This document shows, piece by piece, positions 1 through 64,000 of a stretch of 64,000 nucleotides of DNA (within the stretch, counting starts at the first letter, position 1; each line of letters opens with the position of its first letter). The notes below the pieces were generated by a model. The model saw only the letters and a program-made list of their open reading frames with translations. It did not search any database and was not told the origin of the DNA. The translations under genes were made by a program, and so were the position numbers. The DNA comes from Sipunculus nudus. Lineage: Eukaryota; Annelida; Sipuncula; Golfingiida; Sipunculidae. The stretch lies in NCBI GenBank assembly GCA_026874595.1, contig CM049314.1, positions 54,233,812-54,297,811 on the forward strand, in the 5' to 3' direction.

Positions 1-332
1 TAAGGCTGCCATCTGCCGGTGATATACAAAACTAATGCACGGCTTGAGATCAAGCAAGCGCATTCCAAATCCAATTAAATTTTCATACATCACATTTGCC
101 TATAGGAAATTTATTAATATAGATTATGCATGAACTGAGCCCATTCCCAAAACATTTTTGGCTTTCATTACTACCCGACAGAACAGAACAAAACAATTCT
201 GTACACATTATTAAGCTTAGCAGTGACGTCATCCACAGGACTACCCCTCCATCCCCCCCCCCCCCCAAGTGACAAACTATTACAAATCCAAACAAATGCG
301 AAGTATTACTGAAATTGAAACAGACTTTATTT
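1..332. other. Non-coding stretch, no gene seen
   Basis: No coding region or recognisable repeat is seen apart from a poly-C run near 252-266. The small open frames are not supported by splice sites or protein similarity. Confidence 0.4.
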
Positions 333-511
333 CAGGGGCGGTCCCAAGATTTATGAAAAGGAGTGGTCTAACCGGGAGGACTAACGACAAAACCTAGGAA
401 AAGGTCCCAGGTCTGAGAAAGGGGTCCAGGCCGCAAATATTGGTTTGAAACCCTTAAAATAATGTTTCGACGGCTGAAAAGGGGTGGGGGGATGCTCCGG
501 ATCCGCTTCTG
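333..511. mobile_element. Short TIR transposon (hAT-like MITE), copy 1
   Basis: This 179-bp element starts CAGGGGCGGTCCC and ends GGATCCGCTTCTG, forming an imperfect terminal inverted repeat. It is flanked by a 5-bp direct repeat TATTT (328-332 and 512-516). Two more copies occur at 24916-25128 and 34715-34933, sharing the ends and internal G-rich blocks (AAAAGG..GGTCC). CAG...CTG ends suit hAT-type elements, and 5-bp duplications are reported for a hAT subgroup, so the superfamily is an inference. There is no coding capacity, so it is non-autonomous. Confidence 0.8.
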
Positions 512-516
512 TATTT

Positions 517-1084
517 TATTTCTCAATATGTTGCTATGTAACATTTACAGGTTTAATTATACTGCATGGTCTGTATTACACATTAGCTGTGTGTAAGGAT
601 AACGGGTCTGTATTGTTTATTTTTAGAATAAAACAGGGTTGGATGGCAGAATTTGTTTATCAAGTTCTCCTATACTTTTATTTGGTTTAATTAAATAAAG
701 TCCACAGCGAGTTAACTAGTTCTTGCTGCAAAATCATGTCATGTCAAACCAAGGTGAAGATATGGTAGTCCGAGACCACAAACCACCTCATCAAACGTTG
801 CTGTGATCTCAGGTAACCTTCAGAACTGCAGTTTTCCCGAAAGAAATATTGTTATTTTCATTTTCAGCAGAAACTTACTTACTTTGAACTCTTTCAAATT
901 AAATAAAATGAGAGAGTTTCGATAAAATTTCGTTTTGCTATAATATATTTTAACTGTTTAGAAAACCAGTCTTTTATTTTCATATTGTCAACTGTTCATT
1001 TTATTTTTTTATAAAAGAACGATAACAATAGTGGAATGTGTAGGAAAAGGCTTAAAACAAGACTTTTCTACAAAGGTGAAACAA
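517..1084. other. Non-coding stretch, no gene seen
   Basis: AT-rich sequence with no supported coding exon or repeat recognised. Confidence 0.4.
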
Positions 1085-1087
1085 TTA

Positions 1088-1426
1088 GGCCAAAATAAAA
1101 AAAAAAGGTATGGTTCTCAGGCACTTTTTTCCAGAAATCAATGCGGGCGGGCGTTTTTTTAATTTTCATTTTTTTGGTATGTTTTGATACAAAAGTCAAA
1201 TTATAAGGGAAAAGCATGATAATAACATATTTATTTGGCTAAATAAGTAAAAGCACCACATTATAAAGGAAATTGTATGATTTTATCTTCTTGAAAGAAA
1301 TGTCCGAGCGGCTGAAGCTCAAAATTGATATGTTTCTATTGAAAATCAAAATAAAAATTTTTGATGCGGGGGTTTAAAATTGATGCGGGCGGTACCTGAG
1401 AACCATACCTTTAATTTTTTTTGGCC
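1088..1426. mobile_element. Harbinger-like MITE, copy 1
   Basis: Ends are inverted: GGCCAAAATAAAA..GGTATGGTTCTCAGGCAC on the left and its near reverse complement on the right. The flanking 3-bp repeat is TTA (1085-1087 and 1427-1429). A 3-bp TWA target duplication is typical of PIF/Harbinger elements. The 339-bp body has no coding capacity. A second copy is at 37791-38075 with TAA flanks, and a more decayed third lies near 55681-56020. Confidence 0.82.
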
Positions 1427-1835
1427 TTATCATCCTAAAATAGTAGTACTTACGTCGATGCTCGCCCTTGCGGATGTAAGCGTTTGTTGTTAGACATTCC
1501 TGTACTAAAGTAGTGATATCCCTAACATTTCAGAGGATAAAGCTTCCTTGATGATGAAATATGTTCAAAAATATGTAAATTACCCATCTAGACCCGGAAC
1601 AACACAAAAAATTTTATGTCTCAAGGGCTTGAACAATTTCATAAAATGCATTCTTGGTTCAGCGGGTTTAAATTTCGCGATATTCGCGAGCGGAGCAATA
1701 TGCATGGCGATAAAAAAAACGTTCGTGAGTATGACTACACAGCTAGGTGTTCACTGATCAGTTTTTTACATGACAGTATAAATAATAATAACAATATAAT
1801 AATAATATAGATCAAGACAAGCGAGTGATATTATA

Positions 1836-1899
<64 letters not shown>

Positions 1900-2234
1900 G
1901 CAGTAATAATATAATAATAATATAGATCAAGACAAGCGAGTAATATTATAAATAACAATATTAATATTAATAATAATAATTATAATTTAGGTTTTTGTAT
2001 GTAGAACATTATATCTTTTATATTATATATCGATAATGAACACGTTTGTCTACTAGTTCGGGGTTCCTTTGGGCCCTAGTCAAATTGATCAGATTTAATA
2101 ACTCGTATATTAAATGATAAAATAATGAGTATTTAGGTTGAGGTTAATCCATGAAAACATCGTAAATATTCAACCCTCGCCAAACAGTAACAATTTTAAA
2201 TCGTGAAAGTTTAACCCCGCGAATATGAAGGAAA

Positions 2235-2235
<1 letters not shown>
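1427..2235. other. Non-coding stretch with AAT microsatellite
   Basis: No gene recognised. A roughly 40-bp phrase (ATAATATAGATCAAGACAAG...) occurs twice, near 1797 and 1918, on either side of an (AAT)n tract at about 1836-1898. This suggests duplication by slippage or unequal exchange around the microsatellite. Confidence 0.55.

Positions 2236-2238
<3 letters not shown>

Positions 2239-2311
<73 letters not shown>
2239..2311. repeat. (TA)n microsatellite
   Basis: Uninterrupted TA dinucleotide run of about 70 bp. Confidence 0.95.
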
Positions 2312-2312
<1 letters not shown>

Positions 2313-2811
2313 TTTAGCTACACCGCAGACGCATGAACTGAGATGTTTTATCCTGGTTCGCTCCTGTTATTATGGTTTTCACACCTGACTGCTCACCATA
2401 ACACAACGCAAGAGTTCAAGTGTCTGGCACATAATGTATAGGAATGACTGTGCAAGTGCAGTAACCTATAAAGTATTGTGTATCAGATTTACGTCAGCAC
2501 TTGAGCCTGCTTTTCAGAGGAAATAACGGAGGAAATTCTGTCAGTTTGATATGATATAATGCATTCTTGCTATTAGTTCTGTTTAGTATATCCACTTCTG
2601 ACATTTATGTCACCATTCTATTCATATCACTAACAGATAATTATGACATTATGAAATCACACGAGAAACTAATACATGTACATTCTACATTTACGCTTAA
2701 GTTAAAGCATTTAAACATAGATTGGACTTAAATAAAGGGGACATTATGAACTACAAATAGGATTAAAGGCTGTTTTAACACACTACATAACACACTACAC
2801 AATAATAAATA

Positions 2812-2816
<5 letters not shown>

Positions 2817-2862
<46 letters not shown>
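2817..2862. repeat. (TA)n microsatellite
   Basis: Uninterrupted TA run. The minus-strand open frame reading Tyr-Ile repeats across it is an artefact. Confidence 0.95.
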
Positions 2863-2869
<7 letters not shown>

Positions 2870-3027
2870 GCATTATATGATATATTTATACATATTTTAT
2901 GTATACTCAAAAATCATTATAAAAAATAAGTAAAATAAAGCTGTCTGGTTTTATCTGAGACTGGAAAACATATTTAATTGTCTCATCCATTCAGCTTGGA
3001 GTTAAAATAAAGAGGATATAAAGAGAG

Positions 3028-3260
3028 TTTAGGGCCTGGACAGCTGATTGGTGGAACGCTCTGCCCTCTCCGCTGGCGACCCGGTTTCGATTCCCGACGT
3101 GGCCTTGCAATTGGGTTGTAGTGGCCCGTCCAAGTTCGGATGTTTTTTCCAGGTCCTCCTGTTTCCTCCATCCGGTTATACTACCGCGCGCCGTCATTCT
3201 AACCATGGACAGTGCCTCGTATTTGTTATTATAATTAGTTTACAATCCATGTAAAATAAA
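3028..3260 (+). mobile_element. tRNA-derived SINE, copy 1
   Basis: The 5' part resembles a tRNA head, with a B-box-like GGTTTCGATTCC near 3082 preceded by GCTGGCGACCC. A conserved body follows: GGGTTGTAGTGGCCCGTCCA, then TTTTCCAGGTCC and GTTTCCTCC. The 3' end is A/T-rich. The same body is found at 41540-41690 (+) and 46684-46815 (-), which supports a dispersed family. It resembles core-domain SINEs widespread in marine invertebrates (possibly the Meta-SINE group), but the family assignment is from memory. Confidence 0.7.
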
Positions 3261-3466
3261 CTAGACGTGGTCGGACAATGGTCCTCAGAGGGCCCCGCAT
3301 TTCCACTTGTGGTAGCTAGTTTACATATGAATAAAAAGTTTAGTTTATAGTTTCAAAATCTGACAAACAGAAACGGGTTTTTATCAATATGCATGAGGGG
3401 GAAAATGCTACTGGTACAAATCATATTTTAGAAGAAATGTCTGAAATAATGTCTGCAATACAAAAG

Positions 3467-3884
3467 TTCCGATTGTGGTCTGGCCGCCATGTTGGACTTT
3501 TAGCAGGTGTGTTATTTGACGGAGAGGGAGCCCTCATAGGTATCAATCATCCCTGTGAGCTTGAGAAAGATCAAGCATGTTGTTGTTGCGATATCGCGCG
3601 CGAAAGAAAATCTACAATTTTGCCGTGGTGGCCGTATTGGATTTCTGACAGGTCTGTAATTCGACAGGTCTGAAGCCCTCATAGATACCCGTCGTCCCTG
3701 TGGATTTGTGAAAGAAGAAGCATGTTTTTTTGGTGAGATGGAAAACACCGATTGTGCTGAGGCGGCAATATTGGAATTCCGACAGTTTTGTAATTCGAAA
3801 GGTTTGAAGCCCACATAAATACCAGTAACCTTTGTGAATTTGAGAAAGCTCAAGCATGTTTTTGTTGAGATATCAGAAGAACGG
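3467..3884. repeat. Three-unit tandem repeat, about 135-146 bp
   Basis: Three diverged units begin near 3467, 3613 and 3750. Each holds GCCGCCATGTTGG-like text, GGTCTGTAATTCGA, AAGCCCTCATA.ATACC and GAGAAAG.TCAAGCATGTT in the same order. Downstream (3890-3980) is a GACGGA/GACAGACGGACTG stretch and GGTGATCACTATAGGGCACCG, which looks like the end of a dispersed transposable element. Open frames here are not conserved between units, so it is treated as non-coding. Confidence 0.7.
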
Positions 3885-3979
3885 AAAGACGGATTGACGA
3901 CACGACGAAAGTACGGAAGGACAGACGGACTGACACGGTGATCACTATAGGGCACCGCTGTCAAGCGGGGCCCTTATAT

Positions 3980-4522
3980 GTTTATACATGTATTAAGACA
4001 TAAAGACGCGTAAACGGCTAGATAAACGGCTTGTCAGGGGGGAATACAGAATGTCATAAGGGTGGAGGCTCAAAACCCTGGGCACAATACTTTCGCATGC
4101 TTTAATATGTATGGGGAGGAACGGCATGAGCCGCATGAGCATGATATTTCAAGTCACATTACACTTTACACATGGATGGAGCACGAATCAACATTGACAT
4201 TCGTGATTCGTGTATTTGAACATACCCGGAACACTATCATAGCCCCCGGGGCCTTGAGCTTTATATTACGGAATGTTGTTATAATCTTAAATTGACTGTA
4301 CAGCTAGCTACGCATGTGCAGGGATGCTCTCCACTCTGTACGATCAGTGTCTTCAGGATTTTATTCAAAGGAGGAACTAGTGACCCACATCTGTTAGAGC
4401 GACTGTTGTTAACAGTGCTGGTATTACTTTAACTGTGGTCTACTAGCTATCGGAACCTACGGGCGTGGTACAGTTATCAGTTTTATCATATTACAAGGAG
4501 ACCCAGCGTGCTTTCTTTTTAG
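3980..4522. other. Region upstream of gene A
   Basis: No clear TATA box or upstream exon is recognised. The polypyrimidine run CTTTCTTTTTAG ending at 4522 is a good splice acceptor, so gene A's first coding exon probably begins at 4523 and the promoter lies with an unrecognised 5' non-coding exon upstream. Confidence 0.4.
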
Positions 4523-4552
4523 TCTACATGAGTTATATTCGGTGTATGCGTT

Positions 4553-5354
4553 ATGTATTTTGTTAATAACATCCGTATAGGCACGGGACACGGTTGTGTT
4601 TTAAAATTTGTTATTATAATTTTCTGCTTTAACCTGCAAATTAGTGGGTCGTCTATAACTGTAAATGGCATCGAGTCAAATAGCACGGAGAGCTCACAGG
4701 AAGACCCGGGGCCCGTTACCGCCATCACAGAAACCACCACTCATTCTCTGAACAAGTCTGTTCATACGGACCTGTCAAAAAAGGCCATTTTAACCGGGGC
4801 CATTGATCTAGTCATTCTCCTGGACATTTCTCAGAGCTTGGACGGAACATATAACACGACACTCAAAGAATGGTTGAAGACCTTTTTTAAACGATACGTC
4901 GTCATGCGGGAAAGTGACACCAGGGTCAGCCTCATAACATTCTATGAGAAAACAAATATCATATTCGAGGGAACAAAATCAAACATAGATGTATGCTCCA
5001 TCGTAAGACGATTAGACAACCTGCAGAAACCAGACCACAATAACGGATTTGGACTGAGGGGAGCTTTAGAAGAGGCAGAAGTTGTTTTCAAAAGGAGTGT
5101 CAGAAGAACTGAGGCAGAAAAGATTTTATTCTTCATTTCTGATGGAGATAAATTTGATGAAGTCGGCCCAGACCACTTGCAAAGGACAGTGACTTTTTCT
5201 CGTGAATTAAAAACCAAAAATATATCTATTTTTGGAATAGGTCAAAAGGGTTTCACGCTGAATGAAACAGCCATCAAGTTGTTCGTCAGTGAACCGGAGG
5301 ATGAATTTTACTCCGTACCAGGAGCGATCGGTGACATCCTTGAGATTATTCCGG
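4553..5354 (+). CDS. Gene A coding exon 1: signal peptide and vWA domain
   Basis: ATG at 4553 is the first in frame and directly precedes the hydrophobic stretch VLKFVIIIFCFNL. The exon carries the complete vWA domain and ends CCGG|GTAAGT, leaving one base (phase 1). Cys148 in DVCSIVRRL matches a Cys at the same place in gene B's domain (SKCQLLDII). Such a Cys also occurs in vWA domains of SVEP1-like extracellular proteins. The upstream AG at 4521-4522 suggests a 30-nt leader in this exon. Confidence 0.9.
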
Positions 5355-5568
5355 GTAAGTGTTATGTTAACAATGAAAATCACGGTTACTGAATAATTAC
5401 TGAATAAGTAAAAAACGCATGCGTGAATGTCCTGTTTCAGCAGAGGCGTGTAATTATTTACTCGATTGTAGAGGAAAGATCCTTGTACTAGAAAATCAAA
5501 AAAGAAAAGAAAAAATATTCTGTTGAGGCAAATGATTGGATACATATCTCTATATCTATATCTATATA

Positions 5569-5632
<64 letters not shown>

Positions 5633-6795
5633 CCAATGATGTGACTGAAAATTGGACAAGGTAAAGGAAATTGTATTTGTAAAATTCTGTTGAAAACCCT
5701 CACTCACACCTTTGCTGGAAGTCGTTTCTCAATACAAAACTCTTTTAGTATAAGGTCTTTTAAAAAAGGACTGTCACACGGCCAGGACTACCTGTCTCTG
5801 CTGTCATATCCCATAATTAAAATTTTGTCACAATCCAAGAAAAAAATTGATATTGCACAAACGCATGCAATCTAAATGTTGTCCATTTCATCAGATCCTT
5901 ATCATTTACGTGAATGCGATTTATCTTAAAACCATTGTAATCAATTATATTTTAATGGCCTATATCTACCCTTTTCATTACACCTAGACCATTGTCATTG
6001 GTATAATATGCCTCAGTGTTTTCCAGGAAATTATTTCTTATTAGTAAGACGTGGGTTCCATTCAAAATATAGGCTAATTTGAATATTTGGCCAGCTTTAA
6101 CCCTTGACCCTCGTCTGCTAATAGGACTTCATATCCCGGTGATTATGAAGACACTAGCAAAATATGGCCTGTTGCTCCTGAAATTTGAATATTCATGTAC
6201 ATTCATAACGATACTTGTGCATGACCTCTCGTGTGACTTAGTGCATGAGTTGTATCAGCTAAGAAGGAAGATTGGAAAGTTGTTTCAAGCCTTATGTAAA
6301 GATAATTTTAGCATTAAGTAGGTTGATGGGCAGTCAAAGTAAGGGAACCATGTTTAAAAATGGCGAAGGTTGGTATAGGTGAGATAGGTGAGGGGGGATG
6401 GGCCCTGCGAAGCTTGTAATATCGCTCACATATACAGTGAATACATTGTGTCAAGTGCATGTTGTTGGACACTAATACAAATATGGATATATAAGTATAT
6501 GCTTCTGTATTTCAGCGAAAACCCCTGTAGAATCAATTAGGTATTGAGTCATGATTCAAGTTTAGATTCAGTCATGAACCTTTTCAGTATACAGGTACTA
6601 TGTAAATATTGCAAATCTGAATCACAGACATGAGCAATAGAGTGAAAAAACAAGGTATGTTAAGCTGGTTCATATTACAGTCCGCCAACCTGTTCTAACT
6701 TGTCCTTAAGAAGTAGTTTACATTGTTAGTCATCTAAAGTGTACATGTCCTAAAAAAAAACCCCGAGCGTAACATTGAATATATCTCTCTCACTC

Positions 6796-6888
<93 letters not shown>

Positions 6889-6961
6889 TATATATTACAT
6901 TCAGTGTAATTTAAAGTGATATTAGTACTTAAATGTAATAGGCATACTTTACTAAAAATAC

Positions 6962-7009
<48 letters not shown>

Positions 7010-8309
7010 TCAAGCCCACTTTGTGTCGGTTAATAGAAAATCCCGTTTATTGTCACATAAATTGGAAATCCGAAACCATTTCCTATCTATACAATGGTAA
7101 ATCTGACCGTTTAATATCATGGAATATTGTCATAATCCCGGTTATTGTCATGCTTGGAACCCTTGGCAGTGATACCAGTTCGCAGTTAATATCACATCAA
7201 TTGCCGACACGAAGATCAATGAGGCCAAGAGCCTGTAATCGGTCAGGCGTATCAAACTATTTCATCTCCCTCCTGCGCGCCAGGCAAGTGCAGTGATGCA
7301 TGCGGGTCACTCATCGGCACTTAGCTAATTAATGTCTTAAGAAACCACGTTAATCCAGATCATTGCGTGTCTTCGTGCGTTAACAAGGGCGATGTTTCCG
7401 ATCACATGCCATACATAATGAACTCCTGACCTCCGCAAGGCCTCAGTTTACGCCTTGGGGACGTTTCGCCGAGATGATATGAAGCAAGAGCTGTTATCGG
7501 TGTTTACGGCTGGAAATCCCCTTTAAGGTTCCACGAAAAGCAGCACTGGAAGCGATTTCCAATCAAAAACCTCAATCGCCGTGAAACTTGACAATAGTTT
7601 GACGATGCCCGGTGCCCGAATATCCAGTCCTATTATAAAGAAGACCATGAAAGTTTCGGGAATAAATAAAACATCCGGAAAATACGATGCAAGAGTCGGG
7701 AAAGTGCGAGAATTATCTAGTAAAATAGTTTGCATACGCATAACGTTATAACTGTGCCGCATATTTCCAGACAATTGACCTCGCGACCCAGGCGCTACGT
7801 ATCTTTCTGTATTCAAATCGGATTTTGGTCAGTTATTGTTACATGCGACACAAAAATTACAGGTTATAAATTGTCAGGTGCGCATAAACGTAATTTGATA
7901 TGCCGTTATGCAATAAAGACATTAATTAACGTTTCTGTTTCCTTTTAAGTGACGATTTATTTAATATCATTTGAGACATAACGCTTATTCTATGAATAAA
8001 AATGATATCGATGTTGAAGCCCGCATAATATCACATCCCGGTTATTATCATAATATAAGCATATACCACCGACATGACAATAAGCGGGCTTGTATATACT
8101 AGTAGTATATAAGTGCTGAGCGAATCTAACAGTGCTCTATTAGCCTGATGCTAAGAGCTGATACACAGAATTTATCAAGAAAATGTTCAGATACACATTA
8201 ACATGTGTTTTCATGCTGTCGCAATCTTCATATGTGAAATATTGTTAAGGAATGGTTGGTGACATTATGTAATTACGTGCCGAAGCACTCAGCCATGGTC
8301 AGGTGGGAG

Positions 8310-8349
<40 letters not shown>

Positions 8350-11300
8350 TATACACTTCTCTAGCGAGACAGTTCGGTCCGCTTTTATGTCACCCCGTAA
8401 CACACCCCCTCTTAAGAGCGTTCTGCTATCAGAACAAGACTAATTAATCCCAGGAGTCACACTTGGGTGAGCTTAATCCCTGGGCCACAAAGTATGCCGT
8501 TTAGTTTGACGAGCCCCTATTTTGTTACGAGGACAGGGGAAAATACTTGGCCGATCCGGGATTCGATCCCTTAACGGTAGCGCACAAGTCCGGCGTACCA
8601 ACCGCTTCGCTAGCAAAGCAAGCTTCTACTGAAAGCTATGTATAAATTTCTCTGGCCTTTGTAACAGCATAGTCCAATTTTCCTTAGGCCACTTTAAATG
8701 TTCAGCTACCTTCTCAAAGTGTAAGAAATATTTATCTACCTCTTTTTCTTGAAAAGGTGGGACAAGTCTTTGTTTAGTAACATCAACACTGTGAGTTGAG
8801 GCAGCACTTAGACTTTGTTCTAGTTTAAGTCTTTCTAACTCCAGTTGTTTTAACTAAACTTCCCTCTCTTCTCTCTGTTTTTCTAATTCTAACTGTTTTA
8901 ACCTTTCATGTTCTTCCTTCTCTAACTGTTTTAATGCTAGCTCGTGTTACATTTCCAACTTTTTAAATTCTAATTGCATAGCAAGGCTGTCATTTTTAGA
9001 TGTTTCATCCTCACTCTCTTCAATTAAACCTTTGCTAACTAGATCTTGCATGATTTTAGCAATGACATCAGGCTTTCTCAAAGCTTTTTTGCACACTTAG
9101 CCTCCCAAACGCAACAACTGTTCCTTTGTCAACTGTTCAAGTTTATTAGGGTCGGGATCGTCAACAAATGTCTCATGTTTGAAATCGGCCTTGTTAAGAT
9201 GTTAAAACAATAACAAAAAAACACTGAGATAAATCCTGTAAAAGATCAAGGCCTGATAAATTTTCAAAACTATTAAGCATCCCGGACGAGCCCCCATTTT
9301 GTTACGAAGACAAATTTCTAAGGGGAAAATTCAGGGCCGATCCGGGATTCGAACCCATATCGGTGCGCCAAGTCCGGGGTACCAACCGCTTCGCTAGAAA
9401 AGCAAGCTTCTCTAGCGAGACAGTTCGGTCCGCTTTTACACACAGGGTTTGAGTAATGAAAGACAGTTAATGTATATTGTTAAACTATAAAACGCAATAA
9501 TAACAGTAACTGATAAATTCTGATAAATTCTGGATCTGTTATATAACAATTGGTGTTATTTAATGCAATCAAATAAACCTATTATTATGGGAGTCCTTTT
9601 TACATTTTCTGTAACCATCTCGATGTAATACATTTTTTATGATAAAACCAGGGAAAAGAAATACAAAAAAAAAATGAATATAGATTTCGGAGTGTTCGTA
9701 TTGGAAAAGGAAGCCCAGACCGCAGTAGTATATACACAACACATATCTAATACAATAACCATGCCTTAAATTACAAGATTTTATGTAAGGGACGTGGGTC
9801 ATCTACCGGCCATACACGAGGCGACATGTCACGCGACAAGTCGCATAACACGCTTGTTCCGCGACAAGTCGCACCGTGTATGGGGGTTAGTCGCACGTTT
9901 TCATGGGTTGCGCGACATGTCGCAGAAGACGGAACTTGTCGCGCGACATCAGGCCTAGTGTCTGGGAAAAGCAAAAGAATATATAACGATTGATCATGTT
10001 GTCCTGTGATAATGTGACCGTCCATGGTTTCACCGGGTCTGATTAGGGTGCTATGTGTTTGTGCGGTCAACAGGAAACTCAGAAGAAGCTGTGTAGCTAT
10101 CCCAGAATACCTATACCTATTTTTCTTATATATCTATATTAATAAAGAGAAACAAGACGGAATATGTCCTAAGCAGAATACATATTTCATCATACGCACA
10201 TATATTGATTAATACAATGTGAACATATCAAATAATGGTTGAATCCTGGAAATTATGTTTGATAAATGTAGTTTTAATCATAGTTTTGCAGGACATGTTG
10301 CAGAACATGTCGCTGCGTGTATGGACTGTTCATGTTGAGCGACATGTCGAAGAACATTCGTGCGTTACACAATGAGTGTATTTGATTCACATCGTGTAGA
10401 CCACGTGACGGTTTTTCTTTTTTTATAGACTCCGGCACGGATGACGTCAGAGCCCTGGATGAGGCGTGTAATAACAGCTGTCCGGGGCGATGTCGGTGTG
10501 ACGTCAGCGAGCAGGAAGTAGAATGTGACGATGACGACATCACCAGAAAACCAGGTAATTATGAGCTCAACTCAGCTCAGATGAGAGAAGATAAAATACG
10601 ATATGATTTTCTTCCATTTCAAGGAATGTATGGGCGACTCGCAGTTTACATGCGATATTGCATGTGAAATGATATCATAACGGTACATTTGTTATAAAAT
10701 AAATTTGTACACAGACAAATGACATAAGTAAATAATAATTAGTAATACATAAATAGAATAAAATAAAAAAAATAGCACAGTACGCAGGCATGTATTCTCA
10801 TCTGGCATAAAACTTGCAGCTCTAAGTGTAAAGACCTGAATTCCGAACGGATAATAACTAAGGAATAAGTTCTTCTTTTTTTCGTGGGGACCTATATTCA
10901 CCAAACTATCATTTAAAAAACTGCAATGGCCAACAAAAGGAGAATTAACCATATTTATATTCTTATCTGTGATTTGCTGATTGCTGCATTTGTTGTCTAT
11001 CGTTTTAAGATTACAATTTTAACAAAATTTGGATTACATTTTAATTTTTAAAAATTGAAATGTGTAAATCAGGGTCAAAATTAACACAAAGTCAGCTGTT
11101 TCCGATTTCCGATGATTGATGATTGGTTGAACATTATGCGCAGACGTTAATTTTCTTTGTCAACAATAATTGTTACTACCAACAAAATAAAGCTTTTGGT
11201 CACATTTTATATTCAGTATTTGTGATATGTAAATTAGGGCCGCCATTGATATAAATTGTTCTTGTTGTCTCTTATCTCAAGAACTATCCATGGTTACTGG

Positions 11301-14300
11301 TCCAACATTATGACTGAGATATAGACTGAGGTTTCCATGATCAAAGATAAATATTAGATCAAATAGTCAAGGGTCTGGAGTACATTGTTATTTTTAACAT
11401 GCAAATTTGTAATGCCAAATCTTTTTTCATGGATATTGCAAGTACATTTAATTTTTTAACTAGTTCAACTGGGTGAAGCAAACATGTAAACCCGCCAATA
11501 TGTAATATTTCTCTACAAGAAAGCTGGATAAAATATATATGTGTCGACCATTTTCATATCGCATGTCAGTTTAGAATCCTTTCATGCCCAGTCTGCTCCT
11601 TATACAAGTGATGTTACCATATTCTAAGTCAACAGTCATCATCTTAAGGCTAGTAAGTGAAAATAACTTTTTATTATGTTACGGGGTGACATTAAAGCGG
11701 ACCAAACTGTCTCGTTGTGAAGCTTGCTTTTCTAAGGAAGCGGTTGGTACGCCGGACTTGTGCGCCACCGTTATGGGTTCGAATCCCGGATCGGCCCAGA
11801 TTTTTCCCCCCCAGCAATTTGTCTTCGTAACAATTGATAACCTCTTTCGCAATGGGGTCGCCATGGATGAAAAAATATTTCATAATATATCGAGTATAAA
11901 GATGATAGTTTTTTGTCAAATAGAATATCTATTCCTAAATCTTCTTGACTAAAACTTGGTGGAGGAACATGGGAGCATTTCTTTTCATTTTTTTTAATTA
12001 TATGCAAATCATGGTAAATTTGCTTATCTCTATACCCGCTGTTAAGAGAACGATGGTATTTAAACCTATAGCTTACATGATCACAGATTCGAAATATCCT
12101 AAATGGAAATTCATTCGTGAATAGTTCATCCAGATGAAAAATGTACAGGGTTTACCTCAGGTTTTACGTTTTGCAAATCAGTGATTGACATAAAAATGAA
12201 TTAGTGAAATATGAAATTATGAAGATTTCGGATACTTCCAGTTAGATTCCTAATGGAACATGAAATATTACTGTATATTACATACTACGTGTAGTTATTA
12301 CATGATGTGAAGAATAAAATAATACATGAATATGACAATATCAACATTTTTATACTTTTTACTGAATACAATATACATATATTTACAAGCACTCAGGCTT
12401 GCCTATACCATAGAAAAAATTACAATAAACTGATTAACAATTAAGGTTAAATAAACATGTTATCAATCGGCACCCAACACAGTGGTGTCAGTTTATCTTT
12501 AAGGGTGCGGGGATGACTCGATGACAAACACATACACATGTATATTATATATATATATAAATATATATACACTGTATATGACACATTTCATATTTATTAC
12601 ATTTCAGAATAAGATTAAAAAAACAAGGTATTATATATTAACAGTATAGGTTTTTACTAAACAAGGTTTAGATATATTATATTTCATCGTAAACTCTTAA
12701 TGGAACCAATATATATAATTTCTGATATTTAATATATTGTTACAGGTATCTATTTTATTGTGCACAGGAGTGTTACATGTGTCTGTTGATATTCTAATGC
12801 GTGTAGCGCAGGCATAGTTCGTTGCTATGGGAACCTCGCTTGTTCGGCGCTGGCTCGCGTGTGGGGTCTGAAGCGTAGAGACACAGCGTTCTTTTTTTTC
12901 TAGATGTTTCGGGTCTGTTCATGTGCGTGTGTATTGTTCTATGAAAAATTCCATTTCTAGAATGAGCTGGTAGAAAGTAAAATACCAGCAAGCACTAAGA
13001 GTGTTACTTTCTCGTAAGTTTTTGGGACCTTACCGATAATTGCAGTGGTGTCAGATATATAACGGATTTTATACAGATTTAATACGGACTGTCTCCAGTT
13101 CGCCTTTTTTTTAAAATAAATTTTATTGCTGAAAAATCATACAATACACGTCACACATAATTGTACAAATCACATCAAATACAATATAAACAAATGTATC
13201 CAAAGCACATTGCCTGGATATTATTCCAACTATGTTAAAAATGCTTCCTTACTTTTCCCCATTTTTCTAAATGTGCAGTAATCTTATTTTTCTGTTTTGC
13301 TATTATATATTCAATTTTCTCTATATATTTCATTCTCCTCAAAAAACCTGGCATTAAATTGCTTGTGTTTTGATTATTTTCCTTTCTACTTTGATATACA
13401 CACATTTTAAATGTAAGGATCACCTGATTTATTAGAAGGTTATTCTTAATTGGAAGCATTCCATACAATACTTTGTTCAAGGTTAATGGTGGCATTATCA
13501 CTCCAATTGATATCATCCAATCCACAATTCTAAAATATAGATTTTTTGTTACAAAACATTCATAAAAAATGTGTTCCTTGGTCTCTAATTCTATGAAGCA
13601 ATAAGAACATCGGTAACTATCAACTAACTTCCATTTGTAAAGTAAACTATTGGTTGGTAGATAGTGATGGAGTATTTTAAATAAGAATTCCCTTGAGTAC
13701 ATATCCAATGAGATTTTTTGGATGGCTCCAAAGTAACTCTCCCAGTTGATATTATCATCCTGTATTGTTTGTCTTAACTTGGCCAATGATGAGGGTGCAG
13801 TAATTTTTTTTTCCACCAACACATCATAAACATATTTAGAAGATAAAGATTGTATATTTGTAATACCCTTAGTTGTAATTATGATATGCTCCTCTGATAT
13901 ACCTTCATTAGATTTGATATCCTCGTCTTGCAATAATTTTAGCCAGTTACATGGTCCTGCAGCTAATACAGATCTCCATTTGAGATAGACTCCTGTTCTA
14001 ATGTCTGACTATTTTTTAATCAAGTCATACCATTTTAGCATTTTCCCAACATTTGAGACAAAGTCTTTTACAAACCTTATTCCACACGAGTCCAAATGTT
14101 TGCAATACACTGACTTTTCATCCACTTTAATCCACCTATTGTTCCACAGAGGTTGCAGTTTTACCTCATTTTTTATGGTTGGATCTTTTGAAACAAATTG
14201 TGACCAATCTTCCAAACATTGTTTATAAAAGCCTGGTATCTTAGATTGTGTTCTATGGAATTCAAAGTTTGAAGACACATTGGCAACTCCACCTATTTTC

Positions 14301-17300
14301 TCAAGATAAAACATTGGTACTGCTTTCCATGCATAAGCACTATTACACAGAATCAACCTTTTAATCCAAATTATTCTTTGAATTTTCAATCTGCTGTCTA
14401 AGTCTACAGAGGTTATACCTCCTTTATGGTATGGTCCTATCAGTGTACTATATCTGACCTTGGGTTTTTCTCCTCTCCATACAAAATGTTTCATCATTGA
14501 CATAGCAATATCTATGAATGACTGAGGTGGTACATGCATATTGCATACGTATATTACTTTGGATAAAGCTAATGTTCTACAAATTTCTGCCCTTCCAAAT
14601 AATGTTAAATTTCTGCTAGACCACACAGTAAAGATTTTTTTTCAATTGTTCTCTCACATTATCAAAATTAAGTTTCCTACTGATATCTTTTGCCTTTGAA
14701 TTATTACTATTTACATGCATTATTGGTGTTGAAGGACTCTTGTTAAACTATGACAGTAGTGGTATCCAGAAATCAAAGCCTAGGATCCGGACACTCTGGT
14801 ACTGCGCATTTTTATGGTTATACTGTGCAATTGTATTGATTTAGTGTATTGTAATGTAAGGATCGTTCAAGGAATAAATTATTATTATTTGTTAACAAAG
14901 AACCACGGACTTCTTTATTCGTTCCCCTAGACATTTCACGCTGCCTAGTATTACAGAATCTGATTTTTTTATCTCCGTAACATAATTTGTGCTCGTCTCG
15001 ATTACGTGATCAGCTGTTATTAGGTGCCGTAACCTAAAAATTGTGGGCTTGTCCGGGAGGCTTTATAGTTTTGAAAATTTATTAGGCCTTGACCTAGACA
15101 CATTGTTTAAAATACATTGTTTACAAGATTTATCTCAGTGTTTTTTTTGTCTTAACAACTTAACATAGCAGATTTCAAACCTGAGGCATTCGTTGAAGAT
15201 CCAGACCCTGATCAACTTGAATATATTAGAAAAAAGATCAGTTGTTGCGTTTGGGACAACCCTTTGGGCTAGGTGTGAAAAAATGCTTTGAGAAAGCCTG
15301 ATATCATTTCTAAAATCATGCAAGATCTAGTTAGCAAAGGTTTCATTGAAGAGAGTGAAGTTGAAACATACAAAAATGACAGCCTTGCTATGCAGTTAGA
15401 ATAAAAAAAGTTAGAAATGCAAAATGAGCTAGCATTAAAAGAGAAAGAAATAGAAATAGAAAGAAAAAGAAATAGAAAGAGAAAGACTAGAAAAGAAAAA
15501 AGAAATTGAGTTAAAACGACTGGCGTTAGAAAGACTTAATCTAGAACATAGTCTACATGCTGCCCCAACTCACAGTTTTGATATTACTAAACACATTAGA
15601 CCTGTCCCACCTTTTCAAGAAAAAGAGGTTGATAAATATTTCTTACACTTTGAGAAGGTCACTGAAAATTTAAAATGGCCTAAGGAAAATTGGACTATGC
15701 TATTACAAAGTGTATTGACTGTCAAGGCCAGAGAAATTTATACAGAGCTTACAGAGCCGCTGCTGACTATGACTAGGTTAAACGGTAAATCTTAAAAGTT
15801 TATGAGTTAGTTCCGGAGGCTTACCGCCAGGGACTCAGAAATTCGGAAAAGCGCAAAGACCAGACCTATGTAGAATTTTCTAGGACAAAAGAGCAGTTGT
15901 TTGATCGCTCGAGTAGTTCTTAAAATGTAATGAAAGATTATGACATTTTGCGCCAGTTGATTTTGCTTGAAGAATTTAGCTCATGAATATTTATTAACAC
16001 ATAAAATGTCCTTTACTAGAAAATCAAACCAGTCATTCACAAACAAGAATGTAAATCAGTATGGTCAAAAGAAGTTTAAGGCGCAGTCACCCAGTACAGC
16101 TAGTCCTGAGAGTCTATTGCTACATCTCAGTCCACGTCCACTGTGTCCAAGTCCAACAAAGACCAGTCATTTTCAAAGAACATCTGTAATTACTGCAAAA
16201 AGGAAGGTCAACTAATATCTAACTGTTTGAAACTTGCAAATAAACTGAAGAGCCAACCCTTTTTGTTTCAAACCCTATAAAAAGCCAAGCTCTTTCCATG
16301 TAAATAAGGGGAACAACTCCTTTACTGACTCTAAAAAAAGAGTTTGATGCTATGGAGGCCCACGTGCCGTCTGAATCCAAAGAAGAATCCATAGCTTGCG
16401 GGAAATAAACCTCATTTGATTCCTGCGAGGAATTTAATAAGGCTAGGTCCTTTATAGACTCCTGCGAGGAGTATCCTCTAAATAAGGCTAAGTCCTTTTA
16501 TGACTCTTGCGAGAGTATTTCAATTGAGGCCAGGTCCTCTTATGACAAACAGAAGTTTGTTTCTGTTGCGGAAAATTCCTCTGTTTACTCCCATTAGGAG
16601 TTTGATTGTATTAAGGATGTAGATTCCTTTTGTGAAACCGAAAGTGTTTATGACTGACAGTCAGTTCTTCGTTTGATGAAATTGAGGTAGTAGATTCCTC
16701 TCCTGACTCTGAAATAGAGTTATTTGAGCCATTCATACATGATGGTTTTGTATCACTTTCAAGTGATTTTTCAGATTCTACCCCTATTAGAATTTTGAGG
16801 GACACTGGTTCAGGCCAGACTCTCATGTTAGCAAACACTTTCAAATTTTCTACTAGGTCTTTTACTGCTGTACATGCACCAGTTAATGGTGTATTTTCAG
16901 ACAAGCACACTTCAGTTCAACTTCACAGTGTACATTTAAAATCTATGAATATTACTTTGGGCATAAGATCTACTTTACCCTTTAAGAGAATTCAGTTGCT
17001 ACTAGGCAATGATGTTTCAGGTATTAAAGTACAGCCTGTACCAATAGGAACAGAAAAGCCGTCACTTGATCAGGACACTTATCCTGAACATCTGAAAATT
17101 CCTGGTTTGTATCCTTTGTGTGCTGTAACTAGATCTATGGCCAAGAAAAACACACATGAGGATAATGGTCCAGATAATAACACTCTGAGAGTCACTAGTG
17201 ACTCGTCCAACGACTCGCCCGTACAGGATGCAGCATATCAAGGTCAAACCTTATCGCAGAACAGCATAAGGACCCTGATATTTCATTTTTGCTTCCAAGG

Positions 17301-20300
17301 GGAGTTTCTAAAGATGGACTGTCACCGAACCCAGTTGATGTCTATATTAAAAATGGAGTACTAATGCGTAAATGGCGACCACCTGATGTATGCGCTGATG
17401 ATGGGTGGGACATCAAATATCAAATAGTAGTGCCCAAAAGCAATCGCAATGAAATTCAAGCATGGCACATGAGGCTCCTTTGTCTGGCCATTTAGGTATA
17501 AATAAAACGTATTAGAAAATTAGTACACACTTCTATTGGCCTAGTCTCAGAACAGATGTTTTACAATACTGTAAATCATGCCACACATGCCAGATGGTAG
17601 GCAAGCCTAATCAGAATTCTCTAGCCTATTCTAGGCCTAGAATTAAGGCCTATTCCTGCCTTCGAGGAACCATTTAGTAGGATTATTGTTGATTGTGTTT
17701 GACCACTGCCCAAAACAAAGTCTGGACATGAATACTTGCTGACAATAATGTGCGCAACTGCCAGGTTCACTTAGGCAGTACCATTGCGCAAAATTAATGT
17801 CAAAAGTATTGTCAAGGCTCTGGCCAAGTTTTCCTTAAAATGTTTGGATAATGAAATTCCGTCTAGTCTGATCAAGGGTCTAATTTTATGTCTGTCTTAT
17901 TCCAGCAAGTTTTGCTTGAACTAGGTATAGAACAGTACAGCTCTTCGCAATACCATTCTGAAAGTCAGGACGCCATCGAGCGTTTTCACCGGACATTAAA
18001 AAGCACGATTAGTACCTATTGTTACGACACACAGAAAGACTGGGATGAAGAAATTCACCTATTGCTGTTTGCTGTCAGAGAATCATTTCAAGAGTCCTTG
18101 GGTTACAGTCCCTTTGACACTCAGTTCGAGGTTCATCAAATGAGACATCGACGAGATGTGAATTGAGAATAGTGATTATACCTTACTATAAATCAGAAGA
18201 TTTATATCATATTAAACAATAAATTAACTTCAGTTAATTACATGTCGTTGAATGGCAAATAGTCATCTTTTAATTACAAATATTTACATTCATGAGATCA
18301 CAAAGGTTATTTTACATTTCTCATGATGATGTTAATTAAATAGAACCAAATATTGCAAAATCTTACCCTAACTTTAAAGAATGTATAAGATGTAATGTAA
18401 CTATGATGATCTTCAGTGTATTTTTCATATAAATTTGAGTACCCCAAATTTAACACAGGATCCGCCCCCGTTACACTGAGAAGACTTGGTGGAACTAATA
18501 AAAAAGTGAAAATGTAGCATCCAAACTTCATCTCCACCAAATTTGGTACTTTCATCACAATCTGAACAATTCTTCTGTATTTTGCCGTTAACCGCTGCAC
18601 TATTCAGGGCTGCGACGCATATATTGATGACCTCGTCGTGTACAGCGAAACCTAGGAGAAACATCTGCAAATTCTTCGCGATCTCTCCGAAAGAATCAGC
18701 GAAGCACGTCTGAACATCAACTCAGGAAAATCTGAGTTTTGTCATGCACAAGTAACACTTTTTTGGTCATATTGTCATATTGTAGGGCAGGGTCAAGTAA
18801 ACCTATTGGTGCTAAAAAAAGTGCTATTTCTGCATTTCCTAGACCAGAAAACAAAAAGCAAAGAATCCGTTTTTTTGGTATGGTTGGATACTACAGGAAG
18901 TTTTGTTCAAATGTTTCTGCTGAAGCTGAACCTTTGACCTCTTTGCTAAAGAAGAAACAAAGTTTGTATGGAATGTTCAGTGTGAAAATGCATTTCAGAA
19001 TTTGAAAGCAATTATGCAAAGTTCACCAGTTTCAGCAGCTCCCGACTTTTCTGTACCCTTTAAGTTAGCTGTAGATGCTAGTGATACTGATGCTGGTGCT
19101 GTGTTGTAACAAGAAGGCAGCGATGGCATAGGTCATCCAATTTGTTATTTTTCAAAAAAGTTAAATGCAAACCAGACAAACTACTTCATTATTGAAAAAG
19201 AATGTTTGGCTTTGATATTGGCATTGCAACATTTTGAAGTTTATGTGACTTCATCAGTCAAGCCTTTCATTGTCTTTTCAGTGATCACAATCCTCTTACG
19301 TTCATGAACACGTTAAAGTGTAATAATCAAATATTGCTTGCTATGGAGTTCGTTTTTACAGGATTATATTCTTGAAATCGGACATATTTAAAGGGAAAGA
19401 CAATGTACTTGTTGATTGCTTATCGAGATGTTTATGAAATGTTGTAAACGCAAAATGATCTTGATCGCAAAAAGAAAGTTTTTAGAGAAAACTTTCTTTC
19501 TTCTAACAGGAGGGGGGGTGTTACATGTTGATATTCTGATACATGTAGCGCAGGCATAGTTCGTTGCTATGGGAACCTCGCTTGTTGGGCGCTTGGTCGC
19601 GTTTGGGGTCTGAAGCGTAGAGACACAGCGTTCTTTTTTTGTTCTAGATGTTTCGGGTCTGTTCATGTGCGTGTGTAATGTTTTTTGAAATTTTCCATTT
19701 CTAGAGTTTTCGGGTTAGAAGCTTTTAATTAGGGGCTGTGTTTAGAGCCGACAGAAAGAAAAATACTAGTCAGCACATAGACCGTAACTTTCTCGTCAGT
19801 TCTGAAACCTTACCGATAATTGCAGTGGTGTCAGATATTTAGCGAATTTTATACAGATTTAATACGGACTGTCTCCAATTTGCCTTTGCATTATTACTGT
19901 TTACATGGATTAATGGTGTTGAAGGACTCTTGTTGAGCTATATCCAGAAATCAAAGTTTTGGATCCGGACACTCTGGTACTGTACATTTTTATGGTTATA
20001 CTGTGTAATTGTATTGATTTAGTGTATTGTAATGTTAGGATTGTTCTAAGAATAAATTAAAATTATTTTTTAACAAAAAATCACTGACATCTTTATTCAT
20101 TCCCCCAGACATTTCACGCTGCCTGGTGTTACAGAATCTGATTTTTTTTCTTCAGTAACAAAATTTGTGCTCGTCAAGAAAATGTGATCTGTTGTTATTA
20201 GGTTCCGTAACAATATTTCATTTTCAATATATGAATATTATTTTCTGAATAGCAAAGGGTAGGATTACATTGACCGTCCCACCTTACTATAAGGTGGGTG

Positions 20301-23300
20301 GACATGTGCACCCATCCCCCCCCCCCCCCTTATATAAACGCCCCTGAACCAAGAGGGTCATTTCAAGTTTGAATAAAAGCAATGTTACACCCTCCTGTTC
20401 CGCTTTTTCTGTGTTTGATCATGCCCTTGCCTACCCACACATATTTACAGAAGTGACGTTTCTTATCTTGCTCTTATTAATTCAGGCGTAGAAATAATTT
20501 CATTTATTTCTGATCATCTTCACATCTTTCAGAAGATCCTGACTCTCCTTCACAAGGGGGCGTCACCGTCTGGATGATAGTCACTTTCGTTCTTGCCGGT
20601 GTGGTTGTCTTGGCAACAGGAATCCTGTGTGGCTGTCTGGCCTGCTACTGCGGTAATAAGAGAAACAGGTACAAATAAATGTTATATTTATTAACTATTG
20701 ACCAAAATATTTTTTTTATAAATTACACTATTTGATTTATTTTCAAACCTATCATTTAATGGGTAATTAGTTTCATTGTTTATGTTCAGTCAGACCGGTA
20801 TAGGTATATAACAAATACCCCTTTCACCCGGCAAATAATGAACGGTTTCAAACTCACAAAATTTCACAGTTTACAGTGCTGAAACGATACATTGTGCGTG
20901 ATATGATGCATGTCGCGATACCACATTAAAGATTAGATACATTGTGTCAAGATATGATACATGTTGCTGTACCACACTAAGGATACGATACATTGTGTCA
21001 AGATATGATACATATCCTGATACCTTACTAAAGATATGATACATTCTGTCACGATATGAAACATGTCGCGATACCTCACTAAAGATACAATACATAGTTT
21101 CATGATATAGTACATATCGCGATACCAAACTAAAGATACGATTTATTGTTTCATGATATGATACATATCGCAATACCTTACTAAAACACGATAAATGGTC
21201 GATATATTGTGTCATGGTATGATGCATGTCGCGATACCTCACTAAAAATACGATATGTTGTTTCATGATATGAAACATGTCATGACACCTCACTTAAGAT
21301 ACGAAAAATGTTGCAATTAAGTCGATTGCATTTTCGATTGACATATATCGTCAATGAATCGATTGTTTAGCGGGACCTCTGATGATACCAACACGCTATA
21401 TGACCCTGTATCCCAAGCCATCTGAGAATACAACATGATATTTAATTTTGTATCTTGATTCATCTGACGATACCATCACAATATTTTACTTTGAATCGCG
21501 GGGTATCTGACGATACGTCAGATGTTTGACTTTGTTACAGCCCTAGGTATTTTAAAACCAAAGATCGGTACACCAAAAGGACAAAATACAGAAGATTAAA
21601 CATTAAGTTTATTCACCCCCTGAGGTTAAATACCGAAGATTAAACATTAAGTTTATTCACACCCTGAGATAAAATACCGAATATTAAACATTAAGTTTAT
21701 TCACACCCTGAAATAAAATACCGTAGATTAAACATTAAGTTTATTCACATCCTGAGATAAAATACCGAAAATTAAACATTAAGTTTATTCACACCCTGAG
21801 ATAAAATACCGAAGATTAAACATTAAGTTTATTCACACCCTGAGGTAAAATACCGAAGATTGAACATTAAGTTTATTCACACCCTGAGGTAAAATACCGA
21901 AGATTAAACATTAAGTTTATTCACCCCCTGAGGTAAAATACCGAAGATTAAACATTAAGTTTATTCACACCGTGAGATAAAATACCGAAGATTAAACATT
22001 AAGTTTATTCACACCCTGAGATAAAATACCGAAGATTAAACATTAAGTTTATTCACACCCTGAAATAAAATACCGAAGATTAAACATTAAGTTTATTCAC
22101 ACCCTGAGATAAAATACCGAAGATTAAACATTAAGATTATTCACACCCTGAGGTACAATACCGAAGATTAAACATTAAGTTTATTCACATCCTGAGATAA
22201 AATACCGAAAATTAAACATTAAGTTTATTCACACCCTGAGATAAAATACCGAAGAATAAACATTAAGTTTATTCACAACCTGAGGTAAAATACCGAAGAT
22301 TGAACATTAAGTTTATTCACACCCTGATGTAAAATACCGAAGATTAAACATTAAGTTTATTCACACCCTGAGGTAAAATACCGAAGATTAAACATTAAGT
22401 TTATTCACCCCCTGAGGTAAAATACCGAAGATTAAACATTAAGTTTATTCACACCCTGAGATAAAAAACCGAAGATTAAACATTAAGTTTATTCACACCC
22501 TGAGATAAAATACCGAAGATTAAACATTAAGTTTATTCACACCCTGAGATAAAATACCGAAGATTAAACATTAAGTTTATTCACACCGTGAGATAAAATA
22601 CCGAAGATTAAACATTAAGTTTATTCACACCCTGAGATAAAATACCGAAGATTAAACATTAAGGTTATTCACACCCTGAGGTAAAATACCGAAGATTAAA
22701 CATCAAGTAATTTCACTCCTCGATCATGTTACAGGTGTCTCTTTTTTGTGCACTGTTGACATTCTGTTTCGAGTTAGGCTCAAGCCCTGGGCGTCAATCG
22801 CTATGGCGCGTAGAGACACAGCGCTCGGTATAATCTGTACTGGGTGAACCCTGGCGTATAAAGACACAGCGCTCATGTTAATTTGGAATTTTCTGGGCTG
22901 ATCACCCTCTATGAGCGCGTGTTTTGTATTGTTCTTTGGGCGCGTGTGTATTATGTATTGTCGTGTTTTTTGGATTGTTCGTTAAATGAAGTTTCTAGTC
23001 TTTGATGCGAGAAGCTATAAATTAGGGGCTGTGTTTACAGCCGAAAGAGAAAGGGAGAAATATTCCAGCGGACACAGAAGAGTGTGAGTCAGTTTGTGGA
23101 CCTTTCCGATAATTACAGCAGTTATATAGATCTTCTTCGAAATTTTTAACGGACTTTATATAGTCTTCAGTTTGCCTTTGGGATCACTACCTGAACTTCA
23201 TTTTTGGATTACAACAGATTGATTTTGTGATTGAATTGGACTGTTATTCTCTGAGAAGATTTATGTGAACTGTTTATCTGGATTATACGCTTTAAAAGAC

Positions 23301-24537
23301 TTATTGAGCTGTGGCAGTGGTGGTATCCAGGTAATGTACACTTTATTTATTATACTGTGTAATTGTATTGATTTACAGTTAACCTGTTCTTATACTGTGA
23401 AATTGTATTGATTTAGTGTATTGTAATGTTAGGGTTGTTTTAAGAATAAATTTTAATTATTTCTTAACAAAAAACACTGACTTCTTTATTCATTCCCCTA
23501 GACATTTCACGCTGCCTAGTGTTACAGAATCTGATTTTCATTTATCTCCGTAACAAAATTTATGCTCGTCACGATCTGTTGATATTAGGTTCCGTAACAA
23601 TCATCACTTCGCAAACACGTTCAAACCTTTATAATTATATAATTGTGATATTCTCGTTCATGTATTAAAACATAACAATAATGAACTGAAAACTGATATT
23701 TGTAGAAAACCTAAGAAGATGTCTGAGTTGAATGGTGGATGTAACAGCCTGCACTGGGCAGGTCCGGAATGGGCAGACACAATCCCTCCAGGGGTGGCGC
23801 CACCTCCGCCAAGCCAGTCAGAGAACAGTAATAGTTACATAGACCCGGTCTCTATACCAAGTCCAAGATACGACCACGAACCTACAGAAGGCCGCCGGTA
23901 TCTGGAGCTCCAGAATCCGGACCAGTCCAATTTTTATGAAAATGAGGGACGGGCACAAATCAACGGCAGACCGGATGGCGGTCTTACAGCACCAGATGTC
24001 GTGCCAATCTCAAGTGTTTTATCCCTGGGAAGTAGTGCAAATGCGGGGGCGTATGAAAACTTAGAAAGTTATACAAGAAGAAATGAAAGTAAAAAAAGTA
24101 GAAGCTATGAGAATGCTTCATTTATTGAGCGATTAAAGCGGCGGGGGCACATTGTTAATATATTCCGTACTTCTGTGAATGAAAACGGATGTAACGCAGA
24201 ACAACCAACGGCTCAAGCTGCGCCACCGAACCAGCGACAAGCAAGGTCAACAACGCCTGACACGACCCGGGGTGCGGCGACATCTCGTCAGCAATCCGCT
24301 GCTTCTCGTGATGAACGCCGGGCCACGAAAAGCCGTCAGAAACGTGGAGGGGGAAGAGACACCCGAGAGAAACAGTATGACAGAAAGTATGAGAACGAGT
24401 CCGTGATACAAAGACTAAAACGCCGTAGTCAAGGCGGAGGTCTTTTCCGAAGCAGATCAAGGCGAGACAACGGCGTGGATCAGTCTGCCCCTCCTCCTGT
24501 CTCTGACATCAGGAAAATGTTTGATCAATCCGCATGA
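4553..24537 (+). CDS. Gene A: single-pass vWA-domain receptor with four-YEN cytoplasmic tail
   Basis: Coding exons are 4553-5354, 10429-10554, 20533-20668 and 23706-24537. All junctions are GT-AG with matching phases 1, 1 and 2, giving 631 aa. Order in the protein: N-terminal hydrophobic signal (about 15-34), Ser/Thr-rich spacer, vWA domain (about 85-265), short Cys-rich segment (268-309), transmembrane helix (320-346), then a polar cytoplasmic tail. The vWA domain has DISQS (Asp91, Ser93, Ser95) and Asp197 in ISDGD, but the usual MIDAS Thr is absent in the GFGLRGAL loop. The tail has APPPP and four Tyr-Glu-Asn motifs at Tyr432, 471, 489 and 583. Two of these continue into matching IERLKRR and IQRLKRR blocks. 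It is likely a surface adhesion or recognition receptor; its ligand is unknown. A missed exon inside the very long introns cannot be excluded. Confidence 0.85.
5570..5629. repeat. (CT)n(TA)n compound microsatellite
   Basis: A run of CT dinucleotides passes directly into TA dinucleotides. Confidence 0.95.
6784..6890. repeat. (CT)n(TA)n compound microsatellite
   Basis: CT run followed by a long TA run with one TTTA interruption. It has the same CT-to-TA order as the tract at 5570. Confidence 0.95.
7007..8094. mobile_element. Non-autonomous TIR transposon, pogo-like
   Basis: The left end CAGTCAAGCCCACTTTGTGT and the right end (AATAAGCGGGCTTG) are related as inverted repeats, extended by CGGTTAATA and CCGGTTATTATCA-type motifs inside. 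TA lies beside both ends, as expected for a Tc1/mariner-pogo TA target. The interior holds further CCCGGTTATTGTCAT phrases. No transposase could be read on either strand. The superfamily is inferred from the terminal motif only. Confidence 0.5.
8313..8347. repeat. (TA)n microsatellite
   Basis: TA run that abuts the truncated LTR end at 8354. Confidence 0.95.
8354..8402 (-). mobile_element. Truncated short LTR (start portion), minus strand
   Basis: Read on the minus strand this begins TGTTACGGGGTGACAT and continues AAGCGGACCGAACTGTC, as in the solo copy at 11677. It stops at the TA microsatellite. Directly upstream of it on the minus strand is AAGAGGGGGTG (8403-8413), a polypurine tract. Confidence 0.75.
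8403..8522 (-). mobile_element. Miniature LTR-element interior with PBS-like and PPT motifs
   Basis: About 120 bp lie between two short-LTR segments. On the minus strand a damaged primer-binding motif (AGGGGCTCGTC, 8508-8518) follows one LTR and a polypurine tract precedes the next. This is the layout of a terminal-repeat retrotransposon in miniature. There is no coding capacity. Confidence 0.55.
8523..8632 (-). mobile_element. Short LTR, 5'-truncated copy, minus strand
   Basis: On the minus strand it contains GAAGCTTGC, TAGCGAAGCGGTTGGTACG, a damaged ATCGAATCCCGGATCGGCC and the end CTCGTAACA. It joins the neighbouring gag remnant at a short stretch resembling AGAAGCTTGC. Confidence 0.7.
8640..9230 (-). 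pseudogene. Decayed retrotransposon gag, minus strand
   Basis: The minus-strand translation shows a Lys/Glu/Leu-rich coiled-coil segment followed by VPPFQEKEVDKYFLHFEKV and LKWPKENWTMLLQ, a Ty3/gypsy capsid signature. Stops and indels interrupt it. The same text occurs on the + strand at 15180-15780, so both derive from one gag lineage. The C-terminal half, protease and polymerase are absent. Confidence 0.75.
9279..9296 (-). other. Primer-binding site, tRNA-Pro type
   Basis: The minus-strand text TGGGGGCTCGTCCGGGAT lies 3 bases after the LTR end. It is the classical primer-binding site complementary to the 3' end of tRNA-Pro, known from gammaretroviruses and several LTR elements. Confidence 0.85.
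9300..9440 (-). mobile_element. Short LTR with tRNA-like core, minus strand
   Basis: This is a 141-bp LTR. On the minus strand it starts TGTAAAAGCGGACCG and ends CTTCGTAACA, followed by the primer-binding site. Its middle holds TAGCGAAGCGGTTGG (A-box-like) and GGGTTCGAATCCC (a perfect B box), spaced as in a tRNA gene. Compared with the solo copy at 11677, about 14 bp near the start are missing. Confidence 0.75.
9450..9800. other. Gene A intron 1, no feature seen
   Basis: AT-rich, with no exon or repeat recognised. Confidence 0.4.
9808..10326. mobile_element. Dyad-rich TIR element with GCGACATGTCGC motifs
   Basis: The left end GGCCATACACGAGGCGACAT and the right end (read inverted, GTCCATACACGCAGCGACAT) form terminal inverted repeats. 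At least five copies of the palindromic core GCGACA(T/A)GTCGC or close variants cluster at 9823-9950 and 10290-10350. No transposase is seen. It sits about 100 bp upstream of gene A exon 2. Confidence 0.5.
10429..10554 (+). CDS. Gene A coding exon 2: short Cys-rich segment
   Basis: Acceptor TTTTTTTATAG and donor CCAG|GTAATT bound 42 codons in phase 1-1. It reads ACNNSCPGRCRCD and later ECDDDD, five cysteines in all. The spacing recalls the ETTCPASCVSNAGCFCD exon of gene B, so the two exons are probably homologous. Confidence 0.85.
10555..11676. other. Gene A intron 2, left part
   Basis: No exon or recognisable repeat. Confidence 0.4.
11677..11832 (+). mobile_element. Solo short LTR with tRNA-like core
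   Basis: This 156-bp copy runs from TGTTACGGGGTGACATT to TCTTCGTAACA. It contains GAAGCGGTTGGTACGCC and GGGTTCGAATCCCGGATCGG. Flanks ATTA and ATTG are a near-match for a 4-bp duplication. It is the same family as the minus-strand copies at 8354-9440. Confidence 0.75.
11833..12733. other. Gene A intron 2, no feature seen
   Basis: AT-rich, with a short TA run near 12543. No exon or element recognised. Confidence 0.4.
13235..13933 (-). pseudogene. LINE ORF2 C-terminal fragment with zinc-finger-like motif
   Basis: A 232-residue frame contains YKWKLVDSYRCSYCFIELET followed by KEHIFYECF. This is the CxxC...H....C arrangement of the zf-RVT domain at the end of many LINE ORF2 proteins. It is out of frame with the upstream fragment, so the copy is not functional. 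Confidence 0.7.
14009..14626 (-). pseudogene. LINE ORF2 fragment, post-RT region
   Basis: A 205-residue frame reads RNLTLFGRAEICRTLALSKV and HFVWRGEKPK, a pattern typical of the region just after the reverse-transcriptase domain in L1/Tx1-type LINE ORF2 proteins. The RT catalytic core itself is not present. The ORF continues after a frame change in the next fragment. Confidence 0.7.
15042..15059 (+). other. Primer-binding site, damaged tRNA-Pro type
   Basis: TGTGGGCTTGTCCGGGAG matches the tRNA-Pro primer site at 15 of 18 positions and lies just after the 5' LTR. The leader after it (AGTTTTGAAAATTTATTAGG) is nearly the same as that of the minus-strand element at 9279. Confidence 0.7.
15170..16250 (+). 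pseudogene. Decayed gag of the Gmr1-like element
   Basis: Pieces in changing frames read KIMQDLVSKGFIEESE, a Lys/Glu-rich coiled coil, VPPFQEKEVDKYFLHFEKV and LKWPKENWTMLLQ. Further on come YELVPEAYRQ-like and YVEFSRTKEQLFDR segments, diagnostic of SCAN-like capsids in this element group. A zinc knuckle (16185-16226) reads CNYCKKEGQLISNC, where the usual His is Gln. Stops occur throughout. Confidence 0.75.
16300..16700 (+). repeat. Degenerate ~70-bp repeats in the gag-protease linker
   Basis: The phrase GACTCCTGCGAGGA..TAAGGCTAGGTCCTTT recurs about three to four times with drift (near 16417, 16459, 16501). It is probably a repeated acidic linker in the original polyprotein, now broken by stops. 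Confidence 0.5.
16795..17364 (+). pseudogene. Retrotransposon aspartic protease fragment
   Basis: The frame reads ILRDTGSGQTLML near its start, with the DTG active-site triad of retropepsins. IQLLLGNDVSG follows about 60 residues later, the second conserved retropepsin block. The frame stays open for 189 codons, the longest intact stretch of the element, and continues into linker sequence. Confidence 0.75.
17289..18166 (+). pseudogene. Integrase fragment
   Basis: The zinc-binding region SGHLGINKTY and CKSCHTCQMVGKPNQ is followed by the DDE core: IIVDCV (first Asp), DQGSNFMS (second Asp) and AIERFHRTLKS (Glu). A stop follows the first block and several frames change. The open part at 17888-18166 holds the last two catalytic residues. 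It precedes the reverse transcriptase, which gives the element its unusual order. Confidence 0.78.
18170..18605. other. Unexplained AT-rich segment inside the retroelement
   Basis: Between integrase and the YIDD motif, where the first half of RT should be, the sequence is AT-rich and shows no RT similarity in any frame. It may be an inserted or substituted piece. No terminal repeats were found. Confidence 0.45.
18608..19440 (+). pseudogene. Reverse transcriptase (C-terminal) and RNase H fragment
   Basis: It begins close to AYIDDLVVYSE (YIDD at 18620-18631). Later it shows FFGMVGYYRKFCSN, SSPVSAAPDFSVPFKLAVDA and a RNase H start VDASDTDAGAVL. Then come ICYFSKKLN, IEKECLALILALQHFEVY and DHNPLTFMN. 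Stops and frame changes interrupt it. The fingers and first palm motifs are missing. Confidence 0.8.
19507..19518 (+). other. Polypurine tract
   Basis: AGGAGGGGGGG immediately precedes the 3' LTR start, as needed for plus-strand priming. Confidence 0.8.
19519..20212 (+). repeat. 3' LTR
   Basis: 694 bp from TGTTACATG to CCGTAACA. It carries the same blocks as the 5' LTR. An AATAAA-type signal (AAGAATAAATTAA) sits near 20048, a possible polyadenylation signal. Confidence 0.85.
20533..20668 (+). CDS. Gene A coding exon 3: transmembrane segment
   Basis: Acceptor ATCTTTCAG and donor AACAG|GTACAA bound 136 bp (phase 1 in, phase 2 out). It encodes a Gly/Val/Leu-rich helix of about 27 residues starting VTVWMIVTFVLAG, then a Cys cluster (CGCLACYC) and basic stop-transfer residues NKRNR. 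The juxtamembrane cysteines are candidates for palmitoylation. Confidence 0.88.
20884..21302. repeat. 51-bp minisatellite, about 8 copies
   Basis: The unit resembles TCGCGATACC.CACTAAAGAT followed by GATACATTGTGTCATGATATGATACATG. Eight diverged copies were counted. Because 51 is a multiple of three, the minus strand keeps a 140-codon open frame of repeated Tyr/His/Met text, which is an artefact. Confidence 0.85.
21579..22715. repeat. 44-bp satellite array, about 26 copies
   Basis: The unit ATAAAATACCGAAGATTAAA + CATTAAGTTTATTCACACCCTGAG repeats about 26 times with few changes. Variants such as CACATCC, GAAAATT, GATTGAAC and CACCCCC recur in the same order about 10-11 units apart, so a block of the array was itself duplicated. 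It lies in gene A intron 3. Confidence 0.95.
22727..23599 (+). mobile_element. Solo LTR related to the Gmr1-like element
   Basis: 873 bp from TGTTACAGGTGTC to TTCCGTAACA, flanked by ATCA on both sides (22723-22726 and 23600-23603). It shares GTAGAGACACAGCG, GACATTTCACGCTGCCTAG and the terminal region with the LTRs at 12738 and 19519 but has extra and diverged stretches, so it is a subfamily. It ends only 106 bp before gene A exon 4. Confidence 0.85.
23706..24537 (+). CDS. Gene A coding exon 4: cytoplasmic tail
   Basis: After acceptor TTTGTAG the frame runs 277 codons to TGA. The tail is polar, rich in Arg/Ser/Asn, with PPGVAPPPPSQ near its start. YEN occurs four times (DNA 23935, 24052, 24106, 24388), twice followed by xSxIxRLKRR. 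YxN is the known core of Grb2-type SH2 ligands when the Tyr is phosphorylated. No folded domain is recognised. No AATAAA is seen within 300 bp after the stop. Confidence 0.88.
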
Positions 24538-24540
24538 TCA

Positions 24541-24910
24541 AACGACTCCGCATATAAACCAGTGCATGTCAGCTCCCTGTAAAGACGGGCGATTGTTTTC
24601 AACGATGTTCGTTGGAAGACAAAATTAACAATTATAAGCATAACTGGCTGTGATTTTATTAGCTTCGCTAGCTCCGAATCAGGTTTCATCCTTTAATTGT
24701 CATATCGTAAATAGTCATTTCGTCTGAGTAGTCAGCGTCATCGTTTATCACAGATATGAAAGGCAATAAGTAAAATATGATGAGGTGGTGGACTGCATGG
24801 AACATTTTTAATCTTTATAGGCTATGTCCATGGCCTGTAAGTGGTGCTGACCATTGAATGAGGGTGACAGTAACTATGTGATCAGAATGGTATGCCATAT
24901 AAGGCATGAT
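24541..24910. other. Probable 3' UTR and flank of gene A
   Basis: No canonical polyadenylation signal is seen and nothing else was recognised. Confidence 0.4.
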
Positions 24911-24915
24911 AAGAA

Positions 24916-25128
24916 CAGGGGCGGATCCAGGATTAAGGAAAAGGGAGGGGGGGGGGGTCGAACCCAGGAAGACTAATGAAAACCCTAAAAAAGGGTCCCC
25001 AAATCTGGAAAAAGGGGGGGGGGGGTCCAGGCCCCAAAATTTTGTCTGAAGCCCTTAAAAAAGTTTTTGATGAAAAAAGGGGGGTCCGGACCCCTGGAAC
25101 CCCCCCCCCCCCCCCGAATCCGCTTCTG
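24916..25128. mobile_element. hAT-like MITE, copy 2
   Basis: Starts CAGGGGCGGATCCAGGA and ends GAATCCGCTTCTG, with AAGAA on both sides (24911-24915 and 25129-25133). It contains three long G or C runs and repeated GGGTCC blocks. Confidence 0.85.
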
Positions 25129-25133
25129 AAGAA

Positions 25134-28100
25134 TGGTAAGCATGGTTTTATATAATTGGGACTTGAAATCATGTCATTAATACTCATTAGGACTTTAACG
25201 TGAATATATCCAATGTCCTTTTGAAATTTCGCCATTATGATTTTGAGGCACCAGCGGGTTTCTAACTGAGGATATGGACCAGGCTACACGCAGCGACTTT
25301 ACTCTACAGTCGTAGCAGATCTCCATCGCTATAACCGCTGTTTGTAAAGCAAGGTTTTCTTTGTCTGACCACCATGGTCTTGTTGATCTGATTTTACAAC
25401 CGTTCAGACACAAAGCCGAGAATTAGACCAAGGAGAACGGGTGTCGAATGATTAAACTTTGGAGCTGGATGCACAATGCGATACCACGCTCTCATTAGTC
25501 TGTATTCAGTTCTGTGATCTGTGCCAACCTGGTGGTGGGACCCAGAGAACTTTGCTGGTTAACACCAGAGAGATCAGAGATGACTGTAGTGTGTAACTGC
25601 TGGGGGGGGGGGAGTGTAGGGCCCCTGTCCCAGGCAGCATCACACTCCTAGGGCATGGAGATATGATTATATGTAAGCAATCAAACTGGTATTTATATAA
25701 ACCAGGTCTACTGACAATCATTGTCATAACTAACTGCAAAATAATTTTGAAGAAAAAACATTCAAAAACACTAGTGTGTTTTTCAGACTTTCATTCTTGC
25801 AACCTCGAGGCTAATCGAACATCCGGTTACAAATACCTCTAAATTAAATAAAGTAAATTGAACGTCTAATTAAATTTACCCATCATCACAATCAGACTTG
25901 ATATCCGTAAACCTTCGGCTAACCAAAGGAGGACTGTAGTTATGCATTTCCCCGCAAGAATAAAAGACGCAACTCCCTTACCCCAGTTTTTGGTTATATA
26001 ATCTTGATGTTGGACAGCTAAACTTTATCTGTGATTTAGAGCTTGTGGATTATAAATATACTTTATGCTGCAATTATTATTAGAATTATATATAAGACGG
26101 AGAATGATAGCTGTATGATTATACATGTGTATCACTGCGTTAAGCTGTAAACAAAGTGTTTGTATGTGTAGGTTTAAGATGAATCCCGTCATGGATTTTT
26201 TTCCCAAAATAAATTGAGTATAACTATGGAACTTAAGCATGATCATTTTATTCTATGACACATACATACATATCCTCACACTCCTACACATACATACCGA
26301 TGCGCATTATGCAGTAGAACTCATGCTTACGTTCATTCCTCAATATCGACCAGAGCTTCAACGGCGGTCATAATCATTTTTTGTCAATCACGTGAACTCA
26401 TCTTTTCCGATTTACGGCAAGGTCACTCGGTTCCGGAAACCTATAAACACCGCCATTACGGTCAGTGACCGAAACTTACGTTCCCGAGGCAGCGGAAATC
26501 TTACGCTTCTAAAGAAGCAACTGATTTTCACGCTGCTAGCTTTGACCGTTTATGATATATTTAGACACCAGATGGCGGTTCGTTGTCCGCTGAACAAAAA
26601 GTGCGTATGATGTGACAACCAGCCAACCAGATGCCAATAAACAAACACTCAACAGGCATCCTGGCTCCGCCCATAGCTGCGCTTCAAGCGCCGTTTACGT
26701 TCGAATTTTAATTGCTTCCTCTGCATGCTCGCATCATCGACCGATTCGATTCTGACAGTATGACTGTGTTAGCGTAGCCATGTGTCTGTTGTCTGCAGAA
26801 CTGAAACCAGCCAGCGAGGTTTGCACGCAGCCTTTGTTGTTACGTTTCATTTGAATTACAGCTCACCGACCGGACATCCTATGTGCCCAAGGCCCTAAGC
26901 AAACCACGTCTGCGGCAATTCTTTCTGAGCCTGTGGCCTGTTCAGACGGTTACCATGGCAATGAGCTGTCACTCAAAACGAATGAACATGATTGGCTCCG
27001 TGCATTCCTCGCTTGGCCGTGTCTTCCAGCACAAGGTCTCATCTGATTTGACAAAAATACAGTGCTCCCCTCTGGTGTAGCAATTCAGGATACGAGGTCA
27101 TAACAAAAAGCGCTTACCATATAGGAAGTAGGCCTATAGTTAAAGCGCTGTATAAAGAGCGTACCGAAACTTGGTTACTGTCGTTAAACAAGGGGAGCGT
27201 CTACTTGTGATGTCAATACCATGCACAAGTTTTTCACTCTCAGAGCTTCATGTCTGCCAAGAATTCCTTGGATAAAGATCAACACCTGGAAAGTGACTGA
27301 AATGATAGACCTAGTCAGCCGCCTCCTACGATAACACCTCCGTTGGTTGGCACATGCGTGTGTGTGACTAATTTAAATCTTTTGAGTCTATCGGATCTTG
27401 ATACTCGATTTTGTCTGTTAATTACTGATGGACTTTTTTGTATTTTTAAATGCCTTTTATCACATGAATACCATACACAATAATTACATAAGTCAGATGA
27501 GGCTTATGCTGTTCAGTATCAATCAGGACCGTCACAGGAACTATCTATTATAATAGACGTTGCTACTACTCCACTTTTGTCACGGAACTAGTACTCCTCT
27601 GTGGCCTGGCCTCTGATATGCCCGTTTTTGGTCCTTAACTGTAGGGAATGATGCCACGTGTTCCCCCAGTGGGGTCATTCCCCATGCCTGCCCATAAATT
27701 GTGAGAAATTTGACATTTTCTTCGCGCAGGGGCTTTTGCGGAACTACGCAAAAACGGGTAATATGCTAGTATATATAAGGGATAGCATTTTTGAAGTTTG
27801 TGTTTTATCATTATTCAGCAGAGTAGACAGATCAGGAAGTCTTAACAGTCTTAACAGAGTCCGGTTGCTGATGAAAAAAAGCTCGGAGATTTTCAAGCTT
27901 TGAATAAATGGGTAAAGTGAAGACATTTATCCTTTCCGAGGATGAGCTAGAATATTCAAATTTAGTAAATCACGGTATAATAACAACAAAGTTCAAAGAG
28001 CACCTCACATCTTTCGTTAAAGAAGGGGAAAGTCAATCAAATCGTGCTCGTTTTATGATGTTAGGAACTATAAAGAATAGTAAAATATGACAGTGTGGAC

Positions 28101-31015
28101 ACAGCAGTAATGAAGCCTTCCACTGCCATATATTCAAGAATCGATTCCCGGCCTTGTAAATCTGTATATTTTACCTCCGTTGACCAACAGAGTGCTTATA
28201 ATCAATTTCTTGAGGCGTCAGAAGTCCATACTTAAGTAACAGCTTTCATTATAATCTTTTGAGAGTTCATTTTTATCTTTTGAAACTGTATATCGGCCAC
28301 CGATTGGGACACATTGACTTGTGTATCTTAAAGATATCAGTATTTCTGAAACATTTTGTGACCATCTGTCGGTATTAGAAATTGTCCTGTAGTTCAGTGG
28401 AATTAAGTCTAAAAGTAAAACCTAAAAGTAAAATATCTTTTATCTCAAACAAAAGTGAAGTAACAGGATCACCTTATTCCATCCACAAGAGTAGAAACCG
28501 GTCCTAATAAACAAATATCATTTGATACGCTTTCAGACACACAATCAATGTATCATAAAATCTAAATAAAATACGTCATGCATTAAACAAGAATAAGCTA
28601 GAATTCACAAAATGTTTAAAACAGTCACATCCCATGGTAGAGAGAGGTCTTGCGTGGAATCTACACCCAGTATAGTCTCCGTGAATGTCACCCTGTCTTC
28701 CCAGTAATGAGAATGCAATGGATGGTATCGTAATGATATATGGTATCGTAATGCTATATATGGTAATGTATTATAGATTTCGGCTCTCTGCTGGACATGC
28801 AAATCCTTAAATGTATTTGCTAATATGTGGTTATATACAAATAATGCCAATGAGATAATTATTTTACAGTAATGAATTGATAGAATATAAAATAGAATTA
28901 AAATAGATAAATTGGATGAAATAATATATTTGTAGTACAACAAAGAGTTATAGGTATTTTCACGATTCGGCCCGACGATGTGACGCCATCCAGGAACTTA
29001 AGGTGAAGCTTATAATTAGGGGTCCAACAACATAATGATTATCATCCTTTAATACCTATTACCGTAAAATGCAAGGAGAGCAAAAATTATCTGTAGTGTC
29101 AAATAATTTAAAAAAATGTTATTGGAGAGTAAAAAATCCGCGAAACCACGATGCATTAAATTTTACACTTGCCCACTCTGTCTATTGAAAAAAAACCCGC
29201 CGGCTGATCAATATTCAGGTACATGCGGTAATAACATTACGCGTCGTTAAAGCACTTGTCAACACATATACCCTCGTGATTCGTGTATTTAAGAATAAAC
29301 ACTTTACTGTCATTTCGAAACTACTGGGTCAAAACTGGGGTCAACTAGATTTTCCTATGATAAAGAACTGACTAAACAGGGCGTAGACAAAGACTGTCCA
29401 CTTCATAAGATCCGGATCTTTAAGGTTTGTTTGTCCGATGGGGTCTTATACTCTAGGGCTGTTACCCGGCCGGTTTTGTATTCCACATGTTGTCAGGCAC
29501 TGCACACAAGGCTATTATTTATTTATACTCCAGTGACAGCGTGTTTTTGACAATTCTTATTCACCATCCTCATGATAGAGTTGACCAAGTATATCGTTAA
29601 TCGCATCCATATAGACATTGAAACCTGTAGTTTTTTTTAAAGGGGCCTAATCACCTATAAACCATGTTGAATTAACACTAAAATAACAAAAATAACATTT
29701 TCTCTTTGAAATAAATTGCTAGTGGACCGGGCGCGATCATAGGCCTCAACATTAACACAGCGCGTTGGACTTGTGCATCGCCTGGGCCAGAACACCTGTT
29801 AATTAGGAGGTACCCTGACCCCAAATATGTTATACACGTTCCTGCTTGCTGGAACATCATATGGTGCGGTCTCTCAGGTCTAAGCTCCGGTATACGACCT
29901 GTGCTGCCCGTGTCTTACAAATCTGTTGCGACATATTCTACAACGAATTTACTCGTCTAGAACTAACTTTCTCCCACAAATCAAAAATAAAATTAGAAGA
30001 AGCAAATTCATACATAGATGCATCGGACGATAAATCCAATAACCAAAACCAGAAAATAACGTATAAGGATTAGGGCAAAGCTAAATTGATTAAAAAATAT
30101 AGGAAAGTATGTATTATATCTAAGTACAAGTCAAACACGACTTTATAATGCGTATGAAAATATTTATTATTTTGCTGTGACCCCTATAATGGCCGTTCTA
30201 CACTCACCCACACACTCGTCATCACCATACACACATACTCACACAGACATATATATGTATGTTGTTACATATGTAACATAGCGATACAAAAATGCTTTCA
30301 TAACTTGACGTCTTCAAACTTCTGATAAAGAATTTAGTCACGACTACATTGCTCAACCTCGTATGTTAAAGTTGTCACCCTGGACGGTCTTAGTACCACT
30401 CGATATATAATGCGAAGGAATTTACATCAGTGTTGTAAGACAGGATCGTCTTTACAATAAACAAGGCGTATGTAAAGAGGAAAACGAAAAAACCTGGATA
30501 TTCCTGTCCTGAAAGAAAATTTTACTTTGTGAGTCATGCAAGTTTACCTGTGAGAAACAACAATACCGAGAGCAAGACTGAATGTAAGTTGTTGGTAGTT
30601 GGTGTGTAGAAAGATGTATATATAATTTGAAATTCTCTCTAAAATCCCATTGTTACAGGATTTTAATATCCTGATTTATGACAAGGATTAATTTGTATAG
30701 TTAAATTTGTTATATCCAGTGATGGATACTGCATTTTGCACTTGGCGATCGGTGTCAAGTGTCATCCGGGTGGTGGTCACTGGGTACAGGTAACATTTTC
30801 TCATTAAGTTTGTCAGCAACAGTTTGTAATTTTTGCTTGCTGAAAATCTTCGATATTCGCAAACATGTTGTTCAGTTGCGTATGCCTGTTTGTTGGTTTG
30901 TTTGTGTGATTGTCTCCACTCTACTGGCCACAATTTTGTAGCAATCGATCTGAAACTGTAGCAATCGATCTGAAACTTACAGGGTTGATTAAAATCTAAA
31001 AGTCCTGGAAACCCT
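25134..31015. other. Intergenic, no gene recognised
   Basis: Several short open frames exist (for example near 26392, 27658, 27908 and 29846), but none has a recognisable domain, plausible splice partners or neighbours. There is a small imperfect palindrome at about 27642-27690 (GGGAATGATGCCAC vs GTGGGGTCATTCCC). A 21-bp direct repeat TGTAGCAATCGATCTGAAAC occurs near 30938 and 30958. Confidence 0.45.
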
Positions 31016-31019
31016 AATG

Positions 31020-31780
31020 TTTTTGGTCAAACTAGGTCAAAGGTCAAAGTCAAAGTCATAAAAAAGTCAACAATTTATTTGCGTAATAACTTCATTCAAA
31101 ATTGTCATATCTACACAAACTATAGCCCATTTTGTTCCTCTAGACTTTCTCCATGCGATGGTCTTGTCAAATGTCATCTTTGAGTGTGTCAGTATGTGTG
31201 TCTGTCTGTCAGTTGTCCTCAATTTCGCCTGCATGCTGGTCCTTTAATAAAACATTCTACAGGTCCTTTCATAAAACATTCTACAGGTCCTTTTCATAAA
31301 ACATTCTACAGGCAACAGTTTTGCAGGAATCATTTTGAAGCTGGTAGATCTTCTGTCTTACATTGATATATCAAAACTGATTATCATTTTTGGAAAATAG
31401 CCGCTAGGGGATGCTGCATTTTAAACACGGTAACATATCTTTTTTTGTCATATCTCCAAAATTATAGACCTAAGCTACATAAATCATAGCTCAATTTGTA
31501 CCTCTATGTTTTTCTTAAAGGATGGTCTAGTCAACTGTCATCTCGGATGTGTCAGTATGTCTGTCTGTTTTCAGACTTGATCAATTTCTTATCAGCCGAG
31601 CTAAAAACCACTTTGTACACAACAAGGTATCAAACTCAACTGAAGAGAATATTATATTATATTTGATGTGAAAAGGATGTACCTAGTCACCCCGGAGCAA
31701 AATTTCATCACAATGTATCTAATAAGCTTTACCCAGATGACAGTTGACACGGATCGCCGTGGGTATCAAGCAGTACCCAG
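31020..31780. repeat. Dispersed-repeat remnant with internal duplications
   Basis: Two related blocks (about 31085-31205 and 31440-31570) share GTCATATCT.CA, CTA.AGC.CA.TTTGT, CCTCTA and GTGTCAGTATGTCTGTCTGT. Between them the phrase GGTCCTTTCATAAAACATTC is tandemly repeated three times (31238-31311). It looks like the tail of an old transposable element. Confidence 0.55.
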
Positions 31781-31936
31781 CACTGGGTATAGCAAATTTC
31801 ACTGTTAACCTATTCCTGTCATAAATCAGGAAGTTGAATTCATGGACCAATGAGATTTCACACACATATTCAAATTATATTTATCTACTTATAAATCTAT
31901 CAACCCCTAAAGTTCGGAATTTTTTATATCTAATCA

Positions 31937-31937
31937 T

Positions 31938-31991
<54 letters not shown>
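31937..31991. repeat. (TA)n microsatellite
   Basis: TA run. A second run follows at 32053-32105. Confidence 0.95.
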
Positions 31992-31994
<3 letters not shown>

Positions 31995-32043
31995 GGTAGT
32001 GTTACCCTCCGATGTAAAGTGCTCTATGGCCTACAGACTACAG

Positions 32044-32052
<9 letters not shown>

Positions 32053-32105
<53 letters not shown>
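32053..32105. repeat. (TA)n microsatellite
   Basis: TA run, so the open frame crossing it is not a gene. Confidence 0.95.
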
Positions 32106-32109
<4 letters not shown>

Positions 32110-32110
<1 letters not shown>

Positions 32111-34705
32111 AATCAGAGTTTCCGATAAGAAAAAGTAGATGTCTAAAGAAGTCCAAACTAAGGTTCTTGCGGCTCATTATACTAATGCTGTGTAATGCTT
32201 ATGCACAAGGACATTGGACAAGAAACCAGCCCGGCGAAACCGATGCTTAAAAAAAACACAAGTAACCTTGACACCGTTTATCGCATTTCAATTGCATGGC
32301 CGATTCTTAAATAAGGGGATGATGGAGAAGCAACGTCTGAAAATGAAAGCCATCCACAACCTAAAATTATGGCAAACTGTCAATATACAACAAACATAAT
32401 TTGACATTTTGATTTAACCAAAATATGACATATGCATGATGTACATTATTCTGGTTTCTCAGCAAAGCTTCATCCAACTTCCCTTCGTCCAGACAATTTC
32501 CTTTGGTGATTTTGAATTTTCTGTTATCAGTGAAATTAATTGTGCCTTAAATTAACACAATTGAAGTTAGCTAAGAAATTGTTTACAAGTCTGAAATGTT
32601 GCTTGTCGAACTCTCACCCCTCTCGGTCATTGCTCAACGGTGGGGCTATTACGCGTTACGCCGATCAGCAGGCCACTTCACCCTTATTTTCATCGAAGGC
32701 GATCCTCGCTTTGAAACGAGACTGCATTCGATGGAAGCCTTGATTTTATGGATCATGGAGATTCACATAATGATTCAACGATCAAGTAAGCAGAGTGACA
32801 CTGAGCGAGTATAAATCCTATTTTCCCATGTGGTACATGACGCACGGGTGTCCGCTTTCATATCTTTAACATTCAAATCCCATGAAAAGTTCGTCGGCTG
32901 GTTCATGTCTGCTAAATGAATATCAGCATACGAATACATTCCGCGATTGCTGGAAACACGCCCGACCAATCAGAAACTCGTTGTATAAAACATTCGTCTG
33001 GCCCAGCGCATTAAGTTGAACCATGATATTTTCCGGCGGGAAATTATTCGCGAGGACATTATCATCACGACATTTTCAGCAAATATGATTTAAAACTGAA
33101 TGCGCGATATTTTACCCTGATTCTCACTGATTATCTGTTTACTTTTGAGGTGACGCATCGTGTTTTATTGCATCGAACTTTCACACCATTAGCGAATCCT
33201 GAAATACGCTTGGATAACGTACACAAATGTAACAGCCATGACCCTCTCTTGGCTTGCTTGACTTTCGCGTTAGCCAATTATATCCATTGTTGAAAATGCC
33301 GGCGAGGATCCGAAGCGAACGTGTCCGAGGTATCCAGATGAGTAATTGTCTGACAATGTCTAATCAAAAGACCAAAGCTTGTGGTGAAATGCATGCGCAG
33401 GGCTTAGTATAGTGCCTACTGCTGTAACGTAGTGTAGTGTAGTGTAGTTGCTTTGACTTCTTACTATCAGCTGCAGCCGCCATCTAGGTTCCCTAGGTTG
33501 AGAAAGTCCTTCCTGGTGGTACATAGCTTCTGCTAAGTCAAGACTCTCACAGTGCCTCAAAGTGGCTCACAGTGGATACTTGGTACCCTTGGGGACTCAA
33601 ACTCAACTGCGAGGGATATAAGGGAAACAACCCTGACAGAAATATCGGACTGGAGCCCCGTAGGCGATTCCTTGTTTCAGTTCTGGCGAGGTTCCGGCAA
33701 CTCCTGCAGTTTGATTCATCTCCAGCCGTCTTGACCACGTCTTGGATTCAGATGTATCAGGAAGAGTGTGCGGATAGTGCTGCGCAAGCTCTCCTCACTC
33801 TGAACTAAGTCACGCGCAAGTCATGTTCTATCCAGCAGAAGTTGACAGTTCCAGATCTACTTAAAAACCTTGATCATCAGGGTCATCTTCGCAAAGGGAT
33901 GGACGAACATCAAATGGCCAAAAGACGATACTTATACTAACATGCCGTTTCTCACATGCCAACTAACTGCTTAGTCGGACATCATCTTTTATTCGTTGAA
34001 CTTCTTTAAGAAAGAATGCAACGAAGTCAATACGTGAATGGGAAGTTCTATCATATGGACGAGTACTAGGCAAATTTCCATGCTAAAATAAGCATGGTAA
34101 CTATTAGAGAAGTGGCCATAAGGCTCAAAACACTCATATTCATCACCTCACACAAACTGAGAAATTTTGAAATAAGAACGGGTTATCAAACAGGGCTCAC
34201 TCGCTTTAGATTGCGAGTGAACACAAATGATCGCTAGGGAACGGGAAAAGATCGCAAAAGAACGCGAAATGATCGCGAGTGATATAAATATAGCACATGC
34301 ATATATGTCCCTTTAGGAGCACAGTATGAAATTGTTATTAGTAAATTTTGTTGTTAAATGCAATGAGAGCAATCGGACTAGCAGATTTTTACGTGTTGAA
34401 TAAAAAAATATATTCTAAACTCCGGTCATCATGTGTAGCAGGGTGTCTAAAAGCTGGCCAAGGAAAGCATTCTAATTCTAAAGTAATGTCTTAGAAGCAG
34501 TGGGCAATGGTTCCAATGCGGCGGCCACTTGGAATTCATTATTTGTCTCATAAAATTTGAGGCGGTGTCCATATCCTTGGCGGCAGGCTCTTGACAAGGT
34601 TACTGTTGTGTTTACCCTGTATCATTCGTAGGTTGGACTTTAGGCCTCTAATGCTTGGTATCAAACTACTAGCTGTCACCATATCCTGTTTTCGGGCCTG
34701 TTTTG
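32110..34705. other. Intergenic, no gene recognised
   Basis: Overlapping short open frames near 32540-32820 and 33547-33808 have no recognised similarity. A GTAGT repeat occurs at 33430-33448. Confidence 0.4.
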
Positions 34706-34714
34706 TTCCTTCCA

Positions 34715-34933
34715 CAGGGGCGGATCCAGGATTTAGGAAAAGGGGGGGGGGGGGGGGGTCCAACCCAGGAGGACTAATGAAAACCCAAAAAAAAAGGTCC
34801 CCAGGTCTGAAAAAGGTGGGGGGGTCCAAGCCGCATAATTTGGTTTAAAGCCCTTAAAGAAAGATGTTTCTGATGAAAAAGGGGGGGGGGGTCCGGACCC
34901 CCTGCCCCCCCCCCCCCCCGGGATCCGCTTCTC
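34715..34933. mobile_element. hAT-like MITE, copy 3
   Basis: Starts CAGGGGCGGATCCAGGA and ends GGATCCGCTTCTC, with TTCCA on both sides (34710-34714 and 34934-34938). The body shares AGGACTAATGAAAACCC and GGTCCCCAGGTCTG with the other copies. Confidence 0.85.
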
Positions 34934-35394
34934 TTCCACGAAGGGAGCCATGAAATATATTATTACCATAAGGATTTAAGAATTCAGTTTAGGCCTTAGG
35001 TTTTATTGTGTGACTGGGGGCAGGGTAGTGTGATTAAGTAGAAGGCTGGTTTGGTCAGCTGTTGGGCATACCCCCTGAGCGAGCTGGACCATGCCAAATT
35101 AGGCAGGCGTATAGGTACACAAGGCCAAATGTAGCAGACCGAGAGAGTTGGGTTCTTATCATGTCACTAGGCTGTCAGCATGGGACAGCTTATTCCGATA
35201 AAGGGTAGTCAGGACTATAAAGTATTTATTTTAAGAATACATTTTATTATATTTTATAAGCAGCAAATCATACAGATGTTACGTATGTAGCCATAGTGTT
35301 CACGTTAAGATGTTTGTCATTTAAAATATTCAATTTAGCCTTCCTATGATACTTATATTATGTTTATAGTGAGTTCGTATACCCCTTTTTGCAT

Positions 35395-35650
35395 CAATAG
35401 AACTGTTCAGTGGGCAGTGTATAGGTACGGTTCCAGTGTTCATTTTTGGTGGTCGCCCATGGGACCAATACCTGTATATAAAGGTGTTTTTGGGTTTGCA
35501 CCGGGGCTAGCTGAACGGGGGATTCTGAACGGACGAGAGTTAAGAGAGAGTGCACGCTTGCTGAAGACTAGGGCAGTACCGACCGCGGTCTGACCCCTCC
35601 AGAAGTCAAAATAAAGACAGTGAATCGCCATCAGTTCTTTAATCATTTGT
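35395..35650 (+). promoter_or_regulatory. LTR-like promoter/poly(A) arrangement
   Basis: CCAAT (35465), a TATA box TATATAAAG (35475-35483) and AATAAA (35610-35615) fall within 150 bp, as in the U3-R-U5 region of a compact LTR. No paired copy, primer site or clear ends were found, so this is only a candidate solo LTR. The open frame across it ends before the poly(A) motif. Confidence 0.3.
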
Positions 35651-36620
35651 AACCAGTCAAACAGCCGGTAATAGCAACAGGTTATATAGGCTGAGAGAAA
35701 GCACTGGTAATAATATGCATTAAATTGTGTCTAAATTAACCATTATATCGATAATTGGTCGTTATCCTTCATAATCAATTTAACTAGTTGTACTTAATCG
35801 CAAATGATTATGAGTGTACATTCAAAGTAGTCATATTAACTGGGGAAAAATGTTCTAATCTCGTCAGAGAGATAAGAAGACGGGACCCAAAGAAACGAAC
35901 GGCATTCAATCTGAAACTTGTGCAGGGATAATGTCAACAAGACTAGGTGAACTAGGTCAATAATTTGGGGATACCTTTATAACTCAAACTTCACGGTAGT
36001 ATAGAAGGTACGTCAAATGACCGATTAATAAACGATCATCAGTTTTCTTTCTTTCAATCATCGAACATGATTTTACAACAAATTACGACCACATCCTGGA
36101 GAATTTCACTATCGTTTTGGGCGAGCTTGATTTTCGTGTAAAAGGAGTCCAGTCGAGCCTTAAGGTTGTATTTCCATGAGTAACTGTAAGATAATATTTT
36201 TAAACTTGCAGGAGTTTACAATAAAACAGTGGATCTAGCAGGTTTCGCCAAAAAAGATACTGTAGTGACGTCATTAAATCGGGAATCGCCGAGTTCACAC
36301 AGGCCCAATGCATCAATTTCATGCAAGTACGCACATACGATGACGGACATATGGATACACCACAGTTACAAAATCATATACATGAGCGATGTCTCACGCA
36401 TACATGCACATGGAAACACGGCTCTAGGCGTGACAATCACAATGCGTATCAATTCGAACTGGAAGTAGAGTAGTTAAATAATTTGCCGTCAGGTGGCATT
36501 ACCGGTTCTAAGGGTTGTGACACAGTGAGGGCAAGTTTCATGATTCTGCGGGAGGGATTCTATCTTAACCACCGTATAAACTACATATAAGGAGCGGATA
36601 GTGTCATCTTCTATCCTCTG
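35651..36620. other. Intergenic, no feature seen
   Basis: No gene or repeat recognised. Confidence 0.35.
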
Positions 36621-36622
36621 AC

Positions 36623-36933
36623 CTTGTCGCGCTGTCCAGTCAAATCAGCTTTGTGATGTCTCCCCTCCCGTGCCCTTGTCGCGCTGTCCAGTCAAATCAG
36701 CTTTGTGATGTCTCCCCTCCCGTGCCCTTGTCGCGCTGTCCAGTCAAATCAGCTTTGTGATGTCTCCCCTCCCGTGCCCTTGTCGCGCTGTCCAGTCAAA
36801 TCAGCTTTGTGATGTCTCCCCTCCCGTGCCCTTGTCGCGCTGTCCAGTCAAATCAGCTTTGTGATGTCTCCCCTCCCGTGCCCTTGTCGCGCTGTCCAGT
36901 CAAATCAGCTTTGTGATGTCTCCCCTCCCGTGG
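36623..36933. repeat. 52-bp tandem array, 6 near-identical copies
   Basis: Unit CTTGTCGCGCTGTCCAGTCA + AATCAGCTTTGTGATGTCTC + CCCTCCCGTGCC repeats at 36623, 36675, 36727, 36779, 36831 and 36883 essentially without change. Only the last copy differs at its end. It is GC-richer than its surroundings. Open frames on both strands here are by-products of the repeat. Confidence 0.95.
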
Positions 36934-37489
36934 CACCAGAAAGTGCTGTCCCCCTGCCCTCCTGTGCCATTGTATATATGGTAGGGGACAGTGTCCGTGT
37001 CTGTGACATTGTCATACTGTCGTGCGACACTAGCTCTCTTTTGTCCCCTTCTGTTTTGGTCAATGTCATCCGGTCCCGAGCCAGCATGTTAGCTGTCCCG
37101 CTCTCCTGTTGGATATCAGCGACAGTGTCCCCTACTGTTCTGTGAAAATGTCCTCCTCTCCTGAGCCCAGCTTGCACGCTCATCGTGCCATTTTACTGTA
37201 GCATATATACAGGGTGCAGCCAATCGGGATCGTCTTGTGCTGTAGCTAGACACTGGCACGCTCTAGTGCAAAATTGACTGACACCAACTTCAGGTGCTTT
37301 TCCTATAATGGTATCATAATAAGCCTCCCCCTCCTCCATCCATTCAGGTTTGGCCAAGGCCTCAAAAGAGCATCAGAGCTAAGTACCCGAGACAAAAGCA
37401 TTATTCGACCAGCAAAGTAACGTACGAGCCAATTAAATATCTAATTATTATTCTTTCCAAAAGCGGGCGCTGGTGTAAAATAGGCGTAA

Positions 37490-37537
<48 letters not shown>

Positions 37538-37787
37538 CTGAAATCATGCATGAGGCTTATATAGGATTTACGGAACAAATTATGAAATTATAGGATAATA
37601 CAGAATACTTAAGATTATAGGATTTATATATTATGCAATTGGAAAAGCAAATGCAAATGCAGTTATACCTCTGCATTCAAGTACAAATGCTTCTGTGAGA
37701 TTTTCAAATGCAAATGCATGATATTTGTATGGCCATTTGATATGGTAATTTGCCGATGCCATATACTTGTTGTAGCTTTTACAGCAA
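36934..37787. other. Intergenic with (TA)n and two octamer motifs
   Basis: A TA run lies at about 37495-37534. Two perfect ATGCAAAT octamers (37651-37658 and 37708-37715), the core site of POU-domain factors, lie 57 bp apart. Whether they are functional is unknown. Confidence 0.4.
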
Positions 37788-37790
37788 TAA

Positions 37791-38075
37791 GGCCAAAAAT
37801 AAAAGGTATGGTTCTCAGGCACCGCCAGCGTCCATTTTAACCCCCCACATCAAAAATTTTTATTTTGATTTTCAAGAAGATAAAATAATAAAATTTTGAT
37901 CAGATTCCCTTTGCTGTGTAGTGTTTTACCTGTTTAGCCATAGAATTCTGTTATTTTCATGCTTTTCCCTGATTATATGTCATTTTAATCAAAACATACA
38001 AAAAAGGTAAAAAATAAAATATCGCCCGCCCGCACTGATTTCTGAAAAAGTGCCTGGGAACCTTTTTTCCTGGCC
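37791..38075. mobile_element. Harbinger-like MITE, copy 2
   Basis: Left end GGCCAAAAATAAAAGGTATG and right end GGGAACCTTTTTTCCTGGCC form inverted repeats, flanked by TAA (37788-37790 and 38076-38078). Internal text is an inverted match to copy 1. Confidence 0.82.
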
Positions 38076-38078
38076 TAA

Positions 38079-40259
38079 GGGAAAAAGAAGTGATTTTCGG
38101 GTTACGTATGGATTTAGAAGTATGTATATATAATCTTTAAGTAAGTTGTCAAGGATATTTCCTTCACCTGCTTGTATGGGTCTGTCACTGGATTGATAAC
38201 TGGTTACACATGTTGGAATTCTGCGAAGGTCGCAATCAGTTCATGAGGAGAGACCATTAAGGTAACTCTTAATAATATGATATGTTCCAAAGTGATGCCG
38301 TCTTTACGGTTTGCAAGATTCGTAATGAGAACAATGACCCATGGGTCATGACTCTCATCTGACCAGCATGCTAATCTAGCCAAACATTCACAACCGGAAT
38401 TTCGTCATTTGAAAGCCATATAGAGATTAACTTCAGATATGACCTTGACCTTTGACCTTTTTACCACCGTAGTAAACAGGGTTCATCCAGTTTTCAAAAT
38501 CCTCTGAGAGATCATCATGACCTAGTTTCCAAATAAAATTTCCCAAGAACCTTCCTGGATGTTGCATTAGAATATACTGGGCCTGACTGATACAATTCGA
38601 GCACATCTGACTTTCAGAATCAGGTCACCATGGCCTTGACTGAAGATGCATTATTCCCTCTGAGCGCTGCAGCTTTAAGGGTCATGGACCCGTCCCCTTG
38701 GCGCTCCCTAACCGTAAGATTTGATTTGAGCCGATGAGGAAGATGCGACCAAGACAAGCAGGGAGTAGGGGGGGGGGGGGGGGTTGAGGGGGGGGGGGGG
38801 TTTACATCCAGACTGCTTCATCTGAAGGTCTCAAAATAGGGGGAATGCATGAAATTAAAAAAAAAAACGGGCGCCACCAGTTTTCAGGAACTGATGAAAC
38901 TATCAATCATGACAATCAATACATTTATTAATCAGACACTGCAGCTTTTGTATCATTTTTTTTAATTCTTCCGGAGGCACAAACAGGCTCAATAACTCTG
39001 GAAATATAGGTCGCAATGACCTAATATCAGGTGTACAAGGAGATTTTTATTGATCTCCCTGGATCTTCAGTTGGACGTGTCTAAGTCCAGGTGTTACGAT
39101 TTGTGACCTGTTAATGGACAGACAGACGGTCGGAGCACGGACAAAGAGTGATCGCTATAGCTAAGATTACTCTGTCAGCTGAGCTATAAACTAATGATCG
39201 ACACGCTTGAGCTTGTTTTGTTAACTTTTTAGACGCCATTTTGTTTTATGACAAGTTTTAGTGCAATCTAACAACCAGCTTCTGTTCACAACCAACCAGA
39301 CACCTTGTCTGCAAGTTTGCAGATTTGAGTCAAGGAATAAAAGTATTAGTCCTTGAAAAAAAGAGGATTTTAGTTCTATTGCACCACTTAGTGTAACTTT
39401 TGACAAATTATCAGAACGTATGTAAAAGGTTTACAGAAAGGTATACAGTACTTCAGCGAGCAACAGGTTTAACCAGCAACTAGACATATTTTCAAGCCTA
39501 TTATACCTTAGCGATTTTAGTCTATCAAGACCGTTTAGGTAATGGCAGAGGGAATTTTGACTTTTATATAAGCGTAATATGTTTGTATAAATATGGCCCT
39601 TGGATGGACCAGTAATAAACTTCCCTGTATAGTTATTAAGGAAATCTAACTAACATCCTGCTAACTATAGTGTGGGCACATGCCAGTTAATAAGGTATGT
39701 AGAAGGTGGTGTATGTAGCAGGTAAGCTTACTTTTTCGATGGTTAAGAATATATAATATGTTCAATTAAGTTTATTGAAAGAATATAATACATTGTATAA
39801 TTCTAATACTAATAATATTCTAATACTAATAACTGATGTTCCGATTATTGTAGCAATATTTATATATTTTTATTTAAATATATTAAAGACCCGAATTCAC
39901 TAAGGCACTGTGCTCAATAAGAAACATAGGAAAATTAAAAAAAAGAGTTGTAAATCAGATAAGAAAGTATAATTTGATGAAAATATTTGCATCAGAATAG
40001 ATAATTGAGAATTGGAACATAAAGTCCACATCACATTAGATGGCAATTACTAATAAAAGGAAAAGGTGGTTAAGGTGCGCTCAGTGATTATGGCAGAATG
40101 TCCGCCTATTTTCTGATCTCTGCCAGGAAATCTCTTCTACAGGTACTAAATATTCAAGTACAAAGCACAAGGGATTTATGTTTGTATGTATAAATGTATA
40201 TGTAAATATGTATTATTATTGTTATCATTAGTAGAAGTAGTGATAGTAGTAGTAGTGAA

Positions 40260-40310
<51 letters not shown>

Positions 40311-41530
40311 ATTACCATTATTATTGATGGTTGTAATGTTAAAATTGATTATGGTACAAAGTCAACCTCCTCTCTGAAATATGTAAAAATGTAGAATTTA
40401 CAATACCTACGAGATGAATTGTATCCTTAAGCTCAATATCTAAACAATGAGAAGGCTTAATTTAAGGGAGAGCTCAAGCAGATTTCCCTAATGTCTCAGT
40501 AAGAGCCAACGATTTTTGTTTTTTCGTCCATAACACAACAAACGTGAAAGTTGAAGCGTCATCTTAGTTCCCAAAGACTGTAATACAAAACAGTCAAATT
40601 ATCGTTAAATCGTATGATTATACACTTGGCACCTTTTCCCCATATGCTTAATACGGGTTTACCAACCAATTAGCAAATGAAGTAAACACAAATAAAAGGA
40701 TTCAAACCAGGAACTCTAAATTGAACATAAAAAAATTGTAAGGAAAATATGTTGGCTTTAAAATATGCGAGACTTCATTTCCTCTCATATATGAGACTTC
40801 ATTTAGTTTATATAAATATATTTGGGCCTTGGTGGAGTTGTGCGTTTTGGGAAAGTATTATAGATATTGCTTAATGTTTAGGTTCATGGAGTGCACAACG
40901 GGACATAAAGGAGAGAAGGCCGCGTGATCATAAGTCTTTGTGTTTTTTTCCCCTGTGTTGGCATCATGTCACAAATTATCAGGCATCCATGCTTACAATT
41001 CACAGGCAGATGACATTACCGACAACGATCTGCTTCTGTTATGCCTATGATCATGATAAGTAAGGTTAAGTATATAAAACATTTTCTTTTCATAATTCAA
41101 GACTTGACGTGTTAAGAAAGGACGTTTGCTCTATGTAAGCAGGATAATTCATTGAAACAAGGAAGGTCCTCATACAAATGGCCTCTCAGGGATCTGAGTC
41201 ATGTTCAGTCAACCGTGAATCCAAAAACATGAATTCTCTTCTCATCTCACTTATCAACGCGAGAGCTGCGATCGTGTATGGTGGCACACACTGATGGCTC
41301 ACCGAGCTTACCTATAGAGTACGAGAAACATTCTGGATATAATACAAAGGATACAACTTTACCTAAACCGCGGTACATATACATGCAAAATTATTGGTAG
41401 TCATAATGCAAGTAAAATGACAGCACACGTTATAAAAGATAACAGCGGGATTGCCGTTCTGTTAAACTGATTTCAACACCTGAAGCAAATATTAAGGTCA
41501 GTGACACATTATTGCACTTTATGATGGTTA
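38079..41530. other. Intergenic with old repeats, no gene recognised
   Basis: At 38400-39190 there is dispersed-repeat text (ATGACCTTGACCTTTGACC, then GACAGACAGACGGTCGGAGC and TGATCGCTATAGCTAAGATT), similar in style to the ends near 3900 and 61370. Poly-G runs occur at 38768-38800 and an (ATT)n tract at 40262-40310. No exon recognised. Confidence 0.5.
40259..40310. repeat. (ATT)n microsatellite
   Basis: Trinucleotide run. The poly-Leu open frame across it is an artefact. Confidence 0.95.
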
Positions 41531-41539
41531 TTAAATTGA

Positions 41540-41690
41540 ATTTAAGAGGTCAAGACAGACCAGAGGTTTTGATTCCAAGCACTTCTATTAACGCTGGGTT
41601 GTAGTGGCCCGTCCATGGTCGGGGGTTTTCTCCCAGTCCCCTAGTTTCCTCCACCTCTACATATGTACTATCTATATAAAATAAAAACAG
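41540..41690 (+). mobile_element. SINE fragment, copy 2
   Basis: GGTTTTGATTCC (a worn B box) is followed by CTGGGTTGTAGTGGCCCGTC, GGGGGTTTTCTCCCAGTCC and GTTTCCTCCACCTC, the same body as the SINE at 3028. The tail is AT-rich. Confidence 0.65.
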
Positions 41691-41843
41691 GTGCGCTGTA
41701 ATCGAACACAAAAAAAAAATAGTTACACAGGCAGCATACATATATAAGGAAGTTCTAGACAGAGACCGTTTGAGGCAAGCGAGACAAATTGATCTGTTTA
41801 GAAAGCCATGGGCACAAGAGAACATTTATCAATAGCACTTAAA

Positions 41844-41847
<4 letters not shown>

Positions 41848-41924
<77 letters not shown>
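41848..41924. repeat. (TA)n(GA)n compound microsatellite
   Basis: TA run followed by a GA run. Confidence 0.95.
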
Positions 41925-41927
<3 letters not shown>

Positions 41928-41953
41928 CGAATAGCCATGCTGGTTCATTGTTT

Positions 41954-42068
41954 ATATAGATGGAACTAAAATGCACAGAAAAGTCAAGTAACTGCCGAGT
42001 CGGGTCACTGCCGATAGGAATCGGGTCGGCAGTGACCCGACTTTTCTGTGTAATGTAGTTCCATATAT
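41954..42068. repeat. Imperfect hairpin, about 115 bp
   Basis: ATGGAACTA..ATGCACAGAAAAGTC and GGGTCACTGCCGA on the left are inverted on the right as TCGGCAGTGACCC and GACTTTTCTGTGTAATGTAGT. The left arm has an extra partial copy of the CTGCCGAGTC motif. TA-rich sequence flanks both sides, so it may be a tiny foldback transposon. Confidence 0.7.
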
Positions 42069-45000
42069 ATATAATTATATATATAAATATATAAACAATT
42101 ATCGACCTCGTTGATCAAGATAGATATTAAAATAAGCTTATTTAACTGGAAACTCATATGGTAAAAAAAAAACATATTATGTTAACCTGTACCACTTGGC
42201 AAATATTACGAGAAAAAGGGTCTGATATTGTATTATTTTATTCACTTCATCAAAATAGTTCTGTACTTCTTCTATTTTCGCTCAATCACAACTACGTTTA
42301 TATCAGGTTGATGCTAAATACTATGTGTAGGTATGTCCACATGGTGATTTAAACGACTCAAATTATTCGTTTGTTGTTCCTAGAATGGAAGGCATTTCTG
42401 TGTGTTAGTTAGCAGGACCAACATCGACTTAAAAGCCCAACAGGTTTCAATTCATTTGTGAACTTGTGCGCTGGAGCAGCGTCTACTCTGTACTGTCCAC
42501 TGTCCACTGTGTACCATATGTTACCAAATATCTCAACAGCTGCTGCAGCTATCATCATGAAACTTAAAATGATGAATTTGCAAAATAAGCTTTTGATAAA
42601 GCCACCTAAGCTGACCTACTTTCTGTTGGCTGAAATGAAATTTTCCTTGTTTTACAATATAAGTCATAAAGTATTAACAGTTTGGCTTTCATATCATAGT
42701 CAACAGTTCTTTAAAGGAAAAAGAATAATACGAGTATAAATTCAGTCAAATTATTTTCAAGATGGCGTCTTTCCGGAAGTTCAAATTTGTCGATGGCAAA
42801 ATTTGACATATGGTTGTGTTTCATATATGATGACATGGATGTTACCTAAATCTCAGGAACCGCTGCAGCCTTCAGCAGAATAAATTCAACAAGAATATTG
42901 ACCATGTAATTGCAATTTGATTTTGATTTGCAGGTGGCACAACCTATGTTGGCCTACTTTTTGCAGGCTTTAATGAACTTTTCTGTTTTTTCCTCCCTCA
43001 AGATATGTCACAAAATATTAATAGGTGGGCTTTCATATCAAAGTAAACAGCTCCTTAAAAAAGGGAAATAAAATGAGTATTAATTCACTCAAATTTTTTT
43101 AAGATGGTATTTTTACAGAATTTCCAATTTTCCTATAAATCTCCGGTGCGTACATCCTTTTCAGTCACATTTATTTATCACTCTGTAAAATTGTGCAATG
43201 GCAAAGTGTCAACTTGGAAATGCATGATTGGTACTTTAACATTCACCTGTGTGTTCCATTAATACCAACTATCATGCAAATGTAATTCCCAGAGAAAACA
43301 TTTGACACGTTAGGTGTCTTGTTTTTTATGAGTGACATGATCGGTGCTGGTCAAAAGGCATGAAATCTCCATGGAACCTGAAATTAAGTCATTGTGGCCT
43401 GTATTCTGTGGACTACGAGGCGAAAACACTAGTCTTAACGTTTAGCACTTTTTAAAGTCTTGTCAGATAGATGTTAACAGAGTCAATAGAGTCAACCATC
43501 TAATTTCTTTATATAAAAAAGAAACAAAAATACTAGTTCAGCGTCGGGTGCGACTTTAGGGTGCGTCATTGATGAGAACTGAAGTCTTCCACATCTGTCA
43601 CTTTTATCTGTTCCTGTTTATATGTGTGTGCCTTGTTTTAACGTATGTCACCATCAGCATCATATTTCCGTAAAATTCAATATTTTATTTCCCTGTTTCG
43701 TCATCGCGATATCTCTGCTCGTCTATTTTCCTTCTTATGAAAAATTTAATATTGTCTTTAAACAGTGAAACGGTAAGTTTTAATGATAAGTGCAAAACAA
43801 AAAATATATAGAATTAACAAAAGTTATTCATTTATTAGTTGTATTTTTTTTGTGACATCCATTTACAAGAACTCCTTCATAATGTGTATGTATCCTTGAT
43901 TTCTGAGCAAACCACGCCCTTTACATAATTGAATCTACCAGAAAGGTGGATGACTGACTATTGATTCTCTGTGGTCTCTCTTTACTGTTCGAGTATATTT
44001 CGATTTAGCGCCCTCGAAAGAGGATAAGACCATCCAAACACATCGGCCACAAGGTAAAAAAAGGCTTTTCCTCATGCAGCCATGCTTTATTCCAGTTCAC
44101 AGCACGTGAAACCGTTAGGGATTTGTATTATGTCGGATTACTGCATATACGGGAAGATTGACAGAGATTGTATAACCCTTTGTAAACGTAATACATAGAG
44201 CAGTGGTATCTCAAAAAGTTCATGTATTTAAATCAACCAGGAATGTTACATCATGAGAGCAACTATATAAATACTGTAAAAGTTAGAGAGTATTAAATAC
44301 GAGAGTGTTCGATTCAATTCTTTTGACTACTTGCTCACTGTCTGTCTGTCACTCTCTCTTCCTATAATATATATATATATATATATTGCTTAATAAATTT
44401 ATAATAGAGTAAATTCCTCCTCGAGCTCTGTGTAAAATTGTGTTCTAGCTGTATATAACATAAATTACATCACTTACCACATGCAGTGAGATTTCTTTAT
44501 ATCACACTCTAATTAGCAATAAGAATTCTTATTTTATGTGATTTTGTTTAGATTTTCCCTATATTTATGCTGTTATAGCTGCATATTCATAACAAAGGTA
44601 CCTGGTATAGGATTTTCTCTATTTCCTGATCAAGGTAACATTTACCCATACATTATGTTCTGGCTGGGTGTATATTTATTATAAACGTGACTCATCCTGG
44701 AAAACCCGGCGTTACAATACACTACTTGCTCAGCGGAGTGTGACTGGAGGCGGTGACCATGTCTTATTGGAATATACACATGTGTGTTTATTATTAGACA
44801 TGCAATACCGCCATATGCTACATGTCTGCACTTCACCTTTGCAAAACATAATGATACATGGCACTTTATAATTATGAAGTATACGAGTCTCCTTCAGTTA
44901 GCCTTTCGCTGCAAAGATTGTGTTTATAATGTCGTCAGTTCAACATCTTAATTCTATGGATTCTGGCCACAACTAGTATGCCGATTGAGATACAAAATCT

Positions 45001-46680
45001 AATATATTGGTACTGCATAATGAAACATGAAACATGAAACAGTACATAAAAACAATACATAAAAGACATTATAAAATATAAAAATTCAACCACACATAGA
45101 CCACGCGGTTAGTGTATGAGGCAAGACGATAACGTGCAAGAAATACAAAATCGTTCTGCCTTTGCTAGTAGTTACCAGCTGTTACCATTTTGATATCCCA
45201 AGCGCAACCCTAATGAAAGCGCTACTATGGTTCATTGTTTCTAAGGGAAGATATGAGAATATTTATTAACCATTATGATATATAAATATATCAATCAAAT
45301 GTTACATTCTAAAAAAAATTACGGTTGTCAACGATGCACACAGTTAAGTAACTATAGATCTGGAGAAGAGGCCCCTATGCAAAAATAGCTTACCATACTG
45401 AGTCCCTTCTGTTTAAAACTCATTGCCTTACGAAATCATTTCTTTAAAATAATTAGCAATTTTTAAACGAATAGTAAAGTTTTTTTTAAGGTCCTGAGTA
45501 ATTATTAAACTAAGTAGAAACTGTAAATAATATCTTTTTACTTTTCAAATAACTTCCGTTTTAAAAACCGCGATATGCAGAGTATATTTTGATCATGTTT
45601 TGTTAAATTCATTTTACGTCTTCTTTAATATCATCTTATACAAATTTAAGGCGTGACTGTCTTATTCACGTACTTGCGATTTTTTGGAATTGGGGTTTGT
45701 ACATTAAATGAATATATGATATGGTTATCTTATTTGTAATACATAAATTTGTTATGAACTTGTATTTATGTATATTTTGTCAACTCACTGTTTCATGTTT
45801 ATGCATATTGTATGTTTTATCATTTTATGGATGTTATATTTCATAATGACAGGACACTGTGTAAGAACCGTTTTTATCGCTGAAATGGTTACCTGTATCA
45901 ATATAATGAATAAACAAAACCAATATATAAATCTAGCAGCCGTGCGGTGGGAGGAACTTTGCCATTTTGCATTGCCATAAGACTACCTTCTCTGTCAGTA
46001 TATAGGGACGTTGGTCTTTATCATTATCACTATTCACAGACGTTGTTATTTATTTTTATCATTATTCAGGCACGTTGGTCATTATCTCTGAAACTATTCA
46101 GGGACGTTGGTCTTTTTCGTTGACTCCCTGAAATATCAGATTACTGAAGTTCCAATTAAATGTAGAAAAAAAAAAAAATTTTAAAGTCAATCATATATTT
46201 ATATATATATACAATTATTATATGAAGGCTGATGTACTTTTATTATGAGATCCGTTCTGGTGTAGATTTAATATTTTTAGTTAATAATAAAACTTAATTC
46301 AAATTTGAAATAAGCGGGGTTGCTTTTGTGTTAAATGTTTATGAATGGTGTAGCCTTTACATTTACAGATAGATAGATTTTTTTTATGTTTTGCTTGTAA
46401 ACATGGTTGCTAAGTAGTCTGGCTAGAAGTTAAAGAATATATAGATATTAAAACATTTTCAAATTTTGATATTTTATTACATGACAGTTACACTGAATTA
46501 AGTCGGGCGAATATCTGTTTAACTTAATAACTGTTTTAACCTGTGGTATAATGCTTTCTTGTAGACCTTTTGTAAAGGTAAATGGACAAATTGATTCATA
46601 TTATTGTTTAAATTTAATCTTAATTTTAAACTTTTATTTGTTTTACATGGATTTTACAAACAGTCATTAAAACTAATCTG
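42069..46680. other. Intergenic, no gene recognised
   Basis: Contains a diverged direct repeat (about 42600-42775 and 42950-43130, sharing GGCTTTCATATCA and CAAGATGG) and a short (TA)n at 44366-44386. A weak repeat of GGGACGTTGGTCTTTATC lies at 46006-46110. No exon recognised. Confidence 0.45.
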
Positions 46681-46683
46681 GGC

Positions 46684-46815
46684 ACTCTCCGTGGCTCAGG
46701 TGTGGTATTCGGTAGTGTCCAGAGGTGGATGAAACTGATGAACCCAGAGAAAACCAACCACAACTCACTCTTATAGCCACGCCGGATATGAACCCGGGTC
46801 GCCAGGGGAGAGAGC
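46684..46815 (-). mobile_element. SINE fragment, copy 3 (minus strand)
   Basis: On the minus strand: AGTCGAGTGGCTCTCTCC (A-box-like), GGCGACCCGGGTTCATATCC (B-box region), then GTTGTGGTTGGTTTTCTCTG and CATCCACCTCTGGACAC. It sits just upstream of gene B's first coding exon. Confidence 0.65.
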
Positions 46816-46945
46816 CACTCGACTGCCAAGAACCGTTCTTCACTGTTTTGGTAGTGGATAGTCAGATTTTGGTTTCAGTATACTTTTATCCACATACTTT
46901 ATCTTAACTTAATCTGTATATTTCCATATTCCAGCCGTCGTTGCC

Positions 46946-47594
46946 ATGGCGTCCCCGGGGCTACAGTTGTCCTTAGCTACAATATTATTCTTCACGTGCA
47001 ACCAGGTTCGTGGTCAGGGACTTCTGTATGACTTCACTCGGTGGACGTACAACAAAAGCGTCGATGTAGGCTACCTCGTTCTGAGGTCGGATCAAAGTAA
47101 AGCTAGTCAGTTCTACCTGGAAACTAAAAAGATCGTTTATTGGCTGACTAAAGTTCATATGAATATTCATCCAGAGTTCGCACGAGTTTCCATAGTAACG
47201 TTTGCAAAGTCTTCCGAGATTTTAATAGATTCGTCTTCCCGGGCTCTTTCCAAATGTCAGTTACTTGATATTATAGAAAATGATCTAGTGTTCAACAGGG
47301 ATGCTAGCGATGGACACGATCTCACAGGAGGATTAGAAAAAATCCAAGGTATATTTAACAAAGGAGTAGCAGCTAAGAAAATATTATTTATATTCACAAA
47401 TGGGTATCACAATGACTCTCACCACGTCGTGCTGAGAGAAATACATCAGATTGCCGATGTGTATGTGGTCAGACTGAAACCGGAGTATCAGCAGGAGAAG
47501 GCGAAAGCTCTGGCGACTCATCCAAATTACTATGCTACAGCTGAAGAGTGGAGGAACTACATATATATCACATCACAGCGTGGCTTGTACAAAG
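46946..47594 (+). CDS. Gene B coding exon 1: signal peptide and vWA-like domain
   Basis: Acceptor CATATTCCAG (to 46934) lies 11 nt before the ATG, so a 5' non-coding exon exists upstream, as for gene A. The signal peptide is LQLSLATILFFTC followed by RGQG. The vWA fold is recognisable from ARVSIVTFAKSS, SKCQLLDII, GHDLTGGLEKIQGIF and KKILFIFTNG, but the DxSxS site reads LVLRSDQS and the later Asp is Asn152, so metal binding by the normal MIDAS is unlikely. Donor AAAG|GTAAGC, phase 1. Confidence 0.88.
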
Positions 47595-49158
47595 GTAAGC
47601 TATATAAACTAAACTAGCTCTCGTGAAGATTCATATTTTTCAAGATATTGTTAACTCCTCATAGAATATTGCCAGATTATCTTAACAAAGTATATATTTA
47701 GCGTGGTCTTCAAAACAACATTTTAATGGCAAACAAAGTTTAAAATTGTTGATGTACTGAGAATTCTGGACATCCATCAGATGAGTTTCTGATATCAAGA
47801 GGGGATATATACATATACATTAAATTTAAAATATGTACATGATTTGTGGTAATGGTATGTTTCATGGTTGTCAACTGTTGTTGCCATGTTATGAATTGGC
47901 AAAAGTTGACACTCATTCAAACAAGAAACATACTAAAGTTATCCTAAGAATAAATGATACATTATTCAAAAGCCCGTCCCAAATTAAAAATGTGGTCATT
48001 CTTTCAAGACGTACTAAATTAGTTTACTTCACTCAGTGACATATATGCAGTAAGACAAACGTCCGCATCGACATCCGCGATTTTCTTTTGTTAAACTCTT
48101 TCTTGATTCTAGGTGCTCAGCTAATACATATATTGGAATCCATGAAATATTGGTAGGGAATGGTTACTTAATCATATTCGATGATTGAAAGACAAAAACG
48201 ACCGTTGATTAATCAATAATTGATTGTGTACCTTATTTAATGCCAAAGTGTATGCCATGTAGAATTTTACTTGAAATATTGACCTAGTTAATTAAGGTAA
48301 TTACCGGGTTGTTGATACTCATTCGTCGCACACTGTTCAGCTTTAATGTTTTCGCTATTTTGTGCCCGGCTCTCACATATCTCTGACATAATTAGAATTT
48401 TTTTATCTGTATTATATGGCTTATTTATATGTGCATACATAGTCGGTTTATAAAGGATTAGGCAAAAATGCAAATGATTAAATCGATTATGAAAAAGCGA
48501 CCAATCATTGATATAATCGTCCAATTGGTAAACCACAAGTGATTATACTCCTGGTACTCGGACAAAGACCGGCATGCAAGGAGGACAACACAACCTCCGA
48601 CCGACCTTACCTACTGCGGTGATATTTTCCAGAGGACCCGAGCTGGTTCCCGGAGACCACGTGTCCAGCATCATGTGTCAGTAACGCCGGCTGTTTCTGT
48701 GACGGAGTGACGGGCGCCAAGTCGTGTCTGTGTCTTCCTGGATTTACAGACGTCAACGGGCAATGTACAGGTAAATATATAATATCATATACCGTGTGGC
48801 CCCCCCAAAAAACGCACCGAATTTCATATCTTTATAACTTTACAACCATTGAATGTAATTTCATAAAATTCTATCTGCAACAGAGCATGTTTTTTTATTA
48901 GAGATGAGGGAATTTCAGATTCAAGACTCAGGAAAGAAACGTTGAAAATAGTCTGATGAAAAGATGAATACCAAATTCCGAAATTGCGAATTTTGATGTA
49001 AGATTTCTAATTGGTCTGATGCACTAACCCTTTAAATCAGGGTTATAAAATTTGCAGCATTTAAGCATAACATCATGTTCTATATGCAGATAAAGTTTTA
49101 TGAAAAGAGTTGTTGTGATTCAAGGTCTAAAGATGACTGCGACATGTTTGGTCACGAG

Positions 49159-49207
<49 letters not shown>

Positions 49208-49601
49208 AATATATTTATGTGTGTGTGTGTTTCACTCTGTATAGACAAATATTAAAAATTGTTATCCTTAAAGCAAACTGCAAATTCCTGTGTTGTTAAA
49301 TAAATAGAAGTCATGACATGTAAATAATTAAATATAATTTATTATATCACTGATCCTGGGGTATAAAATTCAAAAGATTGCAGCAACCAGTGCAATCATA
49401 TTCACATCTGATGTTGTATTACTCATTGCAAATGGGGATATGGTCAGAATTTCTAATTGGTCTGATGCACTAACCCTTTAAATCAGGGTTATAAAATTTG
49501 CAGCATTTAAGCATAACATCATGTTCTATATGCAGATAAAGTTTTATGAAAAGAGTTGTTGTGATTCAAGGTCTAAAGATGACTGCGACATGTTTGGTCA
49601 C

Positions 49602-49651
<50 letters not shown>

Positions 49652-51049
49652 AATATATTTATGTGTGTGTGTGTGTTTCACTCTGTATAGACAAATATTA
49701 AAAATTGTTATCCTTAAAGCAAACTGCAAATTCCTGTGTTGTTAAATAAATAGAAGTCATGACATGTAAATAATTAAATATAATTTATTATATCACTGAT
49801 CCTGAGGTATAAAATTCAAAAGATTGCAGCAACCAGTGCAATCATATTCACATCTGATGTTGTATTACTCATTGCAAATGGGGATATGGTCAGAAGGGTG
49901 TCACAGGAGAGGGCGAAACCAGAATTTGTTGAAACATTAAGCAGATATAAAGTTTATTTACCCAAATACTCTGGTCAGTGAGAGCACGGTGTCCTGTACA
50001 ATTACGTGTCAGCATTTTCTGTTATGTCTCATAATGAAAAATCTTATGGTACCAATAATTTATGTTATATCTTAACATGAAATGTCTTTTCATACAATTA
50101 TTTTCTGTTAAACATCTGGTAGTGTTCAAAAAGTCTTTTAATACCATTATTTTCTTTTATATATCTTGTAATGAGAAGTCTTATAATAACATTAATTTCT
50201 GTTATATCATATGATGATTAATCTTATAATTTCATTTATTTTTCATTACATATATCTTGCAATGAAAGTCTCATAATACCATTATTTTGTCATATCTTGT
50301 CATGAGAAGCCTTATAATTCCATTATTTTCTGTTCTATCTGGTAATGAAAAGTCCAGTGACAACATTATTTTTTGTTATATCTTTTAAATGAATAGTCGT
50401 CTAAAACTGTTATTTTCTATTGAGAATGTGACAGTCTTTTCAGTATTAGTCTGTTGTGTCAGTTTTTTTTAGTATTAGTCTGTTGCGTCAATATTTTCAG
50501 TATTTTTCTTTTGTGTTCGTATTTTCAGTATTAGTCTGTTGTGACAGCATTTTCAAGGTTAGTCTGTTGTGTCAGTATTTTCAGTATTAGTCTGTTGTGA
50601 CAGCATTTTCAGTATTAGTCGGTTATGTCGATATTTTCGGTATGTCTCACATACCAAGATCTGTTTTTAAATCACAAGAGTGTGACAATATATTGTGTTA
50701 CAGCTTGTCCCGATAAGACTTACAAGAGCCAGCCTGGGGAGTTTTCCTGTGCACGCTGCCCGTACACCAGCTGGTCATTACCTAACCGCACGAAATGTGA
50801 ATGTCCCAAGATCGACCCACTAAGGATGGCAGAGCTCTGCCAGGGTAAAAATTATTTATACATTTTACGTCATTTTAAATAAAATAAGATTCTAAATTGT
50901 TTGAAGAGCGTCATCTCAGAAAGTGAAGTTTAGCTATGCTAAGTATGCCATAAAAATAAAAGTTCGTGTACGTGAGATAAAAATATAATATATATGTACA
51001 TACTTTAAATTCCTTGGGTTGGCCCTCCACATCCCTATGCCCTATAATG

Positions 51050-51092
<43 letters not shown>

Positions 51093-54000
51093 CATGGTAA
51101 TCTTTCAATCAATTATGGGACCATCTAATAATTAGCAATTAAATAATTAATATACAATTATAAACAGTGCATTGTTGAGGCTTCTCTCTGCAGAAAGTAT
51201 AAATAATTGTAACTTTAAAATAAAAGAATATATTAATTCCGCTTTATGAAAATGAGATTACGATAGTATACGTTCTTTTGACAACAACGAAAGGCTTACA
51301 CAGTAGAAATTACACACCGCATGACTAATAAAATCCGATTCACGATAAAATAATAACAGTCATACGATTACTGAGTGGATGTAAATAAAGGACTTTTTAC
51401 CTGCCAGGTCAATGCGACAGTCGAGATTGTCCAAGGAACAAAACGTGTACATACAGTGAAAACAACAACCCTGAATGCGTGTGTAAGCCAGGACGTATCG
51501 GAAGCGACTGTGACCGTGTGGCCAACCACTGTCATACAAACATATGTCGAAACTCCAGCCCATGTGGGAACACCCCGGGCGGGTACTACTGTTGGTGCGC
51601 GTGGAGTCACGTGGGCGCTTACTGTGAACGACAGTCGGACGATTGTGGCCCTGACGCATGCGCACCCGATGAGGCGTGCAGCATTGTGAATGAAAGCCTG
51701 AAGTGCGTCCTCAAACCGATCGGTAAAGGCCAAGTTGTGCTTTCTTTTTATATACATTATGTCCTAGCTACATCTATAATTATCAGCAACCATAGATTAC
51801 TCTGTGGACAAATTATTTGTTTTGATATTTTCGTTCTACTGTTGCAATCATTACATATTCTAAATTTAAAGTAAACCTTCAATACATTTTATACCAAATG
51901 AGACATTTGTCTGCATTTTCTAATAGTTTTTACGGGTCTATATATCAATCATCAATCACCATCCGAAATCACCTATGGCCAAAACGTTCGATCTTGTTCG
52001 CTCCTGGGTGATCCCTGGTGACATCATACATAATAATTAACCGTATTGCGTCTATTCATTTCCTTGATAAAGCTGTGACCACGTAGGAGTGATCGCTTTT
52101 GATGCCAGAAACATATAAGCAAGACCTCTATTCTAACCCTTTATGTAAGACATGTGGCTGGATCACATAACCGTCTGTGGCTTCAGACAATACCTTTACT
52201 TATTAATATTTTAAGTCTATGTTTAAACCCCTGTGTGGTGGTGATCGATGAACGTGACCTGTAGTGACGTCACACATTACCATAACCAATACTCCATGTA
52301 TTTAGTAGTTGGTGTTGGGGTGATCGTTGGAGCAGTGATCGGCGGCGTGGTCTTAGTTTGTCTTATCATCGTCATCATCATCCTCCTGGTCCGGAGGAAA
52401 AGAAGAAGAAGAACAACCCAAGGACAACAGCAGTTTTCATCTGTCAACGGAATCTCTGGCCTGCCACGGCAGACCCCGGACCCCGCGTTCATGAACGACA
52501 TGCGTGAGCATTCAGTGTGTACCGGAAGCTCGTTCATAGCCAAGTCGGACGTCACACAGCCACCCAAGTACCCATATTTCATTAGATTAGAAACATATAT
52601 TTTGTCTGTTTAAAGTACTAGTTTCTAAATGACACTATTTTGTAGCCGTCTCCCTTTTTGGCAATTCTTCCTACCTTCTATCTACCTACAAGACCTTAAA
52701 GTCACATTCTGACTTTTTTCTAAGATCGCTCATTCTAAACAATTATTTGTCAAAATGGAAGAAACAGTTGGCTAAGCTGAAGCTGTCTTCCATGGACGCA
52801 CCCCGATCGGGAACCATGCAACCGCTATAGTACCATTTACCGAACTATTATCTATCTCCTATTCTTAGTGTTTTGATAAAAGACACTAGTCGTTTACAAC
52901 TTGCTAGAAAATGTTTTCACAGGTGAAAGAGCGGCTAGAATTTAAAACATTTTTGGATCAAGTGGGCGACACGAACCCCATTATAACTTCTTAAAGGTGA
53001 TGGTATCATAGGGTAACCTACTTGGCGTATTCGACTGGTTCTGTTTCGTGAAGTAAATTTAAGCTCTACTATACTTTGAAGTGACCAGTAAAGTGCTTCG
53101 CGGATAAGTACAATTCAACAGATCTTGCAATCTCACAGCGTTACAGGAACTTCTTAAAAGAAAGAGTATTACAAAAGCATAAAGGTTCTATTAAGCCGTC
53201 AAAATATACACTATGTGTAATAACAAGATGTCATGTTTGAACAAGATATCATTTAATATAGCATACCTCAAACATATAAGTGGTAAATTCTCATGTTTGT
53301 GCCATTCTGAATTCCCAAGAAGTAAATAATTGTAACGATTAATTATAAATGGCCGGAAAATGTGTTGAGGTTTGCAAATACCGTGTTGTATGCTTAAGGT
53401 TATTACGCAAACTCAAATTGTTTCGATTTATGTAAGATTCACATGATAAAATAATATAGGATTTGGAATGAAAAAAAGCCGCTGGAACGCAGAAGTCATC
53501 TATGGCTTTATGTAGCAGTGGCTTTATAAGCGGCCCGGCAAAGTACAGACAAAAAGCGGCCGTACACTGTGCAAAAGGAAGAAGCATTTGCACACCAATG
53601 TTAATTTGATTCATTATTGCCTCTCCAAGGGGGTGTGTTTGTGTGTGTGTGTGTGTGTTCGTTCACAACATCCCTCACGCAATCATGAACGGAATCTCAT
53701 GAATTTTTCAGGGCATTTAGGGAATGGGCCAATGAAGAATCGATTAGATTGATTATGATGTGGATCCAGCACATGATCCGATTTCAGGAACGTCATTACA
53801 AATATTCACAAAATTTCAATATGCGGTCAATTATACACGTATGAACATTGGAATATGGACCGAAAGAATGAATGCAACCACGGTTTTGGGAGCTTCCCAC
53901 AATAAGAACTTCCAACAAGACGAAAGCTTGTGTTTCTTAGAATGCACATTTCCAGTTTTATTAATCTAAATATATAATACATATTTCAGAGTTCCGATGA

Positions 54001-56483
54001 AACCACCTCGAGCATATCCCGCGGCACCACCGTCACTGACACCTACACGGCCGGCGCCGCCGCCTCCGACACCACCTAAACCAGCGAAACCAACTCCCCC
54101 GAAGAAACCCCAAAAGCCACCGAGACACCGGCCGTTAGTGAATGGAGCCGCCGTACAGAGAATGGCGTCCCGTATCATCAGACCCGTGTCATCATACAAG
54201 TAAACAACATAATACAACTCTAAAAATTCCTGACACACTCTGCCCGTAAAGGCCAAAAAAATCACGTTACAGCCGTGTTTCGTTAATTTTATTCTCTCAC
54301 AACTTAGTCACTTTCTTCATTGAAAGTTATTTACTACCTCCACAAAGGAAGTTATGTTTAACCCGCTCCTATGTGTTGTTTATTTGTTGTTTTAGAGTTG
54401 GCACGATTACGTAAAATGTATGGGATCGCTTTATTAAAAATTGTGTTATTTGACCATGTGCCTACTAAGACAAGGTAAAGGGGTCGGGTCCAACTCGTTT
54501 TTTTTTTGTATTTACGGAGGGGTGTCAGTTTATTTTATTCTGAGTATTACTTACAAGTACTCTACCTGTTTTTTCTAAACTTCCTCTTACTTATGTGAGC
54601 CCTATGATTTTCACCTGACAAACACACATGCACGGGGATGATCTAATACCCTCCGCAAAAATATTGTGCAGAATTCGTTGACAATCCTCTGTTTTCACAG
54701 GTCTGTGTCGGCTCCACAAGGTTTTGCTGAGCTTCGGAGGCCCATCAATGAGGAACGAGAGCGAATATACGAAAACTTGGCAAGTACAGTTAATTTCACT
54801 GGTTCATTTTCTCTCACCTCAGCCGATTTGCCAGAGTTTATTGCTGTCACCTCGCCCTATCCGACATTTTCTTTCCTATTTTGTGAAAAGATTCAAAGAA
54901 TTTCTTAAGTTAATGAACATCAGATATCGGGATTTCGGAATAGGCTCATTTATTATGCTTTATAAATCTCAAGGGCATTTGATCATATAACTACCTACGT
55001 TTCCTTTACATATATATACTTATGCTCTACATGCCAGTCAACATATCCACTTCAAGCATCAAACTAGTTCAGGATCATGTATAATGTATGTTTTGATTAG
55101 AAAATATAATAAAACTATACATCAACACTCCTAAAGGTACTTTTACGTGTCGCGAGGAATTGTGATAAAAAATATGCTCCAGTTATTTGATAAAAAACCG
55201 TTCACTTGGCCCGTGGAATGTGGTATGAGACGCGCAGTAAAATAAAATTCTCAGTGGAGAACTGGATCCGTATACCGCGTGCGGTCTGACGACAACGGGA
55301 TCTGGGTAGTCTGTGATTTACAGTACAGGTGAAGTAAATCGCGCGGGTTCTGCGTCCGCAATCCACTACCGCATATCGCGCACCAAGTACACGTAAGTTT
55401 ATACTTACTAAAGCATGAGTTGCATAACTCATGCACCCCACCTATAGAGCGATAAAATACAGTACGTGCAGGCTTTATAGTGTCAGGTTTAGTGTCACAG
55501 CTCAAACGATGTGCTCACTGAATTGTTACTGCAAAGTTCATCACGTGATCTTACACCAGGCGAGAGACATGAGACGGTTGAGTTGTTTTATATGTACACA
55601 TGTATGTCCGTATTAATTTCCCGCAGACTGCAGGAAACGCATGCATCTTTAAGATGGATTCTTATAGGTTTACTCATTAGGAACAGAACAAGTTGGTTTC
55701 TCAGGTACTTGCTGTCATAAATCGGTGCGTGCAGTTTTTTTTTTTTTTTTACATTTTAGGTATACAATAAAATATCTATATGATCAGGAGACACCATGAT
55801 AATAACAGAATGTTTTGCTAAAAAAAGTAAAAGTAAAACATAACGTAAGGAAATTGTAGCGACAAATTTATTTTTTTCATTTTCTTGAAAGAAAGCGGCT
55901 TTAGTTTATATCGGTAAATTTTTACTGAACTTTAAAATAAAATTCTTTGAGGTGGGGTAGGGGGGCGGTACAAAATTGATAATCGCGGAGCCTGAGAAAG
56001 CAACATTTTTTTTCCGGCTGGATATAAATATTTAGAGTGTCACATGTTGGCTTATGTTTTTAGATACATCAACGAGGGATGAAGAGATGGAAGGAGTACG
56101 TGGAAGCACTTGTTGATCAGGGTCGGGTAGGGGACATTTACGTCTGTAAGCGCGATAACAGCAAGTACATCGCGTCAAGCAGCGACTTCAGGCTCGAGCC
56201 CGCCGCCGTCACCGATGTCTACAACGTCATCATGTCACGTGCTCGGGGCGTTACAGTTTACGTTACGCCACGTCATAAATACAACGTTCAAACCAATAAC
56301 GGCACGGTCATTACCGGGCGAGGGACTTACAACAGCCCTACAGGTCCTCAACAACAAGTGATGGTGTCCCAGATAACGAAGGATTACATCATACTAGCGA
56401 CAGCAGATGACGCCACGGACTCTGGTCAGTGTGAGGCGGAAGTGACGTTCCTGGGGGAGCACTTTGCTGCCATCGACATGTAG
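46946..56483 (+). CDS. Gene B: vWA/EGF single-pass receptor with C-terminal profilin-like domain
   Basis: Coding exons: 46946-47594, 48633-48770, 50704-50844, 51408-51722, 52306-52567, 53990-54199, 54701-54779 and 56064-56483, giving 737 aa. Phases agree at every junction (1,1,1,1,2,2,0). Domain order: signal peptide (1-23), vWA-like (about 38-205), Cys-rich/EGF-like (217-262), GCC2/GCC3 ephrin-receptor-like (263-309), EGF-like (310-414), transmembrane (415-443), basic stop-transfer, proline-rich tail (503-560), IYENL motif, then a profilin-like domain (604-737). The extracellular order recalls the N-terminus of SVEP1-like proteins. The vWA metal site is lost. Seven introns are GT-AG except the last, which must be GC-AG to keep the frame. 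Likely role (inference): a surface receptor coupled to actin assembly. Confidence 0.85.
47595..48632. other. Gene B intron 1
   Basis: No repeat or hidden exon recognised. The 68-codon frame at 47833 has no support. Confidence 0.5.
48633..48770 (+). CDS. Gene B coding exon 2: Cys-rich EGF-like
   Basis: 46 codons, phase 1-1, with acceptor TATTTTCCAG and donor ACAG|GTAAAT. Eight cysteines are arranged as TTCPASCVSNAGCFCDG and KSCLCLPGFTDVNGQC. The final CLPGFxxxNGQC is the tail of an EGF-like module. Confidence 0.88.
49004..49896. repeat. 446-bp direct tandem duplication
   Basis: TTTCTAATTGGTCTGATGCA begins at 49004 and again at 49450. The two units are nearly identical up to GGGGATATGGTCAGAA, differing mainly in (TA)n and (GT)n length. 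This is a recent duplication inside gene B intron 2. The AT-rich sequence around it holds no exon. Confidence 0.92.
50030..50640. repeat. Two degenerate short tandem repeats
   Basis: From 50030 to about 50390, a roughly 55-60 bp unit built on CTTATAAT.CCATTATTTTCTG and TATCTTGTAATGA repeats with drift. From about 50430 to 50640, a roughly 30-bp unit TTTTCAGTATTAGTCTGTTG + TGTCAG repeats about seven times. Both are immediately upstream of exon 3. Confidence 0.75.
50704..50844 (+). CDS. Gene B coding exon 3: GCC2/GCC3-type module
   Basis: 47 codons, phase 1-1, acceptor TGTTACAG, donor CAGG|GTAAAA. It reads ACPDKTYKSQPGEFSC, ARCPYTS and RTKCECPK. This is the CPxxTYxxxPGxxSCxxCP pattern of ephrin-receptor-like modules, which in SVEP1-type proteins also follow a vWA domain. 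Confidence 0.88.
50845..51407. other. Gene B intron 3
   Basis: Contains a (TA)n run at about 51054-51086. No hidden exon seen. Confidence 0.6.
51408..51722 (+). CDS. Gene B coding exon 4: EGF-like repeats
   Basis: 105 codons, phase 1-1, acceptor CTGCCAG, donor ATCG|GTAAAG. It holds CVCKPGRIGSDC, then CRNSSPCGNTPGGYYCWC with AYCE, two EGF-like modules. A third begins CGPDACAPDEAC and stops after KCVLKP with only four cysteines. The incomplete module lies directly against the membrane. Minus-strand frames here are shadows. Confidence 0.88.
51723..52305. other. Gene B intron 4
   Basis: No extra exon is needed. The downstream acceptor TGTATTTAG|TA at 52304-52305 restores phase 1 exactly. Confidence 0.6.
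52306..52567 (+). CDS. Gene B coding exon 5: transmembrane segment and juxtamembrane tail
   Basis: The only in-phase acceptor before the helix is at 52305, giving KPI|VVGVGVIVGAVIGG. The helix is about 29 residues, followed by RRKRRRR as stop-transfer. The cytoplasmic part ends before the donor CCAA|GTACCC (phase 2). An ATG at 52248 opens the same frame but follows an in-frame stop and is not the exon start. Confidence 0.82.
52568..53989. other. Gene B intron 5
   Basis: Contains one copy of a dispersed repeat (53635-53925, described separately) with a (GT)n run at 53638-53660. No hidden exon recognised. Confidence 0.55.
53628..53925 (+). repeat. Dispersed repeat family, copy 1
   Basis: It reads GTTCGTTCACAACATCCCTC, AATCATGAACG.AATCTCATGAAT.TTTCAG.GCATTT, TGAAGAATCGAT and GAACATTGGAATATGGACCG. 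The same series occurs inverted at 58160-58450. No coding capacity. Confidence 0.75.
53990..54199 (+). CDS. Gene B coding exon 6: proline-rich cytoplasmic segment
   Basis: Acceptor ATATTTCAG, donor ACAA|GTAAAC, phase 2-2. The segment has APPSLTPTRPAPPPPTPPKP and then KKPQKPPRHRP. APPPPTPP is a polyproline ligand type bound by profilin or EVH1/SH3-class domains. PQKPPR fits the class II SH3 pattern PxxPxR. The segment lies between the membrane and the profilin-like domain. Confidence 0.88.
54200..54700. other. Gene B intron 6
   Basis: No repeat or exon recognised. Confidence 0.5.
54701..54779 (+). CDS. Gene B coding exon 7: linker with IYENL motif
   Basis: Acceptor GTTTTCACAG, 79 bp, ending AACTTG|GCAAGT. 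It encodes SVSAPQGFAELRRPINEERE and RIYENL. The GC donor leaves phase 0, which is exactly what exon 8 needs. The nearest GT (54783) would break the frame. YEN echoes the four motifs of gene A's tail. Confidence 0.82.
54780..56063 (+). other. Gene B intron 7, GC-AG type
   Basis: It begins GCAAGT and ends GTTTTTAG. The rest of the donor matches the strong consensus usually seen in GC-AG introns. It contains the third Harbinger-like MITE near its end. It also contains a GC-richer stretch at 55195-55400 with CGCG-rich text that could not be assigned. Confidence 0.75.
55681..56020. mobile_element. Harbinger-like MITE, copy 3 (decayed)
   Basis: TTGGTTTCTCAGGTAC on the left and GAGCCTGAGAAAGCAAC on the right are inverted, as in copies 1 and 2. 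Internal CATGATAATAACA, TTTGCTAAA..AAGTAAAA and CTTGAAAGAAA match copy 1. Flank duplication is no longer visible. Confidence 0.65.
56064..56483 (+). CDS. Gene B coding exon 8: profilin-like domain
   Basis: Acceptor TGTTTTTAG, phase 0, 139 codons to TAG. From RGMKRWKEYVEALVDQG to the end the length (about 134 residues) and layout fit a whole profilin. It has an N-terminal helix with W607 and Y610 (WxxYV, where profilins hold polyproline aromatics), KYIASSSDFRLEPAAV (compare the profilin WA-x-S-x-F-x-x-x-P block) and a central KYNVQTNN strand. VITGRG, VMVSQITKDYIILAT and the GQC....V..LGEH terminal helix follow. This assignment rests on reading the pattern by eye. The protein ends IDM, without the C-terminal aromatic of vertebrate profilins. 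Confidence 0.75.
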   Translation: MHQRGMKRWKEYVEALVDQGRVGDIYVCKRDNSKYIASSSDFRLEPAAVTDVYNVIMSRARGVTVYVTPRHKYNVQTNNGTVITGRGTYNSPTGPQQQVMVSQITKDYIILATADDATDSGQCEAEVTFLGEHFAAIDM

Positions 56484-56505
56484 GACTGTCAGGTCACCTG
56501 GGATT

Positions 56506-56511
56506 AATAAA
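56506..56511 (+). terminator. Possible polyadenylation signal of gene B
   Basis: AATAAA occurs 23 bases after the stop codon. A second candidate lies near 56633. Either may serve. Confidence 0.45.
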
Positions 56512-56514
56512 CTG

Positions 56515-57995
56515 ATAATCCGTGATAATCCTGAAATGCTCGCCGCGTTCCCCAGAGTTATAAATTGGTTCTATTCCGTGGAGTGTAAGAACTGAATAGG
56601 ACAGATGACATGTACATTTATACCCCTGGAATAATAAAAAAAGGCCTGCAGGGTAAAATAAATCTCGTCAAACATGGGAACCCAACATTGAAACTAGGGG
56701 AAACAGCCACAACAGGTTTAACTTGACAACATAAGAATGTAATGATCTCATCAGATATAGCAACCATGATTATAACCGACATTTCAGAAAGTATAAACCC
56801 GTCATCCCTTAACACTGGAATATTTTCATCTTCAATTTTATTAACCTTGCATGACAGGTGAACCTATCTTCTATCTAGTAACATAATCAATGTGGTCCAG
56901 ATTTGCCATTGTCATCGACTGGGCTACATTATGTGGGTACAATGGCAATCTTAAGAATAAAACAGGATTATTGTAATTACTCGACATTAAAGCCATGTAT
57001 ACCAAAATGGAGTAAAACTTTTCTAGGAAATTACCGCTCAAAATAATCACGGATTATTTCTTTTTGTGAATGAACAGCATTTCACTCTTTTAATGGTCCA
57101 TAAAATTCAGTCTCTTTAAAGTATAAATAAAGCATAACTGTAAATGTATCATTGAATAAATTTATGTAATGTTGTATCATTGAATACGGACGTAACTTTT
57201 CATTGTACATATACACCACTTGAATAACCCATTTTATATGTTCATACAGTTTTGGTATCAACCAGCAAGTTGACGATATTTTACGTACTTATTTTCGACC
57301 GGGAAATAAAAAAAAGGAAAACATATCACCGCTTGCTTCATACTTTGGTCCACGTGTAACATTTTATATATGTGTGTATGTGTCTTATTTTTTCTCATAT
57401 TTTATACCGCAATTGAGCTACTGAAGGGGGGTACAGATTACTAAGTTTTGCATCTTACATTGGAATATCGACTTCACATGACATTGTGGAAATATAATAT
57501 TATACATCTGTATTGATATAACCTTTTTATGCAAATATTCATGCTCAGAATATTTCCATGTATAATTTGTTTTCTCACTACTCTTAATGTCGTAATGTGC
57601 TCCTTTTTCCAGCTCATCCTTGACCGCATTCTGAACCGCAGTTAAGCAGTCAGTGCATTTACTATATTAAACTGTTCCCTATATAACCTCATAGTCGCAT
57701 CTTTGCATTTATGTATAGACGGGATTTTATGTATTTCTTAAAGCTATTTTGGCACGTGCATTATAGGTTTTCTTACGTGTATGTATTTATGCGGCAAAAG
57801 TATTATACATGTTTACGGTAGAGAGTACAGATTGTCATCTTAATATTGTTTTCGTACAAACTTAATATCTACGGATGTTGCAATTTTGTTATTGGTTTTT
57901 CATGTAAGCTGATGGAAAATGTATGATTGATAATTTGTAATAATGAACTTGTGCAATAAATATTTGATTTGCATTTGGACTATTTCGTTAATGCT
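56515..57995. other. 3' flank of gene B
   Basis: AT-rich, with no further exon or repeat recognised. Confidence 0.45.
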
Positions 57996-57997
57996 CC

Positions 57998-58001
<4 letters not shown>

Positions 58002-58054
<53 letters not shown>
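58002..58054. repeat. (GA)n microsatellite
   Basis: Uninterrupted GA run. Open frames across it on both strands are artefacts. Confidence 0.95.
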
Positions 58055-58055
<1 letters not shown>

Positions 58056-58159
58056 CATACAGACACAGACAGGCACACAGGGAGGTAGATGTACACGCAT
58101 TCATTACCAAGTATTAATGTCGGTCATGTTAAATTAACAAATAGAAATCTGCATTATAA

Positions 58160-58450
58160 GGAATGCGATCATCTGTCATGTGAGGAGGCCCTATTATAGG
58201 ATGCCCCCAAACCATGTTTGCCTTCACTTATTCGGCCCATATTCCCAAGTTCATTCGTGCATAAGTAACTGTACGTTTGCCAATATTCCTTGATCTGCAT
58301 CATTTGACTGAACTACCATGAAGTCCCATCGATTCTTCATCTGCCCACTCCCGAAATGCTCTGAAACATTCATGTGATTTCGTTTATGATTTGGGTGAGT
58401 CATGTTGTGAACAAACACACAAAAATACACGAACGGGGTTGAACGGACAC
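58160..58450 (-). repeat. Dispersed repeat family, copy 2
   Basis: Read on the minus strand it gives GTTCACAACATGACTCACCC, ATGAATGTTTCAGAGCATTT, GATGAAGAATCGATGGGA and GAACTTGGGAATATGGGCCG, matching the copy at 53628. Confidence 0.75.
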
Positions 58451-58454
58451 CCTG

Positions 58455-59395
58455 ATGGCGGAGAAAACGACAAACTTATAGAAGTGTGTGTGTGGGGGGG
58501 GGGGGGGGGGAGGGTATAGTTAACGTAAGTGGATGTGACAGAGAGCATCCAGACCATATTTGTAGCTTTTCAAGCACACTTGTTCTTGGTTTTGGCTGAC
58601 AGGACCTGGTGCTCCTATATCACCATGTGAATCGGATGTTGGGATGACATTGCATTTTTTTCTAGTGACTCAAATGCAATGCCATAGCTTTATTTAAGAC
58701 TGTGCATCACCGCAAGGAAGGGGGGAGAGCTTTATTTGGCCTCAATGATTTTATAACAAAATGATTCACTGGTACTTGGTATGATTAATTTAGTATCAAT
58801 ACTTCCTTGGTAACAAGTGTTTGTGGATGGACTTTGTAAGGTCCGCAAATGTGCAAACCTATCAATTACAATTTGTTCTCTTCTTTTTTCCCCGTGTCTG
58901 CGCTAGATCTTAGATACGGCTGATCTTTTTGCACAATATCGGTCATTGGTGAAAGATATGTATCTGAAATTGAATTTTTACCGTGACCTAATTTCCAAGT
59001 TCAGACACGCTATAGCCGATTCCCTATTATCGGTGATTGTCAATATCTAGTTTATGGTATTAAATATACAGTGTATGGGTTAAATGCATGATTTCTGTAG
59101 TTAAAGGCACTGGGTTTGTTTCACGGCTAGAACACTATAAATAAGTTATTGTAGACAAAAACTGTGGTATCATATGTTGAAGGATAAATTATTTGATCAT
59201 TTACATAAATACCTGAGCATTCACAATTATACGTCATGCCTTGAAGTGTGAATGAAAACACATCCAATTTCCCTGTTACTAACAGTATTTTAATACAAAT
59301 AATAGTTATAATATGATAAGTGAAAAATGACCTGTTTTGGCCCCAGTAATCTACTGAAAAGATGCAATCTCCTTAAGCATATATAAAACGCGATC

Positions 59396-59441
<46 letters not shown>

Positions 59442-60290
59442 CAAAAGGCCCTCTGGTATACATTTTACACTAATAATATCTAGGAGGAATGGCTTATGTT
59501 AAGACATTAAAAATGCCACCCCCATACTTGAAGATTGAGCGATAATATTATAAAAAAGAAACATAATTATAGATAGGCATAAATAACACAGGATGAATTT
59601 AAAGGCTGTCATTAAAGGCATCATGACTTAGAGTGTAGCGTAACTTCCTAGTTGACCTATACTGTAACTGTGGCTGCATGGAGGGGTGGCTCTCAGTCTA
59701 TAGATATGTCTCACTTGTCTTCGTCATCCTGATATTTTTTTCCCGGCGTACACAAAATCCAAAATGCCCGTATCACTTAGCATCTCCCTTGTGGGAACCG
59801 CGGTATGTAAATGGGAGTGTATTTGATTGACAGCTGAGCCACAACCCGGAACAGTTTGGCAGTATATGACAGAATCACAACAGGGGCAGGGCTTACTCAA
59901 CGCTGTATGGTAAATAAATTGCTGATTTAGGTCGGAGCGGTGGAGTAAACGGTCAAAAACCCATAGGTAATTAATTGTATGCTTAATAAATGACGCTGAG
60001 CACTTTGATAATTGACAACAGGAAAGTCACTTAAGCGTGCCGAATTAGATCTATGCCGTTCCTTGCAACTGGAACGTTGGTTCTCGTTATTGGTGCCGTT
60101 ATTGGTATTAGAAGCAAGGCCTACAGGCATAATGCGAACCTGTGCAGTGAAACATACATCAGGTATAATGCTTCCATGATAACCTGCTTGACCATTATTT
60201 GATTATTTTTCAAGTACTTGTGTGACATGTACATGTACAATGCTAGTACCAAACATGTTAAACCTGAGTACAAGCACCAATAACAAAAAC
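58455..60290. other. Non-coding, no gene recognised
   Basis: Poly-G run at 58494-58510 and (TA)n at 59399-59440. No exon recognised. Confidence 0.45.
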
Positions 60291-60309
60291 GTCACTCCTG
60301 AAATAAAGG

Positions 60310-60870
60310 CATGGATTTGTAGATGGCACAACCGTTTTTGAGTTTGAGAAAGTCATCAAAGATGTATGGGCTTGTAAAATTTCAGCCAGATACTTAAATC
60401 AGTCTTTAGCTATGTGCACTATTGCATAAAACAAAAAAAAAATTGTAGGTGGCACCACAAGTCTTGTATACAACAAAACTGTCTGGGATGTATGTGTATG
60501 AACAGTGTCAGGTTGATATGTCAAATCACTCATGAGAAATAAGCAGTGACATACACTGAGCAAAAATTATTGTAGGTGGCGCCACCAGTCTTTTATATGA
60601 CAAAGTTACTTGTTTAGGAGAAGGCCATCAAAGATGCAGGGACAAACCAGAATTGATGGCCAATACATCATATTTCTCTCGAAATGGAACTAACGTCTGG
60701 TGGAGCTACTGCCCTGGTTGAACTCTTGACCTTTTCCCTAATTCGATATAGTTGGCAGGCTGCAAAAACTGTAAATAGATACAGACTAAACTTGCCCTGT
60801 TGCCTCATCTGAAATAGTTGGCAGTCTGCCAAGCTATTTATAGATACATACACATTCTTGGCCTGTGCGT
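60310..60870. repeat. Diverged tandem repeats
   Basis: The phrase TTGTAGGTGGC(A/G)CCACAAGTCTT recurs near 60318, 60445 and 60572, a period of about 127 bp. A second repeat, ATATAGTTGGCAGGCTGC and AAATAGTTGGCAGTCTGC, recurs near 60748 and 60820. Confidence 0.65.
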
Positions 60871-60879
60871 AAATCTGTT

Positions 60880-63580
60880 TATACATACTGAGACTTTGGC
60901 TCCAATGTTTTTTTCAAGCTGACATATTCATAAGATTTTTTATCAAAATGGTAAGAATAATAACAGATGCCTTTGAAAGCAAAATCGGAAAACAGATATA
61001 TTTTATTCATGGATTTATCTGAGGCATAAGCTAGATATAGACACCAAATATTATGTTTCATGTAGAGCATTACCTTCTTATATACCCACAGTGTTTAGTC
61101 TGTTAAACCAATAAACCTTCTAGCTTTGTTTACAAAAGTATCTCACAGTCCTTCCACTGTTAAAGGTCCAATAATTCATTAAGGTTTTCTAGCTTTTCCT
61201 CGTAAAATTGAAGTCAATCCAGGTAGCGCCACTAAAAGCTCAGTCCTACAACATTTGACATTTGACTGACTTTTTTAAAATAAATTTTGTGTTGCTTGCT
61301 CTTGCTTTTCCTAATAATTTTGGGTCAATGTACTGATGACCGACGACGTTTATTAGATAGTAAGGGTGGCCGTACGGACGACAAACGACGGACGACCCTC
61401 GACGGCGACGCCACACAATCGCATAAGCTCACAGGTTCGCTGGTTTGGTCCTAGTAAAACAATGGACGAAATTCCTTTTTCAAGGAATTTTACGTATTAC
61501 GGGTTATCAGATGACGGGTTGAAAGGGTCCGACTGTACTCAGAATATTATGTTGTTACGTTGTGCTCTCAGAGAGCGCATGCCTCCCCTCAGACTGAGTG
61601 TTAATCAGGTACCAATGTAAGATTCACGCAAAATCAAAATTGTCTCAATGAAATGTGATACGTATTTCTCCAATGGATGCCAGCACTAGTTGCGGTTCTT
61701 CTAGAAGATACAAGACAGTATGGTAGTCCCCAGAATACGAACCAAAACCAGCACTCGAAATTGAACTAACTTAAGTTTATACCAACTGTTCAACTATCTG
61801 TGAATAATAACTTCCACTTAATTGTTTTGAAAATAAACCAAGAACGTTTAAATATATTTTGTACATATCTTTGAAATATCTTTCTTTAGTAGAAGGTGTT
61901 GTACCGAAGGAAAAAAGTGGACAGACAAATATCTAACATTTAATATATTTGATGGTTGGTCTGGGAGAAGGATGGAGAAAATGAAAGGAATGATTTATTG
62001 TTCTTTATTGTTCTGGGTGGACCATACTGTAATCATGCATAAACTACATGTCAATATATGTTCTCTTGTTAAAGTGAATAAAAACTGAAATCGAAATCTT
62101 AAGGTATGATATCGGTGCATTTTCACGAGTATATACGTAAAAAGCCCATTGTTTTTAAAAGGAATCTTAATTCTCAATTTCTATATCTTATGCTGCATTG
62201 AACGTCACATGAAAAAAAAGCTGTCTGGAATCCTGCCCCTGGCGATCCCCTTCCACCATGCAACACCATCTCTGAAGTGACCGCAAGCGAATAGAATTAT
62301 AGATAGCTCGGATAGGCTTTTTAGTTTAGGAAAACCAGCAGCGTTGGAGAGCTAGCACTAAAAGGGACAGGACTGTGCGATAATAGCTAGGGTATCGACT
62401 CAGGGGATGTACAACTTTCGAAATAAGGCAACGGTCAAACATTAATATCAGGTCACATATCACCAATATTGTGCCAAAAGGTCAGTTTAATATTTGAAGA
62501 ATACTTGTAGGCTGATTTATGACACATTTAATAAATGTATATGCTATAGTTAATATCTTCTCTAACTTATTTATTGATTTTACTCTGTGCCGTCATCCAG
62601 TCAAAAGCAGGTATGATTAAGTTCGTGATGAGTTAGTTCATGATGTTATTTTGTTCCCTCCCTAAAAGGCGACATTGTTACATTAATAAAGACGAGATGG
62701 CTAATTTTACGTGTACGAGTAAGGACCCGCTCGTGATAATTTGTGATATAACACTTGTATATGTATTCATGCAACACGCTCCACAGATTCGGACTCACAA
62801 GAGTACGACTCTGTTGGTTAGGGATTGTGGGTATAGAAGTTCTTCAAACAATGTACTGGGGCTTCCAAATACACCAGGGATACACGTAGTGTATTACACT
62901 AAATACACGTATTGGAGATAGTATTGTAGTCCTTTCAAATACGTCGGATAAGATTGTTTTAAGGAAAATTTTGTAAACATAGACATTTTTGTGGTAAGTA
63001 TTTCGTGGACTGAATAATATTTCATAAACATGCACATGTGAAATGTATATAGAAGTTGCTTTCTTTTAATATAACAAATTTTCATTTCAAAGTTTGACAA
63101 TTGAGACAAGTAGTCCCGGCCATCCATACAATTCCCTACTCGCAGAGGTTCATTTTGAGCAGAAACGACCCCAGGCGGAAGGATGTTCAAATGATTCAAG
63201 AATATGCATTAGCGCTCCAGCGGTATTGAAAGAATTTCACAATCTAATGCCCCGTTTTGTGCCTGTCTAGCAAAATGTGTCCCCTTTTTAATGCCACTGT
63301 GTACAGACGTGTACTCCGATTCACGGCCTTCGAGTTTCGTAGACTTCCTTTTGTAACATCTTTTGTAAAAGTTTTGTCCCTAAAGGACAGAGGGCTAGCC
63401 TGCAGGTTCGATATCCCCAGGCACCAAGCTAGTTCCAAGGTACTAACCAATATCGTGGTTTAATGTTTATTTTACATAATAACCCACAAACAAGATTATG
63501 AATCGCTTTCATATCCCTCGTCACCCAGTAGTAGATGACATCAACGAGATTTGCTATGTCGAACCATAAACGATACGTTA
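60880..63580. other. Non-coding, no gene recognised
   Basis: A transposable-element-like tail occurs at 61360-61450 (GGACGACAAACGACGGACGA, then CGCATAAGCTCACAGGTTCG), a style common in mollusc repeats. Short open frames on both strands near 61366 and 62640 have no recognised domain. Confidence 0.45.
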
Positions 63581-63587
63581 AGCCTAG

Positions 63588-64000
63588 GTCACACTTATCA
63601 CGTTTTCTCTACGACTCTCGACCATCTTGAAGGTCGTGGGAGGACATCCATAGTAGGGTGTAGCCTTTAACGTAGGACACCGTAGGAGGACGTGAATAAA
63701 TGTGGGTGGTCGTGAGGGATCCACGTTCACTTTGAAATGTCAAAACGAACCTGACAGAATGTGGCCCTTGATAAGGAGGTGTCGCTACAGGCATCCCTGA
63801 TGGAACAGGTCGAACCCTGGGAGCTGGACCACGGTAAATCCTCTAGTAACCCCAGAACGTGACCCATTGTCGTAGGATACCGTAGAAAAACGTGGCTGAA
63901 CGTGGATACTGTTAACACTGCCGTGACACTGTCGTAGGTGGACGTGTATAACAGAAGCAGCGCCGTAGCGAGAACTGGGAAGAATTGGGCCTACCCACGT
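63588..64000. mobile_element. Possible transposon end running off the window
   Basis: It begins CCTAGGTCACACTTATCACG. CGTAGGACACCGTAGGAGGA-type phrases then recur (63673, 63870, 63930) together with GGTCGTGAGG and GACGTG. Dense short repeats of this kind are common in subterminal regions of DNA transposons. The other end is outside the window. Confidence 0.35.

Follow-up and report, generated by a model that had tools for sequence, protein, structure and literature searches.

The locus described here raises the question of whether a profilin can serve as the cytoplasmic end of a membrane receptor. To our knowledge, the known members of the profilin family (PFN1 to PFN4 and the profilins of yeast and Acanthamoeba) are free single-domain proteins. 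Gene B of Sipunculus nudus, located in a window of 64,000 nucleotides (the whole stretch of DNA that was analyzed), does not present its profilin in that free state: in our gene models, the profilin exon (exon 8) is joined to exons encoding a vWA domain and a membrane helix. The eight exons of gene B together encode one predicted 737-residue membrane protein, in a frame that stays open with a GC donor at exon 7, and the predicted layout (vWA domain, cysteine-rich and EGF-like modules, membrane helix, tail, and profilin) is almost certainly correct. The original prediction of a receptor that ends in a profilin concerned gene B; the layout proved to be repeated as a multigene family in the same genome, where nine profilin exons sit in receptor-like genes (B, C9c, C7a, C7b, P1, P2, P3, P4, and P5).

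The modules of gene B, all encoded on the forward strand, are supported to different degrees. Exon 1 (46946..47594; donor ACAAAG|gtaagc, phase 1) carries the start codon, an N terminus that by eye resembles a signal peptide, and a vWA domain, which had been predicted and which exceeded the Pfam cut-off (PF00092; E=4e-8). The metal-site motif of metal-dependent ligand binding by vWA domains, as in integrins, is DxSxS. In gene B this motif is degenerate (LRSDQS); at least one relative, P2, retains it (DRSKS). Exon 2 (48633..48770) is an open frame bounded by splice sites and encodes a cysteine-rich, EGF-like module whose best Pfam match, EGF_MSP1_1, lies below the cut-off (20.9 versus 27 bits), exon 3 (50704..50844) encodes a cysteine-rich module resembling Ephrin_rec_like (PF07699, presumably the family earlier named GCC2/GCC3), and exon 4 (51408..51722) encodes EGF-like repeats, with EGF-family matches that all fall below the Pfam cut-off. 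The GCC2/GCC3 module of the original prediction thus corresponds to a weak resemblance (15.3 bits, under the cut-off of 23.1), and its EGF modules, below the cut-offs in gene B, do pass in a paralog on contig C1; exons homologous to exons 2 and 4 are present in C7a, C7b, C9c, and P1. Exon 5 (52306..52567) encodes the predicted membrane helix (positions ~52308-52391, residues ~416-443), for which the top 19-residue hydropathy window reached 3.64, and directly after it the basic juxtamembrane stretch RRKRRRR. The exon 5 donor (CAA|gtaccc) is weak and in phase 2, a phase after the helix exon that is common to gene B, P1, P2, P3, P4, and C7a. In translation, exon 6 (53990..54199) is a proline-rich cytoplasmic stretch (PAPPPPTPPKPAKPTPPKKPQKPP). 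Exon 7 (54701..54779) ends in the tyrosine motif IYENL (YENL at 54768-54779) at a phase-0 GC donor, TTG|gcaagt, and exon 8 (56064..56483; acceptor tttttag, phase 0) encodes a whole profilin domain and the stop codon, with an in-frame Met at 56079, the usual profilin start. Intron 2 contains a direct duplication of 300 bases (window positions 49003-49302 and 49449-49748; 97% identical).

The last exon had been read as a whole profilin, with a profilin HMM search proposed as the check. In that search, exon 8 (139 amino acids) matched PF00235 at E=9.6e-8 and 32.6 bits (cut-off, 25) over profile positions 2-123 of 127, and in the joined 737-residue protein the match, at residues 606-733, was still above the cut-off (28.0 bits). 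Alignment of seven receptor profilins with four known profilins by hhalign gave 98.5% over 121 columns. A profile of the seven receptor profilins had 19 PDB matches at E up to 0.001 (best, 1.9e-8), of which 18 are named profilin and the other is the pollen allergen Art v 4.01, which we take to be a profilin as well. Human PFN1 was not reached by this receptor-only profile in PDB at E up to 0.001; a profile that also contained two free profilins matched 40 PDB sequences at E up to 0.01, one of them being human PFN1. Exon 8 as a single sequence had no match in PDB. We infer from the profile matches that the C-terminal domain of gene B would adopt the profilin fold. Full-length and domain searches of a large protein set found no relatives (in one of these searches, scoring was limited to the 8000 candidates with the most words in common); this set is taken to hold few animal proteins, so the result is uninformative on how widely receptor-profilin proteins are spread.

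Whether this profilin belongs to the receptor depends on the junction between exons 7 and 8. The original prediction held that splice phases support the continuity of the final exon with the rest, which was right in its outcome but silently required a GC donor. Pairing the GT donor at 54783 with the first acceptor, at 56064, puts the profilin out of frame; a GC donor located four bases upstream, at 54779, restores the frame. The GC donor and the acceptor at 56064 score only 2.3 and 4.1. In an unguided ranking of the splice pairs of gene B by a crude matrix, the pair that we chose took first place at junctions 2, 3, and 6 and second place at junction 1; at junctions 4, 5, and 7, of which junction 7 leads into the profilin, it was not among the top four. 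Gene B alone is thus no proof of this junction, and the GC donor was adopted on the strength of the homologous phase-0 donor in the paralogs. At that position C9c reads TACGAAAACGTG|gtcagt, with a GT donor, and gene B reads GAAAACTTG|gcaagt, both in phase 0; the residues that follow are |VNQKGMSEW in C9c and |IHQRGMKRW in gene B. In P1, on contig C1, the junction is IMYDNT|gtaagt followed by |EIHIGGLGGW. Of the six paralogs ranked, five had the receptor-to-profilin splice pair in first place, and P5 had it in second. All nine profilin exons of receptor-like genes have a phase-0 acceptor at the same position, and eight of these genes (all but C7b, with the GC donor of gene B counted) yielded a matching phase-0 donor. 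We also considered the GT donor at 54783 with a second acceptor at 56077; this pair leaves the frame open, but the acceptor scores -4.9 and the paralogs use the position of the first acceptor, and the pair was rejected.

These observations bear on the possibility that exon 8 forms a free profilin gene of its own, located downstream of the receptor, or additionally gives rise to a free isoform that begins with the Met at 56079. Such a start would be available in most of the family, since eight of the nine profilin exons have a Met at the normal profilin start; two profilins on contig C4, near 12.47 Mb, are likewise each whole within one open frame; and in gene B the strict GT donor breaks the frame and the junction that we chose is absent from the unguided top four. 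The P1 exon, in contrast, has no Met at the profilin start, and the arrangement as a whole is repeated in nine receptor-like genes. We reject a separate profilin gene because of these nine parallel genes, the conserved phase-0 junctions, and the co-divergence of the two modules described below, and we consider this reading very improbable; a free isoform may nevertheless be made in addition to the receptor.

The nine genes were found by searching the genome itself (1.43 Gb, 153 contigs), with match counts that are lower bounds: at least 12 matches for the Pfam profilin model, at least 4 for the profilin domain of P1, at least 27 for P2, and at least 66 at E up to 1 for gene B, many of the last being EGF-like exons only. 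A membrane-helix exon lies upstream of the profilin exon in all nine receptor-like genes and a vWA exon in eight; for P5, no vWA exon was found within C9:13.91-14.01 Mb. C9c is the receptor gene that follows gene B on the contig, with its profilin exon near C9:54324387-54324800. Five genes (B, P1, P2, P4, and C7a) were assembled into end-to-end models, each of which is one open protein with a vWA domain and one membrane helix; VWA passes the Pfam cut-off in all five and Profilin in four, the exception being C7a (19.1 versus 25). The models were built manually, crude splice matrices being used for the sites, several paralog junctions besides the profilin one were picked by eye, and everything is known from genome sequence alone, and so one might suspect that the exons of unrelated genes have been brought together by the assembly or by our modeling. 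Against such an artefact, which we regard as extremely improbable, the order of the layout recurs on three contigs (C1, C7, and C9) and in the compact genes P2, P4, and C7a, of ~5 kb each, and the phases at the profilin junction are consistent.

Members of the family differ in condition. P3 (C9:13979112-13991857) is closely similar to P4 (identity of 89% in the vWA domain and 97% in the profilin) and its profilin exon is interrupted close to the end by an in-frame TGA; P3 is perhaps a decaying copy or an assembly error. The genome also holds profilins besides these and the two on C4: an interrupted gene at C2:81.94 Mb whose product begins MSWDSYIDNL, a diverged profilin at C4:76.82 Mb, and a profilin fragment with a stop on C6. 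On the reverse strand, C7:45861572-45862470 contains a vWA exon and an EGF-like exon that match gene B, and no profilin match was found near the vWA gene at C7:45862048.

If receptor and profilin have been inherited as one unit, their sequences should have diverged together. Across eight genes, profilin identities and vWA identities are correlated (r=0.88, a value reached by 8 of 40320 permutations); the correlation persists without P3 (r=0.76; 8 of 5040 permutations) and without both P3 and P4 (r=0.88; 9 of 720). The trees of both modules contain the group {B, C9c, C7a, C7b}, and in both P2 clusters with P3 and P4. In the profilin tree, which has few outgroups and one very long-branched row (L008), the nine receptor profilins group together in a single clade (support, 97/98) separate from six free profilins. 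The co-divergence of the two modules makes the fusion appear old, and the sequences fit a single fusion followed by duplication. The modules have changed to different extents: P2 and P4 are 32% identical in the vWA domain and 62% in the profilin, and dN/dS between P3 and P4, a single pair that includes the P3 copy with its in-frame stop near the profilin end, is 0.13 for the profilin and 0.16 for the tail versus 0.47 for the vWA domain, 0.41 for the EGF-like part, and 0.62 for the helix exon.

To consider what this domain might bind, eight receptor profilins (all but that of P3) were compared with human PFN1 at the poly-proline residues (W3, Y6, Asn9, W31, H133, and Y139 in PFN1) and the actin residues (Phe59, Arg74, Arg88, Lys90, His119, Lys125, and Tyr128) named in PMC2694148; the human PFN1 sequence used has Tyr at position 59. 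In the groove, Trp3, an aromatic residue at position 6, and His133 are present in all eight, an aromatic residue is found at position 31 in four and at position 139 in two, and Asn9 is kept in none, which points to a poly-proline groove that is partly to largely conserved. On the actin face, Arg74, His119, and Tyr128 are kept in none of the eight, Lys90 and Lys125 in one each, and Arg88 in five; position 59 is Tyr in one. The position of His119 is occupied by Asp in seven and by Gly in one.

The original prediction went beyond the layout, which has stood, and placed actin-monomer delivery behind the receptor; the residues do not establish this part, with Arg74 and His119 each kept in none of the eight. 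In such a mechanism, the profilin would bind ATP-actin and hand monomers to filament ends under a clustered receptor, with the proline-rich stretch as an FH1-like track. A domain that is a whole profilin by profile, a proline-rich stretch that adjoins it in seven of nine genes, and the retention of Arg88 in five of eight would suit this role; the uniform loss of Arg74, a position with Arg in the yeast and Acanthamoeba profilins and Lys in the freeC4a profilin of the same genome, the replacement of His119, and the near absence of Lys125 argue against it. The actin-binding profilins of yeast and Acanthamoeba likewise lack several of the human actin-contact residues, and this variation makes the residue test a weak one. 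We consider direct actin delivery unlikely. Since the groove is partly to largely kept and the actin contacts are mostly changed, an adaptor for proline-rich ligands is favored over plain actin delivery; poly-proline binding would be the better supported role of the two, though unproved.

The changed actin face, together with the low profilin identity between receptor subfamilies (17-26%), would also be compatible with a domain that has abandoned both classical roles and persists as a lipid-binding or purely structural tail module. The precedent is vertebrate PFN4, which, according to PMC2694148, binds phosphoinositides and not actin or poly-L-proline. PMC2694148 also describes PFN4 as keeping just one groove aromatic, whereas the receptor profilins keep three groove positions throughout, and the P3/P4 pair, one pair only, indicates constraint on the profilin exon; a PFN4-like fate is therefore quite improbable in our judgment.

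The tails offer a candidate ligand for the groove. Between the helix and the profilin, seven of the nine genes have a proline-rich stretch: it is long in gene B and reads TPPVP in C9c, SPPVPP in C7a, PPPPPP in P2, and IPPPP in P3 and P4; in P5, PPPPPP was seen in an open frame that has no assigned acceptor of its own. The stretch in P1 is thin only. A tyrosine motif precedes the profilin junction as YENL in gene B, YENV in C9c, YDNT in P1, and YGNP in P5, and as YGTV in P2, P3, and P4. YxN is the Grb2-type SH2 motif. In C7a, no YxN was seen before the profilin junction and YENE occurs after the profilin, within a repetitive, NQNEA-type tail that makes up the C-terminal ~120 residues.

Our best explanation, which we hold to be somewhat better than an even bet, is that the gene B family consists of single-pass type I receptors with a profilin as a fixed, proline-reading effector. 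Outside the cell, these receptors would present a vWA domain (found in all copies but one) and cysteine-rich and EGF-like modules; inside, they would have a tail, mostly with a proline-rich stretch and in several cases with a YxN-kind tyrosine motif, and the profilin at or near the end. The profilin would read proline-rich sequences, and the chances that acting as an adaptor for such ligands is its main role appear about balanced. At rest, the groove may be occupied by the proline-rich tail of the receptor itself, a clamp in cis that we propose with some hesitation. Clustering of the ectodomain by a ligand, or tyrosine phosphorylation, would then free the groove, which could gather proline-rich actin regulators of the formin, Ena/VASP, or WASP type, and actin would grow beneath the ligand, as engulfment or adhesion requires. 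Direct carriage of actin monomers by the profilin would be possible and is not required. Phagocytosis or adhesion would be a natural setting.

Several known systems share parts of this design. Integrin beta and Dictyostelium SibA are vWA-bearing adhesion receptors; gene B has in common with them an extracellular vWA domain, a membrane helix, and a likely link to actin, and differs by its profilin as the cytoplasmic effector and by its degenerate metal-site motif. The engulfment receptors CED-1, Draper, and MEGF10 resemble the gene B family in having an EGF-like ectodomain and one membrane helix, and their tails bear tyrosines, as in gene B. According to PMC2651865, in a passage that lists no profilin for them, these receptors have an EMI domain. 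The Pfam scan (E up to 0.01) of the five models of the gene B family reported no EMI domain. In formins and Ena/VASP proteins, a proline-rich stretch works with a separate, soluble profilin at membranes; the gene B family has the same pairing but carries the profilin in the same chain, and the Pfam scan of the five models reported neither FH2 nor EVH1. Compared with the profilin family itself, the receptor domain is alike in its full length, its profile match, and part of its poly-proline groove, and differs in being the C-terminal part of a predicted membrane receptor and in its changed actin face. Among the matches listed for our search of the open-licence literature, which covered titles and the beginnings of abstracts with terms that also match "profiling," no description of a receptor with a profilin domain was found; other animal genomes probably contain examples that lack annotation.

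The known routes from receptors to actin run through a chain of adaptors and nucleators. If our reading is true, a profilin-carrying receptor would shorten this chain to one molecule, recognition outside the cell could connect directly to the cytoskeleton, and the family would illustrate how exon capture can equip receptors with a cytoskeletal effector. Such a receptor would also open two testable questions: whether a tethered profilin can feed or organize actin at the membrane and whether mutual regulation occurs when a profilin and a proline-rich stretch share one chain. We speculate, with reservations, that these proteins may be a new class of receptors with a built-in profilin and its own proline-rich ligand, in which clustering would open the clamp and start actin assembly without a soluble adaptor and which would have arisen by one fusion and spread to a family with ectodomains that change faster in at least one group.

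The window contains a second receptor-like locus, gene A (4532-24537, forward strand), with a vWA domain (PF00092; 7.1e-16), a cysteine-rich open frame near 10386, an open frame near 20514 that encodes a membrane helix, and a tail frame in which PPPP and four YEN motifs occur. No profilin was seen in gene A at 4532-24537, and it is perhaps a cousin receptor that lacks the profilin fusion. Open frames at 13235-14641 (reverse strand) and 15460-17364 (forward strand) resemble, by eye, pieces of retroelements.
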